Part shown: one piece after another, positions 1 through 35,077 of the stretch
Layout: each line of letters starts with the position of its first letter
How positions within the stretch are numbered: the stretch's first letter is position 1
Assembly (NCBI GenBank): GCA_001784615.1
Contig: MFRQ01000164.1
Location: 1-35,077, forward strand
Direction: 5' to 3'
Length of the DNA stretch: 35,077 nucleotides
Origin: Candidatus Melainabacteria bacterium RIFOXYA2_FULL_32_9
Lineage (GTDB): Bacteria; Cyanobacteriota; Vampirovibrionia; Gastranaerophilales; UBA9579
The notes under the pieces: generated by a model
What the model was told of the DNA's origin: nothing
Seen by the model: only the letters and a program-made list of their open reading frames with translations
Databases searched by the model: none
Position numbers and translations under genes: made by a program

Positions 1-229
1 ACCGAGTCATTTTTAGCCAGAGTATTTTCTATACTTTGTGCTTATAATCTAATACAGAAGCTAAATTTGCCTATTTAGCAACTCAAGTTAGCTATTTTTT
101 AAAATTAAAAGGGTGCAAAATTTAGAAAAAAATTATAGCCTCATTTTTTAATAGTATAGACAGAAAAAGTGAATATTGTTTTAATTTAATAGAGGATATC
201 AAGGCAAAAAGAATAATGGAGTATGAAAA

Positions 230-1138
230 TTGGACCAATTTCAACCATATTTACACTATTTAGAAATAGGTGAGTTATATTTAAAAGTTGGAGAACACCA
301 AAAAGCGTTTGAAAGTTTTCTAAAGCTTACTGAATGTCGAGAATTAGCTTCTCTTGGTTGGGTTAACCTTGCTAAAGTGGAGGCTCAGCGAAATCGTATA
401 CAGACTGCAAAGAAATATTATCTACAAGCTCTAGAACAAGATAAAGATAGTTATGAAATTTTATATAATTATGCAAATTTTCTTATTGATATTCAGGAAT
501 ATGCTGAAGCTGTCAAATATTACCAGAAAGCCCTTGAAAAAGAGCCTAATCTAGCTCTTGCTTATTACAATATAGGTGTTGCTTACAGCAAAATGGAAAA
601 ATACGATGAGTCTATAAATGCTTATATGAATTCTCTCAAAATGAATCCTGATGATTCAGCATGCCATTTTGATCTTGGAATTTTATTTTGTGAAATAAAA
701 CAGTTTAAAAAAGCGATTGTGCATTTTCAAAGAGCGATTGAATTAGATCCAAATTCAAGTAGAAGTTATGAATACTTAGCTCAATGTTTTATTAATACAA
801 ATCAGGCTGATATAGCTTTAAGTTTTTACTTAAAAGCCCTTGAATTAAGTCCAGATGATCCTATTTTGTATTATAAGATTGGTGATTTATATTTATCTCA
901 AGGTTATGCAGAGGATGCTCTTAAGTTCTTTAATGAAGCACTTAATTTTAATTCTCTTGATGCTTTGTTAATCTATAAAAAAGCTTGTAGTTATGCAAAT
1001 ATTGGAAAGGCTGATGAAGCTATAAAAGAGCTTGAATTAGCAATTAAACTCAATGAAATAATTAAAGATATAGCATTGATGGAGAAAAGTTTTGCTAATT
1101 TAGCTGATAATCCAAAATTTCAAGCACTTTTTAAATAA
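230..1138 (+). CDS. Tetratricopeptide repeat (TPR) protein
   Basis: 302 residues made almost wholly of tandem 34-residue TPR units, with recurring A-x-x-x-Y/F-x-x-A-L and L-x-P signatures (for example around residues 92-105, 126-138 and 160-173). TPR solenoids are protein-binding scaffolds, and no catalytic domain is visible. There is no signal peptide or membrane segment, so it is probably cytoplasmic. The start is TTG: an in-frame TGA lies at 224-226 just upstream, and a GGAG at 218-221 is well spaced. It stands alone between the window edge and a gene on the other strand, and a stem-loop follows the stop directly. The partner cannot be told from sequence. Confidence 0.9.
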   Translation: MDQFQPYLHYLEIGELYLKVGEHQKAFESFLKLTECRELASLGWVNLAKVEAQRNRIQTAKKYYLQALEQDKDSYEILYNYANFLIDIQEYAEAVKYYQKALEKEPNLALAYYNIGVAYSKMEKYDESINAYMNSLKMNPDDSACHFDLGILFCEIKQFKKAIVHFQRAIELDPNSSRSYEYLAQCFINTNQADIALSFYLKALELSPDDPILYYKIGDLYLSQGYAEDALKFFNEALNFNSLDALLIYKKACSYANIGKADEAIKELELAIKLNEIIKDIALMEKSFANLADNPKFQALFK

Positions 1139-1165
1139 GTTACTCAAGTTGCAATTTGAGTAATT
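1138..1165 (+). terminator. Stem-loop terminator after the TPR gene
   Basis: TTACTCAA (1140-1147) pairs perfectly with TTGAGTAA (1156-1163), starting one base after the stop codon. The loop is 8 nt and the sequence after it is T-rich (ttgtgtttg). The U-tract is imperfect, so strength is uncertain. Confidence 0.5.
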
Positions 1166-1195
1166 GTGTTTGTCAATTGCGAGGTGCTTCGCACT

Positions 1196-1254
1196 GTCAT
1201 TGCGAGCCATGTAGCGTAATTTTTAAGGAATAATCATACTTGCGTGGCAATCTC
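1196..1254. repeat. Dispersed GTCATTGCGAG-type repeat, copy A
   Basis: Begins GTCATTGCGAGCCATG and ends TTGCGTGGCAATCTC. The same two ends occur in inverse orientation at 23408-23469, with a different middle. A small GTGC-ttc-GCAC hairpin (1184-1194) and a second TTGCGAG (1177-1183) lie just before it. It is intergenic, between two convergent genes. Confidence 0.7.
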
Positions 1255-1288
1255 ATAAACTTATGCAGGTGCACTTGCAACTATAAAT

Positions 1289-4200
1289 TTAGAAATTTTG
1301 ACCCGTTAAACTTTCTTTAATTCTGTTAATACAAGCTTTTTGGCTATAACTCCATTCTCTTGCCGTAATTCTTAATATTTTCCAGCCGCATCTTTCTAAA
1401 ATCGATTGTTTCCATATTTCTTTTGAGAAATCTTCCTGTCTGGAGTTTTCAGAAGGATTCAGAGATATTGATTCATTATAGCCACAACATTCAACAGCTA
1501 TAGAATCAAATTCATTAGAAATAACCAGATCAATATTAAATCCTGCTGACTCAAAGTTTGGAAGAACTTTGAATCCCTCTTCTCTACATAATTCTGCTAT
1601 TTCTTTTTCCATTGAATTATTATAGTTTTCCTGTATTAATTCAGGATTTATATTGGCATTTCGTTGATTTGATCTAATATATTCAACATAACTTCTTAAT
1701 AAACCTGCCGGAAGAGTTTCAGGCTCTTTTGAGATAAAGCATATCAGTTGTTTTCTTGCTCTTGTTATAGCTACGTTGAATAAATTTGGTTTTTGGACGA
1801 ATGTTAAACTCTGATGATGACTATTTGAAGCAAGTGTGAAAGATAAAAGAATGATATCTTTTTCATCTCCCTGAAATGTATGTGCCGTTCCTACTTCTAT
1901 CTGATGTTTTCTGACAATATCATCAGTAATTACCTGACTTATTGCTTTTTTAATCAGTTCAACCTGCCCTCTGAAAGGTGATATTATTCCAATTGAAGAC
2001 GGTTTTCTATTATTTTTTTCATCATTAATTATAATATCCTGAAGCGTTTCCATAATTTTCTCTGCTTCAGCCATATTTCTTGTATTATCAAGATCAACTT
2101 TAGCATCTTTTACTATGTGTAGCTCTATACAATCAGCAGGAGCTAATTCACGGTTCATAATCCTGATTCTGTTACCGTAAAATTCCTGATTACTGAAGTT
2201 GATTATTGGCGGACGACTTCTAAAATGTTCATCAAGCAATATTGGGTGTACTGAATAGAAATTAGCAAGATCAAATATTGAATTAGTCCTGAATCTCCAC
2301 ATTATTTGATATCTGTCAGGAATATTATATTTGCTTAAAAAAGACTGTTCTTTAGCTTTTTCAAGAAATGACAAATGAGAAAGCTGTTTATCATCACCAA
2401 CAATTACAGCACTTTTTGCCCTAAACATAACAGGGAAACAACTTGCAATATCACATTGTGAGGCTTCATCTATTATTGCAACATCAAATAGCCCCGGTTT
2501 TAAAGGTAAAGATTCTGATATTGCATAAGTAGTTACACCCCAACAAGGGAAAGCTTCAAGTAAAGGTCTGAAATCTTCATCCTGAAGGAGTCTGTTTTGA
2601 AGGTTTTTCTTTCTTTCAACAAGTGCTTTTGAATGAATATATAAAGTCTGTCTCTTAAATTGATCTCTAATTAAGGATTTTAAAGATTCTCTTCTTTGAT
2701 TTTTAAGAATATCCTTGGATAAAGATTTTTGCTTTTGCCTTAATTCTTTTAAATTATCTAAAAGTTGATGAATATTGCCTATTTTTCCTATAGATCCTTC
2801 AATGTTTTTTAAGCTTAAAGCCAGTTCTTTGGTTAATAAATTTAGTCGGAGTTGATCTATGGCTTTTAAAGAAGGCTCAATATCATTTAAATTGAGCTTC
2901 TTGCGTAGCTTATTAAAAGAGAACTTTGTAAGAATGGAATTTATTAACCCTGCTTTTTCTAAAGATTTTTCCAATTGATTTAAGAGGTTTTTATAGCTTT
3001 CTATTTCGGATTTAGTTAGCTCAGTCTTTATTACCCCTTCACTATCCGGATTTTCGATGTGTTTTTTATATTTTTGAAGAGCTTCATGCCAAATAGTTTC
3101 AAGTTCCAGTATTTTTTGACATTTATTTTCAAGATCAGCCTTTGTTTTATAAAGAGCTTTCATATCATCAGCGTTTGATAAAATTGATAACTCATAACCT
3201 GAATCCAGGTCTACTTTATTTGCAAGAAGATCCTGAAGCTGGAAGTTTAACTGTTTTTGATAATTTGCTCTGCCTGCTCTTAAACATAGAAATGGAGCTC
3301 CAAGATTGTTTAATCTTTCACTTACAACATCAACTGCTTTATCCATTCTGGAAGCAACCAGAACAGTCTTGCCTGATGCTACAAGATGAGAAACAAGGTT
3401 TACGATCGTTTGAGATTTACCTGTTCCAGGAGGTCCGCAGACTGAAACAACAGGATATTGTTTTGTTGCCTCTAAAACATCTTTCTGGCTATTACTTAGA
3501 TCTAATGGTGTTATAGGGTAAAAAGATTCTTCTTTTTTATTCTTTTTATTATCAAAAGCTATTCCTTGCTGAGTTTTTGCTTTTTTAGACTTACTAAATT
3601 CTTCCTGAATAATTGATAAAGCAGTTTCTCTATAAACACCAACAGGCATTTCTGCCATTTGGGTTAATTCATGAAGTAATCCGGCTGTTACAGTGGGCCT
3701 TTTGGTGAGAATAATTGCTGATTTATGTGAAACAGTCAATTTATCTGTAACATTCTCATCTATGTTAATATCAGGAATTATTGATTTTAATGTGGTAAGA
3801 AATATCTGAATTCCCTCATTGGTAAGAGGTAAATCAGGTACAACATCTATTAAACCCTCTAATAGGTGTTCTACTTTATCTTCATCATCATATTTTAGTA
3901 ATTCTGCTAAAGATCCTGTATTAAGAGAAAGTGTTTCGTCCGTTAATGTACAAGTAATACTTATACCATTTCTCTCAAGTTTGCATGGGACATAAAGAAG
4001 TGGAGTAAGAAATTCTTCACCTCTTTTTCTTTTAGTATTTTTACCTGTTAAAAAGAGGTGTCCATAGATTAAATAATGATCTTTCTGAGAGATTTCAGCC
4101 TGAACCATAAGTTCAGTAACTTCACTGCTTGCACCGTCAAGGGTTAAGAAAGATTCAGGATTGGTTAATAGTGTTTCCTCTCCTTCAACAAATATCCATT

Positions 4201-4342
4201 TATTATCTTTATCCTGATTTAAATTTCTGAAAGTAGAAGATTTTACTTCTTCTCTGACACAATCATGGAGATAAAGACATAATCTTTTTACAAAACTGTC
4301 TGTGAATGCTGATGAAAGTATTTTTGTTGCTTCTTGAAGCAT
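1289..4342 (-). CDS. Large SF1 helicase with C-terminal endonuclease-like domain
   Basis: 1017-residue superfamily 1 (Upf1/COG1112-like) DNA or RNA helicase. Walker A GPPGTGKS has its lysine at 309. Walker B is DEAS (D625, E626). Motif III-like GDDKQLSHL follows, then the C-terminal motifs GTAHTFQGDEKD and VAITRARKQ. About 310 residues separate Walker A and B, much of them charged and probably coiled coil (about 390-610). The last 100 residues (D938 in IDLVI, E951 in AVECCGY, then a predicted helix and ILRITAREW) resemble the DUF559/MTES_1575/Vsr group of PD-(D/E)XK nucleases. The N-terminal 270 residues are unassigned. It stands alone, convergent with the TPR gene. Such helicase-nuclease fusions are frequent in anti-phage loci, but housekeeping repair is also possible. 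Confidence 0.85.
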   Translation of the reverse strand: MLQEATKILSSAFTDSFVKRLCLYLHDCVREEVKSSTFRNLNQDKDNKWIFVEGEETLLTNPESFLTLDGASSEVTELMVQAEISQKDHYLIYGHLFLTGKNTKRKRGEEFLTPLLYVPCKLERNGISITCTLTDETLSLNTGSLAELLKYDDEDKVEHLLEGLIDVVPDLPLTNEGIQIFLTTLKSIIPDINIDENVTDKLTVSHKSAIILTKRPTVTAGLLHELTQMAEMPVGVYRETALSIIQEEFSKSKKAKTQQGIAFDNKKNKKEESFYPITPLDLSNSQKDVLEATKQYPVVSVCGPPGTGKSQTIVNLVSHLVASGKTVLVASRMDKAVDVVSERLNNLGAPFLCLRAGRANYQKQLNFQLQDLLANKVDLDSGYELSILSNADDMKALYKTKADLENKCQKILELETIWHEALQKYKKHIENPDSEGVIKTELTKSEIESYKNLLNQLEKSLEKAGLINSILTKFSFNKLRKKLNLNDIEPSLKAIDQLRLNLLTKELALSLKNIEGSIGKIGNIHQLLDNLKELRQKQKSLSKDILKNQRRESLKSLIRDQFKRQTLYIHSKALVERKKNLQNRLLQDEDFRPLLEAFPCWGVTTYAISESLPLKPGLFDVAIIDEASQCDIASCFPVMFRAKSAVIVGDDKQLSHLSFLEKAKEQSFLSKYNIPDRYQIMWRFRTNSIFDLANFYSVHPILLDEHFRSRPPIINFSNQEFYGNRIRIMNRELAPADCIELHIVKDAKVDLDNTRNMAEAEKIMETLQDIIINDEKNNRKPSSIGIISPFRGQVELIKKAISQVITDDIVRKHQIEVGTAHTFQGDEKDIILLSFTLASNSHHQSLTFVQKPNLFNVAITRARKQLICFISKEPETLPAGLLRSYVEYIRSNQRNANINPELIQENYNNSMEKEIAELCREEGFKVLPNFESAGFNIDLVISNEFDSIAVECCGYNESISLNPSENSRQEDFSKEIWKQSILERCGWKILRITAREWSYSQKACINRIKESLTGQNF

Positions 4343-4433
4343 TATTTTACCTCTAATGACTTGTATATGTTATGTTTTGAGATTGTTTGGAATGATTGAT
4401 AATTAAGATTTTACCTGAAAACGAGTTTTTGTT

Positions 4434-4599
4434 GTCATTGTGAACCTTTTAGCAAGGATATTTTTAAAAATTTATCTTGTGAAGCAATCTCTAAGCATCT
4501 TTTTTTGAATTCTTATAATAGATCTTTATTATACATAAACCTTCCAAAAAGATATCCATGCTGGAAAGATTGCCTAGTACCGGAGATGCTCATAATGAC
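4434..4599. repeat. Dispersed repeat, copy B (long inverted repeat)
   Basis: Ends GTCATTGTGAA ... GAAGCAATCT on the left and AAGATTGCC ... ATAATGAC on the right form a 166-bp inverted-repeat element of the same family as the other GTCATTG copies. A small palindrome TATAATAgatct...TTATTATA lies in its centre (about 4514-4533). The rest of the 4343-4880 intergenic region has no open frame and carries only the flhB promoter area. Confidence 0.6.
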
Positions 4600-4802
4600 A
4601 AAGAAATTCTTTTGTGGGATAAATACTTAAATAATTTTACTATTAATTACAAAGCATGAGTGAAAATTAAGTTTAATTACATTTCAAAGTTGAATAATTT
4701 TAATAAAAAGAATGTTTGTTAACTAATATTAAGCTTTTTTAATGAAAGTTTAAAAACAAAGAATGCCTCAAAAACTTTTATTCAGTGAAAAAATAAATTT
4801 TT

Positions 4803-4835
4803 AAGCAGGTATTTTTTAGATTTAATCTGCTTTTT
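4803..4835 (+). terminator. Possible weak terminator upstream of flhB
   Basis: AGCAGGT pairs with ATCTGCT across a 14-nt loop (one G-T pair) and is followed directly by TTTT. It would shield flhB from upstream transcription. The long loop makes this weak. Confidence 0.3.
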
Positions 4836-4844
4836 CAGTATAAT
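4817..4844 (+). promoter_or_regulatory. Candidate sigma-70-type promoter for flhB
   Basis: A perfect -10 box TATAAT at 4839-4844 lies 36 bases before the flhB ATG. A poor -35 (TTAGAT, 4817-4822) sits 16 bases upstream. No sigma-28 box was seen here. Confidence 0.4.
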
Positions 4845-4880
4845 ATCTATTAAAAGAAAACAAAAAATAAAGAGAAAGAA

Positions 4881-5957
4881 ATGGCTGACGAAGATAAGCA
4901 GTTTGAGGCTACAGCACAGAAATTAAGAAAAGCCAGGAATGAAGGACAAGTTATTAAGAGTAAAGACCTGTCTACAGCTATTTCTTTGCTTGCAATGTTT
5001 ATGCTTCTTTACTATATGGCACCTTTTATTTGGGATCAGGTTGCAAGATTATTTATACTTCTTTATGAGCAAATTCCTAATAAAAGTATCGAAAATATTG
5101 GACTACAGTATCTGTATTTTTTAACTCTGGTACCGGCTGTATTAATAGTTTTGCCTATATTGTTTGCAGCTCTTTTAGTTGCAGTTTTAGGGGATCTTAT
5201 GCAAATAGGCCCCCTTATTACAGGTACTCCTTTAGTACCAAAACTCGATAAACTAAATCCTGTAAACGGATTTAAAAATATTTTTCTATCTGTAAAAACT
5301 CTTTTTGAGTTAGCTAAAAATATAGTAAAGGTTTTAATCCTTGGATTTATTGGCTTTTTGGTTTTTAAAGCACACATTCCTGCAATTTTAAATTTATGTG
5401 CTGTAGAAAATACATTCTCAATATTGCATGAATTTGGTAGAATGATAGTTGAATTCGTCCTTAAAGCAGGAATAATGTTCCTGGTCATAGCCGGGGCTGA
5501 CTATATGTTTACAAGATGGAAGTTCCTCAAAGACCAGAAAATGTCTTTTAAAGAGATAAAGGATGAATATAAAAATACGGAAGGGGACCCGCATGTAAAA
5601 GCAGCTTTAAGACAGAGGCGCATGCAAATGCTACAACAAACTATGCTTGAGGCTGTTGCAACTGCAGATTTTGTTACTGTAAATCCTGTTCATATTGCAG
5701 TTGCCCTAAAATACAATTCGGAAGAAATGCGTGCTCCAAAAGTAATTGCTAAGGGAACAGAGTTGTTTGCTAAAAAAATAATTAAAATAGCAAAAGAACA
5801 TAACATCCCTGTTGTAGAAAATCCACCGATAGCAAGAGCTTTATTCCGGCTTGTTGATATAAATAAAGAGATTCCGCCAGAATTATATAAAGCAGTGGCA
5901 GAAATTCTCATGTTCGTATATAATCTGCGTAAGAGATATGAAACCAGTACAACTTAA
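4881..5957 (+). CDS. flhB: Flagellar type III export switch protein FlhB
   Basis: 358 residues, the usual FlhB length. It is part of the inner-membrane export gate of the flagellar type III secretion system and switches export from rod/hook to filament substrates. The N-terminal half has four hydrophobic segments (about 33-58, 82-106, 147-165, 187-207), followed by the cytoplasmic linker with KDEYKNTEGDPHVK. The autocleavage site normally reads NPTH; here it is NPVH (residues 268-271), followed by the expected AVALKY. Asn and Pro, the cleavage residues, are kept. The sigma factor gene follows after 13 bases, so the two are probably co-transcribed. RBS is a modest AGAGAAAG. Confidence 0.95.
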   Translation: MADEDKQFEATAQKLRKARNEGQVIKSKDLSTAISLLAMFMLLYYMAPFIWDQVARLFILLYEQIPNKSIENIGLQYLYFLTLVPAVLIVLPILFAALLVAVLGDLMQIGPLITGTPLVPKLDKLNPVNGFKNIFLSVKTLFELAKNIVKVLILGFIGFLVFKAHIPAILNLCAVENTFSILHEFGRMIVEFVLKAGIMFLVIAGADYMFTRWKFLKDQKMSFKEIKDEYKNTEGDPHVKAALRQRRMQMLQQTMLEAVATADFVTVNPVHIAVALKYNSEEMRAPKVIAKGTELFAKKIIKIAKEHNIPVVENPPIARALFRLVDINKEIPPELYKAVAEILMFVYNLRKRYETSTT

Positions 5958-5970
5958 AGATTGAAAATTT

Positions 5971-6627
5971 ATGGTACAACAAACAACTAAAATACAAGAA
6001 TATATAACTATAGCTGAAAAAGTAGCCAGAGTTGAACAAAGGCGTATTCCGTCTCATATGGTTGAATATGAAGAACTTATGAGTATTGGTATAATAGCTA
6101 TTCAAGCTCTTGTTAAAGATAAGACAGAAGAACAATTAGCTAAATATAATGACGCTTATATTGCTACTGCTATTAGATGGGCTATAAGAAATGAACTTCG
6201 TAATCGTTATAAATGGTATTCTCTTAAACATGCCAAAACAGCAACATCTACTGAAGGAGAAGATGGTTCAGATTCCTCATTAGATGTTTCTCCTGAAAAA
6301 GTCAGAGAAGCTGTATATGAAACAATTTTGTCCATAGACAGTATTGCTGAATCATCTGAAAATGATTCACCTTTCGACTTTATTAAAGATGGCTCTGCTT
6401 TGCCTGATGAAAGATTAGAAATAATGGAATTAGGAAAAGTAATTAGAGAAGCAATAGAAAAGCTTCCTCCTAAAGAAAGAACCATTATGGAATATAGATT
6501 TTATAGAAACTTACAGGTAAAAGATATTGCGATGCAGGTTGGATTATCTTCTTCCAGAGTAACAAGGATTATTCAAGCTTCTCTTAACTCAGTTAGAGAA
6601 TACTTAAAAGAGAAAGATCATTTTTGA
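5971..6627 (+). CDS. fliA: Sigma-28-like (FliA/WhiG family) RNA polymerase sigma factor
   Basis: 218 residues. Region 2 (about 25-85, including ATAIRWAIRNELRNR) binds core polymerase and the -10 element. Region 4 is at about 155-215, with LPPKERTIMEYRF and the helix-turn-helix NLQVKDIAMQVGLSSSRVTR. The middle (about 88-140) is acidic and serine-rich and only loosely like region 3. There is no region 1.1, as expected for group 3 sigma factors. Its position 13 bases after flhB indicates flagellar late-gene control. The region 3 divergence leaves a general stress or sporulation-type group 3 sigma possible, so the symbol is inferred from context. Confidence 0.8.
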   Translation: MVQQTTKIQEYITIAEKVARVEQRRIPSHMVEYEELMSIGIIAIQALVKDKTEEQLAKYNDAYIATAIRWAIRNELRNRYKWYSLKHAKTATSTEGEDGSDSSLDVSPEKVREAVYETILSIDSIAESSENDSPFDFIKDGSALPDERLEIMELGKVIREAIEKLPPKERTIMEYRFYRNLQVKDIAMQVGLSSSRVTRIIQASLNSVREYLKEKDHF

Positions 6628-6646
6628 TCTTTCTCTTTTAAGTATT
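6599..6646 (+). terminator. 22-bp perfect stem-loop overlapping the sigma gene stop
   Basis: Bases 6599-6620 and 6625-6646 are perfect reverse complements around a TTTT loop. The left arm is coding (last 7 codons of the sigma gene) and the TGA stop begins the right arm. There is no T-run after it, so it may act as a transcript-stabilising 3' end or a bidirectional terminator rather than a classical intrinsic one. Confidence 0.6.
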
Positions 6647-6778
6647 GGGTTATAAATTTAGATACTTGAGCGGGTATATTTTCTCCGTAGCTGATGCTAT
6701 TAAGTCCTCGCTGAAATAATTGATGTCATAAAAGTGTAACTTAGTTATTTAAGGAGAAAAGAAAAAATATTCACTGAT

Positions 6779-6862
6779 GTCATGCCGGACTTGTTCCGGC
6801 ATCTATACAGTTATAGCTTAGAGTTGAAATGTGATTAGATCCCGGGTCAAGCCCGGGATGAC
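6779..6862. repeat. GC-rich double-palindrome repeat (MITE-like)
   Basis: 84 bp. The two 26-base ends, GTCATGCCGGACTTG... and the inverse of ...CAAGCCCGGGATGAC, match at 21 of 26 positions as terminal inverted repeats. Each end is itself a palindrome (ATGCCGGA/TCCGGCAT and ATCCCGGG/CCCGGGAT). It is strikingly GC-rich against its surroundings. The rest of 6647-6911 has no gene. Confidence 0.75.
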
Positions 6863-6991
6863 CTTTCTACTATTTTATAAATGTGTAAAAACTTTTTCTT
6901 GTTTACTTTTACTGCTCCAAGAAAATAAAGTGGACATGTGTCAAAATGATATTGTGAGGTTAATTAATAAAAGCAGGAAAGCAAGATTCAC

Positions 6992-7543
6992 ATGTCAGAA
7001 AAAGTAAAGAGAGCAAAGATCATAGTTGGCGGAAGACATAAAATCCAAGAATTTATTGATAAAGAAAAGAATGCAAAAGTTAGAGATAGATTAAGAGCAA
7101 TATTATGGAGTAATAATCAAGTCTCAAATGAAGAAATATCAAGAAGATTAAACAAGAATAGAAATACTATAGCAAAATGGATAAGGAACTGGAATAAGTT
7201 CGAGTATAAAGGACTAGTAGACAAGCCCGTATCAGGAAGACCAAGGATATTAACAAAAGAAGAAGAAAAAGAAATCATTGAACAAATAAAAGGACAGCCG
7301 GAAGAGAATTATCAAGGCAGAATAACTTGTAAAATGCTATGTGCAAGGATAGAAGATAAATTAGGAAAACGATTAACCCCTGAAACACTTAGACATTACT
7401 TGAAAGAAAATGGATTATCCTGGAAAAAGTCTGGTATGTATGATTACCGAAGAAGCGATGAACACAGACAACGTTTCTTATGGAAATTGGAAGAAATTAA
7501 AAAAAAATCTCAAGGAAAACGAGTTAATATGGTTTATGGATGA
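6992..7543 (+). CDS. IS630 transposase, N-terminal frame (HTH domains)
   Basis: 183 residues as an unshifted product. Residues about 20-70 form a first helix-turn-helix (VSNEEISRRLNKNRNTIAKWIRNW is its core), then the GLVDKPVSGRPR linker typical of IS630, then a second winged HTH (about 85-150, LTPETLRHYLKENGLSWKKSG). It binds the element ends. The frame ends after a run of nine A (7499-7507), and the catalytic part continues in the frame one base ahead. The final KRVNMVYG tail is a by-product of not shifting. Confidence 0.85.
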   Translation: MSEKVKRAKIIVGGRHKIQEFIDKEKNAKVRDRLRAILWSNNQVSNEEISRRLNKNRNTIAKWIRNWNKFEYKGLVDKPVSGRPRILTKEEEKEIIEQIKGQPEENYQGRITCKMLCARIEDKLGKRLTPETLRHYLKENGLSWKKSGMYDYRRSDEHRQRFLWKLEEIKKKSQGKRVNMVYG

Positions 7544-8027
7544 AACAACAGTAACTCTTGAATCAGGTGTTTTATATGATTGGATGCAAACAAATACTCG
7601 AAGACTAATAAAAACTAATCGATCATATAAATGTGATTGCATAATAGGCGGTGTATCCCCTGATATAGGAGAAACTGTTTTTATTCAAACAGATAAAATA
7701 GATTCTCAAACCGTATCAATGTTTATACAGGAATTATCCGAGAATTATTCGGACTATGATAATATATTGATTCTTGATAATGCTTCTTTTCACGTTGCAC
7801 AAGGAACTCCAGACTTCCCTGTTCCTGAAAATATCAGATTGCTTTATCTCCCCACCTATTCACCAGATTTTAACCCTATTGAAAGATTATGGAAATATTT
7901 TAAAGATGAATTTATTAAAAACAGATTCTATGAAAATATTTATCACTTAAGAAATACGGTCAATGATGCTCTTTATAATCTTCTAAATAACCAGAATACA
8001 GTTAAATCTATTTGTTCCACTTATTAA
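7410..8027 (+). CDS. IS630 transposase, C-terminal frame (DDE catalytic domain)
   Basis: Catalytic RNase H-fold part (DDE_3). The first Asp is in WFMDETTV, the second in ILILDNASFH and the Glu in DFNPIERLWK, with 34 residues between second Asp and Glu (DD34E). Protein similarity to IS630 begins only near 7505, so the ATG at 7410 is unlikely to be used. The real product is probably a fusion of about 345 residues made by a +1 (or -2) shift, or by polymerase slippage on A9 at 7499-7507. If no slippage occurs the copy is inactive. Confidence 0.8.
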   Translation: MDYPGKSLVCMITEEAMNTDNVSYGNWKKLKKNLKENELIWFMDETTVTLESGVLYDWMQTNTRRLIKTNRSYKCDCIIGGVSPDIGETVFIQTDKIDSQTVSMFIQELSENYSDYDNILILDNASFHVAQGTPDFPVPENIRLLYLPTYSPDFNPIERLWKYFKDEFIKNRFYENIYHLRNTVNDALYNLLNNQNTVKSICSTY

Positions 8028-8100
8028 TTACTTTCTTGGAGCAGTATTACATGAAACAAAGGAAAACATACCCGCTTTATAAAACTAATTCAATAAAGTG

Positions 8101-8490
8101 CTAGGAAGGCATGTATTGCTCTTCAAATGCCTGTACTGCAAGAGCTTGAGCTGTTGATTGAGAGAGACCGAATTCTTTTATTGCAGCTTCTTCAAATGAT
8201 AACAATGCTTTAATGCAGTTGTTTACAGAATTGGATATTCTTTGAGCTTGTTCAGGATTTACATGTTTTGATACTTGAATGGTTTTCTTTTGTTTTTTTT
8301 GTACATTATCAAGAGGTAGAGAAGAATTATTCAAGAAATTCAATATTTCATCAGCTTCTTTAAAATTTGTTTTTGGAGGAACAATAACAGATTCCTGCTC
8401 TTTAGCTACTTTATTCTCTTCATGGATTTTTTTCTCTATTTTCTTTCCTCTGATGTGTGAATTTGGGTTAATACCGTTTAAATCTGTCAT
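8101..8490 (-). CDS. Small hypothetical protein
   Basis: 129 residues, not recognised. The N-terminal half is charged and disordered (KKIEKKIHEENKVAKEQE). The C-terminal 60 residues are predicted helical and end in GLSQSTAQALAVQAFEEQY. No membrane segment or signal peptide. A strong AAGGAGA lies 7 bases before the ATG. The gene stands alone, 57 bases beyond the IS630 right end and divergent from lysS. Base composition is like its neighbours, so it is not obviously imported. Confidence 0.7.
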   Translation of the reverse strand: MTDLNGINPNSHIRGKKIEKKIHEENKVAKEQESVIVPPKTNFKEADEILNFLNNSSLPLDNVQKKQKKTIQVSKHVNPEQAQRISNSVNNCIKALLSFEEAAIKEFGLSQSTAQALAVQAFEEQYMPS

Positions 8491-8676
8491 AGATGTTTCT
8501 CCTTATATTATTATTTTTCTATTTCATTTTTATCCTCTTGTTGTATTTATCGGTTTACATGCTTTTTAACTTTAGAGAAAAGCTTAAATACTAATTATAA
8601 AAGTTACAAACTTTTACAAACATGTAAAAGAGATGTTTTTAGCAGTTTTTCTGATATTTACTGAATCGATATATAT

Positions 8677-8682
8677 TATAAT
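8677..8682 (+). promoter_or_regulatory. Possible -10 box in the lysS leader
   Basis: TATAAT in the 325-base gap before lysS, about 135 bases from its start. No convincing -35 is present. The rest of the gap shows only AT-rich sequence and the stem-loop at 8709-8736. Confidence 0.25.
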
Positions 8683-8708
8683 GATTTAGAAAGTTTTTTC
8701 ATTTTTTC

Positions 8709-8736
8709 TTTAAAAAACCCTATCCGGTTTTTTAAA
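8709..8736 (+). promoter_or_regulatory. Stem-loop in the lysS leader
   Basis: TTTAAAAAACC and GGTTTTTTAAA form an 11-bp stem around a 6-nt loop, 80 bases before lysS. With T in the stem's right arm it could act as a weak terminator or attenuator. No T-box motif was seen, so a tRNA-sensing role is not supported. Confidence 0.3.
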
Positions 8737-8815
8737 TATTCAGGAATATTGTTAAATATTTTGGTGATAAAATTTAAGCAGAAGTTCAATTTATGCATAA
8801 AAGTTGGAGGTTAAC

Positions 8816-10336
8816 TTGACTCAGAAGGAAGTACAAACAAGCATTGAGACATTAAGAAATATGAGATTGCAAAAACTCAATGACTTGGCTGATAAAATGA
8901 TTAATCCTTATCCCTATACATTTGATAGAACTGCTTCTGCTCAGGAGTTACATGATAAATATGTAGATTTACAACCTGGAGAAGAAGTTAGTGAATATTA
9001 TAATGTAGCTGGAAGAATTATGGCTATGAGAAATAGCGGTATGTTTATTGATTTAATGGATAGTTCGGGAAAAATCCAGTTATTTACTCATAAAGATAAT
9101 GTTCCTGAAGATAAAATTGCAATTTTAAAACTCCTTGATGTAGGAGATATTATTGGAGCATCAGGAACTGTCAGAAGAACTCCGAGAGGAGAGTTAAGTT
9201 TAAAAGTTAAAGATTTTAAAATACTTGCTAAATCTTTATTACCACTGCCTGAAAAATGGCATGGCCTTACAGATGTGGAAACACGTTATAGGCAACGTTA
9301 TCTGGATATGATAGTAAACCCTGAAGTTAGAGATACTTTTCGTAAACGCAGCTTAATTATTAAAGAAATAAGAGATTATCTAACAAACCATGGTTTTCTT
9401 GAAGTAGAGACTCCAATGCTTCAAACTATAGCGGGTGGGGCTGCAGCAAGACCGTTTATAACTTATCACAATACTCTTGATATGAAAATGTATTTAAGAA
9501 TTGCTCCAGAACTCCATTTAAAAAGATTAATGGTAGGCGGACTCAGTGAGAAAATCTTTGAAATAAACAGAAACTTTAGAAATGAAGGTATTTCTCCAAA
9601 ACACAATCCTGAATTTACTATGCTTGAACTGTATCAGGCTTATGTTGATTACAATGAAATGATGGTTCTTACAGAAAATTTAATTAGTTATGTTGCTCAA
9701 AAAGTTCTTGGAACCATGATCCTTGATTATCAAGGAAAACATATTGACTTAACTCCACCATGGCAAAGATTAACAATGACAGGTGCTATTAAGAAATATA
9801 CTGATATTGATTTTAGTCAACTTCTTTCCCAGCCTGAGGCTGCAGAAGCTGCTGAAAATCTTGGTGTCGAAATAGACGAAAATGACTCCTGGGGTAAAAT
9901 TTTAGACAAAGTATTTGAAGTTAAAGTCGAACCTCACCTTATTCAACCTGTTCATATAATTGATTATCCAAGAGATATATCACCTTTATCTAAACCACAT
10001 AGAGATAATCCAAGACTTGTTGAAAGATTTGAAACAAGAGTTAATGGCTGGGAAATAGCTAACGCGTTTTCAGAGCTTACAGATCCAATTGATCAGAAAA
10101 GACGTTTTGAGCAACAAATGGAAGCTAAAAAAGCCGGTGATGAAGAAGCTCATGAAGTTGATGAAGATTATATTACAGCTCTTGAATATGGACTTCCTCC
10201 AGCAGGTGGTCTTGGAGTTGGTATAGACAGGCTTATTATGCTTTTAACCAATTCAGCAAACATAAGAGATGTAATAGCTTTCCCAACAATGAGACCTAGA
10301 AATCCTTATGTTCATCCTGAAAAAGATGAAGAATAA
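8816..10336 (+). CDS. lysS: Lysyl-tRNA synthetase, class II
   Basis: 506 residues from the preferred start. Charges tRNA-Lys with lysine in an ATP-dependent reaction in the cytoplasm. An N-terminal OB-fold anticodon-binding domain (about 60-145) is followed by the class II catalytic core: motif 1 near VRDTFRKRSLIIKEIRDYL, motif 2 FRNEGISPKHNPEFTMLE, motif 3 GLGVGIDRLIMLL. All are intact. An earlier in-frame TTG at 8804 overlaps the GGAGG (8806-8810). That GGAGG is ideally placed for the TTG at 8816, so 8816 is chosen. Monocistronic, with a terminator following. Confidence 0.96.
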   Translation: MTQKEVQTSIETLRNMRLQKLNDLADKMINPYPYTFDRTASAQELHDKYVDLQPGEEVSEYYNVAGRIMAMRNSGMFIDLMDSSGKIQLFTHKDNVPEDKIAILKLLDVGDIIGASGTVRRTPRGELSLKVKDFKILAKSLLPLPEKWHGLTDVETRYRQRYLDMIVNPEVRDTFRKRSLIIKEIRDYLTNHGFLEVETPMLQTIAGGAAARPFITYHNTLDMKMYLRIAPELHLKRLMVGGLSEKIFEINRNFRNEGISPKHNPEFTMLELYQAYVDYNEMMVLTENLISYVAQKVLGTMILDYQGKHIDLTPPWQRLTMTGAIKKYTDIDFSQLLSQPEAAEAAENLGVEIDENDSWGKILDKVFEVKVEPHLIQPVHIIDYPRDISPLSKPHRDNPRLVERFETRVNGWEIANAFSELTDPIDQKRRFEQQMEAKKAGDEEAHEVDEDYITALEYGLPPAGGLGVGIDRLIMLLTNSANIRDVIAFPTMRPRNPYVHPEKDEE

Positions 10337-10353
10337 ATTTTTCTCATAATTTT

Positions 10354-10387
10354 AAAAGAGACTCGTTATAAATAACGAGTCTCTTTT
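10354..10387. terminator. Bidirectional intrinsic terminator
   Basis: AAAAGAGACTCGTTAT and ATAACGAGTCTCTTTT are perfect inverse copies. The A-rich left and T-rich right sides let it work for lysS on the + strand and for the convergent exonuclease gene on the - strand. Confidence 0.85.
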
Positions 10388-10421
10388 ATCTTTAAACTTT
10401 AAAAGATGAGTACTTTATTAT

Positions 10422-12158
10422 TTATGCTTGTTTGTCTTGGTCTTCATTTTCTGTCATTATTTTGCGCACTATATCAATATCAGGAAGGTCATTGCCTTTT
10501 TCTTGATCTTTAAGCTTAACATTTTTCATCCAGATTCTTATAACTTGATTATTGCTATGATGAATTGACTTTTCAGCAATAATATCAAAGATTTCTTCTT
10601 TGGATTTACCATTATATCCTTCTATTCCAATTATATCGAGAACTTTCTTAAAGTTTCTAAGTAGTTTATATTTTTTATTTAAAGCCCAATGATTTTCTTC
10701 ATCAGTTAATTTTGCAACATTATCGGGTCCTATTTTAGAAGCTACCTCTGCAATAACATTTTTTTTGTAAGGATTCCTATTACTTGGTGTTGATATTACA
10801 TAGCCATCATGATAATTATTTACTCCCAGGTCTATTAGTTCATATGATAGGTCCTTATCCTTTTCTGCATTATAACCGCAAGTGTCTAGTTTAATATTTA
10901 AATCTTTAACTTTTCCTCCTAGTTGAAAAGTTAAGACATCTCTAATTGTCAGGTGTTTTTTAGGGTTTTCTTTGCTAGGTTTATAATGTTTATTGAGATA
11001 ATGGCAACAATACTTTAAAATATTTATTGTAGCTTTTGTATCTTCAAGAGCATCATGGGCTCCTTCTACGTCACGACCGAATAAAAACTTATGCTGTTCA
11101 TTTAAAGTCTTTTTGGAACCTAAATAAGGATGTATTCTCATAATTAAAATATAAGGATCAAGAGTAAGATAAATTTTTCTATTACTGATTTTATCTTGAT
11201 GCTTTCTGTTATATTCGCTTATTTCATTATTTATCATCCCTATATCAAATTTAGCGTTATAAGCAACAAGTAAATTGCCATCCATATATTTTTTTGTGTA
11301 TTCCGGTAAAACTTTATTCATAATAGGCTCATTTTTTAGCATATCATTTGTAATATGGTGAACCTTTGTTGCTTCTTCCGGTATTTCAACTTCAGGATTG
11401 ATTAATTGATTAATAACACCATCAGGTCTGATTTTCTCATCAGGGTCAACTTTTACTATTCCCATTTGTATAATTTTATCTACAGGTCCTTTTTTAGGAT
11501 ATATATTAGTTCCGGTTGTTTCGGTATCAAAAGCTATAAATCCAAAATTTAATTTTCCGGTTTCTGGATTTATAACAGGCTGGTTTAGAGTTTTTAGTAT
11601 TTCGGAATCATCTTCATCAATTACGTTTTTTCTTAATGCTTTTAAATCGTCAGAAAAATTAGATAGTTTTAATAATTCTAAATTTGTGAAAAATATTTTT
11701 ATACCTTCTTGGCTTGCTAGAGCACGCTGTACAGCTAGATGAGCTGGAACATTGGTAGGATTAAATCTGTTTGGCCAATCATTTTCCTTTATTTCAGCTA
11801 ATGCTAAAGCATACCAGAATGTCATGATTTCAGAATCATTAGCTGTTTTCCAATCAATAGGTTCTTGTTTTAAGTTGTTCCAGCCAACTTTAGACCAATC
11901 AATAAAGTTTTTATCTAAAAGTCCTTTTCCTTGATACTTTTTGTTTACTGATTTGATGATATCTTCTATTTTATTATGGTCAGTATTTCCTAGAAAAGCT
12001 AATTGATGATAATTGTTTCTAAAAGGTATGTGCCAGGGTTCCTGGTTTTGTATTGATTTTGAGGGAACATTAGAGCAATCAATCTTTTTTGTAGAATTGA
12101 CATTTTTTATAGGATTAATATTTTGTGTATTATGAGGAATTTTATTTTGTACAAGCAT
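10422..12158 (-). CDS. DEDDh 3'-5' exonuclease-domain protein with unknown flanks
   Basis: 578 residues. The middle (about 203-390) is a DnaQ-like DEDDh exonuclease with all metal ligands: D211 and E213 in FDTETTG, D305 in YNAKFD, H368 and D373 in HDALEDT. It should degrade DNA or RNA 3' to 5'. The N-terminal 200 residues, starting with a polar low-complexity stretch and LAFLGN (53-58), and the C-terminal 185 residues are unassigned. It is three times the size of a normal DNA polymerase III epsilon exonuclease domain and has no polymerase-binding tail, so it is not an obvious replication subunit. It starts 20 bases after the PLD gene, with AAAGGAT as RBS, and is clearly co-transcribed. No signal peptide. 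Confidence 0.85.
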   Translation of the reverse strand: MLVQNKIPHNTQNINPIKNVNSTKKIDCSNVPSKSIQNQEPWHIPFRNNYHQLAFLGNTDHNKIEDIIKSVNKKYQGKGLLDKNFIDWSKVGWNNLKQEPIDWKTANDSEIMTFWYALALAEIKENDWPNRFNPTNVPAHLAVQRALASQEGIKIFFTNLELLKLSNFSDDLKALRKNVIDEDDSEILKTLNQPVINPETGKLNFGFIAFDTETTGTNIYPKKGPVDKIIQMGIVKVDPDEKIRPDGVINQLINPEVEIPEEATKVHHITNDMLKNEPIMNKVLPEYTKKYMDGNLLVAYNAKFDIGMINNEISEYNRKHQDKISNRKIYLTLDPYILIMRIHPYLGSKKTLNEQHKFLFGRDVEGAHDALEDTKATINILKYCCHYLNKHYKPSKENPKKHLTIRDVLTFQLGGKVKDLNIKLDTCGYNAEKDKDLSYELIDLGVNNYHDGYVISTPSNRNPYKKNVIAEVASKIGPDNVAKLTDEENHWALNKKYKLLRNFKKVLDIIGIEGYNGKSKEEIFDIIAEKSIHHSNNQVIRIWMKNVKLKDQEKGNDLPDIDIVRKIMTENEDQDKQA

Positions 12159-12178
12159 TTGTTTATCCTTTAAAAAAT

Positions 12179-14221
12179 TTATGCCATTAAATTAAGAGTG
12201 TTATTATTTTTAGGTAAATTGATAATATTATTACCTTTAAAACTTAAATCAGACTGGGTTTTAGTTTGCACATTAGCGCCATATCCATCAGGTATTGAAG
12301 GTTCACTGTAATCCCAATCTTTTTTGAATTGGTTTAAGAAGGTTGAAGTTATTTTAGGGTTGTCTATCACAACGCTGCATTCATGATTACCACGTTTATA
12401 ACGCCCTTTCCTTCTCTCTATGATGTTAATAAGATCATAATACTCTATAAGTTTATTCATAACAGCTTTTGTAGCTTTTGTTAGTGTGATTTTCTTTCCT
12501 TCTATCGTAAATTTTGATGTTTCCTCATCTGAATTAGAGTTCTTTTTTATGTGCACTAACATTTTTTTTCTATGTTTTAACTTATTCATGTCTGCTTTTT
12601 TATCTTTATTAAAGATAGATTTTAATGATAATTGCTCTTCAAGAACATTGATAGCGGGTTTATACTGATATATTTGAGTGTCTATCTTTTTATCAGATAA
12701 AGGATAATCATTTCTTTTACCTGTTCCTAAATTACTTTCCAAGCCAGTCATAGACCAATTTGCAGAACCAATTAATAATTCCTTATCATCAAATACAGCC
12801 CATTTAGAATGCATTCTTTGTTCGATCTCCTCGTTAACTTGATACATTCTTAAAGGAACACCGGCTTCATATAAAGCCTTTATTGCATTTTGACAGTAAG
12901 GAAATTCTTCAGGGATTCCAGAATATAGAATAATATGAGCATCAAAAGGCCTTCCACCTTTTTGAGCTTCTTTATGACGACTTATAATTTTTTCAACAAT
13001 CTCAGGATGTGACAAAACAAACAATTCAGCCTTTAACGATTTAGCTGAGTCAAGCTTTTCTTTTACATAATTACCTATAGATTCAGAACCTTCTGCTCCA
13101 ATTTCTGAATATTCTCTGGGTGAAGTAGTTAAAATCTTAATTGCAGGGTTTTCAATAGGTTTTACTTCCGGTAAATCCAGTTTTCCATCACGATATCTGT
13201 TTTGACATTCAGGAGAACCATATAATTCTTTAACAAGTTTTGAATATTTAACAGATTCAGGATGTATTACCTTACGTATCCCACCATAATTTTTTTGTTC
13301 TTCTTTCGTAACAGGGCCATTTACAGGGTTTGAATCGCCTATTTTTTTCCAAGCAAAAGCCCAGTCTTTATTAAATATCTCTGAAATTATATTATCTACT
13401 TCTGAATGTTTATATTTTGGTAGTGTTTCAATAAGTACACAAGCATCATGGTTTGCGGGAGAATGATTACCCCAGTTCATGCCACCTATAATAACTTTTC
13501 TGCCACCAACGGCAATGAGCTTATCGTGTTGAAGTTTTGAACCACCTTGGTGAGACATTGGAGCTGGCACAGCATCAATATTATTGTCTCTTAAGTGTTC
13601 TATCATTTTCTGATTATTATAATGTCTGAGAGGTTTACCCTTAGAATCTTCATACCATTTATGATCATCTAAAATTACTTGGATTTTTAAATTAGGATTC
13701 CCTTTTTTCTTTTTAACAAGCAAATCAAGAATTTCTTGTTGCTTTTTCCAACCGGCAACAGTTTCTGCACCATTAGATGCCCATATATCACCGTCAATCT
13801 TTAAATTCTGGAATTCAAACATTTTTATTTGTATATCATCATTATTACGGGCATTTTTAATAAGATTTATAGTTTCATCGAAAATTTGCTTAGAACCAAT
13901 GAGTGTGGTAACTTTTGTATTTCCAACAATTGCAGAAACGCTTGGTTCAGGAGATATTCCAGATATTCTTAAAACTTTTTTTAGATAATCCCCTATATTT
14001 ACACCTCTTTTATTTGCTCTTTCTATAATTTCTGTCCCCACATCAAAAGGAACAGGTATATTTACTGTTCTTTGTCCACTTGGATGTGGATATAAAATTT
14101 TTGGTAAGGGGGATTCTTTGTCTTTGTTCTTTGATGAAGAAGTGAATGGAATTGCTTTCCCAATCCCTCTGTGAAATCTATTGATGTTTTCATTAGTTTT
14201 ATAGGATAACTCCATTATCAT
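12179..14221 (-). CDS. Phospholipase D-fold protein with two HKD motifs
   Basis: 680 residues. Two PLD half-domains: HDKLIAVG (H232, K234) followed by GGMNWGNHS, and HSKWAVFD (H471, K473, D478) followed by GSANWSMTG. The first motif has Gly where the Asp normally stands (239). The family includes cardiolipin synthases, phospholipases and nucleases such as Nuc. There is no membrane segment or Sec signal, which argues against a cardiolipin synthase. A ribbon-helix-helix-like stretch (about 55-90, NIPVPFDVGTEIIERANKRG) and a basic C-terminal region (about 575-640) suggest nucleic acid contact, by inference. IPFTSS (24-29) and LSFKGN near the C-terminus recall a motif in its neighbours. First gene of a two-gene operon, RBS GGGAG. 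Confidence 0.85.
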   Translation of the reverse strand: MIMELSYKTNENINRFHRGIGKAIPFTSSSKNKDKESPLPKILYPHPSGQRTVNIPVPFDVGTEIIERANKRGVNIGDYLKKVLRISGISPEPSVSAIVGNTKVTTLIGSKQIFDETINLIKNARNNDDIQIKMFEFQNLKIDGDIWASNGAETVAGWKKQQEILDLLVKKKKGNPNLKIQVILDDHKWYEDSKGKPLRHYNNQKMIEHLRDNNIDAVPAPMSHQGGSKLQHDKLIAVGGRKVIIGGMNWGNHSPANHDACVLIETLPKYKHSEVDNIISEIFNKDWAFAWKKIGDSNPVNGPVTKEEQKNYGGIRKVIHPESVKYSKLVKELYGSPECQNRYRDGKLDLPEVKPIENPAIKILTTSPREYSEIGAEGSESIGNYVKEKLDSAKSLKAELFVLSHPEIVEKIISRHKEAQKGGRPFDAHIILYSGIPEEFPYCQNAIKALYEAGVPLRMYQVNEEIEQRMHSKWAVFDDKELLIGSANWSMTGLESNLGTGKRNDYPLSDKKIDTQIYQYKPAINVLEEQLSLKSIFNKDKKADMNKLKHRKKMLVHIKKNSNSDEETSKFTIEGKKITLTKATKAVMNKLIEYYDLINIIERRKGRYKRGNHECSVVIDNPKITSTFLNQFKKDWDYSEPSIPDGYGANVQTKTQSDLSFKGNNIINLPKNNNTLNLMA

Positions 14222-14369
14222 GAACTCTAACTCCCAGATTTCCTATTCCCTCTATTTCTTTAAAAAATTATTTCAATGATATTTGTAAATTAGAAATAAC
14301 ATGGATATAAAACACTTAAAGATCAAAAGTTGATACAATACGTATAAAATATTAAGACATGTGAATTCC

Positions 14370-15689
14370 TTATAAAGGATTTATTACCAGGCCACTGAGT
14401 AATTTTGGATAGAAATAAGTGGACTTTTGAGGCATTTTATAGCCTGCTTGTGAGACATCTTTTATATCTTGGATCTTTGGTGTTGCCATTAAGAAAACCA
14501 GTTCTGCGGAATTAGTTTCTACTGCATCAAACGCTTCACTTTCTTTTTTAATGTATTTAACCCCATTTTGTTTTATTTGATCGTCTTCGGATATATTAAG
14601 ATAATCGCTTATTACAAGCTTATGAAGAACAGAAAGATCAAGTTTTTTAAGTACATCAGGAACTTGTTTTTCTTCAAGTATTTTATTTACAGCTCCTTTT
14701 TCCCTTAACTTAAGGAGAAAATATTTCTGTACATTTTTTAGGTACATGCCAAAAGCAATATTATTCTGGAAGATATTCTCTAATTCCTGTAAGAATTGGT
14801 TTTTAACTTTATCTTTATTTGATTTTTCAAATGGATATACCACTATATCAAAGTATTCTCCTAGTTTTCCAAGGAGTTTTTCAGGGTCTGTATCTTTAGT
14901 AATTATTCTGTGGGTAGGATATACTTTTAAATTTTCATCATCAAGGTTAGTGTAGTAGCACATTACCCAGTTAAAAGCATCTTCTTCTTTATAATCAGGA
15001 TACTGTGATCTCATATAATCACGATAAGCTAGAGCTGTTTCATATCTATGATGGCCGTCAGCTATAAGCAGAGTTTTATCTTTCATTAGCTCTGTAATTT
15101 TATTTATTGTACTTTCATTATCTATAATGTAGACTATATTACGAATCCCTTGCTTATCTGTTACATCAATAAAAGGTGTATCAGGAACATCAAAGGCTTT
15201 ATCTATCTCATGTTCTGGATCTGAGTAAAGCATAAAGATCTGACTGAAATTAGCTTTACAACTCTTCATAAGTTTTAATCTATCTTCTTTAGGCCCTCCC
15301 ATTGTATATTCATGGGGTAAAACGCCGTTTGAAGAATATTCTTCAAGATAATTTTTTGCAATGAATCCTCTTCTTGAAATACGATTTCCTTTTGATGTGG
15401 TATAATCTTGAATATAGTAATAAATACAAGGTTTTTTAGCTTTTACAAGAATATCATTGTGTAACCATTCTTTGTAAGACTTAGCTGATCTGGCATAACG
15501 ATTGTTATCTTCATTATCAATAGATGATTGCTTGCCTAAAATCAATTTTACAATATTATTTGGCGATAAATTATACAGTTCATTTTGCTCTTGATCTGAG
15601 ATAACATCGTAAGGAGGAGCAACTACCTTATTTATATCTACTTTTGATAAATTATAGGTTATACCTTGTATAGGTGAAATTCTAGCCAC
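14370..15689 (-). CDS. DUF1015 family protein
   Basis: 439 residues, the standard length of the DUF1015 family found in many anaerobes and some cyanobacteria-related lineages. Family signature ADGHHRYETALAYRD lies at about 210-224, and the N-terminal VAPPYDVISDQEQ at 23-35. The biochemical function is not known; older labels linked it to SerC loci. GTG start with AAGGAG seven bases before it. Divergent from the nucleotidyltransferase gene across 130 bases, and 148 bases upstream of the PLD operon on the same strand, so read-through into that operon is possible. Confidence 0.88.
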   Translation of the reverse strand: MARISPIQGITYNLSKVDINKVVAPPYDVISDQEQNELYNLSPNNIVKLILGKQSSIDNEDNNRYARSAKSYKEWLHNDILVKAKKPCIYYYIQDYTTSKGNRISRRGFIAKNYLEEYSSNGVLPHEYTMGGPKEDRLKLMKSCKANFSQIFMLYSDPEHEIDKAFDVPDTPFIDVTDKQGIRNIVYIIDNESTINKITELMKDKTLLIADGHHRYETALAYRDYMRSQYPDYKEEDAFNWVMCYYTNLDDENLKVYPTHRIITKDTDPEKLLGKLGEYFDIVVYPFEKSNKDKVKNQFLQELENIFQNNIAFGMYLKNVQKYFLLKLREKGAVNKILEEKQVPDVLKKLDLSVLHKLVISDYLNISEDDQIKQNGVKYIKKESEAFDAVETNSAELVFLMATPKIQDIKDVSQAGYKMPQKSTYFYPKLLSGLVINPL

Positions 15690-15819
15690 TAAAGTACTCC
15701 TTCTGTTAATTGCGAAAATACTTATATTTGTTATATAACATTAAAACGTGATTTGAAAAACAGGTTAATATTGAAAAAGTTAATTTTAGATACAAAAATT
15801 AAGCTTAAGGAGAGGAATT

Positions 15820-16920
15820 TTGGTTAAAAAAGCAATGATAATGGCGGCTGGAGTCGGTACAAGACTAGATCCTTTAACCCAGACCGTTCCAAAGCCAATG
15901 ATTCCAGTTGTTAACACGCCAATAATAGAGTTAATACTTACTCACCTGAAAAAGTTTGGAATAAAAGACGTTGTAGCAAACACTCATTACCTGGCAGATT
16001 TTATTCACAAAAAGCTTGAGCATAATAATCTGGATGTTAATTTTAATTATGTTTATGAGCCTGAGCTATCGGGAACAGCCGGGGGAGTTAAAAAATGTGA
16101 GTGGTTCTTTGAACCTGGTGAAACGTTTATAGTAATTAGTGGCGATGCTTTAACCGATGTAAATCTTGATGATCTCATAAAAAAACATAAGTCTTCGGGT
16201 GCTATAGCTACTATGGCTTTAAAAGAGATTCCTATTTCTGATGTCAGCCATTTTGGGGTTGTTGTTGTTGATAATGATAAGCGAGTAATAGGATTTCAAG
16301 AAAAACCAAGTGTTAGTGAAGCAAAAAGCAATCTTGTAAACACGGGTATTTATGTTTTTGAAACAGATGTATTTAAATATATTCCTGAAAATACATTTTA
16401 TGACTTTGCGAAGAATGTATTTCCTGCAATGATGGATAATAATAAACCTCTTTATGCTCATGTAATTAAAGAGTATTGGAATGATATAGGAACTATAAAT
16501 CAATATAGATTATCTTCTTACGATGTTTTTAGCTCAAAAATTAGTGTAAATCCTCCTTATAAAGAGCATGATCTTGGCTGGTTTTCAGATAGTTGCAAGA
16601 TTAGTTCCAAGTGTGCATTTGGAGGCAAAGTTGTTATTGGGGATAATACTATTGTAGGTGATAATGTCAAATTTCACGGTAATTCCATAATTGGTAATAA
16701 CTGTATTATTAAAGATGATGTACATGTTAGAAATAGTATTATCTGGGATAATGTAACAATTGAAGAGGGAGCAAGACTTGATGGCTGCATTGTGGCTTGT
16801 AATGCAGTAATAGGCCAGAAAAGCATTTTAATGCCTGGTTCTGTTGTTCCTGATGGTTGTGTTATATCAGAAGAGATGAAACTGCAAGCAGGAGATGAGA
16901 TTACTTCTAAGGCAGTTTAA
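15820..16920 (+). CDS. Sugar-1-phosphate nucleotidyltransferase (mannose/glucose type)
   Basis: 366 residues. The N-terminal Rossmann-like nucleotidyltransferase domain (1-230) has the activating loop MAAGVGTRLDPLTQTVPKPM and the metal-binding SGDALTD. The C-terminal part (about 265-350) is a left-handed beta-helix of hexapeptide repeats (IGDNTIVGDNVKF, IGNNCIIKDDV). It makes an NDP-sugar, probably GDP-mannose or a dTDP/UDP-glucose, for surface glycans. Substrate cannot be fixed from sequence. TTG start with AAGGAGAGG upstream. Its stop overlaps that of the convergent TPR gene by two bases. Confidence 0.88.
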   Translation: MVKKAMIMAAGVGTRLDPLTQTVPKPMIPVVNTPIIELILTHLKKFGIKDVVANTHYLADFIHKKLEHNNLDVNFNYVYEPELSGTAGGVKKCEWFFEPGETFIVISGDALTDVNLDDLIKKHKSSGAIATMALKEIPISDVSHFGVVVVDNDKRVIGFQEKPSVSEAKSNLVNTGIYVFETDVFKYIPENTFYDFAKNVFPAMMDNNKPLYAHVIKEYWNDIGTINQYRLSSYDVFSSKISVNPPYKEHDLGWFSDSCKISSKCAFGGKVVIGDNTIVGDNVKFHGNSIIGNNCIIKDDVHVRNSIIWDNVTIEEGARLDGCIVACNAVIGQKSILMPGSVVPDGCVISEEMKLQAGDEITSKAV

Positions 16921-18527
16921 TCAAATAAATTATCTATTCTTGATTTTATTTCGTTATCATCCAACTCATTTGTATATGAGTTAAGATCTAGAGCAATCTG
17001 GAATACTCTTGCTGCTTCTATATTATTACCTTTTATCGCCATTGCTCTGCCAACATTATAGTGGGCTAGAGCATAGTTCGGATTATGTTTTATTGCTTGT
17101 TGGAACATATCTATAGATTTTTGAATATATCCTAAATCATCCAGATAAATTACACCCAAATTATTGTATGCAATATCATAAGAGGGATCCAGCTTAATAG
17201 CCAGTTCATATTCCTTTATTGCTTCATTTATCAGACCTTTACCCCATAATAAGTATCCAAGATTACAATGAATTCTAGCATTGTTTGGATCAATTTCAAG
17301 AGCTGTACGATAAACAATAAGAGCGTTATTGTAATCACCTTTATCATAAAAAGCACTGCCAAGGCTTATATATGTATCAATATCTTCAGGGTTTAATAAA
17401 GAAGCGTTTTGGTAAGCAGATATTGCTGCATCAAAGTTTTCTTTTGATTCTTGGAAAATGTAGCCAAGTGTTTGAGCAATAACACTAGTCCATTTTTTAT
17501 TAGGGTTTAAGGTTACAGCGGTTTGATAAGCGGATATTGCTGCGTCAAATTTTCCTTTTAAATATAAAAGATTAGCCAAATTACTGTAATAAACAGCATC
17601 ATTTGGATTAAGTTCGATTAATTTTTTATACATTTCTATAGCGTTATCATAATCGCTTTGCTCTTCATAGATAGAACAAAGAGATTTATAAGCTGTTACG
17701 CTGGTTGAATCAAGCCATAAAGCCATTTTGTATTCATTTATAGCATCACTAACCTTACCAATTGATCTATATACATCACCAAGTAATATATATAATGGTA
17801 AAAACCTAGGTGTTTCTTCAATTGCTTGAGAATATAAGTCAATAGCCCTGTATATATTCCTGGTTTTCTCGAGATAATATCCTCTTATAAATAAAGGTAA
17901 GAATTGTATGTATGATAATTTATTGAAAAATTCTTTTTTTGATTCTCTGTCAAAAATCAAAGTTAAAATAAACAGCAAAAAGTGAAAACCGGCTTTTATT
18001 TTTGTTCTAAAATTCTTTTCAGTTTTATTATTCAGCAGCAAATACATTAAATAATGAGCTCTTGAGGATTTTAATCCTCCATATTTTATTGCTTTTTCAA
18101 GGGGAGAAATTGATTCAGAGTAGTTCGCTTTTTTAGTAAGAGTTCTTGCCAGCATAAAATGAGCGTTAAACATTTTGCTATCATTTTCTATGCAGAGTTT
18201 AAAATAATTGATAGCTTTATCCAGTTCTCCTTTGTGATAAAAAGCAGTACCAAGTTTATAATAAATTAAAGGAGAGTCGAGATTAGATTCAAGAGCACGC
18301 TGATATTCTGTTATTGCTTCATCTATATATTGCTTGGGTTGGTGAATATCAAGGTGCCATTCAAGATATAAGTCACCAAGCCTTATATGTAGCTCTGGAT
18401 TTGTAGGATCAACTTTTAAAGCTGATTGACAAAGTTCAACAGCTTTTTTTAATTGACCTCCTTTGTGCATTTTATCTATTTGAGCCCTTATTTCTCTTAT
18501 CTCGGGAACTAAATGTGCCTCACTCAT
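16917..18527 (-). CDS. Large TPR protein with one hydrophobic segment
   Basis: 536 residues with about twelve TPR units, most clearly from 215 onward (repeated N-N-A/D-A-I-x-x-Y-x-x-A and L-D/N-P). The array is interrupted at about 175-205 by a basic stretch and the hydrophobic FHFLLFILTLIF, which could be a membrane anchor or just a buried helix. No enzymatic domain. It is the second TPR scaffold in the window and not a copy of the first. It is downstream of the PilZ gene on the same strand with a 176-base gap, so co-transcription is possible but unproven. Confidence 0.88.
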   Translation of the reverse strand: MSEAHLVPEIREIRAQIDKMHKGGQLKKAVELCQSALKVDPTNPELHIRLGDLYLEWHLDIHQPKQYIDEAITEYQRALESNLDSPLIYYKLGTAFYHKGELDKAINYFKLCIENDSKMFNAHFMLARTLTKKANYSESISPLEKAIKYGGLKSSRAHYLMYLLLNNKTEKNFRTKIKAGFHFLLFILTLIFDRESKKEFFNKLSYIQFLPLFIRGYYLEKTRNIYRAIDLYSQAIEETPRFLPLYILLGDVYRSIGKVSDAINEYKMALWLDSTSVTAYKSLCSIYEEQSDYDNAIEMYKKLIELNPNDAVYYSNLANLLYLKGKFDAAISAYQTAVTLNPNKKWTSVIAQTLGYIFQESKENFDAAISAYQNASLLNPEDIDTYISLGSAFYDKGDYNNALIVYRTALEIDPNNARIHCNLGYLLWGKGLINEAIKEYELAIKLDPSYDIAYNNLGVIYLDDLGYIQKSIDMFQQAIKHNPNYALAHYNVGRAMAIKGNNIEAARVFQIALDLNSYTNELDDNEIKSRIDNLFD

Positions 18528-18703
18528 TTATTTTTTCTCATATTTTATAAAAATTATCTCTGTATTTATTGTTATCTCTGTATTTTGCTTTCTATAATAC
18601 CATTAATAAAAAAAATATTCTTATTTATCATGTCGGTAAAAATTTAAAATTATTTAGGATTAAATAAAAAATTGCTTATTAAATCTTAAAAACTTTTAGT
18701 TAT

Positions 18704-19351
18704 TTAAACAAAACCTTTTATATTGTTTGGCATTTTTGACCTCGTTCTTAATCCGTTAGCTTCTTCTTCAAAACATATTTTTATAATTTTATTTCTTGCA
18801 CTTTCTTCTATTTCTGAAAATTTAATAACCGAAACAATTTTATTTTCTTGTTTAATAGAATAGAGAATTTCTCCAATTCCACTAACAAGTACATTATAAT
18901 TGGATAAATTGAGCGTAAATTTCCATTTATCACTAATTTTAAACTCTTTGTCAGTTAAAAATCTAACTCCACCGCCACCAATATTGATAGTTTCACTATT
19001 AACTGAATATTCTCCCTTTTTTAAAGTAAAATCTGCTCTTATAGGAGCTCTTATATATTCTCTTCTCTGGACTTTTGTCTTTTCTTCCGGAAATTCTATT
19101 ACAAAATCTATATTAAAAGGAGAATCTATTACCATAGAATCAAAAACATAAATACCTTTATCTGAGTAAATTACAACTTCTACTTCTTTACCTTCATGCA
19201 AATATTTAGCAAAGCAAAGATCATTCTCAGGATAAATTAAGTTAATTCTGTCATCCTCAATCCCCTTTATAAGACAAGTAATCTCGTAAGATCGGATTGA
19301 TGAAATATTAAATTTTATTTTAAGCTTTTGGCCTTTTTTTAATTCTTCCAT
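18704..19351 (-). CDS. YcgR-like PilZ domain protein (c-di-GMP receptor)
   Basis: 215 residues. An N-terminal PilZN/YcgR-type beta domain (1-95) is followed by a PilZ domain (about 96-195). The c-di-GMP contact motif RxxxR is present in QRREYIRAPI. The second motif, usually [D/N]xSxxG, reads NIGGGG, so the Ser is Gly. In motile bacteria this architecture brakes or tunes the flagellar motor when c-di-GMP rises, which fits the motA/motB and flhB genes elsewhere here. The Ser change may weaken ligand binding. ATG start without a clear RBS. Confidence 0.85.
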   Translation of the reverse strand: MEELKKGQKLKIKFNISSIRSYEITCLIKGIEDDRINLIYPENDLCFAKYLHEGKEVEVVIYSDKGIYVFDSMVIDSPFNIDFVIEFPEEKTKVQRREYIRAPIRADFTLKKGEYSVNSETINIGGGGVRFLTDKEFKISDKWKFTLNLSNYNVLVSGIGEILYSIKQENKIVSVIKFSEIEESARNKIIKICFEEEANGLRTRSKMPNNIKGFV

Positions 19352-19541
19352 ATTTGAAAATTTATTCTGGATAAACCTCTAAGTTAATTACTTTAGGTAA
19401 AAACAATAGTTTCATTTTAAGGTTTTTTACTTATTAAAGCAATGTTTTGAGAAAATTAGGTACAAAATATGGTAATGGTAAAAATTAAAGTGATAAATTT
19501 TTTCAGAACCATAATCCGGCTAATCGTCGCACTGTCATTGC

Positions 19542-20592
19542 TGTACATGTTACATAATTCGCTGATGGTTAAAATAGAAAAGTAGCGAGAAAGAGGTTAT
19601 GTAACGTGCAAAAAAGTGACAATTTAATTTCAAAAACTTTGGCAAGAAAAATGCTTTCTTGCGTAGAAGAATATGAATTAATCAAACAAGGTAAAAATAA
19701 CAGGTTTAAAACTGTGCAGGATTTCTGCAAATATAACCGGTTTTCAAGGCAAAATTTTCTTAAAATATATAGAAGATACCAGAATGAAGGAACTCTGGAA
19801 TCTCTATTACCTCAGAAAAGAGGTCCAAAGTATAAAACAAGAAGAACAGATATCAAGATTGAAAACGAAATAATCATTCTAAGGCAAAAAGGTAATAACC
19901 GCTATGAGATTCATGAAGTACTAAAAAAAGAATTAAGAGAATTTGCTCCATCTCCTTCTAGCATTTACAATATCTGTAAAAGATATGGTCTAAATAAACT
20001 TAAAAAACAGCAAAAACAAGAAAGACGAAAAATAATTATGCAAAGGGCTGGAGAATTAGCACATATAGATTGTCATTATCTAAGTAAAGGTATAACAATA
20101 AAAGATTATCCTAAGCTTTATCTTGTTGCTATTGTAGATGGTTATTCCAGGATTGCCTGGGTTGAGGTAATTGAAGATATTAAATCACTTACTGTAATGT
20201 TCAGTGTTTTAAGATGTATTAATATGATAACTAACAGGTATAAAATACACTTTGAAACAGTAATGACAGATAATGGTGCTGAGTTCGGTTCAGGTAAAGA
20301 TGCAGATAATAAAATGGATCATCCATTTGAGAGAATGCTCTATGAAATGGGAATTAAACATAAATATACTAAACCTTACAGGCCTCAAACTAATGGTAAA
20401 GTAGAAAGATTCTGGAAAACTATAAATGAAGATATGATTGAAGATGCTTGTTATGAAGATATTGAAGATCTTAGAAACGAGCTTCTAGAATACTTGATTT
20501 ATTACAATGAACATCGTCCTCATCAAGGTTTAGATGGAAAAATGCCAATTGATTTTATACCTAAATCGTAATCGAATTACTTGACATGTACA
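19542..20592 (+). mobile_element. IS481-like insertion sequence, complete
   Basis: 1051 bp. Ends TGTACATGTTACATAATTCG (19542-19561) and the inverse of 20573-20592 match at 17 of 20 bases. Directly flanking both ends is ATTGC (19537-19541 and 20593-20597), a 5-bp target duplication. Both flanks belong to a dispersed repeat. Confidence 0.88.
19606..20571 (+). CDS. IS481-like transposase (rve integrase core)
   Basis: 321 residues. N-terminal HTH segments (about 35-70 and 85-135) lead to an integrase core: Asp in AHIDCHYL, Asp in VMTDNGAEF, Glu in TNGKVERFWK. The second Asp to Glu distance is 44 residues rather than the common 35, because of an insert GSGKDADNKMDHP. The C-terminal YYNEHRPHQGLDGKMP is typical. 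GTG start, with AAAGAGG upstream. The frame is intact, so the element may be active. Confidence 0.9.
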   Translation: MQKSDNLISKTLARKMLSCVEEYELIKQGKNNRFKTVQDFCKYNRFSRQNFLKIYRRYQNEGTLESLLPQKRGPKYKTRRTDIKIENEIIILRQKGNNRYEIHEVLKKELREFAPSPSSIYNICKRYGLNKLKKQQKQERRKIIMQRAGELAHIDCHYLSKGITIKDYPKLYLVAIVDGYSRIAWVEVIEDIKSLTVMFSVLRCINMITNRYKIHFETVMTDNGAEFGSGKDADNKMDHPFERMLYEMGIKHKYTKPYRPQTNGKVERFWKTINEDMIEDACYEDIEDLRNELLEYLIYYNEHRPHQGLDGKMPIDFIPKS

Positions 20593-20861
20593 ATTGCGAG
20601 CACCGTAGGTGCGCGGCAATCCAAAGAAGATAGTATAATATTATTTGGATTGCTTCGTCACTTCATTACATTTCGTTCCTCGCAATGACACCAGGAAAAT
20701 TTGATTTCTGAGTATGTTCTATATCACTTATTTTACACCTCTACTCAAATTTTGTTGGTTTCTAAATATAGTAGTTTTTATGTAAGCCTGCAAAATAATT
20801 TAAGTACTGGATAGAATTATTATTAGAAATCATTAATATTGTTCATAGTAAGGGAATAACT

Positions 20862-21542
20862 ATGAACATAAATTATTTAACAGGCTCAAAGCTTTTTTTA
20901 AATATTTCTGAAGCTCTTAAAGTCAGTCAAAAAACTGATTCAACGGTTAATGATTTGGAAAAGTATAAAAAAGAAGTATCTGCTGATGAAATAAAATATT
21001 GGAATAACAATGATAAAGACAGGGCTAATAATTGTTCCAGGTGGGATCTGGATAAAATTCCTTTAAAAATTTTTGTTAGTAAAAATGTTAACAATGAAAG
21101 ATTCTTGCCTGAATTTATTAATGCTGTAAAATCATGTTTTCAACCCTGGTCCAGAGCTTCTTACGGTCTTATCAGGTTTGAAGAAACTCTGAATATAAAT
21201 AATGCAGATATTATTATTACCTGGTCTGATAATGTGGTATTTGGTAGGGATTTTGAAGTTGGTCAAAATAATCTGAAAGTGATTAATAATAAAATTGAAA
21301 AAGCTGAGATCACCATTATTGTCTATCCTATAATTGATAGATTAGCTAATCCTGCATCCAGGATAGAACGTGTAAGAAGAACTACTCTTCATGAAATAGG
21401 GCATGCTCTGGGTTTAAACCATAGTAACAGTTCCAAAGATATTATGTTTCATAGAGGAATTAATAACAAAAATCTATCTTCTAATGATATTAGAAGATTA
21501 AATGAATTATATAATTCCAAAGATCCTGATATATTAATCTAG
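20862..21542 (+). CDS. Matrixin-like zinc metalloprotease without signal peptide
   Basis: 226 residues. The metzincin zinc site HEIGHALGLNH (three His plus the catalytic Glu) lies near 177-187, followed by a Met-turn candidate DIMFHRG. The upstream part has the strand pattern of an M10/matrixin fold (LKIFVSKNV, ADIIITWSDNV, AEITIIVYP). Matrixins are normally secreted, but no Sec or lipoprotein signal is present; the N-terminus is polar. Either it acts in the cytoplasm or leaves by another route. Solitary gene with AAGGGA before the ATG. No inhibitor or propeptide cysteine switch was recognised. Confidence 0.85.
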   Translation: MNINYLTGSKLFLNISEALKVSQKTDSTVNDLEKYKKEVSADEIKYWNNNDKDRANNCSRWDLDKIPLKIFVSKNVNNERFLPEFINAVKSCFQPWSRASYGLIRFEETLNINNADIIITWSDNVVFGRDFEVGQNNLKVINNKIEKAEITIIVYPIIDRLANPASRIERVRRTTLHEIGHALGLNHSNSSKDIMFHRGINNKNLSSNDIRRLNELYNSKDPDILI

Positions 21543-21607
21543 AGCACTGTTAAAAGCTTGATAAATTAAGAAAAGTAACTGTGTCAGTGGTCATTTTCCA
21601 GATTCTG

Positions 21608-21796
21608 ACTAAGGACAGCGTAAAAAATACTTATGGATTTTGATGAAAAATCCAATAGGTATTTTTGTAGGTGACTCAGTCACACTATTAAAGTCCTTAA
21701 CTATTTCAACCTTATATATGTGCCTTTGGCACTTCTTATAACCAGCAAATAATCGAGCAATAAAAAATGCGTAAGTATTTTTTATTGCGTCCTTAC
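21608..21796. repeat. Cluster of nested inverted repeats
   Basis: An outer imperfect inverted repeat (TAAGGAC-a-GCG-TAAAAAATACTTA at 21610-21633 against 21772-21796) encloses several hairpins: TGGATTTT/AAAATCCA (21634-21654), GTGACTcAGTCAC (21671-21683) and GTGCCtttGGCAC (21720-21732). A perfect 12-bp stem GCAATAAAAAAT/ATTTTTTATTGC (21757-21788) overlaps its right end. No open frame. It could be a miniature element or a structured transcript between two convergent genes. Confidence 0.55.
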
Positions 21797-21798
21797 TA

Positions 21799-21891
21799 GC
21801 TTTTAAATGTAAAATGGATAGATTGCTACAGATTCCTTCGGAATCTTCGCAATGACAACTGTACGTTTTTTATTTCCCGGATAGGTTCTTA
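21799..21891 (-). repeat. 93-bp dispersed repeat, copy E, entering tsaB
   Basis: On the - strand it reads TAAGAACCTATCCGGGAAAT ... GTCATTGCGAAGATTCCGAA ... TAAAAGC. It matches 29279-29371 (+) at 86 of 93 positions with no gaps. Its first bases are the last codons of tsaB. Confidence 0.85.
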
Positions 21892-22553
21892 GGCATGGTT
21901 ATTGGAGGTGGTTGGATATAAAGGGGTTTTAAATTGAACCATTTAAATTGTTCTCTATCATCTGTTTTTAAGTGTTTATAAGTTAATTTAGCTAAATTAA
22001 TGCCAAAATCATAGTCTGTTTCTTGTAAATTTACACATTCAAGACCTTCTGTTTTTAATTTTTCTGACATTATTTTATCAGCGATAATAAAGAAATCATT
22101 ATTTTTAGCAAAATCAATAATATCATTATATTCTAAAGCTGTAGGTTCTTTAATTACATCAGCTTCAGGGGTATAAACTCCCGTATAAGCCTTGCCTTTC
22201 CTGGCATCGAGAAGACATAGAGAATTTTTATCGGTATTATTTATAAGAGAAAAAATCTCAAGAGATGAAATTCCAATAACTGGTATATTAAGATTTTGCG
22301 CCATAATCCTTGCTACAGTTGCTGATGCTCTTATTCCTGTAAAGCTTCCTGGCCCTATATTTACTCCAACTGCATTAATATCTTGCATTGTTATATTTTT
22401 TTCTCTTAAGAGTTCCGCAATTATAGGAATTAATGAAGCTGAATGATAACGTTGGGCTGTATTCTCAATAATTCTGCTTATGTCAACCTGGCCATCATTT
22501 CCCATGGTCACATACATCTTATCGCCACTTGTATCAAATGTAAGAATTCTCAT
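21870..22553 (-). CDS. tsaB: tRNA t6A synthesis protein TsaB
   Basis: 227 residues. Partner of TsaD, TsaE and TsaC in making N6-threonylcarbamoyladenosine at position 37 of ANN-reading tRNAs. An ASKHA fold with N-terminal ILTFDTS, the family motif GPGSFTGIR (about 68-76) and GISSLEIF. It overlaps tsaE by four bases (ATGA), so the two are translationally coupled. The last seven residues, from PKNLSGK, are encoded by a dispersed repeat whose other copy is intergenic, which suggests the original C-terminus was replaced by repeat sequence. The core fold is complete before this. Confidence 0.94.
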   Translation of the reverse strand: MRILTFDTSGDKMYVTMGNDGQVDISRIIENTAQRYHSASLIPIIAELLREKNITMQDINAVGVNIGPGSFTGIRASATVARIMAQNLNIPVIGISSLEIFSLINNTDKNSLCLLDARKGKAYTGVYTPEADVIKEPTALEYNDIIDFAKNNDFFIIADKIMSEKLKTEGLECVNLQETDYDFGINLAKLTYKHLKTDDREQFKWFNLKPLYIQPPPITMPKNLSGK

Positions 22554-23044
22554 TCTTTTTCCTGTAATCTTTTAATAATCTCTTCTAGAACATCTTTGCT
22601 TTTATCGTCAAAAGCTTTAAAAGTAAATTCTCTTTCAGTTTCTTCAATATATTTTATTTGAATTTCCAGTCTGTCTTCAGGTAATTCACCCGAAGAAAAC
22701 TCTGCCCATTCAATGATTGTAATAGCTTTTTGTCCTTCTGTATATTCTCTCAATTCATCAAGAATAGTTTCTATTCCCTCTTCTTCAAGTCGGTACAGGT
22801 CAAAATGATAGAGGTTTATTTTGCCGGTATGGTATTCATTTAAAATTACAAAGCTTGGACTAGTAACTTTTTCCTGTATATCTAGATGTTTGGCTATGGA
22901 TTTAACTAAAGTGGTTTTTCCAGAACCGATATCTCCATATAGACATATTAATCCACCTTTGTCTTGAATTGCTTCTGCAATAGCAAAACCAATTTTATCA
23001 GTGTCATTGAGATTTTTAGCTTGTATTTTAAATAAATTTTCCAT
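22550..23044 (-). CDS. tsaE: tRNA t6A synthesis ATPase TsaE
   Basis: 164 residues from the preferred ATG. A P-loop ATPase that drives the TsaBD complex in t6A formation. Walker A is GDIGSGKTT (near 38-46), followed by the family signatures TSPSFVILNEY and YHFDLYRL, and IIEWAE. The frame stays open to a TTG at 23074 that would add ten residues (CDNIEN included), but that start has no RBS and adds nothing conserved. tsaB follows with a 4-base overlap. The two-gene unit lies downstream of the 6S RNA candidate on the same strand. Confidence 0.93.
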   Translation of the reverse strand: MENLFKIQAKNLNDTDKIGFAIAEAIQDKGGLICLYGDIGSGKTTLVKSIAKHLDIQEKVTSPSFVILNEYHTGKINLYHFDLYRLEEEGIETILDELREYTEGQKAITIIEWAEFSSGELPEDRLEIQIKYIEETEREFTFKAFDDKSKDVLEEIIKRLQEKE

Positions 23045-23123
23045 ATTCTCAATGTTATCACAGAAAATAAGCAAGATATAAAATAGAAATCGTATTTTTA
23101 AATTTTCTTATAAAAGCATAGAA

Positions 23124-23291
23124 AATGCCCCAAGAGACCGGAGTTTTGAACCCGTGTTCCTCACACAGGTGGGTGCCCCCCCGGATAAACTTCGTTTCCT
23201 AATACACGTTAGGTCTACGTTATTATCCTTAGAGATAGAGCCCCCTCTTTTAAAATTGTAGGATCAAAACTAGCGATCTACGAGGAGCATT
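23124..23291 (-). ncRNA. ssrS: Probable 6S RNA
   Basis: A nested set of complementary arms on the - strand gives the 6S RNA shape. Closing stem: 23284-23291 with 23124-23131 (one G-U) and AGTTTTGA/TCAAAACT (23264-23271 with 23142-23149). A 7-bp hairpin CCTGTGT...ACACGGG (23151-23169) sits on the 3' side, as in the 6S central bubble. The upper stem GGATAA/TTATCC (23223-23228 with 23183-23188) is capped by CCTAA...TTAGG (23198-23213). Length of about 170 nt fits. 6S RNA binds RNA polymerase holoenzyme in stationary phase. The ends are approximate. tRNA, SRP RNA and tmRNA were considered and fit less well. Confidence 0.65.
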
Positions 23292-23407
23292 AATCTATAT
23301 TCTTTCATATTTTTTTTAGATTGACCATACTCTAATAAGATTTTTTTAAAATTGAATTTAGATTTTATCCAATAATTTATAATTCAAGTTGCCAGCTAAT
23401 TTATGAT

Positions 23408-23469
23408 TAGAGATTGCCACGCAAGAATAATTGATGCTGGTTATCCACGATTCATGGCTCGCAATGACA
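23408..23469 (-). repeat. Dispersed repeat, copy G (same family as copy A)
   Basis: On the - strand it begins GTCATTGCGAGCCATG and ends TTGCGTGGCAATCTCTAA, like copy A at 1196-1254. A second repeat type follows directly at 23480-23530: TGAACGTTAGTGAAG...CTTCACTCAGAATGAC, an imperfect inverted repeat. No gene in 23292-23678. Confidence 0.7.
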
Positions 23470-23630
23470 GTGAGTGTAATCCTGAACGTTAGTGAAGATC
23501 TCTTAGATTCTTCGCTTCACTCAGAATGACAGCGGAGTATTATTGGAAAGATCGACGACTTAAAAGAGTGACTATATGTAATCTTATTATTTATTTCTTG
23601 AATTGATTTTAATGGTAATTTTTGAAAACA

Positions 23631-23658
23631 GAAAGGAGAATTTTAGAATTCTCCTTTC
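23631..23658 (-). terminator. Terminator for the SPW-repeat gene
   Basis: GAAAGGAGAATT and AATTCTCCTTTC form a perfect 12-bp stem with a TTAG loop, 20 bases beyond the stop of the - strand gene. TGTTTTC follows on the - strand. Confidence 0.65.
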
Positions 23659-23678
23659 CCATTAGTGTAAAAATAACT

Positions 23679-23855
23679 TTACGTTGTACCTCTTGCGGTA
23701 GCCATAGTGCTTCTTGTTACAAATGCAAAAACAAGTACCAAGAATCCAACTATAATGTTATTCCAAGTAGCTTGATCTGTAACAAAACCTAAAATAAAAG
23801 GACTTAAAATAAGCCATATACCTAATATTACGTTTGCCCATCTAGCCCAATTCAT
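23679..23855 (-). CDS. SPW-repeat small membrane protein
   Basis: 58 residues: starts MNWARWANVILGIWLILSPF and continues with two hydrophobic helices (about 6-25 and 33-48) separated by TDQATWNN. This matches the SPW repeat family (W-x-N-x-x-L-G-x-W-L-x-x-S-P), small inner-membrane proteins of unknown function. Typical members have one or two such repeats; here there is one. A strong AAGGAGGT lies 8 bases before the ATG and a terminator follows, so it is a real single-gene unit despite its size. Confidence 0.85.
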   Translation of the reverse strand: MNWARWANVILGIWLILSPFILGFVTDQATWNNIIVGFLVLVFAFVTRSTMATARGTT

Positions 23856-24008
23856 TATCTTTACCTCCTTATTTACTTTACTCTTTCTGTAAAATCTTTG
23901 TTTTACCTAAATTTACAAGGATTTTACTCTGATCCAGAATAATTTGTTTTTTAATTATAACAATATAATAAATAAAAAATTTTATGTGTTCATCCGACAT
24001 AAGTACAC

Positions 24009-24035
24009 CTAATTAAAATTTATTATTTTAATTAG
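24009..24035. repeat. AT-rich stem-loop upstream of the M48 gene
   Basis: CTAATTAAAAT and ATTTTAATTAG form an 11-bp perfect stem with a 5-nt loop. It lies in the 295-base divergent gap between the SPW and M48 genes. It could be an operator or a weak terminator. No other element is evident in the gap. Confidence 0.4.
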
Positions 24036-24150
24036 CTACAAGTGGTGAATATACTAGCTTGATTTTCGTGTGATATTATCGAAAAACTTATAAAACGTTG
24101 ATTTGTAGCAAGTAATATTTTTCGAAAATTATTCTTCCTGAGGAGAGGAA

Positions 24151-25038
24151 ATGATTAGAGTTTATAAAGTTTGTATTTTTTTGGCATGTTTTTTCTCAAT
24201 AATTTTTTTACAATCCTGCGCTGTATTTTTTTCAGGATCCGGAAATTCTGGTTTTGGAGGAGTCGGTATTGGTGTTGGTGGAACAAGGAGTTCTACTTAT
24301 GTTGGTGCAGGAGTTGGAACCAGTAATCTTGGAGGTGGAGTTGTAATAAATCCTACTTCAAGTTTAGGATTACAGGTTAATCAGGAAATTTTAAGAACAA
24401 GAAATGTTCTGAGTATTGAAACCGTGCAAACTTATGTAAGTTCAATAGGGCAAGTTTTATCACGTAATTCTGGAAGGTCTGATATACCGTTTAATTTTGT
24501 TGTTATTAAAGATCCAAATATAAATGCTTTTGCTTCTCCTGGTGGGTATATTTATGTAACGACCGGTATGCTGGATTTTCTTGAAACAGAAAGTGAATTA
24601 GCAGCTGTTTTATCTCATGAAATGGCTCATATTGTTGCAAAACATCATATAAAGTTAGCTTTAACAGAATTAGGTCTTGATGTTACTTTTGATTACCTTG
24701 GAAAATTATTGAATTATGATCCTCAAACAGTTGTGCCCAGATTAGCTCAATTTGTGGTTCTGCAAAAATTTTCTCGTAATGAAGAAATTCAGGCTGATGA
24801 AATTGGAGCTTTAATACTAGCCAGATCAGGTTATTCTCCATATGGTATGGTTAGACTCTTTCAATCCCTTGAAACAGTTGAAAGAAGAGGTTTTTTATCT
24901 AATTTTACAGCAAGTCATCCTACAAGTGAGGACAGAGTTACTTATATTGAAGCATATATAAGACAAAATAACCTGAATCAACCTGGATTAATTGTTGATA
25001 GGCCTATATTTCACCAAATTACAGCACAAACACAATAA
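24151..25038 (+). CDS. M48-family zinc metalloprotease, lipoprotein
   Basis: 295 residues. An N-terminal signal peptide ends in a lipobox-like LQSC (Cys 23), predicting a lipid-anchored periplasmic protein. A glycine-rich linker (about 28-65) follows. The M48 site is SHEMAHIVAKHH, with the third ligand in NEEIQADEIGA. The family (LoiP/BepA-like) performs outer-membrane protein quality control. It begins after a very strong GAGGAGAGG and is followed by mlaE after 10 bases, so it is the first gene of an envelope-maintenance operon. No TPR tail, unlike BepA. Confidence 0.92.
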   Translation: MIRVYKVCIFLACFFSIIFLQSCAVFFSGSGNSGFGGVGIGVGGTRSSTYVGAGVGTSNLGGGVVINPTSSLGLQVNQEILRTRNVLSIETVQTYVSSIGQVLSRNSGRSDIPFNFVVIKDPNINAFASPGGYIYVTTGMLDFLETESELAAVLSHEMAHIVAKHHIKLALTELGLDVTFDYLGKLLNYDPQTVVPRLAQFVVLQKFSRNEEIQADEIGALILARSGYSPYGMVRLFQSLETVERRGFLSNFTASHPTSEDRVTYIEAYIRQNNLNQPGLIVDRPIFHQITAQTQ

Positions 25039-25048
25039 GGGGCTTACC

Positions 25049-25801
25049 ATGGTATTTGCTAGACAAACAATTATGGATATCGGAGAAGCGGGTTTAAATT
25101 TAGTAAGAGCCCTAAAATTTGCAATTAAAGGGAAAATTGATGTTGGAAATACTGCTGTTCAGATAGATAAAGCTGGTATTGGTTCACTATTTATTGTTAG
25201 TATAACTGCTATATTTATTGGTCTTGCGATGTCTACACAACTTGCCAAGGAATTAAGGAATTTTGGGGCAGAGCAATTTATAGGCGGTCTTATTGGAGTT
25301 GCAGTTGTTAGGGAACTTGCTCCGGTTATTGCAGCAATTGTAGTTGCAGGACGAGTAGGAGCTGCAATAACAGCAGAAATAGGTAGTATGAAAGCATCTG
25401 AGCAAATAGACGCTTTAGAGGTATTAGGGATTAATCCTATAAGATATTTATTAGTTCCGAGGCTTATTGCGGCAGCCATTGTTGGGCCATTACTAACAGT
25501 AATTGCGGCATTATTAGCTATACTTTCTGGCATGGTATTATCAGGTATTGTTGTGAATTTAAGCTACTCAGTTTATTTAGATTCTGTAAGAATGTTTATT
25601 GAAGAAACGGATACTCTTGTAATGATGCTGAAAGCAATGGTATTTGGAGGTATTATATCTATAATTGCTACAACAACAGGGCTTCAGGTTAGTGGTGGTG
25701 CGGAGGCTGTTGGTAGTGCAGCTACTAAAACCGTTGTATGGAGCATAATTATGATTTTCACCTTTAATTATCTTATTACAACTATATTTTTTGGAATATA
25801 A
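25049..25801 (+). CDS. mlaE: MlaE-type lipid transport permease
   Basis: 250 residues, five to six membrane segments. Permease of the Mla ABC system that moves phospholipids between inner and outer membrane. The family signatures are GLIGVAVVRELAPV and AGRVGAAITAEIGSMK. The ATG at 25049 is preferred, with AAGGGG before it; an in-frame upstream ATG at 24992 lies inside the M48 gene and adds a non-conserved tail. mlaF begins one base after the stop. Confidence 0.94.
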   Translation: MVFARQTIMDIGEAGLNLVRALKFAIKGKIDVGNTAVQIDKAGIGSLFIVSITAIFIGLAMSTQLAKELRNFGAEQFIGGLIGVAVVRELAPVIAAIVVAGRVGAAITAEIGSMKASEQIDALEVLGINPIRYLLVPRLIAAAIVGPLLTVIAALLAILSGMVLSGIVVNLSYSVYLDSVRMFIEETDTLVMMLKAMVFGGIISIIATTTGLQVSGGAEAVGSAATKTVVWSIIMIFTFNYLITTIFFGI

Positions 25802-25802
25802 A

Positions 25803-26537
25803 ATGCCAAATAATCAAGAACAACCAATAATAAGTTTTAAAAATGTAGACTTAGCTTTTGGTAAAAAGAAAGTTTTGGAAAATTTGTCTCTTGATATTTA
25901 TCCAAGAGAAATAGTGTCTATTGCTGGCCCTTCAGGATCAGGCAAAAGTACTATTTTAAAGTTAATAACAGGCCTAATTGAACCTAATTCAGGAGAAATT
26001 ATTATAAGAGCTAAAGTAATTGGGATGGCTTTTCAATATGCTGCTCTTTTTAACTCATTAACTGTTTGGAAAAATATAGCCTTAGCTCTTCAGGAAACTA
26101 CTAATTTAAGTCCTGAAGAAATTGACCAAAGAGTTAAAGATGCATTGAAAATTGTAAAACTTGAACATACAGAAGAAATGTATCCTGGAGAATTATCAGG
26201 AGGTATGCAAAAAAGGATAAGTGTAGCACGAGCATTGGCATTACATCCTGAAATTCTGCTGTATGACGAACCTAGTACTGGTTTAGATCCTGCAACAGCT
26301 TATGAACTTGAAGAGGATATGGTTGAATTAAGGGATCAAATAGGGGTAACCTCAATAATAGTAACTCATGACATTGATACTATTAAACATATTTCAGAGA
26401 GAATCTTTATTTTAGATAAAGGTCACATAGTATGGCAGGGTACAAATCAACAATTTAAGAATGATAAGTCAGCGTACCCTTGTAGTTTTAGAGAAAGAAG
26501 AACTTTAGAATCCTGTAAAAAAGAATATGGAGAATAA
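25803..26537 (+). CDS. mlaF: MlaF-type ABC transporter ATPase
   Basis: 244 residues. ATPase partner of the MlaE permease. Walker A GPSGSGKST, Q-loop FQYAAL, signature LSGGMQKR, Walker B ILLYDEPSTGLDP and the switch His in IIVTHDID are all intact. The ATG at 25803 directly follows the mlaE stop; a TTG at 25791 inside mlaE would add four residues. Ends with a charged tail ESCKKEYGE. mlaD follows after 59 bases. Confidence 0.95.
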   Translation: MPNNQEQPIISFKNVDLAFGKKKVLENLSLDIYPREIVSIAGPSGSGKSTILKLITGLIEPNSGEIIIRAKVIGMAFQYAALFNSLTVWKNIALALQETTNLSPEEIDQRVKDALKIVKLEHTEEMYPGELSGGMQKRISVARALALHPEILLYDEPSTGLDPATAYELEEDMVELRDQIGVTSIIVTHDIDTIKHISERIFILDKGHIVWQGTNQQFKNDKSAYPCSFRERRTLESCKKEYGE

Positions 26538-26596
26538 TAAGTCTTTTAACCAATAATAACTTAGACAAAACAGGCAGATTGGAGGAATATTGATCC

Positions 26597-28249
26597 ATGC
26601 CCAAAGAAGAAGAGAAAAAAGGTGCTAAATTTAAAGCAGGTATATTTATAATAGTAACTCTGGCATTATTAATTTTCAGTATATTATGGCTTAGGTATTT
26701 TGCTGTAAGGCCTGTAATGACTGTATGTGCTAGATTTACTGATCCTGGTCCTATTTCAACGGGATTACCGATTTATTATCAAGGGGTTAATATTGGTGAA
26801 ATTTCGAAGATAGGATTTTCAGAGGATTATAGGTATACGATAGTCTGTATGGATATATATAAAGAAAATATAAAACTGCCTAAAAATGTCTATGCTCAAG
26901 TTAGACAAGAAGGTATTACCGGACAAAAATATATTAGTATAATGTATCCTAAAAATCCAACATCACCTTGTCTAGCTGATGGAGATTGTATTGAGGGAAG
27001 ATCACCTTTTGGTATAGAAGATTTACAAGCTTTCTTTGAAAAACAAGTTGAAAGTGGAAGACTAGACAGAATATTTATTAATCTGGAACAAACACTGGCT
27101 AATGCTAATCAGACAAGTAAGCGTTTAGATAGAATGTCAGTTACAGTAAATAATCTCTTACAAGCAAATAAAGAAGAGATAAATGATTTCTTTAAACACG
27201 GTTCTCAAGCAGCCTCAGATATAAGTGACATTTCGGGAACCATAAGTAATTTCATTGGAGATCAAGAATTGGAAGGAAATTTAAGAGGAACTGTAGCGTC
27301 AATATCTGAAGCTGCAAGAAGTTTTGAAGAATTAATGGCTGATCCTCAAGTAAGAGGTAATGTAAGACAGGTAGCAACTAATATTAATGAGATTACAAGA
27401 AATGTAAACGATATTTTAGCTGATACTGAGATTCGACAAGGAATAAGAAGTACTTTTGGAGGAATAGCAAGATTATTAGGCACAGCAGGCGCAGCTATTG
27501 AGGGTTTTGAGGCAGGAGGCGCAGCCCCTATTGGCCTTGGTATTACAATAAACAACCTTAATGCTTTATTAAAAGATATGGGTGAACTTATTAGCAATAT
27601 TAACTGTTATACAGGTGATATTTATTCAGATGTCAAGCAAACAGGTTTAATTCCAAATGCAAGTGCGGCTCTTTATGAAGCAACAAGAACTTTTGGTAGA
27701 GCACAAAATGTATTTGGCAGAACAGAAGAAGTTTTAGGAAGACTCGGAGAGACAGAATTTGATAGAGATACAAAAGGTTTAATTATTAACACTATACAAA
27801 ATACTAATCAAGCTGTACAAAGTCATAATCAGGCTGCAAAACAAGTCGACTGTCTTGCTGAAGGTGTTAGTGAAATGTTGAGTAAACGATTTTTGTTACT
27901 TAGATTATTATTTGGAAAACCTGGTGCAACACTTGAGGAATGTGAAGAATTAGAGCAATATTTTGATGATAAAAATAAAGAGAAAACAAAACAACCTTGC
28001 CCAGTACAAGTTGTACCGATATCTCCTAAACCCTGTCCGACAGGACAAATATCACAACCAATTTCTCCCAGGTCAGAAATGAAACAACCAGTTTCTGAGC
28101 CTAAACAGCCTATTTCTGGTATGACACAAACAAGAAAGCAAGAAAAAATTATAACTCCTTCCCCGACTCCTACAAATCCATACCAAGTGCCATTTGGTTC
28201 TTGTTTAGCTCCTGTTGGGCCAATTTCTGATCCTGTAATTCCAGAATAA
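26597..28249 (+). CDS. mlaD: MlaD-like MCE domain protein with long C-terminal extension
   Basis: 550 residues. One N-terminal membrane helix (about 13-32), then a single MCE domain (about 38-122, FTDPGPISTGLPIYYQG and VRQEGITGQKYISI), which forms the lipid-carrying hexamer in this family. Residues 145-440 are helical with recurrent heptads, as expected for a periplasm-spanning tube of the PqiB/YebT or Mce type. The last 85 residues are Pro/Gln/Ser-rich with repeated Q-P-[IV]-S. It is far longer than E. coli MlaD (183 residues), so it may bridge to the outer membrane without MlaC, which is absent here. RBS GGAGG, 11-base spacing. Confidence 0.9.
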   Translation: MPKEEEKKGAKFKAGIFIIVTLALLIFSILWLRYFAVRPVMTVCARFTDPGPISTGLPIYYQGVNIGEISKIGFSEDYRYTIVCMDIYKENIKLPKNVYAQVRQEGITGQKYISIMYPKNPTSPCLADGDCIEGRSPFGIEDLQAFFEKQVESGRLDRIFINLEQTLANANQTSKRLDRMSVTVNNLLQANKEEINDFFKHGSQAASDISDISGTISNFIGDQELEGNLRGTVASISEAARSFEELMADPQVRGNVRQVATNINEITRNVNDILADTEIRQGIRSTFGGIARLLGTAGAAIEGFEAGGAAPIGLGITINNLNALLKDMGELISNINCYTGDIYSDVKQTGLIPNASAALYEATRTFGRAQNVFGRTEEVLGRLGETEFDRDTKGLIINTIQNTNQAVQSHNQAAKQVDCLAEGVSEMLSKRFLLLRLLFGKPGATLEECEELEQYFDDKNKEKTKQPCPVQVVPISPKPCPTGQISQPISPRSEMKQPVSEPKQPISGMTQTRKQEKIITPSPTPTNPYQVPFGSCLAPVGPISDPVIPE

Positions 28250-28396
28250 ACAAAGAACAATCAGATTCTATGGTTAAAGAACTATTGGTTCAATCAATCC
28301 CATATCCGTCATTAAAATAATCGATTAATATGCTAACAACATTTATCATGTTTTGCTTTTATGCTTATTAAGAAATTACTATAAAGGCAAATTTAA

Positions 28397-29191
28397 ATGA
28401 TAACTGCAATTAAGTCCAATTTAGCAGGTTTTTCAACTAATAATAAGCAACCACAAAAGGATTTACACGCTAAATTATCTTTAATATCCTCTGATATTGG
28501 AGATAGAATAAGCTTTACAAGTAGTAAAAAACCAAAGATAGATGATATAAAGTTCTTAAGCACTAAGGATGCTGAAATTTATGCTAAAAATGAGCTTGGA
28601 ATTGATGCTGATTTTAAAGATAGCTTAATTCTTGCTAATTTGGCTGTAAATGCCTTAAAAGATGTCAAAAAAGCAGGTTATAAACTTCCACAAAAAGTTA
28701 TTTCTGACTATGAAAAATTTAAAAATTATAAGAAAACAACTATAAAAGGTAAAACTCTAGAAATAACAGCTGCTATAACGTATCCTGATAATGGTGGAAT
28801 AATATATCTTAATTCAAAATTTGATTGGAATAATGTTAATAAAAGAATGAAAAAGAATTTTACAAAACATTTATTATCTTCAAATAAACCAAAACATATT
28901 TTTTACCATGAAATAGGACATTTTTTGCATTATGTAGCAGATAAAAATATGTATAACAAAACAAACAATGTTGAAATTTCACTAAAAACTAGAAAATTGA
29001 TAAAAAATAAGGTTGGGGAATATGCTTCACAAGATTTTGGTGAGTTTATAGCGGAATTATTTGCTGCAAAATTTATAGGCAGAAAATATTCAGATAAAAT
29101 ACAAAATCTATATAGGATATGGAATGGACCACATCCAAATATGAAATACAAAAATTATGGTTCTAGAACGATAAATATTGAAGTGAAGTAA
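28397..29191 (+). CDS. Putative zincin metalloprotease (HEIGH), no signal peptide
   Basis: 264 residues. Zinc motif HEIGHFLHYVAD near 172-183 and a likely third ligand Glu in DFGEFIAELFAAKF, a gluzincin-type arrangement about 40-45 residues later. It is not of the HExxHxxGxxH class seen at 20862-21542, so the two are unrelated. The N-terminus is polar with ISFTSS at 38-43 and has no Sec signal. Substrate unknown. It follows mlaD after 147 bases with its own AAAGG and may be separately expressed. Confidence 0.75.
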   Translation: MITAIKSNLAGFSTNNKQPQKDLHAKLSLISSDIGDRISFTSSKKPKIDDIKFLSTKDAEIYAKNELGIDADFKDSLILANLAVNALKDVKKAGYKLPQKVISDYEKFKNYKKTTIKGKTLEITAAITYPDNGGIIYLNSKFDWNNVNKRMKKNFTKHLLSSNKPKHIFYHEIGHFLHYVADKNMYNKTNNVEISLKTRKLIKNKVGEYASQDFGEFIAELFAAKFIGRKYSDKIQNLYRIWNGPHPNMKYKNYGSRTINIEVK

Positions 29192-29198
29192 ATTTATC

Positions 29199-29240
29199 GG
29201 TAATATCCATTACCTAATAAGTGCTAAAAGCACAATTTTA
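29199..29240 (+). terminator. Possible terminator after the HEIGH protease gene
   Basis: GGTAAT-atcc-ATTACC (29199-29214), then GTGCT-aaa-AGCAC (29221-29233) followed by AATTTTA. Two short stem-loops just after the stop codon. Confidence 0.4.
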
Positions 29241-29278
29241 AGTATTTCCTGGAATGATCGTTAACTTGAGAATGTGGC

Positions 29279-29371
29279 TAAGAACCTAACCAGGAAATAA
29301 AAAGTGTACAGCTGTCATTGCGAAGATTCCGAAGGAATCTGTGGCAATCTATCCATTTTACAATTAAAAGC
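29279..29371 (+). repeat. 93-bp dispersed repeat, copy F
   Basis: Ungapped 86/93 match to the inverse of 21799-21891. It contains GTCATTGCGAAGATTCCGAA and CAATCTATCC. Here it is intergenic. Further repeat debris follows to about 29530: two copies of CCTCGCGATGACATTG and a GTGACTgTGTCAC palindrome-like unit. No gene lies in 29192-29569. Confidence 0.85.
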
Positions 29372-29569
29372 CATTATCCAGAATTGGAAAGATCGCCACG
29401 GTTTCTTTTAGAAACCTCGCGATGACATTGTGTATTATCGGAAGGGTTGATGACTTAAAAAAGTGACTGTGTCACCTCGCGATGACATTGGAGGAACCTA
29501 TGAAATGCGAAGCAATTTCATCAGCGACGGAAATAATGTACCCCTGAATTTATGGGACAGTCTACTAGT

Positions 29570-30595
29570 TTATCTAATGATTGATTTTATTGATATTCCT
29601 TCTTTTAAAGCTAATAAATAACCGGCTGCCTCAAAATAATTTGTAACTTCGATAACTTTATCTTCAAGATCAAGAGCCTGAGAGGTTATATCAAGAATAG
29701 TCTGATTATCTCTAACAGCAATAACAGGAATATTTTTTTCTATAGCTTTTAATACCGGTATACTTCCAAGACAATCATAAGGGGTTATCAAGGCTTTAAG
29801 AGAAGTTGGAGTGATATCAAAATAACTTGCTTCTTCTATATCTATAAGTTTTGGTGCATTATACAGACCTAATAATATGCAGGGTAAAAATGTTGGAGTA
29901 ATATATTCCGCTGCTACTCTTGGATCAACAAGTTCAGTGTCAATTTTTAGCGAATTTTCTCCAAAAGCAGGGGCATGAGCAACAGGAATTTTAAATTTTC
30001 TTGTTAATATATGGGAAATTACAGCTTCAACACCACCAACAGGATCTACACCATTACCTTTAGAATATTCTAAATCTTCAGGGGTTTCAAAATAGCATAT
30101 TACTGCAAGAGCTTCTGCTCCTTTATCAATTAACGCTTGTGCTGAGTCAATTAGAGTATCAGGATTACTAACAGTTCCAGTTGAAATTTTACTTTCTGAT
30201 ATTGAGAAATTTACTCCAACTTCTTCTTTTGTTTGAATATAATCTAAAATATCTATACCATAAACGGTTTTTACAGCATTAATTGTGTTTAAATGAACAT
30301 TAAGGACAGGTTTTGGAATTGCTTTATCAAGGATTATTCCAATTTTATTATGATTTGTCGGTCTTAAAGCTATTTCGCCTTTGAAAAAAGAGTTTATTGC
30401 AAATCCTTCAGTATACAGGATGTTTTTGTTTATACCAGAAAAAACAGCAGCGTTAACTGTATTTGGGTTAGTTATAACAGGACATATTTTTGATATCAAA
30501 TTGACTGCAGGTGATGCATCACCTGCATAACCTCCAATAGAGGCACCTATTCCTGTTGGAACTATAAATGCTGCTATAAAATCATTTATATTCAT
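29570..30595 (-). CDS. DUF3326 family protein
   Basis: 341 residues, full family length. Recognised from IVPTGIGASIGGYAGDASPA at the N-terminus and GVDPVGGVEAVISH in the middle, typical of DUF3326, which is widespread in cyanobacteria and plastid-bearing lineages. Function not known. No membrane segment or signal peptide. It lies 4 bases after hpt on the same strand, making a tilS-hpt-DUF3326 operon. Confidence 0.8.
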   Translation of the reverse strand: MNINDFIAAFIVPTGIGASIGGYAGDASPAVNLISKICPVITNPNTVNAAVFSGINKNILYTEGFAINSFFKGEIALRPTNHNKIGIILDKAIPKPVLNVHLNTINAVKTVYGIDILDYIQTKEEVGVNFSISESKISTGTVSNPDTLIDSAQALIDKGAEALAVICYFETPEDLEYSKGNGVDPVGGVEAVISHILTRKFKIPVAHAPAFGENSLKIDTELVDPRVAAEYITPTFLPCILLGLYNAPKLIDIEEASYFDITPTSLKALITPYDCLGSIPVLKAIEKNIPVIAVRDNQTILDITSQALDLEDKVIEVTNYFEAAGYLLALKEGISIKSIIR

Positions 30596-30599
30596 TGGA

Positions 30600-31145
30600 C
30601 TACAGAGGAAAATATCCTACGTATGGAAGGTTTCTATAGAAACCTTTATAATCTAAACCATATCCTACAACGAATTTATCATCTATTTCAAAACCTATAA
30701 AATCTACTTGTACAGGTTTTACTCTTGAGCAAAGCTTATTTAACAATGTTACAAATTTAATTTTTCTGGCCTTATGTTGAATTTTGATATAGTCGAACAA
30801 GAATGTAGCTGTTAAGCCTGTATCTACAATATCTTCTACTAATAAAACATCTTTTCCTTCTAAGCTTGGTAATGTTAAATCAACAGGTTTTATTTTACCG
30901 GAAGATGATTGCTCGTTACCATAACTTGAGAGCCTAATAAATTCAAGTTGGACAGGCATTTTTAAATGTTTAACAAGATCAGAAAGAAAGAGTATAGAAC
31001 CGCATAAAACTCCAACTACGGTTAGTTCCTGACTATCTGCAAATTCATTATTTATTTTTTCGGCTAATTCTTTAATTCGTTGTTGTATTTGCTCTTCCGT
31101 TAATAATGTAACTAATTGGTCTTGTGTTCTGTCTAAAATAGCCAT
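30600..31145 (-). CDS. hpt: Hypoxanthine phosphoribosyltransferase
   Basis: 181 residues. Salvages hypoxanthine (and guanine) to IMP/GMP with PRPP. The PRPP-binding motif is VLLVEDIVDTG (near 97-107), with the PPi loop VVGVLCGSIL and the C-terminal base-binding VDFIGFEIDDKFVVGYGLDY. All are intact. It follows tilS after 21 bases, the same tilS-hpt order seen in Firmicutes. Confidence 0.95.
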   Translation of the reverse strand: MAILDRTQDQLVTLLTEEQIQQRIKELAEKINNEFADSQELTVVGVLCGSILFLSDLVKHLKMPVQLEFIRLSSYGNEQSSSGKIKPVDLTLPSLEGKDVLLVEDIVDTGLTATFLFDYIKIQHKARKIKFVTLLNKLCSRVKPVQVDFIGFEIDDKFVVGYGLDYKGFYRNLPYVGYFPL

Positions 31146-31166
31146 TTATACTAAACCTCATAATCT

Positions 31167-32540
31167 TTATCTAACTTCCAGTATATGTGTTGGTATATTT
31201 TTAACTCTTATTTGCTCACTTAATCCCATGCCTACTACCCATAAAACTTCTGAATCGGTAGCTAAAACAGGTAAATTATCTCTTTTAAATTCAGGAATAC
31301 CTTTATTAATTAGATATTTCTTTAATTTCATTTTTCCCTGCATTCCAAAAGGCTGAATTTTGTCGCCTTCACGGCGAGTTCTAAAATAAAGAGGATCTTT
31401 TACATCGCTTAAATCTACGTATGCAATATTTGATGTTTCTGAGGGGAAACTTTCAGGTCTTGTTTTTTCTTTCCACGGAATTATTTTTAAAGTTTTATTT
31501 AATTCCGGGTGATAAATTTCCTCGTCTAATTTAACTATTATAGAAGATTTTACCATGGGAGCTCTTATCGAGTGAATAAATTTAATTATTTCTGAGGAAA
31601 CAAAAAGCCAGAGATCTTTTGTAATGGAGAACGTGTTTCCTGATTTTAATTTTGAGCTTTCTTCAATAAAATTCAAAATCTCATCAATTTTTTCAAAGTC
31701 AAACTCAATATTTCCGGACATTAAAAAATTCAGAATAACTCTCTTTTTAGCAGGATAAGACAGATCCAAAAATTCTTTAGTGCTTATTTCCTCTTTATTT
31801 GTGTAAATCTTATTTTTTATTTGATCCATATATTCATTGATTAACTCTTCTGCGTCTGCTGAAATTCTGGAAAGCCTTAAAATAGCTTGCTCTATATTTG
31901 AATTATATGTTTTTAATTCAGGAATTAAGCTTAATCTAATCCGATTTCTTAAAAATTCTTCCTTAAAATTGCTGGTATCGATGTTTGGAGTTAAATTGTT
32001 TTCTTCACAGTATTTAAGAGTTTCATCTCTGGTTAAAGTTAATATTGGCCTATAAATAGGAGGAAGGTTATCTTGATATCTTACTTCAGGAATTCCTTTT
32101 AATCCTATTGTTCCTGTTCCTTTAATGATTCTATATAAAACAGTTTCAACCTGATCTGTTAGAGTATGTCCGGTAAGTATTGCTGTAGCGTTAAACTTTT
32201 GAGCAGCTTTATTTAAAAACTCATATCTTTGATTTCTAGCCATTAACTCGGTATGAGGAAGATCTTCCGGAAGAGTTTCACTATAAAAAGTTATATTTCT
32301 TGCTATACAATATTCTTTGGCTCGCTCTTCTTCCAGTTTTGATTCAAGACCACGCCAATTGTGATTTAAATGGCCAGCAATTAATTGAAAATTATACTGT
32401 TTTGAGAGTTTTAACAGTACATCTATCATACATAACGAATCAATTCCACCAGAAAATGCAACCAGTAGAACATTTTTAGAGTCATTAAGATTATGTTTTT
32501 CTAAAAATCTTAGAATTTTTTCTTTAATTTCCCTATCCAT
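31167..32540 (-). CDS. tilS: tRNA(Ile)-lysidine synthase TilS
   Basis: 457 residues from the preferred ATG. Converts C34 of the CAU-anticodon tRNA-Ile to lysidine using lysine and ATP. The N-type ATP pyrophosphatase P-loop SGGIDS is at about 31-36 from this start. The conserved GHTLTDQVETVLYRIIKGTG follows, and the C-terminal domain has FRTRREGDKIQPFGMQGKMKLKK. The frame runs on to 32636, but the extra 32 residues are unlike the family and have no RBS. ATG 32573 (11 residues longer) is a second option. Confidence 0.93.
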   Translation of the reverse strand: MDREIKEKILRFLEKHNLNDSKNVLLVAFSGGIDSLCMIDVLLKLSKQYNFQLIAGHLNHNWRGLESKLEEERAKEYCIARNITFYSETLPEDLPHTELMARNQRYEFLNKAAQKFNATAILTGHTLTDQVETVLYRIIKGTGTIGLKGIPEVRYQDNLPPIYRPILTLTRDETLKYCEENNLTPNIDTSNFKEEFLRNRIRLSLIPELKTYNSNIEQAILRLSRISADAEELINEYMDQIKNKIYTNKEEISTKEFLDLSYPAKKRVILNFLMSGNIEFDFEKIDEILNFIEESSKLKSGNTFSITKDLWLFVSSEIIKFIHSIRAPMVKSSIIVKLDEEIYHPELNKTLKIIPWKEKTRPESFPSETSNIAYVDLSDVKDPLYFRTRREGDKIQPFGMQGKMKLKKYLINKGIPEFKRDNLPVLATDSEVLWVVGMGLSEQIRVKNIPTHILEVR

Positions 32541-32841
32541 ATAAATAAGAATACTATAAAAAGCTTTAATCATCACACACCCGCTTTGCACAAGCCCGTA
32601 TTTCTTATAAAGATTCATCCTTGCATTTTTAACCAAACAGGCTCTAAGCTTTTTAAGCTTGATAAAAAGCCTTTAAGAATGCTCTAAAACAAGGATCTGG
32701 GAAATACTTTTTTTAGTGGATGATAAGAATCAACATGTGAAAGTATTCTAGTTATGAGTAATAATCACTCTGAAATTATAAATATTTATTTATTAAACTA
32801 CTTGGGATACAAAGTTTAGAAGAGTTGGGGACAAAATAAAA
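32541..32841. other. Divergent intergenic region tilS/motA
   Basis: No gene seen. It holds stem-loop potential at about 32645-32675 (GCTTTTTA-agcttga-TAAAAAGC, plus AAGCTTtttAAGCTT). Promoters for both directions must lie here, but no convincing sigma-70 or sigma-28 consensus was found. Confidence 0.5.
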
Positions 32842-33630
32842 GTGGATATAACAAGCATAATAGGTATAATAATTGGTTTTTCAGCAATTTTAGGGGCTCA
32901 AGCAATTGAGTCTAATTCGTTTTTAACAATTATCCAGCCTTCAGCAGCCCTTGTTGTCATTGGAGGAACTGTTGGAGCTGTATGCTTAAATTTTTCATTA
33001 CCTGCAATCATTGCGGCTCTTAAATCTGTTAAAAAAGTATTTATCTATGATAGAGAAGACATCTTGAAAATTGTTACTCAGTTAGTTGAAGTTTCAAGAT
33101 TGGCAAGACAAGACGGTATATTAGCTCTTCAAAATGTGGTTCCTGAAATTGAGAATAATTTTCTTAGAAGAGGAGTTCAATTAGCTGTTGATACTAATAA
33201 TCCTCAATTGCTTCACGATATATTAACAACAGAAGTTAGTCTTGAAGAAGAACATGGTGTGTTGAGTTCAAGGATTTTCGAAGCTTTTGGTGGATTTGCA
33301 CCTACTTTTGGAATTGTAGGTGCAGTGCTTGGTTTAATTCAGGTAATGGGCAATTTACAAGATCCTTCTCAGTTAGGTTCCGGTATAGCAACGGCTTTTG
33401 TTGCAACTTTATATGGTGTAGGGTTAGCAAACCTAATTTTCTTACCTATTGCAGGTAAACTAAAAATGAGGCTCAGAGAAGAAATTATCCTGAAAGAGAT
33501 GATAATTCAAGGTTTAATATCTATTCAATTAGGTGAAAATCCTGCTATTATCGAAGAAAAGCTTCTGACTTTCTTAAGCTTTTCGCTTAAACAGGATCAT
33601 TTTTTAAATGAGGCTAGTGAATCAATTTAG
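32842..33630 (+). CDS. motA: Flagellar stator protein MotA
   Basis: 262 residues, four membrane segments (about 2-22, 28-50, 150-170, 182-202). Ion-channel and torque-generating stator subunit with MotB. Family features: GGTVGAVCLNF, the cytoplasmic loop with RRGVQLAVD, FGIVGAVLGLI and the conserved proline in LANLIFLPIAGKL. The sequence is of the MotA/PomA type rather than TolQ/ExbB. GTG start with TTGGGG upstream. First gene of a motA-motB-fliL run. Confidence 0.94.
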   Translation: MDITSIIGIIIGFSAILGAQAIESNSFLTIIQPSAALVVIGGTVGAVCLNFSLPAIIAALKSVKKVFIYDREDILKIVTQLVEVSRLARQDGILALQNVVPEIENNFLRRGVQLAVDTNNPQLLHDILTTEVSLEEEHGVLSSRIFEAFGGFAPTFGIVGAVLGLIQVMGNLQDPSQLGSGIATAFVATLYGVGLANLIFLPIAGKLKMRLREEIILKEMIIQGLISIQLGENPAIIEEKLLTFLSFSLKQDHFLNEASESI

Positions 33631-33666
33631 AGCTGAGTATGAAAGAGAAATTATTTAAAGGTAAAA

Positions 33667-34518
33667 ATGAATAAAGATTTATATTCTTATACTCAGGATT
33701 ATATAAACCGTTGGGTTGTATCGTATGCAGATTTTATTACGATGCTTTTAGCTTTATTTATGGTTATGTATGCTCTATCTCAAATAGATATAAATAATCT
33801 TAAAGAATTTTCTGCCTCTATGGATAAAGTTTTTGATACTTCAACTACTCAGCAAAAAACAATAAATAATCCAGAAACAAATAGGATTTTGGAAGAAAAA
33901 AGGAGATTACTTAAAACTTTTAGCACTACTAAAGCTGAAGTTACAATGAAAGATATTGACATATCAGATCAAAAAGCTAAAATAAATTCTTTAAAGACTC
34001 AAATTAAAAATATTGAATCTGATATTGATAAAGATGCTGTTGAATTTAAAAATATTGAGAATTTAATTGAGAAAAATCTTGGAAATATAAGTGAAATATC
34101 GATAAGTAAAGAAACAAGAGGACTAATAATTAGATTAAAAGATACGGTTCTATTTGATCCGGGTTCTGATATAATAAGAGATAAAGCGCAGATTACATTG
34201 GATAAATTAGCTGGAGTTTTGAGTGAAATCCCGAATTCTATAAGAATAGAAGGACATACTGATAATCAACCGATTAATACAGAGAAGTTTCCATCTAATT
34301 GGGAGTTATCCACAGCTAGATCTACAAATATTATAAAATATCTGGTTAAAAAACATAAAATTGATCCAAGAAAATTTAGCGCAGTCGGTTATGGAGAATA
34401 TATGCCGCTAAAAGAGGATTTAGCAAATAATGAACAATCTGTTAACCGAAGAGTAGATATAGTTATACTGAGTTCAATGAGTAAAATTTTTGAAGCAAAT
34501 AGCGATATAAAAGAGTAA
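33667..34518 (+). CDS. motB: Flagellar stator protein MotB
   Basis: 283 residues. One membrane helix (about 18-40) carries the ion-binding Asp 22 in SYADFITMLLALFMVMY. A coiled-coil linker (about 70-135) leads to the OmpA-like peptidoglycan-binding domain (about 150-270) with EGHTDNQP and NRRVDIVI. It anchors the stator to the cell wall. The linker is longer and more charged than usual and probably includes the plug. It starts 36 bases after motA. Confidence 0.95.
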   Translation: MNKDLYSYTQDYINRWVVSYADFITMLLALFMVMYALSQIDINNLKEFSASMDKVFDTSTTQQKTINNPETNRILEEKRRLLKTFSTTKAEVTMKDIDISDQKAKINSLKTQIKNIESDIDKDAVEFKNIENLIEKNLGNISEISISKETRGLIIRLKDTVLFDPGSDIIRDKAQITLDKLAGVLSEIPNSIRIEGHTDNQPINTEKFPSNWELSTARSTNIIKYLVKKHKIDPRKFSAVGYGEYMPLKEDLANNEQSVNRRVDIVILSSMSKIFEANSDIKE

Positions 34519-34531
34519 CTGGAGTAATAAA

Positions 34532-35077
34532 ATGGCACAACCAACACAACCAAAAGGAATAAAACCAAAGGCAGAAGTTAAAGTTTCTCCTGAAGGTGGT
34601 AAAGCTGACACCGATCTTGGAGGGATGAAGCTTATTATTATTAATACGGTAACAACTATTTTAATTTGCGTAATTTTTGTTGCAAGTAATTATTTTGTAG
34701 TTAAAACTAATATGGATGCAATGGCGAATAAAATTGCTGCTGTTGGTGGAGAAGAAGGTGAAGGAGAAGAAGGTGAAGGAGAAGAAGGCGAAACGGTTGA
34801 ACGTGGTTTAATTCTTGACCTTGGTGAATTTATCCTCAATCTTAGTGATCCAAGATCAAGAAGATATTTAAAAATAAATGTGGCGCTCGAATTAACCAGA
34901 ACAGAAGCTGATCCTAATCCTAATGCTGCTAGCGGTGGTGGTGGGCATGGGGGTGGTCATGGTGAGGATCCATTAAAACAAATTGAAGCTGAGATGAATC
35001 AATTTAAACCTGCAATTAGAGATTCTGTGATTTCAACACTTTCTTCTAAAACAGCTGAAGAGTTATCCAGTATAGCT
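34532..35077 (+). CDS. fliL: Flagellar basal body protein FliL (partial, runs off the edge)
   Basis: 182 residues are visible. A Pro/Lys-rich cytoplasmic N-terminus, one membrane helix (about 32-57) and a periplasmic SPFH-like domain starting ERGLILDLGEFILNLSDP and including RRYLKINVALELT. FliL rings the stator. Two features are unusual: an acidic repeat of Gly-Glu-Glu units (about 72-87) after the helix, and a Gly/His insert GGGGHGGGHGED (134-145) inside the domain. ATG 13 bases after motB with GGAG upstream. The C-terminus lies outside the window. Confidence 0.9.
   Translation, partial: MAQPTQPKGIKPKAEVKVSPEGGKADTDLGGMKLIIINTVTTILICVIFVASNYFVVKTNMDAMANKIAAVGGEEGEGEEGEGEEGETVERGLILDLGEFILNLSDPRSRRYLKINVALELTRTEADPNPNAASGGGGHGGGHGEDPLKQIEAEMNQFKPAIRDSVISTLSSKTAEELSSIA

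What the first reader, a model, noticed from the sequence alone, without database searches (positions are those of the whole stretch)
10422..14221. Two-gene operon: phospholipase-D-fold protein plus DEDDh exonuclease, both with large unknown regions
The genes are 20 bases apart on the same strand, each with its own RBS and with a shared terminator at 10354-10387. One has two HKD motifs (the first lacking its Asp), the other a full DEDDh site. Neither has a signal peptide, membrane helix or partner from known repair or replication operons. Two nuclease-type folds in one operon suggest a joint role on nucleic acid: defence, programmed damage, or exported effectors. That role is inference; the pairing and motifs are seen.
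Basis: partly seen in the sequence, partly recalled or inferred. Interest (0 to 1): 0.65.

Follow-up and report, generated by a model that had tools for sequence, protein, structure and literature searches.

The report
Paired DNA-cutting enzymes sharing a leader
In non-photosynthetic relatives of cyanobacteria (Gastranaerophilales), two DNA-cutting enzymes are always encoded side by side, move between genome sites as one unit, often travel with a third enzyme of a DNA-building-block-destroying family, and all three begin with the same unexplained address-like tag, so this looks like a new, probably exported, DNA-destroying kit.

Summary
In detail: PLD gene 12179-14221(-) and DEDDh gene 10422-12158(-), 20 bases apart. 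The pairing is real. Of 383 whole genomes of the order, 34 have the PLD protein and all 34 have the exonuclease beside it; 33 of 33 named Gastranaerophilales loci agree; full-length exonuclease relatives were found nowhere else. The PLD protein groups with nucleases (NucT, Nuc, DrmC), not cardiolipin synthases. Near-identical pairs sit in unrelated places, sharing only promoter to exonuclease end, so the pair moves as a cassette. Best reading (confidence 0.42): a co-targeted, probably exported DNA-degradation set. Main rival (0.3): intracellular anti-phage defence with dNTP depletion. No activity or localisation was shown; leader function is inference. New variant of a known kind.

The parts
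12179..14221 (-). PLD-fold nuclease, 680 aa, two HKD lobes
   Evidence: PF13091 E=6e-26; closest solved relatives by sequence NucT, mitochondrial cardiolipin hydrolase, Nuc; AlphaFold mean pLDDT 83, two-lobe PLD fold
14117..14221 (-). N-terminal leader of the PLD protein (residues 1-35, disordered), motif IPFTS with F26
   Evidence: F26 aligned in all Gastranaerophilales relatives; pLDDT<50 over 1-35
13973..14068 (-). possible ribbon-helix-helix-like segment (residues 52-83)
   Evidence: two predicted helices 59-71 and 76-83; no Pfam hit, so inference only
13481..13528 (-). HKD motif 1 region (H232, K234, then GGMNW; Asp replaced by Gly here)
   Evidence: alignment A3
12755..12811 (-). HKD motif 2 region (H471, K473, D478, GSANW)
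   Evidence: alignment A3; PF00614
10422..12158 (-). DEDDh 3'-5' exonuclease-domain protein, 578 aa
   Evidence: PF00929 E=1.5e-25 over residues 208-381; fold matches DnaQ, RNase T, ExoI domain
11982..12158 (-). N-terminal leader of the exonuclease (residues 1-59, disordered), motif LAFLG with F55-x-G57
   Evidence: F55 and G57 nearly invariant; pLDDT<50 over 1-59
11016..11537 (-). DEDDh exonuclease domain, residues 208-381
10354..10387 (.). perfect hairpin between convergent exo and lysS-like genes, likely terminator
   Evidence: sequence; -21.3 kcal/mol, z -7.4

Best explanation
A lineage-specific DNA-degradation cassette. Shown by computation: a PLD-family protein with both catalytic lobes and a DEDDh exonuclease-domain protein are encoded as an obligate pair, co-evolve, move together as a promoter-to-stop unit, and in most genomes travel with a dGTPase-family protein; all three share a disordered N-terminal leader with an h-x-F-x-[GAS] motif. 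Inferred: the PLD enzyme opens or trims DNA, the DEDDh enzyme degrades it from 3' ends, and the dNTP hydrolase removes the pool needed for repair and replication. Inferred and less sure: the leader takes all three out of the cytoplasm (perhaps through the flagellar/type-III-type export apparatus these genomes carry), so the target is the DNA of another cell or extracellular DNA used as food.
For: Obligate pairing (34 of 34 genomes; 33 of 33 loci). Distance matrices of the two proteins correlate, r=0.97. L056 and L057 share only the pair, 3812 bp at 96.8%. dGTPase-family partner beside 22 of 33 pairs and in 27 of 35 pair genomes against 1 of 348 others (Fisher P=3e-33), even where it is unlinked (G087, G129, G206, G221). 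PLD sequence nearest to nucleases. Leader motif in all three families, in the solo PLD proteins of Vampirovibrionales, and enriched in the first 75 residues in G000 (22 seen, 6 expected, P=8e-7) and G075 (14 seen, 4 expected, P=4e-5). Leaders are rich in N/P/Q/S/T and poor in D/E. Leader-bearing dGTPase-family and PGI-like proteins are extra copies beside leaderless housekeeping ones. FlhB in 34 of 34 genomes tested. No enrichment of defence genes near the pair.
Against: No experiment shows what the leader does; it could be a sorting tag inside the cell. No conserved immunity gene is seen, which exported nucleases aimed at bacteria usually need. FlhB occurs in all genomes tested, with or without the pair, so it does not discriminate. 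The dGTPase-family partner is missing in 8 pair genomes, including the window's own. Catalytic activity of every enzyme is untested, and HKD1 lacks its Asp in the window.
Confidence: 0.42

Rival explanations
1. Intracellular anti-phage defence or abortive-infection module: the PLD and DEDDh nucleases attack invading or host DNA and the dNTP hydrolase starves phage replication.
For: Patchy spread within the order (35 of 383 genomes), cassette-like relocation, nucleases plus a dNTPase-family protein (known anti-phage chemistry, from general knowledge). The PLD second lobe resembles DISARM DrmC. A Hhe/ProA-like helicase-nuclease gene lies about 6 kb from the exonuclease gene in the window.
Against: Neighbours of 33 pairs show no more defence-model hits than random genes of the order. 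No sensor or ATPase partner. No PLD hit in viral contigs or plasmids. The shared leader is unexplained by this reading.
Confidence: 0.3
2. Accessory DNA repair or nucleotide-scavenging enzymes acting in the cytoplasm or periplasm, with no antagonistic role.
For: DEDDh and PLD nucleases and dNTP hydrolases all have housekeeping relatives; some leader-bearing proteins look metabolic (alpha-amylase, PGI-like, HAD/S6PP).
Against: Patchy and mobile, unlike core repair genes; leaderless housekeeping Dgt, DnaQ-type and PGI copies are also present.
Confidence: 0.2
3. PLD protein as a lipid enzyme (cardiolipin-synthase-like) that happens to sit beside a DnaQ-type exonuclease.
For: The overall PLD fold also matches phospholipases and phosphatidylserine synthase; no lipid assay was done.
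Against: Sequence nearest to NucT, Nuc and DrmC; ClsB scores only 18.9 bits (E=6e-4) against a cut-off of 281. Obligate pairing with an exonuclease.
Confidence: 0.05

Closest known systems
Nuclease NucT / Nuc (PLD-family endonucleases)
   Same: HKD active site of the nucleolytic PLD branch; best matches among NCBIfam equivalogs and PDB sequences
   Different: These are about 160-180-aa single-HKD proteins; this protein has two HKD lobes in one chain, a leader, an N-terminal helical segment and a lobe-2 insertion
DISARM DrmC
   Same: PLD-type nuclease with a similar HKD2 and GSANW segment
   Different: Far below the DrmC cut-off (30.9 of 133 bits); no other DISARM genes found beside the pair in the window
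PLD3/PLD4 lysosomal 5' exonucleases
   Same: Two-lobe PLD monomer fold acting on nucleic acid
   Different: About 9-13% identity; eukaryotic, secretory-pathway proteins
DnaQ/epsilon, RNase T and ExoI DEDDh exonucleases
   Same: DEDDh domain with all catalytic residues
   Different: Extra helical N-terminal and C-terminal domains with no Pfam match; leader; obligate PLD partner
dGTPase-type dNTP triphosphohydrolases
   Same: HD and HD_assoc domains; PDB Dgt relatives
   Different: Forms a separate high-scoring group, mostly with the leader, restricted almost entirely to pair genomes

Membership tests
PLD superfamily, nucleolytic branch | two HxKx4D...GSxN motifs | tested here: met
   H, K and N invariant in both motifs of 29 aligned sequences; HKD1 Asp lost in the window and a few others
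Cardiolipin synthase | score above the ClsB equivalog cut-off | tested here: not met
   18.9 of 281 bits; other cardiolipin synthase models did not appear in the hit list
DISARM | DrmC above cut-off | tested here: not met
   30.9 of 133 bits
DISARM | drmA/drmB and methyltransferase genes beside it | tested here: inconclusive
   none among the window genes scanned with Pfam and no DISARM model among hits of 99 neighbours, but not every flanking gene was scanned
DEDDh exonuclease | DEDDh catalytic residues in an RNase_T domain | tested here: met
   PF00929 E=1.5e-25; D211, E213, D305, H368, D373 invariant
dNTP triphosphohydrolase (third partner) | HD and HD_assoc domains with H...HD...D metal ligands | tested here: met
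   PF01966 and PF13286 in the members scanned; H132, H161, D162, D268 invariant
Known defence-system component | located among defence genes | tested here: not met
   defence-model hits not raised among 99 neighbours versus 99 control genes
Exported effector | translocation by a secretion system | not testable with these tools
   only a leader resembling an uncleaved, disordered export signal is seen

The most novel reading that the evidence does not exclude
A class-wide, undescribed N-terminal targeting signal (disordered, N/P/Q/S/T-rich, ending in h-x-F-x-[GAS]) in Vampirovibrionia marks a set of exported proteins, and the PLD-DEDDh-dNTPase cassette is a mobile DNA-destroying weapon or feeding kit delivered through it.
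Probability: 0.3. Interest if true: 0.82.

Novelty: new variant of a known kind. Interest (0 to 1): 0.6.

Why it matters
Gastranaerophilales are common gut and aquatic bacteria with little known about how they act on other cells. If the leader is an export signal, one motif would open a whole candidate secretome of this class, including its algal predator Vampirovibrio, to direct test. If instead the set is defensive, it is an undescribed combination of nucleases with a dNTP hydrolase. Either way, genomes from 14 of the 52 genera sampled in the order carry an obligate enzyme pair that I found in none of the family libraries or defence models searched.

Tried and rejected
Defence-island idea: tested with 99 neighbours versus 99 control genes, not supported. 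Cardiolipin synthase: rejected by scores. Phage or plasmid origin: no PLD relative in IMG/VR or plasmids; exo hits in viral contigs and phages are DnaQ-domain only. Type III apparatus as a marker of pair genomes: FlhB is in all 34 genomes tested, so not informative. Mobility mechanism: I looked for terminal repeats, target duplication or an empty site around the relocated pair in G087 and found none that was clear; left-flank homology stops about 70 bp before the cassette. Plain k-mer enrichment of N-termini gave no clean motif until the pattern was specified, so the enrichment P values come from patterns chosen after seeing the three families. The literature search found no paper joining PLD, DEDDh and defence system, and none apparent on an N-terminal signal in this class; subscription papers are not covered.

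Full report
WHAT IS THERE. The hairpin at 10354-10387 folds at -21.3 kcal/mol and lies between the exonuclease and a convergent lysS-like gene. The window is a whole contig of a 2.46-Mb genome. Its order is Candidatus Gastranaerophilales: order-mates found by the genome search have contigs identical in length to named records, e.g. G075:C6 and CALVAR010000006.1, both 91,344 bases.

PAIRING. In 97 relatives, nine besides the window's genome have the PLD protein and each has the exonuclease next to it; in one of these (G027) both genes are broken into pieces. In 383 genomes of the order, profile searches find the PLD protein in 34 and the exonuclease in 35; the coordinates show the two side by side in all 34, and the 35th (G320) has the exonuclease starting at base 4 of its contig. 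In a named collection, 33 of 33 Gastranaerophilales loci carry the exonuclease directly downstream on the same strand. Five Vampirovibrionales loci and one Armatimonadetes locus have a shorter PLD relative with no exonuclease in the DNA held around them (29% identity to the V. chlorellavorus protein). Distance matrices of the two proteins correlate at r=0.97, though shared species history contributes to this.

CASSETTE. G087 and G081 carry pairs 96.8% identical over 3812 bp, from about 75 bp before the PLD ORF to the end of the exonuclease ORF, and nothing else in the two 20-kb stretches aligns. Other loci show similar limits. The upstream part holds a conserved GTAACAAACT...CATAAT block, a probable promoter. 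No terminal repeat or clean empty site was found, so how the unit moves is unknown.

THIRD PARTNER. Clustering of neighbours showed one recurrent extra family, in 22 of 33 loci, mostly divergent from the PLD gene. It has HD and HD_assoc domains and its closest solved relatives are dGTP triphosphohydrolases. Across 383 genomes I split the hits by score: 28 genomes hold the high-scoring group and 27 of these hold the pair (G320 counted as a pair genome), against 8 pair genomes without it; Fisher P=3e-33. Related species are not independent, so this P value overstates the evidence; but in G087, G129, G206 and G221 the gene is on another contig and still present. The window's genome has only a leaderless housekeeping-type Dgt, next to a primase (dnaG)-like reading frame.

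LEADER. In the AlphaFold models residues 1-35 of the PLD protein and 1-59 of the exonuclease are disordered. The leaders vary in sequence, but a Phe followed at +2 by Gly, Ala or Ser is kept in nearly all members: IPFTS, ISFAA, ITFGA in the PLD family; PSFKG, LAFLG, ISFKG in the exonuclease family; ISFKG, VSFKA, IAFTG in the dGTPase-family partner. The solo PLD proteins of Vampirovibrionales also have such a motif. For one pattern written from these families, the first 75 residues of proteins hold 22 matches in G000 where 6 are expected, and 14 in G075 where 4 are expected. These patterns were chosen after seeing the families, and the gene starts are my own mechanical calls. Carriers include ankyrin-repeat proteins, a HAD/S6PP phosphatase, an alpha-amylase, a PGI-like and a SelO-like protein. 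Leaderless housekeeping PGI and Dgt copies sit elsewhere in genomes of the order. Leaders are rich in N, P, Q, S and T and poor in D and E. This resembles uncleaved type III export signals (general knowledge), and FlhB is present in all 34 genomes tested, but since that includes genomes without the pair it does not tie the leader to that apparatus. Flagellar genes in this group, and a proposed T4SS-delivered enzyme set in Vampirovibrio, are described in PMC3787301 and PMC4451040.

WHAT THE ENZYMES ARE. The PLD protein's nearest relatives by sequence are NucT, mitochondrial cardiolipin hydrolase and Nuc; NCBIfam ranks NucT and DrmC above ClsB, all far below their cut-offs. Its fold is the two-lobe PLD monomer, with many phospholipases and PLD3/4 among the matches. 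Fold alone does not settle the substrate. The exonuclease domain matches DnaQ, RNase T and ExoI; its other domains have no Pfam match.

DEFENCE TEST. 99 neighbours of the pairs (three genes on either side, one per cluster) gave 6 defence models matched at E<=1e-15; 99 control genes drawn at random from G075 and G000 gave 17. Thus no defence-island signal, although the window itself has a Hhe/ProA-like helicase-nuclease at 1289-4342.

INFERENCE. An obligate nuclease pair plus a dNTP hydrolase, moved together and bearing one leader, is best read as a set that destroys DNA and its precursors in one place. I favour a place outside the cytoplasm because of the leader and the leaderless housekeeping copies, at 0.42; intracellular defence stays at 0.3. 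The segment PLD 52-83 looks ribbon-helix-helix-like to me, but no tool called it.

Noticed in passing
window 1289-4342 (-): 1017-aa SF1 helicase with MTES_1575 nuclease domain; matches Hhe, ProA, PDC-S37 and Mko defence models, below the NCBIfam cut-offs.
   Followed up: partly
window 6992-8027 (+) and 19606-20571 (+): Transposase in two overlapping frames (HTH part and DDE_3 part) and an integrase-core (rve) transposase on either side of the region.
   Followed up: no
window 28397-29191 (+): 264-aa protein without Pfam match carrying the same leader motif (RISFTSSKKPK).
   Followed up: partly
L331-L333 and hits: The dGTPase-like family has a second, lower-scoring group (about 470-534 bits) in roughly 65 genomes, most without the pair; its start appears leaderless in the three loci read.
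   Followed up: partly
L056:12129-12425 and about 12460-12510: GIY-YIG-like ORF and short dispersed repeats directly downstream of the relocated pair in G087; the repeat occurs many times in G075.
   Followed up: no
G027:C151 (L063, L097): Pair broken into four ORFs, with masked bases read as X in L063.
   Followed up: no
L284:11658-14432, L287:11909-13375, L233:9503-11332 and others: Unrelated proteins, including ankyrin-repeat ones, carry the N-terminal h-x-F-x-[GAS] leader.
   Followed up: partly
34 genomes: FlhB present in every genome tested, usually in two copies, one of them in the window at 4881-5957.
   Followed up: no
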